From NCBI GenBank assembly GCA_937873275.1, contig CALMRC010000156.1:1-41236 (forward strand): a DNA stretch of 41,236 bases, written 5' to 3'. Under the pieces are notes generated by a model. It saw nothing but the letters and a program-made list of their open reading frames with translations. It was not told the origin of the DNA and did not search any database. The stretch comes from an uncultured Spirochaetota bacterium (GTDB taxonomy: Bacteria; Spirochaetota; Spirochaetia; Treponematales; UBA12059). The first letter of the stretch is position 1. The number at the start of each line of letters is the position of its first letter. Shown one piece after another: positions 1 to 41,236 of the stretch. The translations under genes and the position numbers were made by a program.

Positions 1-72
1 GGCGGCCCGGGCGACCGGGACGAGGACGGCGGCCGTCGTCCGCAGGGCGCGGAGCGCCGCCGGCCGGGTCAA
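1..72 (-). CDS. Possible start of an exported protein (partial, runs off the left edge)
   Basis: A minus-strand reading frame opens with TTG at 72 and overlaps the stop of the upstream lipoprotein gene (TGA 71-69) as TTGA. Its 24 visible codons read like a signal peptide: Arg residues at positions 3, 8 and 11, then an Ala/Val/Leu-rich stretch. The overlap suggests translational coupling in an operon with the TPR lipoprotein. Only the N-terminus is visible, so the product cannot be named and the call may be wrong. Confidence 0.35.
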   Translation of the reverse strand, partial: MTRPAALRALRTTAAVLVPVARAA

Positions 73-1133
73 TTCAGCTTCTCCCCGAAATAGATGCCCG
101 CCCATTCCCACCGGCCGTGGATCTCGGGGTCCGAGGGGAAGTTGATTTTCCGGAAGTAGAGGTACCAGGTCGCGATGCGCTCGGACCATCCCCAGGTCCG
201 GAGGAAGGCCTCCCGGGCGTTGGAGCCGGGGTCCAGGGCGGGGGCCGCGAAGATCCGGCTGCCCGTCATGAACTCCGAGAAGTCGAAGAGGACCTGGCTG
301 TTCCCCTCCGTCTGATCCTGCTGCCAGGACATGGCGAAGAATCCCACCTTGGCCCGGAGCCGCTGGAGGGTGCGGGGGCTTCCCTGGGCCAGGGCGGCCT
401 GGACCCGGCCCACCAGGTCGTCCAGACTTTCATAGGTCCAGTCCTTGGGGGAATTGGCGAACTCGATGAGGGTCCGGGCGTACTGGAAGGCGTCGGGGTA
501 GCCGGGGATGGAGGAGCCGAAATGGGGCAGGTATTTCTGGTAGGCCGCCAGGGCCGCGTCCCAGTCCCCGACCCGTTCGTACTCCTTGCCCAGGAGGAAC
601 CAGGACGCCCCCAGGTCGATGGAATCCGGGAACCGGGCGATGAGCTCCCGCCGGTAGTCGATCCGGCGCATCGGGGAGGACGAGAGCTCCAGGAGCCGTT
701 CCAGGCACATCTTGTGGATAGATTCGCCCTTGAGGATGAGGTCCGGGTGGTTCTTCACGATCCGGTCGAAGTAGAGCTCCGCGACCTCCCGGGCCCCGCT
801 CTGGAGATAGGCGTAGGCCACCGTGAAGAGGTAGTGGGCCGCGTAGGGATCCGATGCGTCCCGCTCCACGACCCCGGTCAGGAAGGGTACCAGGCGGCCG
901 TAGTCCTTGGTCCGGAGATAGGCGTCGGCGATGGTCTGGACGACGGCGAAGCGCTCCTCGCCCCGGATCCCGGGATCCTCGAGGAGCGTGAAGAGTTCCT
1001 TGAGTTCCCGGGACGTCCGGTCGTCCTCGGCGACGGCGGGATCCGTTCTCGGATCGGATGTCCGGACGCCGCCGCAGGCGGCCAGGAGCAGGACGGCGGC
1101 CGCGCAGGCCGCCGCGGCGGAGCGGGGGATCAT
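69..1133 (-). CDS. TPR-like repeat lipoprotein
   Basis: A 354-residue protein with a lipoprotein signal peptide: a hydrophobic Ala/Leu stretch ending in LLLAAC, lipidated Cys about residue 20. The mature part is helical with TPR-like pairs, such as the stretch around DWDAALAAYQKYLPHFG and the earlier AYLQSGAREVAELYFDRIV. This suggests a membrane-anchored scaffold in the periplasmic space; the partner is unknown. ATG 1133 lies about 7 nt from a TAGGCT -10 box and has no Shine-Dalgarno sequence, so the message may be leaderless. A gene encoding another TPR lipoprotein lies across the divergent promoter region, so the two may share a role. I recognise no specific family. Confidence 0.8.
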   Translation of the reverse strand: MIPRSAAAACAAAVLLLAACGGVRTSDPRTDPAVAEDDRTSRELKELFTLLEDPGIRGEERFAVVQTIADAYLRTKDYGRLVPFLTGVVERDASDPYAAHYLFTVAYAYLQSGAREVAELYFDRIVKNHPDLILKGESIHKMCLERLLELSSSPMRRIDYRRELIARFPDSIDLGASWFLLGKEYERVGDWDAALAAYQKYLPHFGSSIPGYPDAFQYARTLIEFANSPKDWTYESLDDLVGRVQAALAQGSPRTLQRLRAKVGFFAMSWQQDQTEGNSQVLFDFSEFMTGSRIFAAPALDPGSNAREAFLRTWGWSERIATWYLYFRKINFPSDPEIHGRWEWAGIYFGEKLN

Positions 1134-1139
1134 GAAAAA

Positions 1140-1169
1140 AGCCTAGCACGACGGTCCCGGCGTTGGCAA
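1140..1169 (-). promoter_or_regulatory. Predicted promoter of the TPR lipoprotein gene at 69-1133
   Basis: On the minus strand TTGCCA (1169-1164) and TAGGCT (1145-1140) are separated by 18 bp. The expected start falls on or next to the ATG at 1133, implying a leaderless transcript. The -35 box overlaps that of the divergent promoter. Confidence 0.5.
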
Positions 1170-1191
1170 GAACGGGCGGCATGGCTATACT
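1163..1191 (+). promoter_or_regulatory. Predicted promoter of the membrane protein gene at 1199
   Basis: TTGGCA (1163-1168) and TATACT (1186-1191) are spaced by exactly 17 bp. The expected start is about 1198-1199, the A of the ATG itself. No Shine-Dalgarno sequence lies between the -10 and the ATG. Confidence 0.65.
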
Positions 1192-1198
1192 CCTATAC

Positions 1199-1750
1199 AT
1201 GAGCGGTCCCCGGCCCCCGAAAGATTCCATCTTCGCCCTCGCGATCGTTCTAGTCCTGGGCGGCACCGCCCTCCTGTTCCTGACGACCGGGGCCATGCCC
1301 GGCCCCTCCCGGCTCTGGCCCATGGGAATCGCCGCCGTGGGCAGCGTCATCCTCTACCTGGGCGCCACCCGGTCCCTGGCGTCGGCCTGGCTCTTCTTCG
1401 GGACGGCCTTCGTCCTGTCCTCGATCCTCCTGATCATCCGGGGCTTCCTGGAGTGGCCCCTGTCCTGGTACTGGCCGCTGTTCATGATCGTCCTGGGGCT
1501 CTCCAGCCTGGCCCCGGGGTGGCGCCGATACCGCAGGCCCCGGGCGGCCTACCTCGTCCCGGCCTTCTCCTTCGTGGTCCTGGGCGCCTTCTTCTCCCTA
1601 TTCTCCTTCGACGTGATCCGATTCTCCTTCCGCCGCTTCTTCGCGGAATGGTGGCCCGTGTTCTTCATAGCCGCCGGGATGGTTCTCCTGGTCCTCTATT
1701 TCTACAACCGGACGCGGTTCGCCCGGACCTCGGGCAAGGAAACGCGATGA
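1199..1750 (+). CDS. Small multi-pass membrane protein
   Basis: A 183-residue inner-membrane protein with five to six hydrophobic segments, including about residues 13-30, 40-55, 60-78, 85-101, 115-135 and 148-165. The last helix is followed by a basic tail. I chose ATG 1199 because the -10 box of the predicted promoter (1186-1191) removes the earlier TTG/ATG candidates at 1163 and 1181. The stop overlaps the start of the next gene (ATGA at 1747-1750), so the two are probably translationally coupled. Function unknown; several helices resemble small DUF-type membrane proteins beside TPR lipoproteins, but I cannot name a family. Confidence 0.75.
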   Translation: MSGPRPPKDSIFALAIVLVLGGTALLFLTTGAMPGPSRLWPMGIAAVGSVILYLGATRSLASAWLFFGTAFVLSSILLIIRGFLEWPLSWYWPLFMIVLGLSSLAPGWRRYRRPRAAYLVPAFSFVVLGAFFSLFSFDVIRFSFRRFFAEWWPVFFIAAGMVLLVLYFYNRTRFARTSGKETR

Positions 1751-3441
1751 AAGCCCTCCTCCGCCGGCCCGCGGCGGCGGTCTGGGCGTCCCTCCTGCTC
1801 GCCGCCTGCGTGTCGACGCCTCCGCCCCCGGACGCCGGGACGGCCTTGACCATGCAGGGCCGCTCCGACGAATCCGCGGCGGTCAAGGCGGAGGTGGAGG
1901 CCCGGCTGGCCCGGGGAACCCCCGAATCCCTGGAGCAGGCCCGGACCGTGGCCGAATCCTCGAAGGCCCTGGCACCCTCGGAAATCGTCCTGTACCGGTG
2001 GTACGCCGTGGAGCTGGGCCGCCTGGCCTACCCGGACAAGCTCGGCACCGCGCCCCTGGCGCCGGAGCCGCCTCCGGGACACCCCTGGGCACGGGCCTTC
2101 GCGGACGCCCGGACCGGCCGCATCGGCACGCCCCGGGAAGGGGCGGACCCCCTCGAGCTCCTGGCCCTGGCGTCGGCCCTCTTCCGGGGGGACTCCAAGG
2201 AGACGTCCCGGGCGGCCTCCCTGGCCCTGGACCTTTTCGCCCAGTCCCGGCTGGAATCGCCCCTGGCCGAGCACCTCCGGGGCCTCCTGGCCGAGCGGTC
2301 CGGCAACGCCGACGCCGCCCGGGACCGCTACGTCTCGGCCTTCGTGTCCGCCCCGGACTGCTATCCCGCCCTGTTCGGCGCCGCCCGCACCCTCATCGCC
2401 CTGGACCGGCCGAAGGAGGCCGTGGACATCCTGGCGGCATCCAAGGCGGCCTACGGGGAGATGTTCGGCTGGGTGCGACTGATGGCCCTGGCCCTCTACG
2501 ACTCCGGACGGTACGACGAGGCCGGCCCCTTCGTCCTGCGGGTCCTCCGGGAGGATCCCATGGATTCCCGGATCCTCCTGGTCCGGGCGGACATGCTGGT
2601 CCGGGCCGGGGACTACCGGCAGGCCACGCCCCTCCTGGACGCCTACGGAGAGGTGGACGCCGCGGACCGGCGCTACCTCATGCTCCGGGGCCGGGTGGCC
2701 TGGGAAGGGTCCCGCAACAAGGACGAGGCCCTCCGGTATTTCCGGAAGCTCCTGTCGATCTATCCCGATGACGCGGAAGCCCTCCTCTCGGCGGCCCGCA
2801 TCCTGGCCCAAGGCACGGCGGCGGAACGGGGGGAGGCCTACCTCATGGCCGGCCGCGTACTGGGAAAGAACCCCGCGGATTCCGGCGCCCTGCGGATCCT
2901 CCTGGCCGAGGAGATCCGGCGAAAGGATTGGTCCGCCGCCCTGGCTACCCTGGATCGGCTCCGGGCCGCGGATCCCGAGTACCGGGACCGGGCGGCCATG
3001 CACTTGGTGTACCGCTCCGCGGGCCGTTTCGACGAGGCCTTCCGGGTGGCTACGGAATGGCGGACCGCCTCCCCGGACTCCGAGGACGCCCGGATCGCCT
3101 ACATCCGTTCCTTGATCGACCGCAAGGACACGGCCGGCGCCCGGGACCTCATCGCCCGAGCCCTGATCGACAAGGGATCCGCCCGGTTCCGCTCGAGCCT
3201 CTACTTCCTCCAGAGTCTGGTCCAGCCCAACGAGGAGGCGGCCCTGAACTCCCTGCGTTCCAGCCTGGTGGAGAACGTGCAGAACCTGGAAGCCCTCACG
3301 GCCATGTACGACATCTACATGCGCCAGAAGGACGCCCAGAAGGCGCGGTTCTACCTCCGCCAGGCCCTGGCCGTGGCGCCCGACGACCCCGGCCTGGCCC
3401 GCCGCCGGGAGGAGCTCATCCGCCTGGGTCTGGCCCCCTGA
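1747..3441 (+). CDS. TPR repeat lipoprotein, large
   Basis: A 564-residue protein. The signal peptide has basic residues and a LLLAAC lipobox (Cys about 21) followed by a Pro-rich linker. The body is a long array of TPR-like helical pairs, with typical A/L/Y/A/P spacing in segments such as the ones ending KEAVDIL, DEAGPFVLRVL, DEALRYFRKLLSIYPDDAEAL and the C-terminal KARFYLRQALAVAPDD. This predicts a membrane-anchored protein-interaction scaffold, possibly for envelope assembly or export; the partner is unknown. It overlaps the preceding membrane protein by 4 nt. The short C-terminal tail after the last repeat suggests the protein is complete. Confidence 0.82.
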   Translation: MKALLRRPAAAVWASLLLAACVSTPPPPDAGTALTMQGRSDESAAVKAEVEARLARGTPESLEQARTVAESSKALAPSEIVLYRWYAVELGRLAYPDKLGTAPLAPEPPPGHPWARAFADARTGRIGTPREGADPLELLALASALFRGDSKETSRAASLALDLFAQSRLESPLAEHLRGLLAERSGNADAARDRYVSAFVSAPDCYPALFGAARTLIALDRPKEAVDILAASKAAYGEMFGWVRLMALALYDSGRYDEAGPFVLRVLREDPMDSRILLVRADMLVRAGDYRQATPLLDAYGEVDAADRRYLMLRGRVAWEGSRNKDEALRYFRKLLSIYPDDAEALLSAARILAQGTAAERGEAYLMAGRVLGKNPADSGALRILLAEEIRRKDWSAALATLDRLRAADPEYRDRAAMHLVYRSAGRFDEAFRVATEWRTASPDSEDARIAYIRSLIDRKDTAGARDLIARALIDKGSARFRSSLYFLQSLVQPNEEAALNSLRSSLVENVQNLEALTAMYDIYMRQKDAQKARFYLRQALAVAPDDPGLARRREELIRLGLAP

Positions 3442-3527
3442 GCCGCGCCTCCCGGCCCGGCCGGGCCGCTTCCCGATACGACCCCGCTTCCTCCCGAACG
3501 CCCCGTCCTCGAAGCCGGACACCTGAA

Positions 3528-4370
3528 TTGGGCGACTTCCTGGAAACCGCCTACGCCCAGCTGGCCCGGCCGGAGCTGATCGATCCGGATCCTCTCGCGG
3601 TGACCCGGGAGTACGCGGCTCCCGGGGACCGGGAGGTCGCGGGGATCGCGGCCGCCTGTCTGGCCCTGGGCTCCGCCCCCCTCATCGTGCGGGCCGCCCG
3701 GGAGGTCCTGGCACCCCTCGGCTCCTCCCCGGCCTCCGCCCTGGCCGCCCTGGAGGACGCCGATCTTTCCCGCCTCCTGTCCGGCTTCCGGTACCGCTTC
3801 TTCGGGGGGGAGGACCTGGCGGCCCTCCTGTCCGCGGTCCGGAACGCCCGGGCCCGGCACGGATCCCTGGAGGCCTTGTTCCGGGCCGGGGACGATCCAT
3901 CGGAGCCGACGATCGTCCGGGGGGCGGACCGGTTCGTCGCCGCCCTGGAGGACCTCGCGGGAGACCGGTGGACACGTCCTCCCGGAAAGCCTCCCTGGCG
4001 GGACAACCTTCTCCCCCGCCCCCGTCGGGGTTCCGCCTGCAAACGCCTGTTCCTGTACCTTCGCTGGATGGTCCGGAAGGACGCGATCGATCCCGGCGGC
4101 TGGTCCGGCGTGGATACCGCCCGGCTGGTCGTGCCCCTGGACACCCACATGGGGGCGGCCTGTCGACGCCTCGGCCTCCTCGCCCGCAGGGCCGACGACC
4201 TGGCGGCCGCCCTGGAGGCCACCGAAGCTTTCCGCCGCTTCCGGCCGGACGATCCCGTCCGGTACGACTTCGCCCTGACCCGGCCGGGGATCCACCCCTG
4301 CCTGGACGCGGAATCCTACTTCCGGTGTTTCGACGGCGCCCCGATTCCTCCGCCGGACCGCCGCCCTTGA
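3528..4370 (+). CDS. DUF2400 / TIGR02757 family protein
   Basis: About 280 residues. It matches the DUF2400 family by its characteristic signatures: KRLFLYLRWMVRKDAID followed by a Gly-Trp, then VVPLDTHMGAACRRLGL, then a C-terminal block with RFRPDDPVRYDFALTRPGIHP. The region around the conserved DTH is reminiscent of helix-hairpin-helix DNA glycosylase folds, but no activity is established that I know of. The frame is open far upstream; TTG 3528 is the most plausible start because it follows the previous stop (3441) and gives a normal family length. An internal start cannot be excluded. It is co-oriented with the TPR genes, 86 nt downstream. Confidence 0.8.
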   Translation: MGDFLETAYAQLARPELIDPDPLAVTREYAAPGDREVAGIAAACLALGSAPLIVRAAREVLAPLGSSPASALAALEDADLSRLLSGFRYRFFGGEDLAALLSAVRNARARHGSLEALFRAGDDPSEPTIVRGADRFVAALEDLAGDRWTRPPGKPPWRDNLLPRPRRGSACKRLFLYLRWMVRKDAIDPGGWSGVDTARLVVPLDTHMGAACRRLGLLARRADDLAAALEATEAFRRFRPDDPVRYDFALTRPGIHPCLDAESYFRCFDGAPIPPPDRRP

Positions 4371-4418
4371 CCCTGGAGGAAGGTCCATGCTAGATTCTTC
4401 GGGCGCCCAACGGCGCGA

Positions 4419-4444
4419 CGGGCAATAGCGCAGGTGGTTAGCGT
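4419..4444 (+). pseudogene. tRNA-Pro 5' fragment (acceptor strand plus D arm)
   Basis: These 26 bases are identical to the first 26 positions of the intact tRNA at 4477, ending at the D stem (GCGT). The sequence then switches to unrelated DNA beginning CGTCACG. Joining 4444 to 4581 would recreate the tRNA-Pro sequence into the anticodon arm, so this is the 5' part of a tRNA gene interrupted by an insertion at 4445-4580. Confidence 0.85.
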
Positions 4445-4582
4445 CGTCACGACGATATATAAATAGATTTTTTGGTCGGGCAATAGCGCAGGTGGTTAGC
4501 GTACAAGTCTGGGGGACTTGGGGTCCGCGGTTCGAGTCCGCGTTGCCCGACCGAAAAATCTACCATAAGAATCCGTGACGAC
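4443..4582. repeat. Inverted repeats bounding the insertion that carries the intact tRNA-Pro
   Basis: GTCGTCACG (4443-4451) is the exact reverse complement of CGTGACGAC (4574-4582). Inside, the arm at 4464-4476 pairs with the sequence just after the tRNA (4551-4563), extending the acceptor stem by about 13 bp with one G-T wobble. The intact tRNA thus sits at the tip of a long imperfect hairpin. Confidence 0.7.
4477..4550 (+). tRNA. tRNA-Pro, anticodon GGG
   Basis: A complete cloverleaf of 74 nt. Acceptor CGGGCAA (4477-4483) pairs with TTGCCCG (4543-4549), discriminator A4550. The D stem is GCGC/GCGT. The anticodon stem CAAGT/ACTTG encloses loop CTGGGGG, with anticodon GGG at 4511-4513. The T stem CGCGG/CCGCG encloses loop TTCGAGT. 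CCA is not encoded (ACCG follows). It is the only complete tRNA in the window and lies inside a fragmented second copy of itself. Confidence 0.93.
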
Positions 4583-4595
4583 AAGTCTGGGGATC

Positions 4596-4623
4596 GCTGA
4601 ACAAGGCTCACGCCTTGTTCAGC
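4596..4623 (+). other. Perfect 12-bp hairpin H1 in repeat copy A
   Basis: GCTGAACAAGGC, loop TCAC, GCCTTGTTCAGC. An identical hairpin occurs in copy B at 4963-4990. Confidence 0.85.
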
Positions 4624-4625
4624 TG

Positions 4626-4652
4626 GCAGTTTTCGGATCCGCCGAAAACTGC
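4626..4652 (+). other. Perfect 11-bp hairpin H2 in repeat copy A
   Basis: GCAGTTTTCGG and CCGAAAACTGC around a 5-nt loop (ATCCG here, CTCCG in copy B at 4993-5019). The only difference between copies lies in the loop. Confidence 0.85.
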
Positions 4653-4675
4653 ATGAAGACCCAAGGGGTCCGCGG

Positions 4676-4777
4676 TTCGAGTCCGCGTTGCCCGAGAAGC
4701 GGTTTTCGGAAACGGAGACCGCTTTTTTATTTGGCGGCCGCGTTCTGACATGCCTTCTCGGGCAACGCGGACTCGAA
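4676..4777. repeat. 24-bp inverted repeat of the tRNA-Pro 3' end
   Basis: 4676-4699 (from the T arm, through the acceptor 3' strand and four flanking bases) is the exact reverse complement of 4754-4777. The intrinsic terminator lies between the arms. The inverted arm is a further partial copy of the tRNA 3' end on the minus strand. Confidence 0.85.
4698..4728 (+). terminator. Intrinsic terminator of the tRNA-Pro transcript
   Basis: Stem AGCGGT (4698-4703) and ACCGCT (4718-4723), with further weaker pairing inside, followed by a run of T to 4728. It directly follows the last plus-strand tRNA 3' end, so it probably terminated the original tRNA gene. Confidence 0.8.
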
Positions 4778-4789
4778 GGGTTTGAGCGG

Positions 4790-4823
4790 CTCCGGGAATC
4801 CGAGACGTCGAGGATTCCCGGAG
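4790..4823. other. 12-bp hairpin between repeat copies
   Basis: CTCCGGGAATCC (4790-4801) and GGATTCCCGGAG (4812-4823) are perfect inverted repeats around a 10-nt loop. No T-run follows, so it is not a standard terminator. A smaller AGGCC/GGCCT hairpin follows near 4828-4844. Confidence 0.65.
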
Positions 4824-4899
4824 CGAGAGGCCATGGACGGCCTCGAGAGCGAGAACCCCGGTCCGGAAGCCTCGGACAAGGACGTACGAGGCTGGAGGG

Positions 4900-5048
4900 C
4901 GAGTCCGCGTTGCCCGACCAAAAAATCTACCTCAAGAATCCGTGACGACAAGTCTGGGGATCGCTGAACAAGGCTCACGCCTTGTTCAGCTGGCAGTTTT
5001 CGGCTCCGCCGAAAACTGCATGAAGACCCAAAGGGTCCGCGGTTCGAG
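4900..5048 (+). repeat. 149-bp direct repeat, copy B
   Basis: The second copy of 4533-4681. It starts with the last 19 bases of tRNA-Pro and carries the same CGTGACGAC arm, anticodon-arm piece and two hairpins (4963-4990, 4993-5019). It ends in the T arm, after which the sequence diverges (GCGGG). No complete tRNA is associated with this copy. Confidence 0.9.
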
Positions 5049-5081
5049 GCGGGAAGCCGCGGTCCGCCGGCACTCGGGTTC

Positions 5082-5110
5082 TTGACACGGAATACCGGGA
5101 TCGATAGTAT
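5082..5110 (+). promoter_or_regulatory. Predicted promoter of the TetR-ABC operon
   Basis: A perfect TTGACA (5082-5087) and TAGTAT (5105-5110) are spaced by 17 bp. Transcription would start around 5117, at the edge of the operator palindrome. Confidence 0.75.
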
Positions 5111-5119
5111 GCCGGAACC

Positions 5120-5134
5120 GACCGACTGTCGGTC
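5120..5134. promoter_or_regulatory. Predicted TetR-type operator
   Basis: GACCGAC, a central T, GTCGGTC: a perfect 7+1+7 palindrome just downstream of the predicted transcription start and 20 bp before the TetR start codon. The position suits autorepression of the whole operon. Confidence 0.7.
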
Positions 5135-5154
5135 TATAATGTCATGAGGATGTG

Positions 5155-5835
5155 ATGGAAGCGGAAGAACGACGGCAGGAGATCCTCGACGCGGCGGAAG
5201 TCCTCTTCCGGGAGAAGGGATACGCCGGGACGAGCACCGGGGACATCCTGGACCGGACCGGGATCGCCCGGGGGACCTTGTACTACCATTTCGAGTCGAA
5301 GACCGCGGTGATGGATGCCCTGGTCGACCGGCTCTGCGAGCGCCTGTTCGCGGCGGCCCGGGAAACCGCCGCGGCCGTCCAGGGCCGGCCGGCCCTGGAG
5401 CGTCTCCTGGCCGTCCTGGGGGCATTCCAGGCCTCCGGGGACATGGGGCCGACCTTGATGGAGCACCTCCACGACCCCGGAAACCTTCCCCTCCATGATC
5501 GCGTCCAACGCCGTCTCGTCGCCGGGATGACCTCGATCCTGGGCGGCATCGTCCGGGAGGGGATCGAGGAGGGGGGATTCGACACTCCCTATCCCGAGGA
5601 GAGCATGGAGCTCGTCGTCGTCTACATGACCGAAGTGATCGACGGGGGGCTCGTGGACCTGTCGGGGGCGGAACGGGCCGGGCGCCTCCGGGCCCTGGTC
5701 TTCAACATCGGCCGTCTCTTCGGGCTCGACGCCGCGAGTCTCGAGGGCTTGCGGGCCGCGTTGGACGGAACCGGGGGAGACGCCGGGGACGATCCTCGGA
5801 ATCGCCCGAAAAAGAACCGAAAGGACGGACGGTAG
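5155..5835 (+). CDS. TetR/AcrR family transcriptional regulator
   Basis: 226 residues with an N-terminal TetR DNA-binding domain: ILDAAEVLFREKGYAGTSTGDILDRTGIARGTLYYHFESKTAVMDALV is a textbook helix-turn-helix block at about residues 10-57. The C-terminal ligand domain is helical and not assignable. ATG 5155 is preferred; GTG 5152 in frame is an alternative, and GAGGA lies just upstream. The gene is first in an operon with the FtsX-type permease (2-nt gap) and its ATPase. A palindrome at 5120-5134 is a likely self-operator, so it probably represses the transporter until an inducer binds. The inducer is not evident. Confidence 0.9.
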   Translation: MEAEERRQEILDAAEVLFREKGYAGTSTGDILDRTGIARGTLYYHFESKTAVMDALVDRLCERLFAAARETAAAVQGRPALERLLAVLGAFQASGDMGPTLMEHLHDPGNLPLHDRVQRRLVAGMTSILGGIVREGIEEGGFDTPYPEESMELVVVYMTEVIDGGLVDLSGAERAGRLRALVFNIGRLFGLDAASLEGLRAALDGTGGDAGDDPRNRPKKNRKDGR

Positions 5836-5837
5836 AC

Positions 5838-8153
5838 ATGTTCGCGAGAATCCTACGGAACGACCTGCGCCGCGGCCGCCTGGCCTCCCTGGCGACCCTC
5901 CTCTTCGTGGCGGCCGCCGCCCTCCTGGTCTCCCTCGCGGGTACCCTGGGGGCGGAGCTCTCCCGGGCCCTCACGGCCCTCCTGGAGCGGGCGACGACTC
6001 CCCACCTCCTCCAGATGCACTCGGGCCCGATCGACCTTCCGAGGCTCCAGGCCTTCGCGGCCGGACGGCCGGAGGTGGAGGCCTTCCAGGTCCTCGAGTT
6101 CCTGAACGTCGAGGGATCGGCCTTCGAGTTCGGGGACCGCACCCTGGCCGGGAGCGTCCAGGACAACGGACTGTCGGTCCAGGGCCGGGACTTCGACTTC
6201 CTCCTGGACTTGGACGGGAACGTCGCCCGCCCCGCCGAGGGCGAGATTTTCGTGCCCGTGTTCTACTTCAAGGACGGCGCCGCCCGGCCCGGCGACCGGG
6301 TCCGGATCCTGGGCCGGGAGTTCCGGGTGGCCGGCTTCGTCCGGGATTCCCAGATGAACTCCGCCCTTTCCTCCTCGAAGCGCTTCCTCGTGAGCCCGGC
6401 GGATTACGCCGCCCTCCGGGACCGCGGCTCCATCGAGAGCCTCATCGAGTTCCGGCTCCGGGACCCCGACGCCCTGGGAGCCCTCGAGGCGGCCTACGTC
6501 GCCGCGGGACTCGAGTCCAACGGTCCGAGGGTGGGCTTTCCCCTCTTCCGCATGATGAACGCCCTCTCCGACGGCCTGCTCATCGTGGTCCTGCTCTTCG
6601 TGGGTCTCCTGGTGACCCTGGTGGCCCTGCTCTGCGTCCGCTTCGCCCTCCTGGCCAAGATCGAGGAGGACTACCGGGAAATCGGGGCGATGAAGGCCAT
6701 CGGCCTCCGGGTATCGGACATCCGCCGGGCCTACCTGGCCCGATACGCGGTCCTGGCCGTCCCGGGGGCCCTCCTGGGCTGGGCCCTCTCCTTCGCCTTT
6801 CGGGGCCCCCTCCTGGCCAATCTCCGCCTCTTCATGGGCGAGGGGGGCGCAGCCGGAGCCCCGGTCCTGGGATTGGCGGGGGCCGTCCTGGTCTGCCTCC
6901 TCGTCCTGGCCTATGTCCGGGGGGTCCTGGGTCGTTTCCGGAAGCTTTCCGCGGCCGAAGCCCTCCGGTTCGGCGCCCCCCGGGAGACGGCCCGGCGCCC
7001 GGGGCGCCTCCGGCTGGCGGGAGGGCTGCCCCTGGGGGCCAACGCGGCCCTCGGGGTCCTGGACGTCCTGGCGCGCAAGCGGCTCTACGGGACGATGCTC
7101 GCGGTCCTGGTCGCCTCCTCCTTCATCGCCGTGGTTCCGAGGAACCTCCACACCACCGTCTCCGCGCCCGGTTTCAGCGCCCACCTCGGCATCGGGGCCT
7201 GCGACCTCCGGGCGGACGTCCAGGCGGTCGGGGACATCCCCGGACGGGCCGCGGACATCGCCGCCGCCCTGGCCGCGGATACCGAGGTCCGGAAGTCCGT
7301 CGTCCTGACGGCCCGTGCCTTCCCGGTCCGCGGGAAGGACGGCTCCGAGTCGAGCCTCAAGGTCGAGCTGGGGGACCACTCGGTCTTTCCCGTGGCCTAC
7401 GCCGAGGGCCGGGCACCCCGGAGTCCGGACGAGATCGCCCTCTCGATGCTGAGCGCCCAGGACCTCGGGATGCGGGTCGGGGACCGCCTGCCGACGGCCG
7501 CGGGCGGAGGGTGGAGGGACCTGACCGTGACGGGCCTCTACTCGGACGTCACGAACGGCGGGAAGACCGCGAAGGCCGCCTTCCCGGGCGGGGAATCTCC
7601 CGTGCTGTGGGCTGTGGTCCAGGCGTCGCTCCGGGATCCGTCCCGGTCCCGGGAGAAGGCCGAAGCCTACGGCTCCGCCTTCCCCTACGCCAAGGTGTCC
7701 AGCCTCCAGGAGTACGTGTCCCAGACCTTCGGGCCCACGATCCGGGCGATCGGGTCGGCCTCCCGCATATCCCTCGCGGTAGCCCTGGTTCTGGCTGCCC
7801 TGATTACCCTGCTTTTCGTCCGGATGCTCGTGGCCCGGGACCGTGTCTCCATCGCGGCCCTGCGGGCCCTGGGCTTCCGGAACTCGGACCTGACCCGGCA
7901 GTACCTGGCCCGGTCCGCCCTCGTGGCGGGGGCCGGGGTCCTGGCGGGATCCCTCCTGGCGAACACCCTCGGCGAGTCCCTCGCCGGGGCCCTCATATCC
8001 CTGTTCGGCGCCGCCTCCTTCGAGTTCGCCGCCGACCCCCTTTCGGCCTACCTCTTGATCCCCCTCGCCGTCGCGATCTCCGCCCTCGCGGCGACGGCGG
8101 CCGGGGCGGCGGGAGCCGGCCGGATCGACGTAGCCCAGACCATCCGGGAGTAG
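5838..8153 (+). CDS. FtsX/MacB-type ABC transporter permease
   Basis: 771 residues with the duplicated FtsX-domain layout. It has an N-terminal membrane anchor (about 15-38), a large extracytoplasmic domain, and a first FtsX helix group (about 235-375) containing EDYREIGAMKAIGLRVSDIRR. A second extracytoplasmic domain and a second FtsX group (about 640-765) containing RVSIAALRALGFRNSDLTRQYL follow. Such permeases (MacB/LolCE/YknZ-like) act mechanically on lipids, lipoproteins, peptides or drugs rather than importing nutrients. No strong ribosome-binding site precedes the ATG, so translation is probably coupled to the TetR gene. The ATPase follows after 2 nt. The substrate is unknown; TetR control suggests an efflux or envelope-stress role. 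Confidence 0.88.
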   Translation: MFARILRNDLRRGRLASLATLLFVAAAALLVSLAGTLGAELSRALTALLERATTPHLLQMHSGPIDLPRLQAFAAGRPEVEAFQVLEFLNVEGSAFEFGDRTLAGSVQDNGLSVQGRDFDFLLDLDGNVARPAEGEIFVPVFYFKDGAARPGDRVRILGREFRVAGFVRDSQMNSALSSSKRFLVSPADYAALRDRGSIESLIEFRLRDPDALGALEAAYVAAGLESNGPRVGFPLFRMMNALSDGLLIVVLLFVGLLVTLVALLCVRFALLAKIEEDYREIGAMKAIGLRVSDIRRAYLARYAVLAVPGALLGWALSFAFRGPLLANLRLFMGEGGAAGAPVLGLAGAVLVCLLVLAYVRGVLGRFRKLSAAEALRFGAPRETARRPGRLRLAGGLPLGANAALGVLDVLARKRLYGTMLAVLVASSFIAVVPRNLHTTVSAPGFSAHLGIGACDLRADVQAVGDIPGRAADIAAALAADTEVRKSVVLTARAFPVRGKDGSESSLKVELGDHSVFPVAYAEGRAPRSPDEIALSMLSAQDLGMRVGDRLPTAAGGGWRDLTVTGLYSDVTNGGKTAKAAFPGGESPVLWAVVQASLRDPSRSREKAEAYGSAFPYAKVSSLQEYVSQTFGPTIRAIGSASRISLAVALVLAALITLLFVRMLVARDRVSIAALRALGFRNSDLTRQYLARSALVAGAGVLAGSLLANTLGESLAGALISLFGAASFEFAADPLSAYLLIPLAVAISALAATAAGAAGAGRIDVAQTIRE

Positions 8154-8155
8154 CC

Positions 8156-8914
8156 ATGAACACCATCCTGAGCGGCGAACGTATCGTGAAGTCCTTCGGC
8201 GACGGGGCCGAGCGCCGGAACGTCCTGGACGGGGTCTCCGTGGAGATCCGGCCGGGCGAGTTCGTCTCGATCATGGGTCCCTCGGGATCCGGAAAGACGA
8301 CCCTCCTGTACTCCCTGAGCGGCATGGATCGGGTCGACGGCGGGCGGATCCTTTTCGAGGGGCGCGACCTCTCGGGCATGCGGGACGACGACCTCGCGGA
8401 CCTGCGCCGCAGGCGCATGGGCTTCGTCTTCCAGCAGCCCACCCTCCTGGGGAACCTCGACCTGCTGGACAACATCATCCTCCCCGCGGTCCGGGACGAC
8501 CGGCGCGGCACCGACCGGCACGTCGAGAAGGCGCGGGACCTCATGCGTCGGACCGGGATCGCGGGGCTGGAACGACGCTCGGTCTCCCAGGTCTCGGGAG
8601 GCCAGCTCCAGCGGGCGGGCATCTGCCGGGCCCTGCTGCGGGATCCCGCCGTCCTCTTCGGGGACGAGCCGACGGGGGCCCTCAACTCCGCCTCCGCCCG
8701 GGAGATCCTGGACATCCTCTCGGAGGTCAACGCCGCGGGGACCGCGGTCCTCCTGGTGACCCACGACGCCGCGGTGGCGGCCCGGGCGGGGCGCGTGCTC
8801 TTCCTGCGGGACGGCCGGATCGACCGGGAGCTGGAGCTCGGGCCCCCGGACGGCCGGGGCCTCGAGGATCGGGCCCTCCGGGTCTCCGAAGCGATGCGGG
8901 AGCTCGGCATCTAG
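8156..8914 (+). CDS. ABC transporter ATP-binding protein (LolD/MacB type)
   Basis: 252 residues with all ABC motifs: Walker A GPSGSGKTT (about 41-49), signature VSGGQLQRAGICRALL, Walker B AVLFGDEPTGALN and the switch His in LLVTHD. The sequence is closest in style to the LolD/MacB/YknY subfamily that partners FtsX-like permeases. It is the third gene of the TetR-permease-ATPase operon, starting 2 nt after the permease stop. Two subunits would power the permease. Complete, with no missing catalytic residue. Confidence 0.93.
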   Translation: MNTILSGERIVKSFGDGAERRNVLDGVSVEIRPGEFVSIMGPSGSGKTTLLYSLSGMDRVDGGRILFEGRDLSGMRDDDLADLRRRRMGFVFQQPTLLGNLDLLDNIILPAVRDDRRGTDRHVEKARDLMRRTGIAGLERRSVSQVSGGQLQRAGICRALLRDPAVLFGDEPTGALNSASAREILDILSEVNAAGTAVLLVTHDAAVAARAGRVLFLRDGRIDRELELGPPDGRGLEDRALRVSEAMRELGI

Positions 8915-8957
8915 GCCCGGGGGGAGCCCCCGGGCGCTCGGGATCCGGATTCCCCGG

Positions 8958-10148
8958 CTACCGTGCCGGCCGCGTCCGGTTGAGCCAGAGGCGGGGGCGC
9001 CCGTCGCCGCCCGGCCAGTTGTTCGTGGCCGCGAACACGTCGGGAGCCCCGTCGCCGTCGAAGTCCCCGCAGGCCGCGGCCTGGATGTTCGGGGAGGCCA
9101 GGCGGAGCCCGCTGTCGGAGAGGTTCCCCGTCCCGTCGTTGATCCAGAACCGCGGCGGGGCCCGCCAGCTTCCGGTGAACACGTCGAGGTCGCCGTCCCC
9201 GTCGAAGTCCGCCGCGGCCGCGCACATGCTGTACAGGCTCCCGAGGGATTGGCCGCTGTCCGTGAACGCCCCCGATCCGTCGTTCAGCCGGACCTTGTCC
9301 GCCGGGGCGGCGCCCCCGTGGCTCGAGTTGGCGACGAAGGCGTCCAGGTCCCCGTCCCCGTCCAGGTCCGCGAGCGCGACTTCGTAGGCGTTCGAGGGGG
9401 CGAAGGCCCCGTCGATCTTCCGGAAGAACCCTTTCCCGTCGTTGAGCCAGAGCTCCGCGGCGTTGAGCGCCTCCTCCCCGTTGTTGGCGACGACGACGTC
9501 CGGATCGCCGTCCCCGTCGACGTCCCCGACGGATACCCGGCTACCGGCGGCGCGGCCGAGCCGCTGTCCCGAGTCCGTGAACCTGCCGCGGCCGCCGTTG
9601 AGGAACACCTGGTCGGGGTGGGCCGACCAGTTCGCCGCGAAGAGGTCCAGGTCTCCGTCCCCGTCCAGGTCGCTCCAGGCCAGGGCGGAGCATTCGGGAG
9701 TCGCGAGGGCCGGTCCCTTGCGGAAGCGGCCGTGCCCGTCGTTGCGCCAGATACTCACGCGGTCCGCTTCCGCCGCGGCCAGGTCGAGGTCCCCGTCCCC
9801 GTCCGCGTCGCCGAGGGCGACCGCGCTCGCCGGGGGGAGCTTCGAGGGCAGCTCCGAGAACTTTCCTGTCCCGTCGTTCGCCCAGATCGAACAGGCGCGG
9901 TCGTTCGTGGAGAGAATCACGTCCAAGTCTCCGTCCCCGTCGATGTCGCCCGCCGCGATCCCGTTGTAGGAGGCGATCGGGAACTCCTGGTCCGCGAGTT
10001 CGAAGGACAGGGGAGTGGAAGCCGGCGCGGCCGCGCCCGGGGAGGCCCCGCCGGTCTGGGCGAAGGAACCGGAGGCGAAGGCTAGGAGGAGCGCGGCCGC
10101 GGCGCGGGTCCGCGCGAGGTTCGGTGTTCGCCCGGCGCGATGGATCAT
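8958..10148 (-). CDS. Exported FG-GAP/VCBS repeat protein
   Basis: 396 residues: a Sec signal peptide (basic start, hydrophobic LLLAFASGSFAQ) followed by seven calcium-binding-like repeats of the form D-x-DGDGD-x-D (DIDGDGDLD, DADGDGDLD, DLDGDGDLD twice, DVDGDGDPD, DFDGDGDLD, DFDGDGAPD). These repeats build integrin-like beta-propellers on the cell surface or in the periplasm, often binding ligands or Ca2+. ATG 10148 has a GGAGG 4 nt upstream and overlaps the stop of the DUF4386 gene (ATGA), so the two are co-translated. The last repeat lacks one Asp. No enzyme domain is seen. Confidence 0.88.
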   Translation of the reverse strand: MIHRAGRTPNLARTRAAAALLLAFASGSFAQTGGASPGAAAPASTPLSFELADQEFPIASYNGIAAGDIDGDGDLDVILSTNDRACSIWANDGTGKFSELPSKLPPASAVALGDADGDGDLDLAAAEADRVSIWRNDGHGRFRKGPALATPECSALAWSDLDGDGDLDLFAANWSAHPDQVFLNGGRGRFTDSGQRLGRAAGSRVSVGDVDGDGDPDVVVANNGEEALNAAELWLNDGKGFFRKIDGAFAPSNAYEVALADLDGDGDLDAFVANSSHGGAAPADKVRLNDGSGAFTDSGQSLGSLYSMCAAAADFDGDGDLDVFTGSWRAPPRFWINDGTGNLSDSGLRLASPNIQAAACGDFDGDGAPDVFAATNNWPGGDGRPRLWLNRTRPAR

Positions 10149-10873
10149 ACGGCCTCCCGGGTTCGGGCGATCGGGGACAGTCCGGCCCGCCGCCGGAATC
10201 CCGCGGCCAGTAGCCAGGCGATGAAGCCGAGCTCGGCGGCCACCTTGGCGACGGTATCCGCCGTGTGCGCGACGGCCAGAGGGACGACCAGGGCCGCGGG
10301 GGGCGGGGATAGGAGGAAGTACTCGAAGAACGTGATCTCGTAGAAGGCGCACGCGGCGATCAGCACGGCACCCAGCGGCTTCGGCGCGAACCCCGACTTG
10401 AGGACCAGGACGCCGGCGGGGAGGAGCCAGAGCCCCCAGAACATGCCCGCGAGCTTCTCTCCGTCCTTGAACAAGTCGATGAAGAGCGGCGCGATCCATT
10501 CCCCGCCGGCCTCCGGGAGGCCCGCGTAGGCCCCGGCGGCCAGGCGCTCCACGACGAGCTGGTGGGCGCGGTTCAGGAAGGCGATCGATACCCCCGCGAC
10601 GACGAAGATGACCAGGAGCCGCGCCCATCCCGCGTCGACGGGGGAGAACAGCTCGTACAGCGCCGCGGCCGTGGCCAGGAGGCAGACGTGCCCGAGCAGG
10701 GCGCCCAGGAAGCCGAGCCGGTAGAGGCCCCCCGTTTCCGCGATCTTCCGGAGCATCGTCGCATCGTCTCCGGCGACCCGCCCCTCCACGTACATCATCC
10801 CGAAGATGTAGAAAACCGCGGCCGCCAGGTAGAATAGCCCCGCCCGGCGGGCCGCCTTCGAATCGTAGTCCAT
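10145..10873 (-). CDS. DUF4386-type membrane protein
   Basis: 242 residues with six or more predicted membrane helices. The pattern matches DUF4386: an N-terminal ARRAGLFYLAAAVFYIFGMMYVEG, an ALYELFSPVDAGWARLLVIFVVAG segment and a C-terminal KPLGAVLIAACAFYEI helix. Function is not known for the family. ATG 10873 is preferred because AAGGAG lies 6 nt before it; ATG 10888 is in frame. A consensus promoter overlapped by a palindrome (10914-10932) and a divergent TetR gene suggest local repression. The FG-GAP protein gene follows with a 4-nt overlap. Confidence 0.78.
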   Translation of the reverse strand: MDYDSKAARRAGLFYLAAAVFYIFGMMYVEGRVAGDDATMLRKIAETGGLYRLGFLGALLGHVCLLATAAALYELFSPVDAGWARLLVIFVVAGVSIAFLNRAHQLVVERLAAGAYAGLPEAGGEWIAPLFIDLFKDGEKLAGMFWGLWLLPAGVLVLKSGFAPKPLGAVLIAACAFYEITFFEYFLLSPPPAALVVPLAVAHTADTVAKVAAELGFIAWLLAAGFRRRAGLSPIARTREAV

Positions 10874-10913
10874 GCCTCGCTCCTTCATACCGGATGGTTG
10901 ATCGGTATAAAGT

Positions 10914-10932
10914 AAACTATACGGTGTAGTTT
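10914..10932. promoter_or_regulatory. Predicted operator of the divergent TetR regulator
   Basis: AAACTATACGGTGTAGTTT is a 19-bp pseudo-palindrome with 8 of 9 base pairs symmetric (one mismatched position per arm around the central G). It covers the -10 box of the minus-strand DUF4386 promoter and lies about 70 bp before the TetR start. A bound repressor would block the DUF4386/FG-GAP operon. Confidence 0.7.
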
Positions 10933-10944
10933 AATAATTGTCAA
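10916..10944 (-). promoter_or_regulatory. Predicted promoter of the DUF4386/FG-GAP operon
   Basis: Minus-strand TTGACA (10944-10939) and TATAGT (10921-10916), spacer 17 bp. The -10 lies within the operator palindrome. Confidence 0.8.
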
Positions 10945-10951
10945 TCCGGAA

Positions 10952-10980
10952 TTGTGAAGCTTCGGACGACATGGTATGGT
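10952..10980 (+). promoter_or_regulatory. Predicted promoter of the TetR gene at 11001
   Basis: TTGTGA (10952-10957) and TATGGT (10975-10980), spacer 17 bp. The expected start near 10987 supports the downstream ATG 11001 as the real start codon. Confidence 0.55.
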
Positions 10981-11000
10981 GTCGACATGGAGCGATCGAC

Positions 11001-11630
11001 ATGAACGGGAGCCGCTCGCCGGGCCGGCGGGGCCCCTCGGAGAAGAAACGGGAATCCATCCTGGAGGCCGCCATCCGGGTCTTCTCGCGGGGAGGATACG
11101 AGGCGTCCAGCATGGACCTGGTCGCCCGGGAGGCCGACGCGTCCAAGCGGACCGTGTACAACTACTTTCCGAGCAAGGACGACCTCCTCCGCCAGATCGC
11201 CGGACGCTTCGCCCGGGAGATGCGCGAGTTCAAGCGCTTCGAGTACGACCCGGCCGTCCCGATCGAGGTCCAGCTCCTGCGGTTCGCGGACGCCGAGATC
11301 GAGGTGGTCCGGAACGAACGGTGGATGGGGATGATCCGCCTCCTCGTGGCGGCCTTCGTATCGTCCCCCGAGCTGGCCCGCTCCGCGGTCGCCCGCGATC
11401 CCGGGTCGGGGGATCCCCTGGCGGACTGGATCCGGGCGGCCGACCGGGCGGGGAGGCTGCACGCGCCGGAGCCCGATCTCGCGGCCGCGGTGTTCCGGGC
11501 CCTGCTCGGCGGCGCGTACACCTGGCCCGCGGTCTACGGGGGCGGATTCGTGCCGGCGGGCGGCGAGGCCCTCCGGCGAGAGCTCGTGGAGACCTTCCTG
11601 GCCCGGTACCGTCCCTCGGCCGCCCCGTGA
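11001..11630 (+). CDS. TetR/AcrR family transcriptional regulator
   Basis: 209 residues. The N-terminal TetR DNA-binding domain is clear: SILEAAIRVFSRGGYEASSMDLVAREADASKRTVYNYFPSKDDLLRQI (about residues 20-66). The C-terminal domain has the LRFADAEIEVVRNERWMGMIRLLVAA pattern common in AefR-like TetR proteins. ATG 11001 is chosen over upstream in-frame TTG/ATG codons because a promoter -10 lies at 10975-10980 and GGAG precedes it. Divergent from the DUF4386 operon, which it probably represses through the palindrome at 10914-10932. The following metallopeptidase gene overlaps or abuts it. Confidence 0.88.
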   Translation: MNGSRSPGRRGPSEKKRESILEAAIRVFSRGGYEASSMDLVAREADASKRTVYNYFPSKDDLLRQIAGRFAREMREFKRFEYDPAVPIEVQLLRFADAEIEVVRNERWMGMIRLLVAAFVSSPELARSAVARDPGSGDPLADWIRAADRAGRLHAPEPDLAAAVFRALLGGAYTWPAVYGGGFVPAGGEALRRELVETFLARYRPSAAP

Positions 11631-11647
11631 AGACATACCAGGAAACC

Positions 11648-12349
11648 ATGATTCTCGTGGATGACCTGGAGGTGACCCTCCGGCGCAGGCCCGTGCGGAC
11701 CCTGCGCGTCGTGATCCGGCCCCCGGACGGCCGTGTCCTGGCCACCGCGCCCCTGCTCCTGCCCGAGTCCGCGATCCGGGCCTTCCTTTCGGATAAACTT
11801 CCCTGGATTCGACGCCACCGGGAGGCCGTCCGGGCCCGGGAGCCCCGCGCCGCCCCGGGGATGGAGAGCGGGGACACGGTCTTCTGGCTCGGACGGCCGT
11901 TCCGTCTTTCGGTCCGGGAGAGGGGCCGGGGGATCGGGGCCCGGCTCGTGGACCCGGACACCCTGGAGCTCTATGCGCCCCCCGGGGCGGACGGGGAGCG
12001 GCGGCGGAAGATCCTGGACGAGTGGTATCGGGACCGGCTCAAGGAGGAGATCCCCGCCCTGCTGGCCAAGTGGGAGGCGGCCCTGGGCGTCCGGGCCGCG
12101 GAGTGGGGCATCAAGCGCATGAAGACCCGCTGGGGTACCTGCAACATCCGGGCCCGGCGGATCTGGCTCAACCTGGAGCTTGCGACGCGGCCCCTCGAGT
12201 GCCTGGAGTACGTGGTGGCCCACGAGCTGGCCCACCTGATCGAGCGGAACCACAACGCCCGGTTCCACGGCATCCTGGACCGGGTCCTGCCGGACTGGCG
12301 GAAGGCCCGGGCGGCCTTAAAAAACGCGCCGCCCCCGCGGCCGGATTGA
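11648..12349 (+). CDS. YgjP-like zinc metallopeptidase domain protein (M48/WLM-like)
   Basis: About 233 residues. The C-terminal half has VVAHELAHLIERNHNARFHGIL, a zinc metallopeptidase HExxH motif (HELAH) with a downstream His, preceded by the family hallmark MKTRWGTCNIRARRIWLNLELATRPLECLEYV. The N-terminal half, VRTLRVVIRPPDGRVLATAP, matches the beta-rich start of DUF45/YgjP proteins. Cytoplasmic; the biological substrate of the family is not established. ATG 11648 has AGGA just upstream. GTG 11627 overlaps the TetR stop as GTGA and is a serious alternative that would add 7 residues. Probably co-transcribed with TetR. Confidence 0.87.
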   Translation: MILVDDLEVTLRRRPVRTLRVVIRPPDGRVLATAPLLLPESAIRAFLSDKLPWIRRHREAVRAREPRAAPGMESGDTVFWLGRPFRLSVRERGRGIGARLVDPDTLELYAPPGADGERRRKILDEWYRDRLKEEIPALLAKWEAALGVRAAEWGIKRMKTRWGTCNIRARRIWLNLELATRPLECLEYVVAHELAHLIERNHNARFHGILDRVLPDWRKARAALKNAPPPRPD

Positions 12350-12395
12350 GGGCGGCGGAATCCGGACGGGGCGGATCCCTTTGGAAGGATGGGGG

Positions 12396-12434
12396 CCGGG
12401 GAGGGAAACCTTTAAAAAAGGTGTCCCTCCCCGG
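12396..12434. terminator. Bidirectional terminator between convergent genes
   Basis: A stem built from CCGGGGAGGG...CCTTT and AAGG...CCCTCCCCGG, with a loop of A residues. T-rich and A-rich inner arms on the two strands could serve both the plus-strand metallopeptidase gene and the minus-strand BI-1 gene that converge here. Confidence 0.6.
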
Positions 12435-12440
12435 ACAGAC

Positions 12441-13145
12441 CTACCTCCTGCGGCCCGTGAGCCTAAGCAGGTGCAGGAAGAGGTTGATGAAGTCCAGGTA
12501 GAGCTGGAGCGCCCCGTAGATCGAGAGGCGCAGGTAGTTCCCCTCGTCCACCTCGGAGCCGAAGCGGGCGGATAGGGCCTTGATCTTCTGGACGTCGTAG
12601 GCGGTCAGGCCGGAGAAGATGGCCACGCCCGCCAGGGACACGATCCACCCGAGGCCGTCGGAGCGCAGGAAGATGTTCACCACCGAGGCGATCACGAGGC
12701 CGATGACCCCCATGGCCAGGTAGGAGCCCATCCGGGTCAGGTCGATCTTCGTCACGTAGCCCAGGAAGGCCAGCGAAGCGAACATCCCCGCGGTGATGAA
12801 GAAGACCGAGGCGATGGACCCGGCGGTGTAGACCAGGAAGATCACCGAGACCGTCACCCCGGTGAGCCCGGAGTAGCCGACGAAGGTCGCGGCCGCGGCG
12901 GCGGGGCTCATCTTGAGGACCCGGGATGCCAGGAACCAGACCGCCCCGAGCTGGCCGAAGACGAGTCCGTAGAACAGGAAACGGTTCAGGACCAGGGCCC
13001 GCAGGAGTCCCGGGCTGTTGGACACCCCCCAGGCCACGATGCCGGTGAAGGCCAGGCCGAGGGTCATCCAGACGAAGGAGTTGCGCAGGATGTTCCGCTC
13101 CAGGGTGAGGTCCCCGAACCGGGCGCGGGTCATGCTGTCGGACAT
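12441..13145 (-). CDS. Bax inhibitor-1 / YccA family membrane protein
   Basis: 234 residues with seven predicted membrane helices from about residue 24 to 205. Family hallmarks include RNSFVWMTLGLAFTGIVAW near the N-terminus, GYSGLTGVTVSVIF, and the C-terminal AIFSGLTAYDVQKIK followed by YGALQLYLDFINLFLHLLRL. Bacterial BI-1 proteins (YccA, YbhL, BsYetJ) are inner-membrane proteins linked to Ca2+ leak or protease modulation. ATG 13145 was chosen because a strong GGAGGT lies 6 nt upstream. It stands alone, convergent with the metallopeptidase gene. Confidence 0.92.
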   Translation of the reverse strand: MSDSMTRARFGDLTLERNILRNSFVWMTLGLAFTGIVAWGVSNSPGLLRALVLNRFLFYGLVFGQLGAVWFLASRVLKMSPAAAAATFVGYSGLTGVTVSVIFLVYTAGSIASVFFITAGMFASLAFLGYVTKIDLTRMGSYLAMGVIGLVIASVVNIFLRSDGLGWIVSLAGVAIFSGLTAYDVQKIKALSARFGSEVDEGNYLRLSIYGALQLYLDFINLFLHLLRLTGRRR

Positions 13146-13262
13146 GGATACCTCCGTAGTCACGGCTGATGTGCTGGACGCGGCTGTCGGGCCGCTCCCC
13201 ATAAATATACCCAGGACGGGGCCCGGTTGACAGCCCGGCCGGGGGCCGCCGGATCCCTTCCC

Positions 13263-13292
13263 TTGACAAGTGCGCTCGGCCCCGTCGAGAAT
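13263..13292 (+). promoter_or_regulatory. Predicted promoter of the secreted-protein/amidase pair
   Basis: TTGACA (13263-13268) and GAGAAT (13287-13292), spacer 18 bp, about 39 bp before the ATG at 13331. Confidence 0.5.
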
Positions 13293-13330
13293 CAGGGAAT
13301 CCCGTGGAACATCCGAGGAGATCCTTCGCC

Positions 13331-13831
13331 ATGACCGACCATCGTCCTCATCCCTCCCGGTTCGTCGTGTTCTTTGTCCTTCTTGTTCTCTGCGCGTCGT
13401 TCTCGGCCGCCCAGGATTCCGGGGGCGGAAACGTCGTGTTCGCGCCCGTGATATCCGACCGGAACGTGACCGAGAAGGCCGACGCGTTGCAGAGCGAGCG
13501 GTTCTACGTGGTCGACGGGGACGAGTCGAAGGGCCAGGCGGTGCTCGTCTTCGAGGGAGTACCCCGGCCGAGGGAGGCCTTCCTCATCCTCAACATCGCC
13601 GACATCGACTGGGCCGATTCGAACGACGGGTTCGAGGTGGCCCTGGCCGGTTCCCCGATCGCGTCGGTGTCCAAGCTGGCCCGGAACAGCTGGCTCCAGG
13701 TGAGGCTCGACCCCTCCCGGCTGCCCGAGAAGGGGAATTTCGAATTGACCATCCGGACCTCCAAGACCGACGGTTTCTACGTATGCTCCAAGAAGAGCGG
13801 CCGTGGTGCGGTGCTGAGATTGATCTACTAG
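13331..13831 (+). CDS. Small exported protein of unknown function
   Basis: 166 residues: a Sec signal peptide (FVVFFVLLVLCASFSAAQ) with likely cleavage after SAA/Q at about residue 27, then a beta-rich domain. The body alternates hydrophobic strands (GQAVLVFEGV, AFLILNIADIDWADSNDGFEVALAG, FELTIRTSKTDGFYV) and looks like a compact beta-sandwich exported to the periplasm or surface. I recognise no family. GAGGAG lies 10 nt before ATG 13331, which supports the start; GTG 13304 is less likely. The amidase gene starts 11 nt after the stop, so the two probably form an operon. Confidence 0.72.
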   Translation: MTDHRPHPSRFVVFFVLLVLCASFSAAQDSGGGNVVFAPVISDRNVTEKADALQSERFYVVDGDESKGQAVLVFEGVPRPREAFLILNIADIDWADSNDGFEVALAGSPIASVSKLARNSWLQVRLDPSRLPEKGNFELTIRTSKTDGFYVCSKKSGRGAVLRLIY

Positions 13832-13842
13832 TACCCGCCGCA

Positions 13843-15279
13843 ATGACCGTTCCGGAACTGCTGGACCGATACCTGTCCGGTGCACTGACCGTGGAAGCCG
13901 CGGCCCGCGCCCGGGCGGAGCGGATCGAGCGCGAGGACCGGGGGGAGGGCGGTCTGCGGAGCCTCCTCCGGCCGAATCCCCGGCTGGCGGAGGACGCCCG
14001 GGCCCTGGACGCCCTGCTCGGGAGCCTCCCGGCGCCGCGGAGGCCGGAGGATCTCCCGGCCCTCCTCGGGGTGCCCGTGGCGGTCAAGGACAACATCGAC
14101 ACGGTCGACCTGGGCTGCACGGCCGGGAGCGTCCTGTTGGAGGGCGTACCGGTGGAGTCGGACGCCCCGGTGGTGACCCGCCTGCGGAGCGCGGGGGCCC
14201 TGATCGTCGGGAAGGCCAACCTGAGCGAGTGGGCCAACTACCGTTCCACCCGCTCCACCTCGGGTTGGAGCTCCGCGGGGGGCCAGACCTTGAATCCCGT
14301 GGACCGGACCCGGACCCCCTGCGGTTCCTCCTCGGGATCCGCATCCGCGGTGCGTGCGGGCCTGGCCCTGTGCGCGGTCGGGACCGAGACGGACGGATCC
14401 ATCCTCTGCCCCGCGGCGACCCAGGGGCTCGTTGGCTTCCGGCCCGCCGTCGGGACGGTCCCCGGGGAGGGAATCGTCCCCATCTCCCCCAGCCAGGATA
14501 CCGCCGGACCCATCGCCCTCACCGTGGAGGACGCTTTCCGTCTCCAGGAGGTCCTGGAGGGGCGGACGGACGCGGCCTCGGGGGTCCGGCCCCGGCCGGA
14601 ACGCATCCCGGCGGGGGAGCTCCGCCTGGGGGTCTTCGATCCCGGCAAGGACATCCACCCCCGGGTAGCCGCCCTATGGCTTCGGGCCCGGGAGCGCCTG
14701 GCCGGGGCCGGGTTCCGCCTGGTCGACCTGCCGCCCCTTGCCGACCCGGACCGGATCGAAGCCGCGGAGGAGACGATCCTGGACTACGAGTTCCCCCGGG
14801 CCCTGGCCCGGTACCTGGCGGAGCGCCGCCCCCGGAGCCCCTTCCGGACCCTGGAGGACCTCCGGCGGGCCAACCTGGAACGGGCGGACGCCGTCCTGGG
14901 TCCCTTCGGCCAGGAGATCTGGGACCGGATCCTCTCCCCCGCCGCCCCGTCGGAGGAGGCCTACCTCCGGGCCAAGGCCGAGGTGGACGACCGTGCCCGG
15001 AGGCGGGGGATCGATCCCTGGTTCGAGGATCCGGGAATCGACGCGGCGATCTGTCCCGCCAACGGCCCCGCCTGGGTGATCGATCCCGTGAACGGCGACC
15101 GGTACACCGGCACCCCGACGCCCCCCGGGGCCGCGGCGGGCTACCCGGGGATCACGGTGCCCATGGGCACCGTGTCCGGGCTCCCGATCGGCCTGTACCT
15201 GCTGGCCCGGCCGGGCGGGGAAGCCCGTCTCTGGAGCGCGGCCGCGGCGGCGGAGCGGGCCCTGGCGGCCGCGACCTAG
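13843..15279 (+). CDS. Amidase signature family enzyme
   Basis: 478 residues. It contains the Ser-cisSer-Lys amidase machinery: catalytic Lys in VPVAVKDNIDT (about residue 84), the Ser/Gly-rich block TPCGSSSGSASAVRAGL carrying the cis-Ser, and GTETDGSILCPA with the acyl-enzyme Ser. The C-terminal part (FEDPGIDAAICPANGPAW, then GYPGITVPMG) is typical of aliphatic amidases and fatty-acid-amide-hydrolase-like bacterial enzymes. It lacks glutamine amidotransferase neighbours (no gatB/gatC), so a stand-alone amide hydrolase is likelier than GatA. Substrate unknown. No signal peptide, so cytoplasmic. Confidence 0.87.
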   Translation: MTVPELLDRYLSGALTVEAAARARAERIEREDRGEGGLRSLLRPNPRLAEDARALDALLGSLPAPRRPEDLPALLGVPVAVKDNIDTVDLGCTAGSVLLEGVPVESDAPVVTRLRSAGALIVGKANLSEWANYRSTRSTSGWSSAGGQTLNPVDRTRTPCGSSSGSASAVRAGLALCAVGTETDGSILCPAATQGLVGFRPAVGTVPGEGIVPISPSQDTAGPIALTVEDAFRLQEVLEGRTDAASGVRPRPERIPAGELRLGVFDPGKDIHPRVAALWLRARERLAGAGFRLVDLPPLADPDRIEAAEETILDYEFPRALARYLAERRPRSPFRTLEDLRRANLERADAVLGPFGQEIWDRILSPAAPSEEAYLRAKAEVDDRARRRGIDPWFEDPGIDAAICPANGPAWVIDPVNGDRYTGTPTPPGAAAGYPGITVPMGTVSGLPIGLYLLARPGGEARLWSAAAAAERALAAAT

Positions 15280-15548
15280 GGAAAGGTCCGGGCGGGCAAG
15301 GCGGGCGATCCCCCGGGCCGACGCGGCCCGAGTACCCTCGGCCCGGACCGGAGCCCCGGAAAAGGATCGGGCCGTCCTTCGGCCTTGCGGCGCCGGGGCG
15401 GCCCGAATATCTGGAAGCGGCTCCGGGAATCAAGCCCGGGACCGCGCGGCATGGATCGGGGCGCCGTATGCGATCCGCATGTCGGCCTCCTTTCCAGGTC
15501 GGTATGGGTCGAGCATACTCCCCCTTCGGGATTCCTGCAAGCGCGTCG

Positions 15549-15583
15549 GGCCGCTTCGCGGCCCGACGGCGGCGAGCGCTCCG
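15549..15583. repeat. 35-bp palindromic repeat, unit 1
   Basis: 33 of 35 bases are identical to 15613-15647. It begins with GGCCGC-TTC-GCGGCC, a strong hairpin, and ends GCGAGCGCTCCG, a second palindrome. This resembles short dispersed intergenic palindromes of the REP type. Confidence 0.65.
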
Positions 15584-15612
15584 CGTTCGCCGAGGTTCCC
15601 GGATCGGCCTGC

Positions 15613-15647
15613 GGCCGCTTCGCGGCCCGACGGTTGCGAGCGCTCCG
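15613..15647. repeat. 35-bp palindromic repeat, unit 2
   Basis: Same orientation as unit 1, 64 bp further on; it differs at two adjacent positions (CG to TT) between the hairpin and the second palindrome. Confidence 0.65.
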
Positions 15648-15666
15648 GGGACCCGCGGGTAGCTCC

Positions 15667-15695
15667 TTGACGCGGGAATGCGGTCCCCCGATACT
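15667..15695 (+). promoter_or_regulatory. Predicted promoter of the receiver-domain gene
   Basis: TTGACG (15667-15672) and GATACT (15690-15695), spacer 17 bp, about 33 bp before ATG 15728. Confidence 0.65.
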
Positions 15696-15727
15696 TCGAC
15701 GGAAACCGGATAGAGGAGAGCGCCGAC

Positions 15728-16147
15728 ATGGTCCCGACATCCGCCCCCGAGGCGATCCTCTGCGTCGATGACGAGGGCATCATCTTGATGCACCTGGTCA
15801 TGCTGCTCCAGCGGAGGTACGGGGACCGCTATCGGTACGGGCGGGCGGCCGGCGCGGAGGAAGCCCGGGTCGTCCTCGAGAGGTTCGAGGCCGAGGGTGT
15901 CAAGGTCGTCCTGGTGCTGTCCGACTGGCTGATGCCCGGCCTTTCGGGGGATGCCTTCCTGAAGGCGTTGAAGTCGGAGCGGCCGGGGATCCGGGCGATC
16001 CTCGTCTCCGGCAAGTCCGACGAGGAGGAGATCCGCAGGCTCTGCGAGGAGGCGGGACTCTCGGGCTTCCTGTCCAAGCCGATTTCCTCGGAGGAGCTGT
16101 TCGCCCTGATCGACCGGATCGAGGGTGAGCGCCGCTCCCCCGCCTAG
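15728..16147 (+). CDS. Stand-alone response regulator receiver protein
   Basis: 139 residues, a single CheY-like receiver domain without output domain. The acidic pocket is CVDDEG (Asp 14-15), the phospho-acceptor is Asp66 in LVLSDWLMPGLSG, and the conserved Lys117 lies in FLSKPIS. It probably relays phosphate or binds a partner rather than DNA. GAGGAGAG precedes ATG 15728. The convergent histidine kinase gene shares its stop (CTAG 16144-16147), so the two are natural candidates for a signalling pair, although they are not co-transcribed. Confidence 0.9.
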   Translation: MVPTSAPEAILCVDDEGIILMHLVMLLQRRYGDRYRYGRAAGAEEARVVLERFEAEGVKVVLVLSDWLMPGLSGDAFLKALKSERPGIRAILVSGKSDEEEIRRLCEEAGLSGFLSKPISSEELFALIDRIEGERRSPA

Positions 16148-17493
16148 ACCCGCGCCTCGTACAGACCGTCCCGAAAGGATACGACCCATTCGGTGCCCGG
16201 CCCGGACTTGAACTCGACCTTCCCGCGAAGCTGGTACTCGATCAGGGAAACCACCGTGCGGAGCCCGAGACGCGCGTCCCGATCCAGGTCGAAGCCGGGG
16301 GGAAGACCCCTTCCGTCGTCGACTACCCGGAGTTCGATCCGGCCTCCCTCCCCCCGGGCGAGCCCGACCCGCACGGCTCCCGCCCGACCCGCCGGGAAGG
16401 CGTGCTTGACGGCGTTCACGACGAGTTCGTTCAAGGCCAGTCCGCAGGGGATGGCGGTATCCAGGAGGCACACGATGCCTCCCTCCACCTCCACGCGTAA
16501 ATCGAGAACCTTCCGGGTGTCCAGGACGCCGTCGCGGATTCCGCCGACGAGGTCCTCGACGTACTCGCCCAGGTCGATGCGGGACAGATCCTTGGACTCG
16601 TACAGCTTCTGGTGGACAAGGGCCATGGACTTGATCCGGCCCACCATCTCCTTCATCACATCCCGGGTTCCCTCGTCCTCGGATATCAAGGCCTGCATGT
16701 CCAGCAGGGAGGCGATCACCTGCATGTTGTTCTTGGTCCGGTGGTAGACCTCCTGGAGTAGGATCTCCTTTTCCCGGAGGGATCGGCGGACGGCCTCCTC
16801 GCTTTCCCGGAGCTCCTCCATCGCACGCACCTCGTCGGCCCGGGCCTCCGCCACGCCGCGTTCCATGGCGTTGAAGGCGTCCGTCAAGGTCTCCAGCTCG
16901 TCCCCCCGGGGTCTCGCGTTCAGGCGAAGGGGTTCCCGGACCCGTCCGGGAACGAAGCCCCGTACGTGGGCCGCAATCCGTTCGAGCCGTCGGGTGACCA
17001 TCCTCTCGAAGAGCAGGAAGACCAGGAGGGAGGCCAGGATCATCAGGGAAGCCTGCACGGCCAGGGACCGGAGGATCTCCGCCCGAAGGTCCCCGACGAG
17101 CTTGCCCAGGTCGACCTGGACTTCCAGGATCCCCAGGGGAATCTCCCGTCCTCCGTAGGGGTAGAGCAGGGGAAAGCGTTCGGACCGGCTCTCGGGCTTC
17201 ATGCCGCCGGAGAAGAAGATCCGGCCCTCCTGGTCCGTCACCGACACGAAGTTGACGTAGGGGAACAGGGCCATCCCGTCCACCAGGATCCGGAGCTGGT
17301 CGGTGTCGGAACTCCACAGGGCCGAGAGCAAGGCCGGGGTCTGGGCGGACCGGAGACGCTCAATCTCCTCGATCGCGGATTGTGTCCGCCTTCGGTAATA
17401 CCAGAAGTACTGCAAGGTGGCCGCGGCGGCCACGAGTACGAGGCAGGCCAGGAGCATCCTCCGGAACGCCCGGGAACCGATACGGCCGGCCAT
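16144..17493 (-). CDS. Membrane sensor histidine kinase, HisKA_2/HWE-like
   Basis: 449 residues. TM1 is about 12-32, then a periplasmic domain of some 110 residues, TM2 about 147-163, a HAMP-like linker (about 165-220) with coiled coil to 245, and the phospho-acceptor His251 in EVYHRTKNNMQVIASLL, the hallmark of the HisKA_2 subfamily. The ATPase domain has the N box (ALNELVVNAVKHAF), a G1 motif (VVDDGRGLPPG) and a terminal G2-like segment (RLGLRTVVSLIEYQLRGKVEF). The gene for a solute-binding-like protein ends 4 nt upstream, so that protein may present a ligand to the periplasmic domain. The convergent receiver protein is a possible target. Confidence 0.9.
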   Translation of the reverse strand: MAGRIGSRAFRRMLLACLVLVAAAATLQYFWYYRRRTQSAIEEIERLRSAQTPALLSALWSSDTDQLRILVDGMALFPYVNFVSVTDQEGRIFFSGGMKPESRSERFPLLYPYGGREIPLGILEVQVDLGKLVGDLRAEILRSLAVQASLMILASLLVFLLFERMVTRRLERIAAHVRGFVPGRVREPLRLNARPRGDELETLTDAFNAMERGVAEARADEVRAMEELRESEEAVRRSLREKEILLQEVYHRTKNNMQVIASLLDMQALISEDEGTRDVMKEMVGRIKSMALVHQKLYESKDLSRIDLGEYVEDLVGGIRDGVLDTRKVLDLRVEVEGGIVCLLDTAIPCGLALNELVVNAVKHAFPAGRAGAVRVGLARGEGGRIELRVVDDGRGLPPGFDLDRDARLGLRTVVSLIEYQLRGKVEFKSGPGTEWVVSFRDGLYEARV

Positions 17494-17497
17494 GGTA

Positions 17498-18214
17498 TCA
17501 GAGACCGCCCAGGACGGAATCCACGATCCGACGCCAGGTCCCGTCCGCCTTCATGGACTTGAGGGCGGACGCCAGTCGGGGGACCAGGTCCCGGTGCCGG
17601 GCGTTCAGGTAGAGGAACATCTCCGTGGTCGCCAGGGGCGGGCCGAGTTGGTAGACCCCTTCGAGTCCGCGGTCCCGGATCCACACCCGGCCCTGCAGGG
17701 CCTCATACACGATGATGTCCACCCGACCGTGGAGGAGCATCTCGAAGAGGGCCTGGTCGTCCTTGACCCGGGTCACGGTCTTCATGCTCGCGGTGGCCGC
17801 CTCGGGGTTCTTCCAGCCACGGATGAAGGCGACGCTGTAGGTTGCCAGGCTCGGATATCCGGAGATCTTCATGGAGGGATCCCGTCCGAAGGCCGCGAAT
17901 TCGTAGTCACACACGGATTCGGGCACCATGACGAGATTGGGGTACCCGGACTCGACTCCGGCCACCTTGACATAGAGTCCGTCGTCGATCCCCTGGTTCA
18001 CGTTGAGTACCGCCCTCTCCGAGGGCAGGGGGGTGATCCGGACGGCCAGCCCGATTCTTCGGAAGGCTTCCCGCAGGATCCGGTCCTCGAAGCCTCGGCC
18101 GTCCGGTGTCGACCGGGGATAGACGTCGTCGGTTACAAGGCTCAGGGTCTGGGCTCCCAGGAGCGCGCCGGCCAAGCCGAAGGCCAGGACTAGATGGACC
18201 CTTCGTGGGAACAT
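17498..18214 (-). CDS. Periplasmic solute-binding-like protein (SBP_bac_3 type)
   Basis: 238 residues with an N-terminal signal peptide (LVLAFGLAGALLGAQ). The mature region follows the bacterial extracellular solute-binding family 3 pattern: LSLVTDDVYP, GFEDRILREAFRRIGLAVRITPLPSERAVLNVNQGIDDG, then DDQALFEMLLHGRVDIIVYEALQG, and a C-terminal LASALKSMKADGTWRRIVDSVL. No transporter genes are adjacent. It is instead followed after 4 nt by a sensor kinase gene, so a sensory role as kinase co-receptor is more likely than uptake. The ligand is unknown; amino-acid-like molecules are usual for the family. Confidence 0.82.
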   Translation of the reverse strand: MFPRRVHLVLAFGLAGALLGAQTLSLVTDDVYPRSTPDGRGFEDRILREAFRRIGLAVRITPLPSERAVLNVNQGIDDGLYVKVAGVESGYPNLVMVPESVCDYEFAAFGRDPSMKISGYPSLATYSVAFIRGWKNPEAATASMKTVTRVKDDQALFEMLLHGRVDIIVYEALQGRVWIRDRGLEGVYQLGPPLATTEMFLYLNARHRDLVPRLASALKSMKADGTWRRIVDSVLGGL

Positions 18215-18309
18215 GGTTTACGCCCCCCGCATTCCGTATTCTAATCCACAGGACGGCGAATATCCATCGAACCGGCGCGCATTCCGGCCGAGAACCCCGT
18301 CCGGAGGGC

Positions 18310-19350
18310 TCAGCCCTCGGGTTTCCTCTTCCGGGAGCGCTCCTGCTTTTCCCGGTACATGGCTTCGTCGGCCTTCCGCAGGAGGCTCTCCTCGTCGGTT
18401 CCGTCGTCCGGGTAGACCGCGGCCCCGACGCTGGCGGTGACGGAGATCTCGGCGTCCCCGACGTCGACGGGCGCCGCGATCGCGGCCCGCACCTTGGCGG
18501 CCACCGCGTCCGCGTCCTCCGTCCGGCCGATCCCCAGGGCGAAGGCGGTGAACTCGTCCCCCCCGATCCGTCCCGCACCGTCGGATTCCCGGAGCGTCCG
18601 TTCGAGGCGGCGGGCGGTCTCGCGCAGCACCGTATCTCCGGCGGCATGTCCGTAGCTGTCGTTCACGGGCTTGAAGTCGTCCAGGTCGATGTAAAGGAGG
18701 GCCAGCTTGTTCTTCTCTCTCCGGGTGACGGCCAGGGCCTTTCCTAGGAGCTCCGAGAAAAGAGCCCGATTGGGGAGTCCCGTCAGGGCGTCGTGCTGGG
18801 CCATGCGTCGCAGGACCTCGGCCTGCTCCTTGCTCTCCGTGATGTCCACGGAGACCCCGAGGATGGCGGGTTTCTCCCAGTCCGGGTGCCGATAGGGGAT
18901 CTTGGTGGTCTGGAACCACCCCGGGCTTCCGTCGGGACGGGGGGCCCGCTCCTCCGGAACGAACAACGGTTTCCCGGTGCGCAGGATCTCCCGGTCCTCC
19001 TCGATGAACCGGGCGGTCTCCTCCGGGGTCGCGCCGTAGTCTTCATTCGTCTTTCCCACGACTTCCTCGGGCGCCGCCCCGAAGATCCGGGCGAACAGGC
19101 GGTTCACCAGGATGAAGTGCCCCGAGTCGTCCTTGGCGTAGATGTAGGCGGGCATGGTGTCGATCACCAGCCGGAGGTGCTCGGAGTGCCGCCGAAGCCG
19201 CTCGCTCAGGTCGACCAGCTCGGATTCCCGGACCTGCAGGTTCCGGCGAAGGCGCCGGAGGCGGGCATGGAACCAGAGGGCCGAGACCAGGAAGGCCGCG
19301 GCCGCGGCGGTCAGGGCCGCGAGGATCCCGGGAAACGGCGCTGCGGCCAC
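18310..19350 (-). CDS. PAS-GGDEF diguanylate cyclase, membrane-anchored
   Basis: 346 residues: one N-terminal membrane helix (about 7-27), a short coiled coil, a PAS domain (about 55-175, ending SVDITESKEQAEVLRRMAQHD) and a GGDEF domain. The active site is intact (GRIGGDEFTAF), and an RxxD inhibitory site (RESD) lies exactly five residues upstream, predicting product feedback by c-di-GMP. The start is GTG at 19350 with GGAAGGA upstream. The HIT gene ends 3 nt before, and pckG lies beyond it, so the cyclase is probably in the same transcript. The signal sensed by the PAS domain is unknown. Confidence 0.92.
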   Translation of the reverse strand: MAAAPFPGILAALTAAAAAFLVSALWFHARLRRLRRNLQVRESELVDLSERLRRHSEHLRLVIDTMPAYIYAKDDSGHFILVNRLFARIFGAAPEEVVGKTNEDYGATPEETARFIEEDREILRTGKPLFVPEERAPRPDGSPGWFQTTKIPYRHPDWEKPAILGVSVDITESKEQAEVLRRMAQHDALTGLPNRALFSELLGKALAVTRREKNKLALLYIDLDDFKPVNDSYGHAAGDTVLRETARRLERTLRESDGAGRIGGDEFTAFALGIGRTEDADAVAAKVRAAIAAPVDVGDAEISVTASVGAAVYPDDGTDEESLLRKADEAMYREKQERSRKRKPEG

Positions 19351-19353
19351 GCT

Positions 19354-19734
19354 CTAGTCCTTCCCGCCCGAGCGTCGGCCCAGCACGCGCCGCACTCCGC
19401 CCCTGGGATGCTCGGTGTCCCCGACCCTGCGGGGTATCACGTGGAAGTGGCAGTGGAAGACGGTCTGGCCCGCCGCCCGGCCCGCGTTGACGCCGATGTT
19501 GAAGCCCTCCACGGAGGGGTCCAGCTCCAGGACCTTCTCGCGGATTTTCCGGATGAGGTCATCGCAGGCCAACAGGTCCTCCCGCGACAGGTCGAAGTAA
19601 TCCACCGCGTGACGCTTGGGGATCACCAGGGCGTGGAATCGGGTCACCGGCAGGGCGTCCCAGAGGGCCAGGGCTCCCTCGTTCTCGAGGAAGGCCCCGG
19701 CCCGGGCGGGGCCGCAGAACACGCAGCCGTCCAC
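19354..19734 (-). CDS. HIT family nucleotide hydrolase/transferase
   Basis: 126 residues. The histidine triad is HCHFHVIPRR (about residues 94-103), with the upstream family block FHALVIPKRHAVDYFDL and the N-terminal zinc-like CVFC. HIT proteins hydrolyse or transfer nucleoside monophosphates (for example AMP-lysine or Ap4A-type substrates). The start is GTG at 19734 with AGGAGGAG directly upstream. It lies 12 nt after pckG and 3 nt before the diguanylate cyclase gene. Confidence 0.93.
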   Translation of the reverse strand: MDGCVFCGPARAGAFLENEGALALWDALPVTRFHALVIPKRHAVDYFDLSREDLLACDDLIRKIREKVLELDPSVEGFNIGVNAGRAAGQTVFHCHFHVIPRRVGDTEHPRGGVRRVLGRRSGGKD

Positions 19735-19746
19735 CGTCTCCTCCTC

Positions 19747-21603
19747 CTAATCCTCGGTGGGCTCGAGGGGGGCCTCGTTGAATTCCCAGTGTTCCGGAGA
19801 CCTCCAGATGGCCGAGAGGGTGAGCTCCCGGATGAAGATGAGCTCCTTGGGCAAGCGGTCGTACAATTTGGTGAAGAGCTCCTCGTGGGACAAAAGTTCC
19901 CCGACCCACTGGTCCCGGTCCACGGACATGAGCTCCTTGAACCGGGTTTCCCCGAAGTCCTCCATGCCCTTCCAGCTGAGATCCTCGTACCGGGGCATCC
20001 ATCCCAGGGGGCTCTCCACGCCCTTGCCGTGGTTGTTCGCCCGCTCCACGATCCACTTGAGCACCCGGATGTTCTCCCCGAATCCGGGCCAGAGGAAGTT
20101 GCCGTCCTTGTCCTTGCGGAACCAGTTGACCCCGAAGATCCGGGGCGGGCTCTTGATCATCCGTCCGAAGCGGAGCCAGTAGTTGAAGTACGCCGCCATG
20201 TGGTACCCGCAGAAGGGAAGCATGGCGAAGGGGTCCCGTCGGATGAGTCCGACGGCGCTGGAAGCCGCCGCGGTGGTCTCGGAGCCCAGGGTGGCCGCCA
20301 GGTAGACCCCGTACATCCAGTTGAAGGCCTGGTAGACCAGGGGGAAGAGGGTGGAGCGTCGTCCGCCGAAGACGATGGCCTTGATCGGCACCCCCGCAGG
20401 GTTCTCCCAGTCCGGGTCGATGGAGGGGCACTGCCGGGCCGGGGCCGTGAACCGGGCGTTGGGATGGGCCGCGGGCTTCCCGGAGGCCGGATCCCAGGGT
20501 TTGCCCTGCCAGTCGATGAGGCCTTCGGGCGGAGTCTTGGTCATCCCCTCCCACCAGACGTCCCCGTCCGGGGTGAGGGCCACGTTCGTGAAGATGGAGT
20601 TCGCCCGGATGGTGGCCATCGCGTTGGGGTTGGATTTCTCCGAGGTCCCCGGGGCCACCCCGAAGTACCCCGCCTCGGGATTGATCGCCCGGACCTGGCC
20701 CGTGGAGTCCGGCTTGAGCCAGGCGATGTCGTCCCCCACGGTGGTCACCTTCCAGCCCTCGAAGGCCGGGGGCGGGATCAACATGGCGAAGTTGGTCTTT
20801 CCGCAGGCGCTGGGGAAGGCGGCGGCCACGTAGGTCTTCTCGCCCTCCGGGGACTCGACCCCCAGGATCAGCATGTGTTCCGCCAGCCAGCCCTGGTCCC
20901 GGGCGATGACGGAGGCGATCCGCAGGGCGAAGCATTTCTTGCCCAGGAGGGCGTTGCCGCCGTAACCCGAGCCGTAGGACCAGATCTCCCGGGTTTCCGG
21001 GAAATGGACGATGTATTTCCGTTCCCGGTCGCAGGGCCAGCTCACGTCCTCCTGCCCGGGGGCGAGGGGAGCCCCCACGGAGTGGACGCAGGGCACGAAC
21101 TCGCCCCGGTCCCCCAGGACCTCCAGGGCTGCCCGACCCATCCGGGTCATGATGCGCATGTTGGCCACGACGTAGCCGGAATCGGTGATCTCCACGCCGA
21201 TGTGGGACAGGGGAGAGCCCAGGGGACCCATGCTGAAGGGGATGACGTACATCGTCCGTCCCCGCATGCACCCGTCGAAGAGTCCCCGGAGGATCTCCTT
21301 CATCTCCTTGGGGTCCTTCCAGTTGTTCGTGGGGCCCGCCTCCACCTTGCGCCGGGAGCAGATGAAGGTGCGGTCCTCCACCCGGGCCACGTCCCCCGGA
21401 TCGGACCGGGCCAGGAAGCTGCCGGGCCGCTTTTCGGGGTTCAGGGGGATGAAGGTGCCCGATGCGACGAGGTCCGCGCAGATCCGGCCGTTTTCCTCGT
21501 CGGAGCCGTCGCACCAATGGATCCGGTCGGGCTTGCAGAGGGCCGCGATCTGCGCGACCCAAGCCTTGAGGCCCTCGTGCCTCACGTAGGCGGGGAAATC
21601 CAT
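19747..21603 (-). CDS. pckG: Phosphoenolpyruvate carboxykinase, GTP-dependent
   Basis: 618 residues, the usual length for GTP-PEPCK. It interconverts oxaloacetate + GTP and phosphoenolpyruvate + CO2 + GDP in the cytoplasm. Visible signatures are [13 protein letters not shown] (P-loop, kinase-1a, about residues 270-282), the Mn2+/oxaloacetate region [29 protein letters not shown], and the C-terminal [17 protein letters not shown] 21603 is chosen over an in-frame extension to 21849 because GGAGGA precedes it and a TATAAT-like box lies at 21655-21650. It heads a probable operon with the HIT and GGDEF genes. In an anaerobe it may run in the carboxylating direction (inference). Confidence 0.96.
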
Positions 21604-21689
21604 GGAATCCTCCGTTTGTTGCGTCGCGCGGGGGTTGCGCGATACGAGGATTATATAAGGAAATGACGGAAAGGGGGGAAAGAATCTAC

Positions 21690-21943
21690 AGACCGGTTCC
21701 CGCTCGTTCCGGTACCGGAGGAGCCGGAAATCCCGATGCTTTCCCGCGTTCTCGAACCGGAAGGTGGAGGATCCCTCTTTCCTCCTCTCGGCTATGGCAT
21801 GGAGCACCTCCGTGCAGCGGCCGGTCCCCATGTACGTGAACAGGTTCACGCTTCGTTCCTTCGGCAGGAGGAAGGAGAACGAGGTCAGGGCGCGCCACGA
21901 CCGCTATCAGGAAGTACGGAATTCCCCGGAGGGTCCAAGAGAT
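21690..21943 (-). pseudogene. Possible remnant of a coding sequence
   Basis: One minus-strand frame gives a protein-like segment with GC-rich third positions, including [21 protein letters not shown] and [13 protein letters not shown]. It ends without a stop of its own and runs in frame into pckG. Neither a clear start codon nor a family is recognisable. I read it as a decayed gene fragment; it may equally be chance. Confidence 0.3.
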
Positions 21944-22007
21944 TCGGAAGCCGGACCGTATTGTTTTGACGTTATCCCCCGCCGAGCTGTCGTCCCGGAG
22001 TGTTGTT

Positions 22008-22021
22008 GACCTGTACAGGTC
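22008..22021. promoter_or_regulatory. Perfect 14-bp palindrome in the araB promoter
   Basis: GACCTGTACAGGTC is fully self-complementary and covers the probable -35 box, so a bound regulator would compete with RNA polymerase. The cognate factor is unknown; the GntR gene downstream is a candidate. Confidence 0.55.
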
Positions 22022-22040
22022 TGGGATAAGGATATATACT
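22012..22040 (+). promoter_or_regulatory. Predicted araB promoter
   Basis: TGTACA (22012-22017) and TATACT (22035-22040), spacer 17 bp. The -35 lies inside the palindrome at 22008-22021. Confidence 0.5.
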
Positions 22041-22069
22041 GCTGTCGAACATCATACATTGGAGATCAT

Positions 22070-23746
22070 ATGAGCAAATATTCCATCGGCGTGGATTTCG
22101 GGTCCGAGTCGGGTCGGGCGGTCTTGGTGGACGTGTCGGACGGTCGGGAGGTGGCCGAGTCCGTCCTGCTTTATCCCCACGGTGTGATCGACCGAACCCT
22201 CCCGTCCACGGGGGTGTCTCTGCCTCCGGATTGGGCCCTGCAGGACCCGTCGGATTACATCGAGGTATTCCGGTCCACGATCCCGGAAGTGCTCCGAACG
22301 TCGGGCGTCTCGCCCGACGACGTGATCGGGCTGGGCATCGACTTCACCGCCTGTACAATGCTCCCGACCCGTCGGGACGGGACGCCCCTGTGCCTTCTGC
22401 CGGACTGGCGGGCCGAGCCCCACGCCTGGGTCAAACTCTGGAAGCACCACGCGGCCCAGCCGGAGGCGAATGAACTCAACCGGATTGCCGCGGAAGGAGG
22501 CTTCTCGTTCCTGGCTCGGTACGGCGGTAAGATCAGCTCGGAATGGATGATCCCGAAAATCTGGCAGATTCTGGACGAGGCGCCGGCGGTCTACGAGGCC
22601 GCGGACCGTTTCCTGGAGGCCGCGGACTGGGTGGTCTGGCGCCTGACCGGTTCGGAGACCCGGAACTCCTGCACCGCGGGATACAAGGCGATCTGGTCCA
22701 AGCGGGAAGGGTATCCCCCCCGGGAGTTCTTCCGGTCCCTGGACCCTCGCATGGAGGACTTGGTGGACCGGAAACTGTCCCGGAAAATCTCGAACATCGG
22801 GGACCGGGCCGGGGGTCTTACCGCCGAGGCGGCCGCCTGGACGGGGCTCCTGCCCGGTACGGCGGTGGCGGTGGCCAACGTGGACGCCCATGTGACCGTG
22901 CCGGCGGTCGGGGTGACCCGGCCGGGTACCATGGTCGCGATCATGGGCACAAGCACCTGCCACATGGTCCTGGGGGAGGGCGAGAAGCCGGTGCCCGGGA
23001 TCTGTGGTTACGTGGAGGACGGGATCATCCCGGGCTACACCGGCTACGAGGCCGGGCAGTCCTGCGTGGGGGACCACTTCGCCTGGTTCGCCCGGACCTG
23101 CGTCCCCGCCGCCTATGAGAGGGAGGCGGAATCCCGGGGCGTTTCTACCCTGGAACTCCTGGAGGAAAAGGCGGCACGCCTGCGGCCCGGAGAAAGCGGC
23201 CTCGTGGCCCTGGATTGGTGGAACGGGAACCGGACGGTCCTGGTGGATGTCGACTTGACCGGACTCCTTGTCGGCATGACCCTGGCCACGAAGCCCGAGG
23301 AGACCTACCGGGCCCTGATGGAGGCCACCGCCTTCGGAACCCGGGTCATCGTGGAAACCCTGCGCGCCCACGGCGTCGCCGTGGACCGGTTCGTGGCCGC
23401 GGGGGGACTGCCGAACCGCAGTCCCTTGCTCATGAGCATTTACGCGGACGTGTTGGACATGGAGATCCGTCTGCCCGCGGCCCGGCAGGCCCCGGCCCTG
23501 GGTTCGGCCATGTTCGGCGCGGTGGCCGCGGGCGTGTCGGCCGGGGGGTATGACACCATCTTCTCGGCCGCCGAGCGGATGGCCCGCCTCCGGGACGAGG
23601 TGTATCGCCCCGACCCGGATCGCTCCAAGGTCTACGATGCCCTCTATACGGAATACCTCCGGCTTCACGATCATTTCGGGCGGGGCGGGGATGACATCAT
23701 GAAGCGGCTCAAGGCCCTGCGGCTCCGGATCCGGGGGAACGCGTGA
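22070..23746 (+). CDS. araB: Ribulokinase (FGGY family, AraB type)
   Basis: 558 residues, matching AraB length (about 560). It phosphorylates L-ribulose (and often other 2-ketopentoses) at O5 with ATP, in the cytoplasm. The whole chain follows the Bacillus-type AraB pattern: [16 protein letters not shown] at the N-terminus, [93 protein letters not shown] and [24 protein letters not shown] precedes ATG 22070. No araA or araD is in the window. Beside the apionate genes it may serve arabinose co-metabolism, or accept apulose or erythrulose-like ketoses; the first is more likely from sequence. Confidence 0.92.
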
Positions 23747-23758
23747 ATATTCGTTTCG

Positions 23759-23787
23759 TTGACAGGGGTCTGAAATCGTTATATATT
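23759..23787 (+). promoter_or_regulatory. Predicted promoter of the GntR regulator gene
   Basis: TTGACA (23759-23764) and TATATT (23782-23787), spacer 17 bp. This gives the regulator its own promoter despite following araB by 92 bp. Confidence 0.75.
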
Positions 23788-23800
23788 TATCAGATATTAA

Positions 23801-23818
23801 TCATCTTACGTCGTATGA
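23801..23818. promoter_or_regulatory. Candidate GntR operator upstream of its own gene
   Basis: TCAT-CTT-ACGT-CGT-ATGA has symmetric outer (TCAT/ATGA) and central (ACGT) parts and lies just downstream of the expected start. On the minus strand it reads TCATACGACGTAAGATGA, resembling TCATACGTAGGATG at 28312. Confidence 0.4.
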
Positions 23819-23838
23819 TAGGATAAACGGGAGTCCCT

Positions 23839-24555
23839 ATGTCGGAAGTACATATTGTGGATCCGGACCTGTTCCGCACCCCGGTGCGGAAGTCCACGGT
23901 CGATACGGTCATCGACAGGATCAAGGATCTCCTGATCTCTCAGAAGCTCAAGCCCGGAGACCGGCTCCCGAACGAGATGGAACTCACGAAGAGCCTGTCC
24001 GCCAGCCGGGGATCCATCCGGGAGGCGATGAAGGTCCTGAGTTCCTTCGGCGTCCTGGAGATCCGGCGCGGGGACGGCACCTACGTCTCCGACTCCACGG
24101 GCCAGAAGGTCTTCGATCACCTGCTTTTTCAGGTCCTGCTGACAAGGATCGACAAGTCCCAACTGCTCCAGCTTCGACGGCTCCTGGAACTCGGCATCGC
24201 CCAGATCATCATCAAGTCCGCATCGGACGACCAGATCGGCCGAATCCGCAAGGTGCACGAACAGATGGGGCGAAGCCTGGCCCGGGACGAGAAGGACCCC
24301 GAGATCCTGACGGAACTGGACCTGGACTTCCACCGGGCCTTCGCGGAGGCGACGGGCAACGTCCTCATCGAGAGGATCTACGGCTTCACCCTGGAGCTCT
24401 TCGAGCCCTCCATCCGAAAAACCCATGAAAACGAGACCCGCCTGGCGTATACCCTGCACACCAACATCCTGGAAAGTCTGGCGGCCCGGGATGAGGAGAA
24501 GGCCTCGGAGGCTATCCTGCGCTCCATCGAGCAGTGGAACGCCCTGTCTGATTGA
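23839..24555 (+). CDS. GntR family regulator, FadR subfamily (FCD domain)
   Basis: 238 residues. The winged-helix domain (about 14-82) has the classic IKDLLISQKLKPGDRLPNEMELTKSLSASRGSIREAMKVLSSFGVLEIRRGDGTYV. The FCD ligand domain (about 95-235) shows LRRLLELGIAQ and a metal/ligand triad region with LDLDFHRAFAEATGN and LHTNILESLAARD (conserved Asp/His residues). Such regulators answer to sugar acids and other organic acids, which fits a nearby apionate pathway. It has its own promoter and a candidate self-operator, and lies between araB and the apionate operon. I infer it controls the divergent apnL and transport operons. Its DNA is somewhat less GC-rich than its neighbours. Confidence 0.92.
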   Translation: MSEVHIVDPDLFRTPVRKSTVDTVIDRIKDLLISQKLKPGDRLPNEMELTKSLSASRGSIREAMKVLSSFGVLEIRRGDGTYVSDSTGQKVFDHLLFQVLLTRIDKSQLLQLRRLLELGIAQIIIKSASDDQIGRIRKVHEQMGRSLARDEKDPEILTELDLDFHRAFAEATGNVLIERIYGFTLELFEPSIRKTHENETRLAYTLHTNILESLAARDEEKASEAILRSIEQWNALSD

Positions 24556-24612
24556 TCCCGGGTTGGGGCCGGTTATCGCGGCCCCGCCCGTCCGGCCCGG
24601 ATACCCGGACGT

Positions 24613-25428
24613 TCAATCCCGGATCAGGGTGCGCAGGTAGGCTACGCTCTCGACCACCCAGGACTCCTCCTTGGCCTCGGTTTCCGCGGGCGTCGACTCC
24701 GGGGACGGCCAGAGCTCCAGGAATACGTCCGGGGATCGACCCGTCGAGGACAGGCGGGACAGGAGATCCGGAATGTCCAGAAATCCCCGTCCGGCGGGCA
24801 CCCCGGTCAGGGAGAAACCCATGTTGTGGGAATGCCGGGCGATCGTGAAGTCCTTTACGTGGACGCACGTGGTAAGGGGGATCAGTTCGTCCAGGACGGT
24901 CCGGGTTCCCTCGGCGGCCCCGAAGGAGTTCACCGAATCCAGGCAGATCCCGACGGCCGGGCTTCCGGCGCCGCGGATGATTTCGGCCAGGACCCGGGCC
25001 CGGAACCGGTCGTGGTTTTCCACGGACAGGGCCACCCCCGAACGCTCGAAATCCCGGGCGGCTTCCCGCAGACGGCGGGTCGCCTCGAAGGCGTCCGGGC
25101 GGTCGGTCTTGGTGTCCAAGACCACCCGCAGGAGGGGAGAGCCCAACTCCTCGCAGAGGGCGAGGTAGGCCCGGAGGTCCGGAACGGTGCTGCCCCGCAT
25201 CCCCAGCTGGATTTCCAGCCCAAGATCCTCGGCCCGGGAACGGAGCTCCCGGCGGCGGGCGGGTTCCATCTCGTGGACCGGGAGGTTGTCGGCGATCTGG
25301 ACCGCCCGGACGCCCTTGGCCGCGCAACGCCGGAGGAGTTCGAAGGCGTCCATGCCGCCGCCCGGGAAGCCCGGGACGCCGACGGCCCAGGCGTAGGCGT
25401 AGGAACTGATACCCAGTCTCATGCGCAT
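24613..25428 (-). CDS. Xylose-isomerase-like TIM barrel, probable 3-oxo-isoapionate decarboxylase (OiaC-like)
   Basis: 271 residues of the sugar phosphate isomerase/epimerase (AP endonuclease 2) fold. Metal-site blocks are visible: VALSVENHDRF, VGICLDSVNSFGA, THVHVKDF-like CVHVKDFTIARH, and FLELWPSPE. The N-terminal GISSYAYAWAVGVPGFP and VQIADNLPVHEM and the MGFSLTGVPAGRGFLDIPDLL segment are what I remember of the OiaC family in D-apionate pathways, which decarboxylates 3-oxo-isoapionate to L-erythrulose. Known family and neighbours (ApnO, ApnL upstream in the same operon) agree; activity is an inference. Alternative: D-apiose isomerase or another epimerase of the same fold. The start is ATG 25428, or 25422 two codons on. 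Confidence 0.78.
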   Translation of the reverse strand: MRMRLGISSYAYAWAVGVPGFPGGGMDAFELLRRCAAKGVRAVQIADNLPVHEMEPARRRELRSRAEDLGLEIQLGMRGSTVPDLRAYLALCEELGSPLLRVVLDTKTDRPDAFEATRRLREAARDFERSGVALSVENHDRFRARVLAEIIRGAGSPAVGICLDSVNSFGAAEGTRTVLDELIPLTTCVHVKDFTIARHSHNMGFSLTGVPAGRGFLDIPDLLSRLSSTGRSPDVFLELWPSPESTPAETEAKEESWVVESVAYLRTLIRD

Positions 25429-25522
25429 CCCCCCGGAACGCGGCCGCGGCGGGTACTTCCCTTCCGAGGTGTTCGCCGTTGTACTGGCCGATCTCCCGGA
25501 CGGCTCGCCGCGGCCGGAGCCG

Positions 25523-26365
25523 TCACTTGTTCAGGCTGCCGGTGATGTCCGCCACGCTCTCCCGGAGGCGGGCGATATCCATCACGTTCTTCTTCCAGTC
25601 GGGCTTGAAGATGACGTCCCGGGCCTTCTCCATGGCCAGCTTGGCGCCGTCGGAGACCTGGAAGTCCGCGTACCCGAAGAGGATGGCGAACTCGATACGG
25701 GCATGGCCCAGGACGAAGGACTTTGCGGCCTCCGAGGGAACCCCCATGCGAACCGCCTCGTCGTAGGCTTCCTTCAAGGCCCCCACCAGGCAGAGCCCGA
25801 GGGTTTCGACCACGGCGGGTTCCAGGATGGCCATCTGCTCCACCGTGATGCGGAAGCTCTTGGCCACGGGCATGTACATGATCTTGGCCAGCTCCTCGCA
25901 CTCTTGATAGTCCGCGTCCGGGCCCTGGTACAGGGCGCAGACGATGTCCTGCTTGGCGATCCCGCCGAACCAGTCCTTCTGGGCCTTGGGGTCGGTCTCG
26001 TCGTTGAACATGTGGGGGTGGCAGGGGTGGGTCACGAAGTAGGTGACGTCCTTCCGGGGGGGCAGGACCCCGGCGTAGGCGGCCGCGGGATCCAAGCCGA
26101 TGACCTTGCAGCCGCTCTTGAGCTTGGGAACGATGTCCCCGCTGATCCTGCCGATCAGTCGGTCCGGCACGGCCAGGATGACGTAGTCCGCGTCGGCCAC
26201 GGCCAGGTCCTGGGGAGTCGTGGCCACTCCCTTTGCGCGGAGCCGCTCGATCCCCTCCTTGCCCACCTCGACGTAGGCGATCTCGAAACCCGGCTTTCCC
26301 TTGAGGTTGTCGGTGATCCGGCATCCCATCTTGCCGCCCGCACCCATCAGTGCGATCTTTTTCAT
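25523..26365 (-). CDS. apnO: D-apionate oxidoisomerase-like protein (ApnO family)
   Basis: 280 residues. The Rossmann fold starts at once with KIALMGAGGKMGCRITDNLKG (GxGGxxG). It is followed by ADYVILAVPDRLIG and the family-specific YFVTHPCHPHMFNDETD, then an all-helical C-terminal domain of the 6-phosphogluconate-dehydrogenase C-terminal type (ITVEQMAILEPAVVETL). This matches what I know of ApnO, which oxidises and rearranges D-apionate to 3-oxo-isoapionate with NAD+. A strong AGGAGGAAGG precedes ATG 26365. It lies 38 nt after apnL and 94 nt before the OiaC-like gene. Other sugar-acid dehydrogenases share the fold, but the THPCHP signature and gene order favour ApnO. Confidence 0.82.
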   Translation of the reverse strand: MKKIALMGAGGKMGCRITDNLKGKPGFEIAYVEVGKEGIERLRAKGVATTPQDLAVADADYVILAVPDRLIGRISGDIVPKLKSGCKVIGLDPAAAYAGVLPPRKDVTYFVTHPCHPHMFNDETDPKAQKDWFGGIAKQDIVCALYQGPDADYQECEELAKIMYMPVAKSFRITVEQMAILEPAVVETLGLCLVGALKEAYDEAVRMGVPSEAAKSFVLGHARIEFAILFGYADFQVSDGAKLAMEKARDVIFKPDWKKNVMDIARLRESVADITGSLNK

Positions 26366-26403
26366 GTCCTTCCTCCTGCGATGTGTTGCCGGTCCCTACC
26401 GGT

Positions 26404-28287
26404 TCATTCCGTATCCATGCGAACGTAGGCCTCCGGCTCCAGCCGGAGCCGGCCCGCCGGTATCCTCGCCCCGTTCCGGGCCCGGAAGGCCCGGGGATCC
26501 GAGGCCGCCTCCGGGAGTGTCCCGCCGTCCAGGGAGCGAACCCGGAATCTTCCGGTCGGACCCTCCAGGATCGCCTCCGTAGTCTCCCCGGTATGGTTCA
26601 CCAGGAAGACGGCGGAACGCCCGTCCCGTCGGAGGACGTACCCGGAGACCCTCAGGGGGTCCTCGGAGTCCAGGGGCTCGAGGGTCCCGCCCCGGAAGTC
26701 CGCCAGGTCCGCGAAGACGTGGTACATCGGGAACACCGTCCCGCCCCCGGTTTCCATCAGGCCCAGGAGGCCGGAGCACTGGTAGTACGCTACGGATGCC
26801 GTCCCCGCGGCCGCGAGGGACGCCGCGGAGGCGGCGGTCCAGCCGGCCCCGAAGAGGGTCCTTTGCCGGGGATCGGCGGAGGCCGGGGGTTCCCCGGGCT
26901 TGGGCTGCGGTTCGGGGCCGGTGGCGTTGGGATTGAACCGCATCCGGAAGGTCACGGGGCTCACGGCCACGCCCCGGCCCCCGGCGAAGGCCCGGGCGCT
27001 CTCCACGGCGGCGGCCTGGGCGGGAAGGGTCTCGACCAGGGACGCATCGTCGAAGGCGTGGACCTGGGGGTTGATGGAGAAGGTGAGGAAGTCCAGGTCC
27101 GTCACGGGGGGCCTTCCGCGGTTCAGTTCCGCGAAGAAGGCGTCCGTCCCGGACCCGATCGGGGCGCGGACGCCCGCGCCCCGGAGCCTTGCCCGGGCTT
27201 CCGCGATCCACGGGCCCGAGGTGGACTTCTCCCCTTCCTTGAATACCAGGACCGACGCCAGGGGCAGGTCCGGGGCCCGGGCGGCGAAGGCGTCCAGGTC
27301 CACCGCGGGATCGTCGCCCAGATGCAGGGCCGCCTGGAGGGATGTTCCCGCGGCCCGGGCCGACGCGGCCGCGGCTGCGAGCCGTTCCGCCCAGCCCTCC
27401 CGGGAGAACCGTACCTCCGTCCGGAGGAAACCGGGCGCCAGGGCGGAGATCCGTCGGATCTCGGCGGGGGGCAGGGCCTCACCGCCCTCGGCCAGGCAGA
27501 ATCCCAGGGGGGGCAGGGGGTATTCCGACCCCGTCGTCTTGAGGACGACGGCGCCGGAATCGGGCGCCCCGACCCGGGCGGGGGACCCCGCGGGCCGGGA
27601 CGCCCGGATCACGATCCGCTGACGGATCCGTTCGCCCTCCCGGACCTCCACAGGGAAGGGAAGGCCCAGGGGGGTGCAGTAGGTCTTGAAGGAGGCGTCC
27701 GTCCAATTCCGTTGGTCCTCCATCTCGAAGACCTCCCCTTCGAAGTCCTGGGACACCCGGACGCCCCGGACTTCGTACTCGATCCGCCTCATGTCCAGGA
27801 AGGGCTGGTGCGGCGAGATGAGGGACGGAAAGGATCCGTCCTCCCGGGAGTTGTCGGAGTGGGTCACCCGGCAAGGTAGCCCGGCCAAGGACATGGGATG
27901 GAGGAGGCAGAAACCGATGCGGTTTTTCCGGAAGGTGGAGAGGACGGTCCCGTCCATCGAGTAGGTTATTGTGCCGTCCGGGGCGCCCGTGATCTCGGCG
28001 GTCCAGGAGAAGAGGATGCCTTCCCGCCGGTGTTCCGAGACGTACCGAAGGGCGAAGGAATCATCCCCGCGCTCCATCCGGAAATCCCGGATTCGGCCGG
28101 GTATGGTGTCCCAGTTGTGGTCCCGGACCGCGGAATACAGGCCCCGTACGATCTCCACGGTTCCCAGTCGTATATAGCGGAGGAATCCGTCCTCGAAGAC
28201 CGCGGAGACAGGCCCGGCCGCAAGCCGGATCCGATCGGAGGGGGACGGCTCGCGGGCATCGGGATTCGACGGTTCGTGGTCGTGCAT
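26404..28287 (-). CDS. apnL: D-apionate lactonase-like protein (ApnL family)
   Basis: 627 residues, cytoplasmic (no signal peptide). Its N-terminal beta-rich domain has RLAAGPVSAVFEDGFLRYIR, VRDHNWDTIP, FRKNRIGFCLLHP, FPSLISPHQPF and EDQRNWTDASFKTYCTPL. These blocks match my memory of the apionate lactonase family, three domains with a TIM-barrel-like middle and a small beta C-terminal domain (VFLVNHTGETTEAILEG). The enzyme opens D-apionolactone to D-apionate. GGGAGGG lies 6 nt before ATG 28287. It is the first gene of the minus-strand apnL-apnO-oiaC operon and diverges from the sugar transporter operon. The dehydrogenase that would make the lactone (ApsD-like) is not seen in this window. Confidence 0.82.
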   Translation of the reverse strand: MHDHEPSNPDAREPSPSDRIRLAAGPVSAVFEDGFLRYIRLGTVEIVRGLYSAVRDHNWDTIPGRIRDFRMERGDDSFALRYVSEHRREGILFSWTAEITGAPDGTITYSMDGTVLSTFRKNRIGFCLLHPMSLAGLPCRVTHSDNSREDGSFPSLISPHQPFLDMRRIEYEVRGVRVSQDFEGEVFEMEDQRNWTDASFKTYCTPLGLPFPVEVREGERIRQRIVIRASRPAGSPARVGAPDSGAVVLKTTGSEYPLPPLGFCLAEGGEALPPAEIRRISALAPGFLRTEVRFSREGWAERLAAAAASARAAGTSLQAALHLGDDPAVDLDAFAARAPDLPLASVLVFKEGEKSTSGPWIAEARARLRGAGVRAPIGSGTDAFFAELNRGRPPVTDLDFLTFSINPQVHAFDDASLVETLPAQAAAVESARAFAGGRGVAVSPVTFRMRFNPNATGPEPQPKPGEPPASADPRQRTLFGAGWTAASAASLAAAGTASVAYYQCSGLLGLMETGGGTVFPMYHVFADLADFRGGTLEPLDSEDPLRVSGYVLRRDGRSAVFLVNHTGETTEAILEGPTGRFRVRSLDGGTLPEAASDPRAFRARNGARIPAGRLRLEPEAYVRMDTE

Positions 28288-28311
28288 CTTTGCCCTCCCA
28301 ATATTCTGCTG

Positions 28312-28337
28312 TCATACGTAGGATGTATAATGTATGA
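28312..28337. promoter_or_regulatory. Candidate operator between apnL and the transporter operon
   Basis: The site is bounded by TCATAC (28312-28317) and GTATGA (28332-28337), inverted repeats 14 bp apart. It starts TCATACGTAGGATG, resembling the site beside the GntR gene (23801-23818, minus strand). It lies about 25 bp before apnL. Confidence 0.4.
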
Positions 28338-28414
28338 ACAACTCTACCATGCCTTGCACCCCGCGTCAATGAAAGACTGCCCGCGGCCCCACCCGGATTC
28401 CGCACATTTCTCGC

Positions 28415-28443
28415 TTGACAGCTCCCGGAACTGATGTTAGCCT
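28415..28443 (+). promoter_or_regulatory. Predicted promoter of the transporter/dehydrogenase operon
   Basis: TTGACA (28415-28420) and TAGCCT (28438-28443), spacer 17 bp; the -10 is weak, as expected for a regulated promoter. Confidence 0.6.
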
Positions 28444-28453
28444 CTGATCTAAG

Positions 28454-28471
28454 ACATTAGATGTCTAATGT
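28454..28471. promoter_or_regulatory. Operator-like palindrome at the start of the transporter operon
   Basis: ACATTAGA-TG-TCTAATGT is a perfect 8+2+8 inverted repeat; a shifted palindrome AGACAT-TAG-ATGTCT overlaps it. It sits right at the expected transcription start, a position suited to a repressor. Confidence 0.65.
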
Positions 28472-28496
28472 TTGTAATCCAGCAAGGAGGCCCCCG

Positions 28497-29510
28497 TTGA
28501 GAAAGACAGTGCTCATTGCCCTCGCGATCCTGATGGCGTTCGGGTCCATGTCCGCGGTCGCCCAGCAGCCCAAGAAGGGCAAGTGGGTGATCGCCCTCTC
28601 CAACTCCTACTACGGCAACATGTGGCGCAAGCAGAGTGTCGAGGCCTTCGAGGAAGCCGCCAAGGCGGCCAAGGCCCAGGGGTGGATCAAGGATTACATC
28701 ATCGTCAACGGCGACGGTACCCAGAACACCCAGATCTCCCAGATGAACTCCCTGATCCTCAAGAAGGTCGACGCGATCTGCATCAACGCCGCGTCCCCGA
28801 CCGCCCTGAACGGCGTCATCGACCAGGCGGCCAAGGCGGGCATAAAGGTCCTTGCCTTCGACTCCATCGTCTCCACCCCGAGCGCTTGGACCATGGACTT
28901 CAACTTTGTGGAGCAGGGAGAGGGCGGCGCCCAGTTCGTGGCGGACAAGCTCGGCGGCAAGGGCAACGTCCTTATCGTCCGCGGCGTGACCGGTTCCGCT
29001 CCGGACCAGGACATGTACAAGGGTCAGATGAACGTCCTGGCCAAGTATCCGAACATCAAGGTCGTCGGCACGGTGTACGGCGAGGCGACCACCACGGTCA
29101 CCCAGTCCGCGGTCGCAAATATCCTGCCCAGCCTGCCCCAGGTGGACGCGGTCCTGACCCAAGGCGGCGGCGACGCCTACGGCGCCGTCCAGGCCTTCGA
29201 GGCCGCCAAGCGCCCGATGCCCGTCATCATCGGGGACAACTCCGCCGAGTTCATCCAGTGGTGGCTCAAGAAGATGGGCGAAGGATACAGCACCTACTCC
29301 ATCTGCTCGGCCCCCGGCATCGGCGGAGCCGCCTTCTGGACTTCCCTGGCCATCCTCAACAAGGTCGACGTCCCCAAGAAGATGAGCCTCAAGGTCATCC
29401 CGATCACCAACACCAACGCCAAGGATTTCTCCACCCTCAAGCCCGGCACCCTCGCGTCCCCCACCTTTACCTGGGACTACGTAATGGAGAAGATCATCAA
29501 GGCGAAGTGA
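28497..29510 (+). CDS. Periplasmic sugar-binding protein of an ABC importer (RbsB-like)
   Basis: 337 residues. The signal peptide (KTVLIALAILMAFGSMSAVA, cleavage before QQ) lacks a lipobox Cys, so the protein is free in the periplasm. The mature part has the periplasmic binding protein/LacI sugar fold: WVIALSNSYYGNMWRKQSVEAFEEAAK, MNSLILKKVDAICINAASPTALN, LIVRGVTGSAPDQDMYKG and PVIIGDNSAEF. I chose TTG 28497 because AAGGAGG lies 6 nt upstream; an ATG at 28461 lies within the operator. First gene of the operon encoding the fused ATPase-permease. The ligand is probably the pentose or branched sugar degraded by the flanking enzymes. Confidence 0.9.
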   Translation: MRKTVLIALAILMAFGSMSAVAQQPKKGKWVIALSNSYYGNMWRKQSVEAFEEAAKAAKAQGWIKDYIIVNGDGTQNTQISQMNSLILKKVDAICINAASPTALNGVIDQAAKAGIKVLAFDSIVSTPSAWTMDFNFVEQGEGGAQFVADKLGGKGNVLIVRGVTGSAPDQDMYKGQMNVLAKYPNIKVVGTVYGEATTTVTQSAVANILPSLPQVDAVLTQGGGDAYGAVQAFEAAKRPMPVIIGDNSAEFIQWWLKKMGEGYSTYSICSAPGIGGAAFWTSLAILNKVDVPKKMSLKVIPITNTNAKDFSTLKPGTLASPTFTWDYVMEKIIKAK

Positions 29511-29552
29511 TCCCCTTCGCACGTACGGCCCTGGCGCCGTAGCCGATCCCTT

Positions 29553-29581
29553 CCCTCCCCGGGCCTTCCGCCCGGGGAGGG
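29553..29581 (+). other. Strong stem-loop between binding protein and ATPase genes
   Basis: CCCTCCCCGGGC and GCCCGGGGAGGG form a perfect 12-bp stem with a CTTCC loop and no T-run. Such stem-loops after binding-protein genes commonly stabilise the upstream message or partially terminate, raising binding-protein yield over membrane subunits. Confidence 0.75.
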
Positions 29582-29596
29582 TTCCATGAGGTCCGA

Positions 29597-32071
29597 ATGG
29601 AATCCATGACTGTCCGGGAGGATCCGGCCGTACGCGTCCGCCTCCTCTCCGCCGAAGGCTTGTCCAAGACCTACGTTTCCACCAAGGCCGTCCAGGACGT
29701 GTCCCTTTCCATCTCGGCCGGCGAGGTGATCGGCCTCGTGGGCGCCAACGGGGCCGGGAAGAGCACCCTCATGCGGATCCTGTCCGGGGTGACTCGGCCC
29801 GATTCCGGGACCCTCGAGGTCGGGGGCCTCCCGATCCGATGGGACGAGTACTCCCCCTCCCGGGCCGCGGCCTTGGGAATCCGGGTGGTGTACCAGGAGC
29901 TCTCCCTCTCCACGAACCTGACGGTCTACGAGAACTTCTACGTGGAGCACGCGGCCCGGTACCGCGGTCCCTTCCGCAAGTGGCGGGAAGAGGCCCGCAA
30001 GGCCGCCCGGGCCCGGCTGGACGCCGTCTTTCCCGGCAACGGGATAGATGAGCGCCAGTCCTTGAGCGCCCTGACCATAGCGCAGAAACAGATGGTCGAG
30101 ATCGCCCGAGCCGTGGACGATCCCGGCCTTCGCATACTGATCCTCGACGAGCCCACCTCGTCCCTGGGGGTGGAGCAGACCGAACAGCTCAAGACCTACA
30201 TCTGGGGCCGCCGAGCCCAGGGTGTCTCCTTCATCTTCATTTCCCACCGCCTGAACGAGGTCATGACCCTGGTGGACCGGGTAGTGGTGATGCAGAACGG
30301 CCAGGTCAAGTGGTCCGGGGCCGTGGCGGACACGGACGAGGAAGATTTGGTGCGCCGCATGGGGGAGACCGTCACCCGGGAGCGATCCTCGGCGGGACCC
30401 CGGGCCTGCTCCGAGCCGGGGACGGGAGCCTCCGAGGAGTGTTCCGTCCGGCTGACCATCCGGGGGCTCCGGACCCACGGCCTGCGGGACATCGACCTCG
30501 ATCTCCGGGGCGGCTCCATCGTGGGCATCGGGGGCCTGGAGGGCTCCGGACAGCGGGACCTTCTGCGCACCGTGTTCGCCCCCTCGGGTTCTGCGGCCCG
30601 GTCGGTGAAGCGGGTCGGCCGGGTGGCCTACGTCACCGGGGACCGCAAGAAGGAGGGGCTCTTCCCCCTGTGGTCCATCGCGGAAAACGCCGTCATCTCC
30701 AGCTTGGCCCGCCAGGGCGGGATCCGGCCGGTGGGCCGGGCCACGGGACAGGAATCCGTGCGGTCCTGGTATGATCGCCTCAAGGTGGTGGCGGCCGGAC
30801 CGGGAGCCCCGATCACCAGCCTGTCCGGAGGGAACCAGCAGAAGGTCCTGATCGCCCGGGCTATGATCTCGGACGCGGACATCGTGATCCTGGACGATCC
30901 CACCCGGGGCGTGGACATCCAGACTAAGCTCCAGCTCTACGAGATCTTCCGGGAAGCCGCGGACAAGGGCAAGCTCATTCTCTGGTACAGCACCGAGGAC
31001 GAGGAATTCGAGATCTGCGACGAGGTCCACATCCTGCGGTACGGGACCGTGGTCCGCAGGCTCTCCAAGGGCGAGATCGACAAGAACAGCGTCGTGAACG
31101 CCTACTTCACCGGGGAGCACCTCAAGCCCGAGGCCGCCGCGGCGGCCAAGGTCTCGAAGTTCGACGTCTCCGGCATCGGTATCCCCCTGGGGGCCATGCT
31201 CCTGGTCTACGTGGTTTCCGGTATCCTGACCCCCGCGGTCTTCTCCCAGTTCGGGATCACCCTGCTCATCGGCGGTTCCATTCCCTTGATCCTGGCCACA
31301 TTGGCCCAGATGTGGGTCATCGGACTGTCCATGATCGACCTGAGCGTGGGAGCGTTCATGGGCCTGGTCAACGTGATCGGCGCGACGCTTCTGGAGACGA
31401 ATCCCCCCGCGGCCCTGGCCTGCTACGCGGTCATGCTCCTGGCCTACGCGGGGCTGGGCGCCTTGATCCACCTGCGCCAGATTCCCGCCATCATCGTGAC
31501 CCTGGGGGCTTCCTTCATCTGGACGGGCATAGCCTACACCATCCTGAGTATGCCCGGAGGCAAGGCCCCGGAGTGGCTGACCGCCTTCTATAACTTCCAG
31601 TTCCCGGTGATCCCCTTCGTCCTGGTCATCGTGGGGGTCGTGACCGTCGCCGCCGTCCTCCTGCACCGCTCCCGGTACGGCACGGTGCTCCGGGGCTTCG
31701 GAAACAACGCGGCGGCCTTGGAGCGCTCCGGTTGGTCCGTGCTGAAGGCCTACATGGCGGGCTATTTCCTGTCCGGGGTCTTCGGGCTCCTGGGGGGCAT
31801 CTTCGTCACCGCCGTCACCACTGGGGCCGACGCCAACGCCACCCTCTCCTATACCCTGCTGACCGTGGCCGCCGTGGTCATGGGAGGCGGGGACCTCACG
31901 GGCGGCATCGTGTCGCCCCTAGGCGCGGTCTTCGGGGCGATAACCCTGTCCTTGATCGGGGCCCTCCTGGGCTTCCTGAACCTGAGCACGAACCTCGTGG
32001 CGGCGGTGCAGGGGGCCATCCTGATCGCCGTCCTGGCCCTGCGGCTCATCGGAAGGCGGAGGAGCGTATGA
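29597..32071 (+). CDS. Fused sugar ABC transporter ATPase-permease (RbsA-RbsC fusion)
   Basis: 824 residues. Residues about 15-250 form the first nucleotide-binding domain (Walker A VGANGAGKST, Walker B ILILDEPTSS). Residues about 270-505 form the second, with a degenerate Walker A (GGLEGSGQRD) and intact LSGGNQQKV and VILDDPTRGVD. From about 530 to 824 there follows a complete RbsC-type permease with eight or so helices (SIPLILATLAQMWVIGLSMIDLSVGAFMGL, VVMGGGDLTGG). In most carbohydrate ABC systems ATPase and permease are separate. There is no frameshift, and codon use is uniform across the junction. GAGGT lies 4 nt before ATG 29597. It overlaps the separate permease gene by 4 nt, so the membrane part is probably a heterodimer. 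Confidence 0.9.
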   Translation: MESMTVREDPAVRVRLLSAEGLSKTYVSTKAVQDVSLSISAGEVIGLVGANGAGKSTLMRILSGVTRPDSGTLEVGGLPIRWDEYSPSRAAALGIRVVYQELSLSTNLTVYENFYVEHAARYRGPFRKWREEARKAARARLDAVFPGNGIDERQSLSALTIAQKQMVEIARAVDDPGLRILILDEPTSSLGVEQTEQLKTYIWGRRAQGVSFIFISHRLNEVMTLVDRVVVMQNGQVKWSGAVADTDEEDLVRRMGETVTRERSSAGPRACSEPGTGASEECSVRLTIRGLRTHGLRDIDLDLRGGSIVGIGGLEGSGQRDLLRTVFAPSGSAARSVKRVGRVAYVTGDRKKEGLFPLWSIAENAVISSLARQGGIRPVGRATGQESVRSWYDRLKVVAAGPGAPITSLSGGNQQKVLIARAMISDADIVILDDPTRGVDIQTKLQLYEIFREAADKGKLILWYSTEDEEFEICDEVHILRYGTVVRRLSKGEIDKNSVVNAYFTGEHLKPEAAAAAKVSKFDVSGIGIPLGAMLLVYVVSGILTPAVFSQFGITLLIGGSIPLILATLAQMWVIGLSMIDLSVGAFMGLVNVIGATLLETNPPAALACYAVMLLAYAGLGALIHLRQIPAIIVTLGASFIWTGIAYTILSMPGGKAPEWLTAFYNFQFPVIPFVLVIVGVVTVAAVLLHRSRYGTVLRGFGNNAAALERSGWSVLKAYMAGYFLSGVFGLLGGIFVTAVTTGADANATLSYTLLTVAAVVMGGGDLTGGIVSPLGAVFGAITLSLIGALLGFLNLSTNLVAAVQGAILIAVLALRLIGRRRSV

Positions 32072-33030
32072 ACAAGGTGACCGCCCGGTTCCGGGCCTTC
32101 GCGGAAGCCCAGCGTTGGATATGGGCCGCCGGGGGATCCTTCCTCTTGTGGCTTGGCATGGGCCTCGTGTCCTCCCGGCTCAACCTGGAGAGCCTGGTCA
32201 GCAACTCCATGTCCGCGGCCTTCCTGGCCATCGCGGCCATCGGCCAGATGTACGTGATCTCCTGCGGCCGGGGAGCCATCGACCTCTCCATACCGGGGGT
32301 CATCACGATCACGGCCTTCCTGTCCACGGGGATCATCAACGCCCAGGACGCGAACATCCTCCAGGGCGTGGCGGTCTCCCTGGCCGCGGGCGCCCTGGTG
32401 GGCCTGGCCAACGGGATCATCATCCTCTTCCTGGAGATTCCTCCCATCATCGCCACCCTGGCCACCGGGTACGTCCTGACCTCGGCGTCCCTGATCTACA
32501 ACGAGGGGTTCCGGACCTTCAACAGCGCCCCCCTCCTGGTCACCCTGACTCGAGGCCGCTTCCTGGGAGTGCCTTTCATGTTCCTGGTCACGGGTCTCCT
32601 AGCCCTTGCGGCCTGGTGGCTCCTAAAACGCACCGTATACGGCCGGTCCCTGACCGCGGTGGGCCAGAACGTGGAAGCCGCGGCCCTCTCGGGCGTACGG
32701 GTCCGGCGGGTCCAGCTGGCGGCCTACGTGATCTCGGGGCTCTTTTCCGGGGCCATGGGGGTCCTCCTGGCGGCCCGGGTCTCCGGGGCCTTCCTGGGGA
32801 TGGGGGACTCCTACCTCATGGAGACCATCGGCGCCGTGGTGATCGGAGGGACCCTGATCTTCGGGGGACGGTCCACGGTCCTGGGGACCCTGTTCGGGTG
32901 CCTCTTCTTCGTGATCATCGTCACGGCCATGCAGGTGGCGGGATTCGACGTGGGCGTCCAGAAGATCGTGAAGGGCGTCCTGATCATCCTGGTCCTTGTG
33001 GTGGCCACGGAAAAACCTGTACGGAACTAG
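32068..33030 (+). CDS. Sugar ABC transporter permease (RbsC-like)
   Basis: 320 residues with eight to ten predicted helices. RbsC-family features: AIAAIGQMYVISCGRGAIDLSIPGVITI, LVGLANGIIILFLEIPPIIATLATGYV, GRSLTAVGQNVEAAALSGVRVRRVQLAAYVISGLFSGAMGVLLAARV and VVIGGTLIFGG. The start overlaps the fused ATPase-permease stop (ATGA), so translation is coupled. With one permease domain in the fused protein and this separate one, the importer is likely an asymmetric pair. The E1 alpha gene follows after 18 nt, joining import and catabolism in one operon. Confidence 0.93.
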   Translation: MNKVTARFRAFAEAQRWIWAAGGSFLLWLGMGLVSSRLNLESLVSNSMSAAFLAIAAIGQMYVISCGRGAIDLSIPGVITITAFLSTGIINAQDANILQGVAVSLAAGALVGLANGIIILFLEIPPIIATLATGYVLTSASLIYNEGFRTFNSAPLLVTLTRGRFLGVPFMFLVTGLLALAAWWLLKRTVYGRSLTAVGQNVEAAALSGVRVRRVQLAAYVISGLFSGAMGVLLAARVSGAFLGMGDSYLMETIGAVVIGGTLIFGGRSTVLGTLFGCLFFVIIVTAMQVAGFDVGVQKIVKGVLIILVLVVATEKPVRN

Positions 33031-33048
33031 GCGGAAGGAGGCCTTGAA

Positions 33049-34014
33049 GTGGAAGACGCGAAACTGCTCAGGCAGTACGAGGTCATGCTCCGGGAACGGT
33101 ACTTCGTGCTCGAGCAATGTACCCAGAACGCCAAGGGCAAGATCCATGGATACTTGCATTGCTATACCGGCGAGGAGGCGATCGCCGCGGGGATCTGCGC
33201 GGATCTGACCCCCAAGGACACGGTCTTCTCGACCCACCGGGCCGAGGGTCACCTGGTATCCATGGGTGCACGCTTCGACCGGATGATGGCCGAGAGCTTC
33301 GGCCGGGTGGACGGCTACGGCAAGGGCCTGGGCGGGGTCATGCACATGTCCGTACCCGAGATCGGCCTGGTCCACTCCAACGGCGTGGTGGGCGGCGGCA
33401 TCGGGCTCGCGGTCGGCGCGGCCCTGGCCCACAGGTACCGCAAGGACGGCCGGGTCGCGGTGGCCTTCTTCGGGGACGGGGCGTCCAGTCACGGCGTCCT
33501 CTATGAGGGGATGAACCTGGCCTCCGTCTGGAAGCTCCCCGTGATCTTCGTCCTGGAGAACAACGGCTTCGCCATTTCCAGCCCCGCGTCCAAGATGATC
33601 TCCGTCGCCGACGTGGCGCGGAGGGCGGACGGATTCTCCCTGCCCGGGATCACCGTAGACGGGAACGATCTCGTCGCCGTATACGAGGCCGCCAGCGCCG
33701 CCATCCGGCGAGCCCGTACCGGCGAGGGCCCGACCTTCCTGGAGTGCAAGACCTACCGGACCCGGGGCCACAACGAGGGAGACCCCCAGTGGTACTACCG
33801 CACCCGGGAGGAGGTGAAGGACTGGGAGCAGAACCGGGACCCCGTGAAGCGGTGCAAGGCCCTTCTGATTTCCAAAGGCCTGCTCACGGAGGAGAAGGAC
33901 AAGGCGATGATCGACGCGATCAAGAAGGAACTCGCGGAAGCGGTGGCCTTCGCGGACGCCAGCCTCTACCCCGGCGAGGAATACCTCGAGAAGTACGTCT
34001 GGAAGGAGCAGTGA
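33049..34014 (+). CDS. TPP-dependent dehydrogenase E1 component, alpha subunit (acetoin-dehydrogenase-like)
   Basis: 321 residues. The thiamine pyrophosphate motif is GDGASSHG...LENNG (GDG 142-144, NN 171-172). The chain follows the AcoA/PdhA pattern: HGYLHCYTGEEAIAAGI, DTVFSTHRAEGHLVSMGA, GKGLGGVMHMSVPEIGLVHSNGVVGGGIGLAVGAAL and TYRTRGHNEGDPQWYY. It would decarboxylate a 2-oxo acid or cleave an acyloin and pass the acyl group to lipoate with the beta subunit. The resemblance to acetoin dehydrogenase is stronger than to pyruvate dehydrogenase. GTG start at 33049, with GGAAGGAGG 7 nt upstream; the beta gene follows after 1 nt. Given the neighbours I propose a hydroxylated acyloin such as erythrulose as substrate. 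Confidence 0.92.
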   Translation: MEDAKLLRQYEVMLRERYFVLEQCTQNAKGKIHGYLHCYTGEEAIAAGICADLTPKDTVFSTHRAEGHLVSMGARFDRMMAESFGRVDGYGKGLGGVMHMSVPEIGLVHSNGVVGGGIGLAVGAALAHRYRKDGRVAVAFFGDGASSHGVLYEGMNLASVWKLPVIFVLENNGFAISSPASKMISVADVARRADGFSLPGITVDGNDLVAVYEAASAAIRRARTGEGPTFLECKTYRTRGHNEGDPQWYYRTREEVKDWEQNRDPVKRCKALLISKGLLTEEKDKAMIDAIKKELAEAVAFADASLYPGEEYLEKYVWKEQ

Positions 34015-34015
34015 G

Positions 34016-35005
34016 ATGGCGGAGCTTACCTACGGCAAGGCCATAGGCCGGGCCATCGCCGAGGAGATGCGTCGGGACCCCGACGTCTTCGTGATGGGCG
34101 AGAACGTGGGCACCACGGGGAACATTTTCAAGGTCCTGGAGGGCCTCCTGGCGGAGTTCGGGGAGGAGCGCGTCCGGGACACCCCCCTGGCGGAGGAGAT
34201 CATCATCAACGCCGCCGTCGGATCCGCCATGGCGGGCCTGCGGCCCGTGGCCGAGATCATGTACGTGGATTTCACGACCTTCGGCCTGGACGCCCTGCTC
34301 AACCAGGCCTCCAAGTCCTGGTTCAACTCCGCGGGCCGTGTGAACTGCCCGATGGTCCTGCGCTGTCCCCAAGGGGCCGGGCCGGGCCGCGGATCCCACC
34401 ACACGAACAGCCTCGAGGCGTGGTTCGCCCACGTCCCCGGCCTCAAGGTGGTGCTTCCGGCGACCCCCGCGGACGCCAAGGGCCTCATGGTCTCCGCCAT
34501 CCGGGACGACAACCCCGTGGTGTTCCTGGAGCACAAGCAGCTGTACTTCACCAAGGGCGAGGTCCCGGACGGGGAGTACTCGATCCCCCTGGGCAAGGCC
34601 GACGTGAAGCGGGCGGGCAAGGACCTGACCATCGTCTGCTACTCCATCACGGTGCACACGGCCCTCAAGGCCGCCGAGCTCCTCCGGAAGGAAGGCATCG
34701 AGGCGGAGGTCCTGGACCTGCGCTGTCTCATGCCCCTGGACCGGGAGGCCGTCCTGGCCTCGGTGGCCAAGACCCGGCGGGCCATGGTCCTCTACGAGGC
34801 CCCCGTGCACTACGGGGCGGGCGGCGAGATCGTCACCCTGATCCAGCAGGAGCTCTTCCGGGATCTCCGGGCGCCGGTCCGGCGCATCGGAGGCCTCCAC
34901 ACCCACATCGCCTACGCCCCCAACCTCTGCGCCGCCGCCGTGCCGACCGTCGAGCAGGTGGCCGCCGCGGCCCGGGACCTGGTCGGGTACAAGCGCAAGG
35001 CCTAG
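34016..35005 (+). CDS. TPP-dependent dehydrogenase E1 component, beta subunit
   Basis: 329 residues of the AcoB/PdhB family: EEMRRDPDVFVMGENVG, RVRDTPLAEEIIINAAVGSAMAGLRPVAEIMYVDF, CPMVLRCPQGAGPGRGSHHTNSLEAWFAHVPGLKVVLPATPADAKGL, PVVFLEHKQLYF and the C-terminal DLRCLMPLDREAVLASVAKT. It supplies the second half of the E1 active site in an alpha2beta2 enzyme. It starts 1 nt after the alpha stop and is followed 20 nt later by the SDR gene. Intact; no unusual gaps. The lipoyl carrier and E2 are separate small proteins further down the operon. Confidence 0.94.
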   Translation: MAELTYGKAIGRAIAEEMRRDPDVFVMGENVGTTGNIFKVLEGLLAEFGEERVRDTPLAEEIIINAAVGSAMAGLRPVAEIMYVDFTTFGLDALLNQASKSWFNSAGRVNCPMVLRCPQGAGPGRGSHHTNSLEAWFAHVPGLKVVLPATPADAKGLMVSAIRDDNPVVFLEHKQLYFTKGEVPDGEYSIPLGKADVKRAGKDLTIVCYSITVHTALKAAELLRKEGIEAEVLDLRCLMPLDREAVLASVAKTRRAMVLYEAPVHYGAGGEIVTLIQQELFRDLRAPVRRIGGLHTHIAYAPNLCAAAVPTVEQVAAAARDLVGYKRKA

Positions 35006-35025
35006 GCCGCGGAAGGGAGCGAATC

Positions 35026-35790
35026 ATGGACATCGACTTGAAGGGACGGCCCGTCTTCGTGACCGGGGCGGCCAAGGGCATAGGCCGGGCGATCGCCCAG
35101 GTCCTGGCGGAGTGCGGGGCCCCCGTGGCCGTCGCGGACCTGGACGAGGCGGGGGCCCGGGAGACCGCGGCCGCCATGGCCGCGGCAGGCGGCAAGGCCC
35201 GGGCGTTCAAGCTGGACGTGACGGACGAGAAGGCCGTCGGGGCCGCGATGGACGCCGCGGAGAAGGAATTGGGACCCCTGTACGCCCTGGTGAACAGCGC
35301 GGCCATCCTGATCCCGCCCCGGCCCTTCCACACCATCGACCTCAAGGACTGGGAGGCCATCTTCTCCGTGGACGTGAAGGGCCTCTTCCTCTGCTGCAAG
35401 GCGATTGCCCCCCGGCTGATCGAGCGGCGCCGGGGCGTGATCGTGAACATCGGCTCCGTGGCCGGCAAGATCCAGCGGCTCAACATGGCCGCCTACTGCG
35501 CGGCCAAGGCCGCGGTCATCCACTTCTCCAAGGTGGCCGCCTTCGAGCTGGCCCCCCACGGGGTCCGGGTGATCGCCCAGTGCCCGGGCACCACCGCCAC
35601 GGACATGGTCCTGAAGACCATCACCGGCGGGGACCCCGAGGCCCTGGCCAAGTGGCTGGCGGGCATCCCGATGGGACGGCTCGCGGAGCCCGAGGACCAG
35701 GCGCGCCTCACCGCGTTCCTGATCTCCGACCTGGCCTCCCACATCACCGGCCAGGCGATCAACGTGGACGGCGGCCAGGTCATGTGGTGA
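35026..35790 (+). CDS. Short-chain dehydrogenase/reductase (SDR)
   Basis: 254 residues of the classical SDR family. The cofactor motif is TGAAKGIGRAI (about residues 12-22), with ADLDEA at the end of beta-2 favouring NAD(H). NSAAIL replaces the usual NNAG. The catalytic Ser is in NIGSVAGK, the YxxxK motif is YCAAKAAVIHF, and the C-terminus is GQAINVDGGQVMW. It probably interconverts a hydroxyl and a carbonyl in the sugar pathway (for example apiose/apionolactone, erythrulose/tetritol or glycolaldehyde). The exact substrate cannot be read from sequence. Lies between E1 beta and the lipoyl protein in the operon. Confidence 0.9.
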   Translation: MDIDLKGRPVFVTGAAKGIGRAIAQVLAECGAPVAVADLDEAGARETAAAMAAAGGKARAFKLDVTDEKAVGAAMDAAEKELGPLYALVNSAAILIPPRPFHTIDLKDWEAIFSVDVKGLFLCCKAIAPRLIERRRGVIVNIGSVAGKIQRLNMAAYCAAKAAVIHFSKVAAFELAPHGVRVIAQCPGTTATDMVLKTITGGDPEALAKWLAGIPMGRLAEPEDQARLTAFLISDLASHITGQAINVDGGQVMW

Positions 35791-35875
35791 AGCCGGCGCC
35801 GGCCCGCGGGCCGGCCCGCCCGGCGGGCGGCCTTCGGCGGCCCCGCCCAATCTCGAACCCAAGGAAGGAAGCACG
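35791..35875 (+). other. GC-rich palindromic spacer between SDR and lipoyl genes
   Basis: It contains nested GC palindromes (for example GGCCCGCGGGCC and GCCCGCC/GGCGGGC) that could form strong hairpins without a T-run. They may modulate expression or stability of the downstream part of the operon. Confidence 0.45.
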
Positions 35876-36121
35876 ATGGCCCTGAAGATGATCAGCATGC
35901 CCAAGGTCAGCCAGGAGATGGAGGAGGTGGTCCTCTATACCTGGTTCGTCAAGCCCGGCGACACGGTTAAGGCCGGGGATCCCCTCTTCTCCGCGGAGAC
36001 CGAGAAGACCACGGTCGAGGTCGAGTCGGAGTACTCCGGGAAGATCACCCGCCTCCTGGTCGCCCCGGGCGACACGGTCAAGCTCTTCTCCGAGATCGCC
36101 GAGATCGACGCGGAGGACTGA
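35876..36121 (+). CDS. Stand-alone lipoyl (biotinyl-lipoyl) carrier domain protein
   Basis: 81 residues, just one lipoyl domain: MPKVSQEMEEVVLYTWFVKPGDTVKAGDPLF, then ETEKTTVEVESEYSGKI with the expected lipoyl-Lys in the EKT turn (about residue 44), and VAPGDTVKL. In most 2-oxoacid and acetoin dehydrogenases this domain is fused to the N-terminus of E2. Here the E2 catalytic gene begins 4 nt later as a separate protein. It would carry the acyl group from E1 to E2 and reducing equivalents to E3. Glu before the Lys instead of the usual Asp still supports lipoylation; biotinylation is less likely because the MKM motif is absent. Confidence 0.92.
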   Translation: MALKMISMPKVSQEMEEVVLYTWFVKPGDTVKAGDPLFSAETEKTTVEVESEYSGKITRLLVAPGDTVKLFSEIAEIDAED

Positions 36122-36125
36122 ACCG

Positions 36126-36815
36126 ATGCTCTCGCCCCGAAGCTCGGAGCCCCTGTCGGGCCTGCGCAAGGTGATCGCCGACCGGCTGTCCCGGAGCAAG
36201 CGGGAAGCCCCCCACGCCTACTTCTCGATGCGGGTGGACATGGGCGCGGCCGCGGACCTGCGCCGCGACCTGGCCGCCCGGGACCGGAAGGTCTCCTACA
36301 ACGACCTGGCCCTGGCCGCGGCGGCCCGGGCCCTGGTCGAGGTCCCCGGGCTGAATGGGCGCCTGGAGGGGGAGACCCTCTCCCTCTACGACACTGTGAA
36401 CCTGGGCATGGCGGTCAGCCTGGAGAAGGGCCTCATCGTCCCGGTCCTGGCCGGGGCGGAGCGCCAGACCCTTACGGAACTGGCCGAGAAGGCCCGGGAC
36501 CTGGCCGGACGGGCCCGGTTGGGGAAGCTCAAGCTCTCGGAGTATTCCGACGGGACCTTCACGGTCTCCAACCTGGGGATGTTCGGGGTGGGGCAGTTCG
36601 CCGCGGTCATCAATCCCCCGGAGCTGGGGATCCTGGCCGTGGGGGCCGTGACGGAGGAGGCCGTGGTCAAGGACGGAGTCGCCTCGGTCCGGCCCGTCCT
36701 GACGGCGACCCTCTCCGTCGACCACCGGGCGGTGGACGGGGCCCTGGGAGGACGCTGGCTGGCGGCCTTCCGGGACATCCTCGAGTCGCCGCGGGAGCGG
36801 CTCGCGATCGAGTGA
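36126..36815 (+). CDS. Dehydrogenase E2 acyltransferase, catalytic domain only
   Basis: 229 residues, the catalytic core of 2-oxoacid dehydrogenase acyltransferases. It starts SGLRKVIADRLSRSKREAPHAYFSMRVDM, continues through SYNDLALAAAARAL and VNLGMAVSLEKGLIVPVL, and ends with TLSVDHRAVDGALGGRWLAAF, which carries the catalytic His and Asp (HRAVDG). There is no lipoyl domain and no peripheral-subunit-binding domain. It would transfer an acyl group from lipoyl to CoA. It starts 4 nt after the free lipoyl gene, so the pair replaces a normal E2. No E3 is in the window; a housekeeping dihydrolipoyl dehydrogenase must serve. Confidence 0.93.
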   Translation: MLSPRSSEPLSGLRKVIADRLSRSKREAPHAYFSMRVDMGAAADLRRDLAARDRKVSYNDLALAAAARALVEVPGLNGRLEGETLSLYDTVNLGMAVSLEKGLIVPVLAGAERQTLTELAEKARDLAGRARLGKLKLSEYSDGTFTVSNLGMFGVGQFAAVINPPELGILAVGAVTEEAVVKDGVASVRPVLTATLSVDHRAVDGALGGRWLAAFRDILESPRERLAIE

Positions 36816-36874
36816 GCGGCGGGCCCGGCCGGTATCCCGGTCCGGCCGCCGAAAAACTTTCTGGAGGATTCTTC

Positions 36875-37927
36875 ATGAGCAAGGACTATTTCCACCGGGT
36901 GCACCGGCTGACCCCCACCAAGTTCTGGATCAACAATCCCACCCGGGCCGAGGCCGCCACGGCCATCGCCGCCGGCGCCCGGGGCTGCACCAACAACCCC
37001 TCGTACACCTGGAAGATGCTGGCCCACCCCGAGGAGGGCCCCTACGCCGGCAAGGTCTTGGACCAGGCGATCCGGGATTCCAAGAGCGACGACGAGGCCG
37101 CGGCGATCTTCCAGCGCAGGCTCGTGGCCCCCGTGGCCGAGGCCTTCCTCCCGATGTGGAAGGCCTCCCACGGTACGGATGGGCACGTGAGCATACAGGG
37201 GGATCCGGTCCACGAGGATGACCCCAAGGTGATCATCGACGAGGCCCGGGAGAACCGGAAGGTCTCCCCGAACATCTGCGTCAAGATCCCCACCACCGAG
37301 GCGGGTCTGGAGGCCATGGAGGTCCTGATCGCCGAGGACACCCCGATCAACGCCACCGAGATCATGTCCGTGGCCCAGGGCGTGGCGCTCTGCGAAACCT
37401 ACAACCGCGTTTCCCGGAAAACCGGGAAGAAGCCTCCCCTCTACCTTTCCTACATCGCGGGGATCTACGACGACCACCTCCGGAACCAGGTCGAGGCCCA
37501 GGGTATCCAAATCGACCGGGACGTCCTCAACCAGGCGGGCCTGGCGGGGGCGCGGAAGATGTACGACATCATGATGGAGCGGGACTACCCGGCGGTCATG
37601 ATCGGGGGAGGGGCCCGGGCCCTGCGGCACTTCACCGAGATGGTGGGTGGCGCCCTGGTGGTCACCATCAACTGGGTCGGAACCGCGGACAGGCTGGTCG
37701 AGGAGAATCCCGACGTGGTCTTCCGCTTCTTCAACCCCGTCCCCCAGACCGTGATCGACGAACTCGTTCGCAAGCTCCCGGATTTCCGCCGGGGCTGGGA
37801 GCCGGACGGACTGTCCGTGAAGGAGTTCGAGCACTTCGGTCCGGTGGTCCTCTTCCGGGATTCCTTCCTGCAGAACTGGAACAAAGTCCTGGAGGCCATC
37901 CGGGAGCGGCGGTCTAATCTGAAATAG
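36875..37927 (+). CDS. Transaldolase family protein
   Basis: 350 residues. Transaldolase motifs: GCTNNPSYTWKML near the N-terminus (the usual TTNPS region) and NICVKIPTTEAGLEAME with the Schiff-base Lys at about 137. A C-terminal region (SVKEFEHFGPVVLFRDSFLQNWNKVLEAI) is longer than in housekeeping enzymes. NNPS in place of TNPS and the extended chain place it in a divergent branch, so the donor/acceptor pair may differ from sedoheptulose-7-P/glyceraldehyde-3-P. GGAGG lies 7 nt before ATG 36875. It lies between E2 and the split transketolase, so a role in carbon rearrangement of the pathway products is likely. Confidence 0.87.
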   Translation: MSKDYFHRVHRLTPTKFWINNPTRAEAATAIAAGARGCTNNPSYTWKMLAHPEEGPYAGKVLDQAIRDSKSDDEAAAIFQRRLVAPVAEAFLPMWKASHGTDGHVSIQGDPVHEDDPKVIIDEARENRKVSPNICVKIPTTEAGLEAMEVLIAEDTPINATEIMSVAQGVALCETYNRVSRKTGKKPPLYLSYIAGIYDDHLRNQVEAQGIQIDRDVLNQAGLAGARKMYDIMMERDYPAVMIGGGARALRHFTEMVGGALVVTINWVGTADRLVEENPDVVFRFFNPVPQTVIDELVRKLPDFRRGWEPDGLSVKEFEHFGPVVLFRDSFLQNWNKVLEAIRERRSNLK

Positions 37928-37995
37928 CGTCCGCCCCGGGGCTCCGGCGTCCCGGGCGCGACTGAGAGCGTCGAGGAATCGCGGAGGAGGGAACC

Positions 37996-38832
37996 GTGCT
38001 GAACCAGGAGACGCGCACCGCCCTGGCGGCCAAGGCCCGGAGACTCCGGCGGATGGTGGTGACCACGGTCCACCAGGCCGGAGACGGCCATCCCGGGCCG
38101 GCCCTGTCCTGCGCGGACATCGTAACCGCCCTGTACTATCGGTGCATGCGGATCGATCCGGCCTGGCCGCGCTGGGAGGATCGGGACCGCTTCATCCTGT
38201 CCAAGGGCCATGCCTGCACGGTCCTCTACGCCGCCCTGGCGGACCTGGGGTACTTCCCCGAGTCCGCCCTGACCACCTTTCGGTCCCTGGGCTCCATACT
38301 CCAGGGCCACCCGGACATGAACAAGACCCCCGGGGTGGACATGACCAGCGGCTCCCTGGGCCACGGCATCCCCGTGGGGGCCGGCATGGCCGCGGCGGCC
38401 AGGCTCGCGGGCCGGGACTTCCGGGTCTACACCGTCGTGGGGGACGGCGAGCTCAACGAGGGCATCGTCTGGGAGGGTGCCATGGCGGCGGCCCGGATGG
38501 GCCTGGACAACCTGGTCGCTTTCGTGGATTGCAACGGCTTCCAGAGCGGGGGCACCACGGAGGAAATCAGCGGGATGAACCGTATCCGGGAGCGCTTCGA
38601 GGCCTTCGGCTGGCGCTGCCGGGAGATCGACGGCCACGACTTCGACCAAATCGTGGACGCCGTGGAGGAGACCCGGGCGCCCTCGGGGAAACCGACGATG
38701 ATCCTGGCCCGCACGGTCAAGGGTAAGGGCGTCTCCTTCATGGAGAACAACAACGACTGGCACAAGGGGGTCCCGGACAAGGAACAGCTGGCTCGGGCCC
38801 TGGTGGAACTGGCCGACGGGAGGGAGCTATGA
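37996..38832 (+). CDS. Transketolase, N-terminal subunit
   Basis: 278 residues, the TPP-binding half of a two-piece transketolase: TVHQAGDGHPGPALSCADIVTALY, RDRFILSKGHACTVLYAALADLG, VDMTSGSLGHGIPVGAGMA and the TPP motif VVGDGELNEGIVWEGAMAAARMGLDNLVAFVDCNG. The start is GTG at 37996 after GGAGGAGGG. Its stop overlaps the C-terminal subunit start (ATGA). Split transketolases are typical of dedicated sugar pathways; one described type (AptAB) acts on apulose-4-phosphate in apiose catabolism. Whether this one uses apulose-phosphate, erythrulose or ordinary pentose phosphates is open. Confidence 0.93.
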   Translation: MLNQETRTALAAKARRLRRMVVTTVHQAGDGHPGPALSCADIVTALYYRCMRIDPAWPRWEDRDRFILSKGHACTVLYAALADLGYFPESALTTFRSLGSILQGHPDMNKTPGVDMTSGSLGHGIPVGAGMAAAARLAGRDFRVYTVVGDGELNEGIVWEGAMAAARMGLDNLVAFVDCNGFQSGGTTEEISGMNRIRERFEAFGWRCREIDGHDFDQIVDAVEETRAPSGKPTMILARTVKGKGVSFMENNNDWHKGVPDKEQLARALVELADGREL

Positions 38833-39755
38833 CGATGCGCGGTACCCGGGAAGCCTTCATCCAGGGCCTCCTGGAGGCGGCCCAGGCGGACCCGGCCATC
38901 GTCCTGGTCTGCGCGGACTCCTTCAAGGCCGCCCGGGCGGCCCCCTTCGCAGCCGCCTTCCCGGACCGGGTTTTCGACGTGGGAATCGCCGAGCAGGCCG
39001 CGGCGGCCTTCGCTGCGGGTCTGGCTTCCTGCGGGTACAAGCCCTACGTGAACACCTACGCGGGCTTCATCGCCATGCGAGCCCTGGAGCAGGTCCGGCT
39101 CTACGCGGGATACACGGGCCTTGACGTCAAGTTCGCGGGTCTCAACGCGGGCATCTACGGGGGCGAGCGGGAGGGGGTGACCCACCAGTTCTTCGAGGAC
39201 CTCGCCGCCCTCCGGGCCATTCCGGGCCTGGAGATCGTGGTGCCCGCGGATGCGGGCCAGGTCCGCCAAGCGGTCTTGGCCCTGGCCTCCCGCCGAGGGC
39301 CCGCCTACATCCGACTGGGCAGCGGCCGGGAACCGGACATCCTGGGTCCGGAACACCGCTTCGAGTTCGGGAAGCTCAAGGTGCTCTCGGACACGGGGAC
39401 CGACGTCGCCCTATTCACCCAGGGGCCGGTCCTGGCCCGGGTGCTTAAGGCCGCGGATCTCCTCACGGCTCGGGGCATCGGGGCGGTGGTGGCCGAGGCC
39501 GCCACCCTGAAGCCCTTCGACGCCGAGGCTGTCGCGGCCGTCGCGGCCCGCTGCGCCCGGGTCGTGACGGTGGAGGACCACAACATCCTTGGAGGCCTGG
39601 GCTCCGCGGTGGCGGAGACCCTGGCGGAGCGGGGTTTGGCCCGCCCCCTCGTCCGCATCGGCATCCGGGACGTCTTTCCCCAGTCCGGACCCGCGGAGGC
39701 CCTCCTGGACCACTACGGCATGCGCCCGGAGGATATCGCGGCCGTCTCGGTTTGA
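38829..39755 (+). CDS. Transketolase, C-terminal subunit
   Basis: 308 residues: pyrimidine-binding and C-terminal domains of transketolase. Signatures are DPAIVLVCADSFKAA, FPDRVFDVGIAEQAAAAFAAGLA with the catalytic Glu in GIAEQ, GEREGVTHQFFEDLAALRAIPGLEIVVPADAGQ, and the C-terminal VVTVEDHNILGGLGSAVAETLAERG. It pairs with the N-terminal subunit just upstream, which it overlaps by 4 nt. It is the last gene of the long operon; a promoter for the next gene begins 3 nt after its stop. Confidence 0.93.
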   Translation: MTMRGTREAFIQGLLEAAQADPAIVLVCADSFKAARAAPFAAAFPDRVFDVGIAEQAAAAFAAGLASCGYKPYVNTYAGFIAMRALEQVRLYAGYTGLDVKFAGLNAGIYGGEREGVTHQFFEDLAALRAIPGLEIVVPADAGQVRQAVLALASRRGPAYIRLGSGREPDILGPEHRFEFGKLKVLSDTGTDVALFTQGPVLARVLKAADLLTARGIGAVVAEAATLKPFDAEAVAAVAARCARVVTVEDHNILGGLGSAVAETLAERGLARPLVRIGIRDVFPQSGPAEALLDHYGMRPEDIAAVSV

Positions 39756-39757
39756 AT

Positions 39758-39786
39758 TTTACATATCATTCAGGAACGATTATAGT
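39758..39786 (+). promoter_or_regulatory. Predicted promoter of the exported protein gene at 39822
   Basis: TTTACA (39758-39763) and TATAGT (39781-39786), spacer 17 bp. The expected start near 39793 leaves a leader of about 29 nt. Confidence 0.75.
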
Positions 39787-39821
39787 TATCCTTTGGGGGA
39801 GGGGATAACCGGGAGGACAGA

Positions 39822-40862
39822 CTGAGGTTCCGCCCGACCGTTCAACGAGCCGCGCTCATCCTGATCCTCGCCGCCGCCGTCCCGGTCTTCGCCCGGGAGC
39901 GTTCTGTCCTGATATCCATCGAACGATCGGATTCCGCGGGAGGGGAAACCTCGGAGGATCTCGAGGAGATCCTGGGGGTAACCGTATCCCTCGCCCTGGA
40001 GCGGGCGGGGTGGACAGCCGTCCTCGGGACCTCCGGAGCCTCGCTGGACGGTGCAAGTGAATTCCGTCTTCGTCTGCGATATGCTATGTACGGGAATCGG
40101 GTAGTCCTTTCCTTCAAGCTGGAGGACGCCCGGGGGCGTGTGCCGGCGGAAATCCGCACCCTGGAGCGGGACCTGGATCCCCAGTTCGACGCGGCCGTGA
40201 GCCGGACCGTCGAGGACCTGGCCCGGTCGACGGGCGAGGCCCTGGCCGCTTTACCGGCCTCGGAATCCCCCGCCGTACCCCTCCCGGAGCAACCGGTTCC
40301 GGAGATTGCGGAGGCGTCGCCCGCCGAACCCGGAGTCGCCCGGGGGGAACCGGAGCCCCGTTCGAGGGGACCCGCAGGACTTCGCCTGGGCGGGGGTGCC
40401 CTGATTCCCCTCGGGGAGGCGGGAGACTACTTCCGCGCCGCCCTTCGGATCGAGGCGGCTTGGCTTTTCCCCTCGGCCCGGAAGGCCCGCTGGGTCCTGG
40501 CCGCGGGGTTCACCGGATTCTCCCTGGAAGGCCCGGACGCGCCCGAGGCGGCGGCGGATTTCTTCCACCTGGGCTTCGGAGCGGAGTACTCCCTCATTCA
40601 CAAAAAGTCCATCGGCCTGGATCTCAGGATCCTGGCCGGTCCGATACTGGCGTACAGCCGGGGGGAGGCATCCTCCCCGGTGGTGAAGCTCCTGCCCTTC
40701 GTGCAGGCGGGGATGGCGGCGGGTTACCGGCCGTCCCCCCGGTGGGAGCTGGGGATTTCGTCGGACGTGCTGGTCCTGCTGGATTACGGGGAGACCCTCC
40801 TCCCCCTCCGGCCGGTCCTGGGCCTCGCCCCGGCCCTAACGGTGACCCGGGAGTTGAAGTGA
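39822..40862 (+). CDS. Exported, probably outer-membrane beta-barrel protein with apparent CTG start
   Basis: 346 residues if it starts at CTG 39822. The frame opens at 39786 and contains no ATG, GTG or TTG until ATG 40086. GGGAGGA lies 5 nt before the CTG, and the first residues form a clean signal peptide (RFRPTVQRAALILILAAAVPVFA). A start at 40086 would drop this export signal. The N-terminal part (about 25-125) is an alpha/beta domain. A Pro-rich linker follows (about 135-180), then amphipathic strands (LRLGGGALIPLGEAGDYFRAALRIEAAW, FLGFGAEYSLIHKKSIGLDLRILAG-like repeats) as in an outer-membrane barrel. Function unknown. Confidence 0.75.
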   Translation: MRFRPTVQRAALILILAAAVPVFARERSVLISIERSDSAGGETSEDLEEILGVTVSLALERAGWTAVLGTSGASLDGASEFRLRLRYAMYGNRVVLSFKLEDARGRVPAEIRTLERDLDPQFDAAVSRTVEDLARSTGEALAALPASESPAVPLPEQPVPEIAEASPAEPGVARGEPEPRSRGPAGLRLGGGALIPLGEAGDYFRAALRIEAAWLFPSARKARWVLAAGFTGFSLEGPDAPEAAADFFHLGFGAEYSLIHKKSIGLDLRILAGPILAYSRGEASSPVVKLLPFVQAGMAAGYRPSPRWELGISSDVLVLLDYGETLLPLRPVLGLAPALTVTRELK

Positions 40863-40863
40863 G

Positions 40864-41236
40864 ATGAACAAACTATCCCGCCGGGCGGCCTTCGCGGCCG
40901 TCCTGTCGGTACTTCTCCTCACCGCTTCCTGCCAGGCGGGGTTCCTGTTCGACATCTGGGACGAGTTCTTGGCGCCCTTCCTGGACGTGAGTCCCTCCGC
41001 GGCGGTCCTGACGGCCGGACAGCACCTGACCTTGACCGCGATCGGCGGCCGGGCACCCTACACCTTCCTCAAGACGGGGGGGGCCGGCACCCTCACGGAC
41101 AATCTCGACGGGACCGCGGAGTACCAGGCCGACGGGGGGGCGACGACGGCCTCGATCCTCCTATCGGACTCCCGGGGCGAGGAAGTCCAGGTGGATATCA
41201 TGGTCAGCGCGGTGGCGATCCCACAGTTGTACATCC
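40864..41236 (+). CDS. Lipoprotein with Ig-like beta domain (partial, runs off the right edge)
   Basis: The visible part starts with a lipoprotein signal peptide (AAFAAVLSVLLLTASCQAG, lipidated Cys about residue 23). The next segment (VSPSAAVLTAGQHLTLTAIGGRAPYTFLKTGGAGTL and a following DGTAEYQADGGATTASILLSDSRG) resembles an Ig-like/cadherin-type surface repeat. It starts 1 nt after the stop of the barrel protein, so they are co-transcribed. The 3' end is outside the window. Confidence 0.82.
   Translation, partial: MNKLSRRAAFAAVLSVLLLTASCQAGFLFDIWDEFLAPFLDVSPSAAVLTAGQHLTLTAIGGRAPYTFLKTGGAGTLTDNLDGTAEYQADGGATTASILLSDSRGEEVQVDIMVSAVAIPQLYI

What the first reader, a model, noticed from the sequence alone, without database searches (positions are those of the whole stretch)
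4419..4695. An intact tRNA-Pro nested inside a broken copy of the same tRNA
4419-4444 is the exact 5' part of tRNA-Pro; after 136 bp containing the complete tRNA, the broken copy resumes at 4581 with the anticodon arm and, after another insert, ends at 4695 next to a terminator. The 136-bp insert is bounded by inverted repeats (4443-4451, 4574-4582), and the inner acceptor stem is extended by about 13 bp. The insertions fall at the D/anticodon junction and in the anticodon loop, as intron or integration events would. I do not know a described element with this form.
Basis: seen in the sequence. Interest (0 to 1): 0.78.

Follow-up and report, generated by a model that had tools for sequence, protein, structure and literature searches.

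The report
Working tRNA nested inside disabled tRNA
In a group of uncultured spirochaete bacteria, a complete proline tRNA gene sits inside a disabled copy of itself, held on a long RNA stem that several genera have preserved through matching mutations; it is a real, inherited arrangement and not an assembly error, although how it is processed is untested.

Summary
The window comes from a spirochaete MAG (Treponematales). An intact tRNA-Pro(GGG) (4477-4550) lies in a 136-bp insert between positions 26 and 27 of a second tRNA-Pro copy (4419-4444 / 4581-4695). The second copy also has 5 nt of its anticodon stem replaced by a 72-nt hairpin pair.

The assembly is not at fault. A second species of the genus has the same nest at 88% identity, and five genomes from other genera, two of them in another family, have it too. 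A third species of the genus has an uninterrupted tRNA between the same flanks. Leader and trailer homology points to one origin with repeated partial or complete collapse.

The strongest signal is a 13-bp leader-trailer helix continuing the inner acceptor stem: 97% paired in 8 genomes, 9 of 13 pairs with double compensatory changes, 0/500 shuffles as good. The outer copy cannot decode, tracks the inner copy by concerted evolution, and is decaying or lost in some relatives.

Best reading: one transcript, one working tRNA carried on a helix inside a disabled tRNA frame, released by cutting that helix. Processing is inferred. I found no description of this form in the papers I could search. A separate uncatalogued, structured element family that copies the host tRNA's own 3' end follows many tRNAs here.

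The parts
4367..4396 (+). Promoter-like site (TTGACC-N18-TAGATT) upstream of the outer copy; the only obvious promoter for the whole unit
   Evidence: By eye; same hexamers and spacing in G001 (L024), close match in plain G002 (L025). Overlaps the 3' end of the DUF2400 gene (2928-4370).
4419..4444 (+). Outer tRNA-Pro, 5' part (positions 1-26: acceptor 5' strand and D arm)
   Evidence: 26/26 identical to inner tRNA; 25/25 identical in G001
4445..4580 (+). 136-bp insert between outer positions 26 and 27, holding the complete inner tRNA
   Evidence: uninterrupted site in G002 (L025)
4443..4451 (+). P1 5' strand (GTCGTCACG)
   Evidence: Pairs with 4574-4582; boundary stem of 6-14 bp in all six nests tested, p 0.006 to 5e-5 each
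4464..4476 (+). Leader strand of the 13-bp helix that continues the inner acceptor stem
   Evidence: Covariation in 8 genomes
4477..4550 (+). Inner, intact tRNA-Pro(GGG)
   Evidence: ARAGORN; Rfam RF00005 56.8 bits
4550..4562 (+). Discriminator base and trailer strand of the 13-bp helix (ACCGAAAAATCTA)
4574..4582 (+). P1 3' strand (CGTGACGAC)
4581..4592 (+). Outer tRNA-Pro, positions 27-38 (anticodon stem 5' strand and part of loop)
   Evidence: 12/12 identical to inner; positions 39-43 absent
4593..4664 (+). Replacement of outer positions 39-43: hairpins 4596-4623 and 4626-4652, linker, and 5' strand of a small hairpin GACCC-AAG-GGGTC (4658-4670)
   Evidence: Fold; hairpin 1 has compensated changes between G000 and G001; hairpin 2 25/27 and linker 12/12 identical against 79% in adjacent coding DNA
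4592..4687 (-). Sub-threshold match of the opposite strand to Rfam TD-2 (RF03162)
   Evidence: 37.6 bits against cut-off 48.7; a lead only; G001 has no match
4665..4695 (+). Outer tRNA-Pro, positions 44-74 (variable region, T arm, acceptor 3' strand)
   Evidence: 31/31 identical to inner; 30/31 in G001
4696..4732 (+). Intrinsic terminator closing the unit
   Evidence: Hairpin and T run, folds; same terminator directly after the plain tRNA of G002

Best explanation
The locus is one transcription unit of about 310 nt with one working tRNA, the inner tRNA-Pro(GGG). In an ancestor within Treponematales a copy of tRNA-Pro with self-complementary flanks came to lie between positions 26 and 27 of the resident tRNA-Pro gene. 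The resident copy then lost its anticodon stem and became a non-decoding frame that still supplies the promoter, acceptor stem, T arm and terminator. In the RNA the frame closes on itself and the inner precursor stands on a long helix (P1 plus a 13-bp helix continuous with its acceptor stem) where the anticodon arm should be. Because leader and 3' end are paired, RNase P should act poorly on the inner tRNA until the helix is cut or opened (RNase III is the likely candidate), after which the tRNA is trimmed and gets CCA. The outer halves are mostly passengers, kept similar to the inner copy by gene conversion and removable by recombination. SHOWN here: anatomy, recurrence, an uninterrupted site in the same genus, helix covariation, loss of the outer anticodon stem, collapse derivatives. 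INFERRED: single transcript, helix cleavage, inner tRNA charged and used, gene conversion.
For: Same nest at 88% over 518 bp in G001; nests in G010 (5' half), G016, G019 (family f1), G051 and G157 (family f5). Plain tRNA at the same site in G002. 13-bp helix: 97.1% of cells paired, 9 of 13 pairs with double changes, 0/500 shuffles reach any of the five measures, sliding the partner by one column drops pairing to about 60%. Among 72 tRNA entries of G000 and G001 only Pro-GGG and Val-CAC have such a helix. P1 stem significant at every locus tested. Leaders and trailers homologous between most nests (z 3-9), so one origin. Recombination-type derivatives: G022 and G017 have the native leader, one tRNA and a nest-type trailer; G018 keeps the helix but has no outer halves. 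Outer halves match the inner copy of their own genome at lineage-specific positions (acceptor pair 7-66, D loop, T stem). [quoted passage not shown] RNase III cuts rRNA leader-trailer helices (PMC10250234).
Against: No RNA data. The idea that the helix protects the inner tRNA from pairing with the outer halves is not specifically supported: predicted inner acceptor pairing is 0.97-0.99 natively and falls when leader and trailer are shuffled, but it also falls with the outer halves removed, and the plain G002 precursor itself scores 0.15. Hairpin 2 plus linker of the outer frame, absent from the inner tRNA and so not explained by conversion, are 37/39 identical between G000 and G001 against 79% in neighbouring coding DNA, which hints that the frame has a role. 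Horizontal transfer between families f1 and f5 is not excluded.
Confidence: 0.55

Rival explanations
1. The outer copy is itself a functional structured RNA: a natural 'tRNA scaffold' or tmRNA-like frame whose acceptor/T-arm domain is processed and stabilises or regulates release of the inner tRNA.
For: Acceptor stem can still form in the outer copies read here with both halves (G000, G001, G016, G019, G157). In G000 and G001 hairpin 1 has compensated changes, and hairpin 2 plus linker are 37/39 identical. Fold z-scores -8.9 and -9.2. Engineered tRNA scaffolds keep acceptor, T and D arms and put an insert in place of the anticodon arm (PMC3753655).
Against: The outer copy is decaying in G016 (D arm shortened, T stem broken), lacks its 3' half in G010, is absent in G018, and the hairpin replacing the anticodon stem differs in every genus. 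Outer tRNA parts may be conserved only by gene conversion.
Confidence: 0.22
2. Origin rival: the insert is the eroded remnant of an integrated element that split tRNA-Pro and carried its own tRNA-Pro, as in tRNA-dependent lysogeny; everything but the tRNA and its flanks was deleted.
For: [quoted passage not shown] tRNA-Pro(GGG) of this group lies next to a prophage integrase in one viral contig (L195, Pfam Phage_integrase 3.5e-19). P1 arms look like short imperfect direct as well as inverted repeats at the two junctions (by eye).
Against: No integrase or other gene in the insert; no match to the locus in phages or plasmids and no nest or 'TTTTTNGT+tRNA-Pro' in IMG/VR. The break lies at 26/27, not in the anticodon loop, and no clean core duplication is seen.
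Confidence: 0.3
3. Pure relic: the nest arose by template switching or tandem duplication within the tRNA gene and neither the frame nor the helix has a role beyond leaving one intact tRNA.
For: Patchy: 7 nests among the order genomes examined (5 exact hits in 394, plus G010 and G016), none outside the order in a 393-genome phylum sample. In G051 the outer copy shares the inner leader TCTTGTTTTTTTGGT, as a duplication would leave. Collapse derivatives are viable.
Against: Helix covariation across 8 genomes and its retention in G018 without outer halves argue that at least the helix is maintained.
Confidence: 0.2
4. Assembly artefact: a collapsed or chimeric tandem tRNA repeat.
For: The window is from a 200-contig draft MAG; G051 has a run of N inside the nest.
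Against: Independent assemblies of different species, including a 10-contig one, carry the nest with diverged linkers and compensated stems.
Confidence: 0.02

Closest known systems
tRNA-dependent lysogeny (mycobacteriophage Fionnbharth; PMC10865867)
   Different: Here the insert is 136 bp with no integrase or phage gene, is inherited in several genera, and the inner tRNA is co-oriented in what looks like a single transcription unit with a covarying stem
Genomic islands in tRNA genes (Islander-type; PMC4383910)
   Same: Intact tRNA next to displaced tRNA fragments
   Different: Fragments lie on both sides of the intact tRNA; no island between them
Leader-trailer helices of rRNA precursors (PMC10250234)
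   Same: Complementary flanks form a covarying helix around the mature RNA in one precursor
   Different: Encloses a tRNA, continues its acceptor stem without a break, and sits inside another tRNA's frame; RNase III cleavage not shown
Engineered tRNA scaffold (PMC3753655)
   Same: Acceptor, T and D arms kept, anticodon arm replaced by an RNA insert
   Different: Natural; the insert is itself a tRNA; protection not shown
Interrupted, split or permuted tRNA genes (established knowledge, no paper read)
   Same: A tRNA gene broken into pieces
   Different: The broken copy lacks 5 nt of the anticodon stem and cannot be spliced into a decoding tRNA; a whole tRNA lies in the gap
TD-2 RNA (Rfam RF03162)
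   Same: Two hairpins of similar sequence and order on the opposite strand of 4592-4687 and 4959-5053
   Different: Scores 37.6 and 42.8 are below the cut-off 48.7; G001's homologous hairpins do not match

Membership tests
tRNA (RF00005), inner copy | Full cloverleaf above Rfam cut-off | tested here: met
   56.8 bits, cut-off 29; ARAGORN Pro(ggg)
tRNA, outer copy | Foldable anticodon arm and full cloverleaf once the insert is removed | tested here: not met
   No gene found with hairpins kept; mis-called Cys without them; only with introns allowed does ARAGORN call a Pro; positions 39-43 missing
Group I (or other catalogued) intron in tRNA | Match to an intron family | tested here: not met
   No intron family in the window at gathering score or in 4380-5100 at E up to 5
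Split or permuted tRNA | Pieces together make one complete tRNA | tested here: not met
   Outer pieces 1-38 and 44-74 lack 39-43
tRNA-dependent lysogeny / tRNA-site integrative element | Same-isotype tRNA inside the insert | tested here: met
   Inner tRNA-Pro(GGG)
tRNA-dependent lysogeny / tRNA-site integrative element | Integrase or element genes in the insert | tested here: not met
   Insert is 136 bp, 74 of them the tRNA
tRNA-dependent lysogeny / tRNA-site integrative element | Short attachment core repeated at both junctions | tested here: inconclusive
   Junctions GCGT|CGTCACGACG and CGTGACG|ACAAGTC share an imperfect near-palindromic stretch (by eye)
Transposon with terminal inverted repeats | Conserved terminal repeats and target duplication | tested here: not met
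   P1 arms pair but differ in sequence between genera; no target duplication at 26|27
Leader-trailer helix (works like) | Helix with compensatory change enclosing the mature RNA | tested here: met
Leader-trailer helix (works like) | Processing by RNase III | not testable with these tools
   Needs RNA-end mapping
TD-2 RNA (RF03162) | Score at or above the family cut-off | tested here: not met
   37.6 and 42.8 against 48.7 bits

The most novel reading that the evidence does not exclude
A tRNA gene that is its own maturation frame: a disabled outer tRNA, kept as a structured scaffold, presents an inner tRNA on a stem in place of its anticodon arm and controls how and when the inner tRNA is released. 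This would be a new type of bacterial tRNA gene organisation.
Probability: 0.2. Interest if true: 0.8.

Novelty: new variant of a known kind. Interest (0 to 1): 0.55.

Why it matters
tRNA genes are among the most constrained genes known, and a tRNA nested in a tRNA, inherited in several genera with a covarying stem, shows they can tolerate and stabilise such an insertion. It gives a testable case of how a precursor with paired leader and 3' end is matured and of how broken tRNA copies are preserved by concerted evolution. It may be an end point of the tRNA-splitting integrations so far described in living phages. It also warns annotation pipelines that count tRNA pieces as islands or pseudogenes.

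Tried and rejected
Insulation hypothesis (helix needed to stop inner/outer mispairing): looked strong, but the control without outer halves and the plain precursor behaved alike, so it is not claimed. Intron: no family match. Phage or plasmid carriage: no match. A further nested tRNA in G000 or G001: none seen among the 30 tRNA loci fetched from each. Terminator role for the helix, as in tRNA-Val(CAC): rejected for Pro because the trailer is followed by no T run. Identity of the hairpin pair with TD-2: below cut-off. Literature on nested tRNA, extended precursor stems, tRNA 3'-end repeats and TD-2: no report of this form found; the primary TD-2 paper is not held.

Full report
SETTING. The window is contig C156 of a 3.6-Mb, 200-contig draft genome (97% complete). 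Related records are Spirochaetes MAGs ('Spirochaetae bacterium HGW-Spirochaetae-7', 'Spirochaetes bacterium RA.bin110', 'Treponema sp. UBA12037'). Handles: G001 and G002 same genus; G010, G016, G018, G019, G022 same family f1; G051 and G157 another family (f5) of the order. The order name Treponematales is my inference from the record titles and relatives, not a tool output.

ANATOMY. Upstream is a DUF2400 gene (2928-4370) whose end overlaps a promoter-like site. The outer tRNA-Pro starts at 4419 and runs to position 26 (4444). Then come 136 bp with P1 5' strand, leader, the intact tRNA-Pro(GGG) (4477-4550), trailer and P1 3' strand. The outer copy resumes at position 27 (4581-4592). Its positions 39-43 are replaced by 72 nt with two strong hairpins, and positions 44-74 follow (4665-4695), then a terminator. 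The predicted fold of the unit is -156 kcal/mol, z = -8.9; that of G001 is z = -9.2. The outer acceptor stem, P1, the inner tRNA with its extended stem, both hairpins, a small GACCC-AAG-GGGTC hairpin and the T arm all appear in the G000 minimum-energy structure.

NOT AN ARTEFACT. G001, a 10-contig assembly, has the same arrangement at 88% over 518 bp. A tailored pattern found exact nests in G000, G001, G019, G051 and G157 among 394 genomes of the order; G010 (5' half only) and G016 (decayed outer copy) add two. None was found outside the order in a 393-genome phylum sample, in IMG/VR, in phages or in plasmids. The pattern is specific to this tRNA-Pro, so other isotypes were not surveyed in that way. 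Among the tRNA loci fetched from G000 and G001 no other had a 5' partial copy of this kind upstream.

EMPTY AND INTERMEDIATE STATES. G002, same genus, has a single uninterrupted tRNA-Pro after the DUF2400 gene, with the outer copy's promoter in front and its terminator directly behind. G022 and G017 carry the native leader, one tRNA and a nest-type trailer, as recombination between the two 5' repeats would leave (G022 lies at a contig end). G018 has the extended stem without any outer half. Leaders and trailers are alignable between most nests well above shuffles (z 3-9; weaker for G051 and for some pairs with G001). I read this as one origin followed by partial or complete collapse in several lineages. 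Transfer between f1 and f5 is not excluded: in G051 and G157 no DUF2400 gene was found beside the tRNA.

THE HELIX. Thirteen pairs directly continue the inner acceptor stem (U-1 with A73 onward). In eight genomes 97.1% of cells pair; nine pairs have double changes, for example UUUUUU against AAAAAU blocks between G000 and G001. No shuffle in 500 reaches the observed value on any of the five measures, and sliding by one column drops pairing to 60-63%. Of 72 tRNA entries of G000 and G001, only Pro-GGG and Val-CAC have such a helix. For Val-CAC in G000 the helix ends in a T run and so looks like a terminator with the tRNA in its loop. The boundary stem P1 is 6-14 bp in six nests, p between 0.006 and 0.00005.

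THE OUTER COPY. It cannot decode (positions 39-43 missing). In every nest read here the anticodon 3' strand is deleted or replaced, by different hairpins in different genera. Outer halves carry the lineage-specific bases of the inner copy of the same genome, so they evolve together, most simply by gene conversion. In G016 they decay and in G018 they are gone. Against pure relic status, the second hairpin and linker of G000/G001, which have no counterpart in the inner tRNA, are 37/39 identical while the neighbouring DUF2400 coding end is 79%. By hand calculation two or fewer differences in 39 at 21% divergence has a probability near 0.007; this is a post hoc comparison of two genomes.

A CLAIM I TESTED AND DROPPED. 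Shuffling leader and trailer ruins predicted inner folding inside the nest, which at first suggested insulation from the outer halves. The same loss occurs with the outer halves removed, and the plain G002 precursor is itself predicted poorly. The prediction method cannot separate these cases.

MECHANISM. Shown: one intact tRNA on a maintained helix inside a disabled copy, between one promoter-like site and one terminator. Inferred from literature: pairing of leader with the tRNA 3' RCCA hinders RNase P (PMC9433436), and leader-trailer helices are cut by RNase III (PMC10250234). So I expect helix cutting or opening before 5' maturation. How the nest arose is open. Self-duplication is suggested by G051, where outer and inner leaders share 15 nt. 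An eroded tRNA-splitting integration is suggested by tRNA-dependent lysogeny (PMC10865867) and by a viral contig with an integrase next to the same tRNA (L195).

SEPARATE DISCOVERY IN PASSING. Downstream of this tRNA and many others lies a structured element of about 130-220 nt. It begins with an inverted copy of the host tRNA's own 3' end and ends with a direct copy, sometimes with a copy of the terminator. RNAalifold on ten copies gives 26 pairs, 20 with at least one double change. A covariance model finds 12 copies in G000; each lies beside and downstream of a tRNA on the same strand when the positions are compared. In other genomes, of 30 loci examined, 24 lie 0-220 bp behind a tRNA of varying isotype, and the other 6 show no tRNA in the stretch held. 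It is absent from Rfam at gathering score in this window, and found in families f1, f4 and f5 but not in the one f3 genome or the one other-class genome tried. G001 has it behind Glu-TTC where G000 does not. This deserves its own study.

VERDICT. A real, inherited, unusual tRNA gene organisation with a conserved stem; function of the frame unproven. Interest 0.55.

Noticed in passing
window 4754-4917; 12 places in G000; L165-L194: Uncatalogued structured element family behind many tRNA genes: terminator, inverted copy of the tRNA's own 3' end, structured core, direct copy of that 3' end. 12/12 model hits in G000 and 24/30 in other genomes follow a tRNA on the same strand; the ends match whichever tRNA is the host. 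Glu-TTC has it in G001 but not in G000.
   Followed up: partly
window 4903-5050: Third partial copy: after the downstream element, the inner tRNA's 3' end, trailer, P1 3' strand, outer anticodon strand and hairpins are repeated up to the T loop. Absent in G001; a similar tandem unit occurs in G051.
   Followed up: partly
L061 596-670 (G000), L092 (G001): tRNA-Val(CAC) has a 13-bp leader-trailer helix, followed by a T run in G000: the tRNA appears to sit in the loop of its own terminator. Similar extended stems in G029, G039 and G054 tRNA-Pro.
   Followed up: partly
L006 (G010), L014 (G017): Tandem arrays of about 135-150 bp units behind tRNA-Pro, each with inverted and direct 13-16 nt copies of that genome's tRNA 3' end and a terminator-like hairpin.
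   Followed up: no
window 4592-4687 and 4959-5053, minus strand: Sub-threshold matches to Rfam TD-2; TD-2 itself has about 60 dispersed copies in G024, so it behaves like a dispersed repeat there.
   Followed up: partly
L195 476-504 and 672-1970: IMG/VR contig with tRNA-Pro(GGG) followed by a phage integrase gene: this tRNA is probably a phage attachment site in the group.
   Followed up: partly
G006, G007, G020: Near-complete relatives (93-96%) with no match to tRNA-Pro(GGG); the gene may be dispensable or lost there. Not checked further.
   Followed up: no
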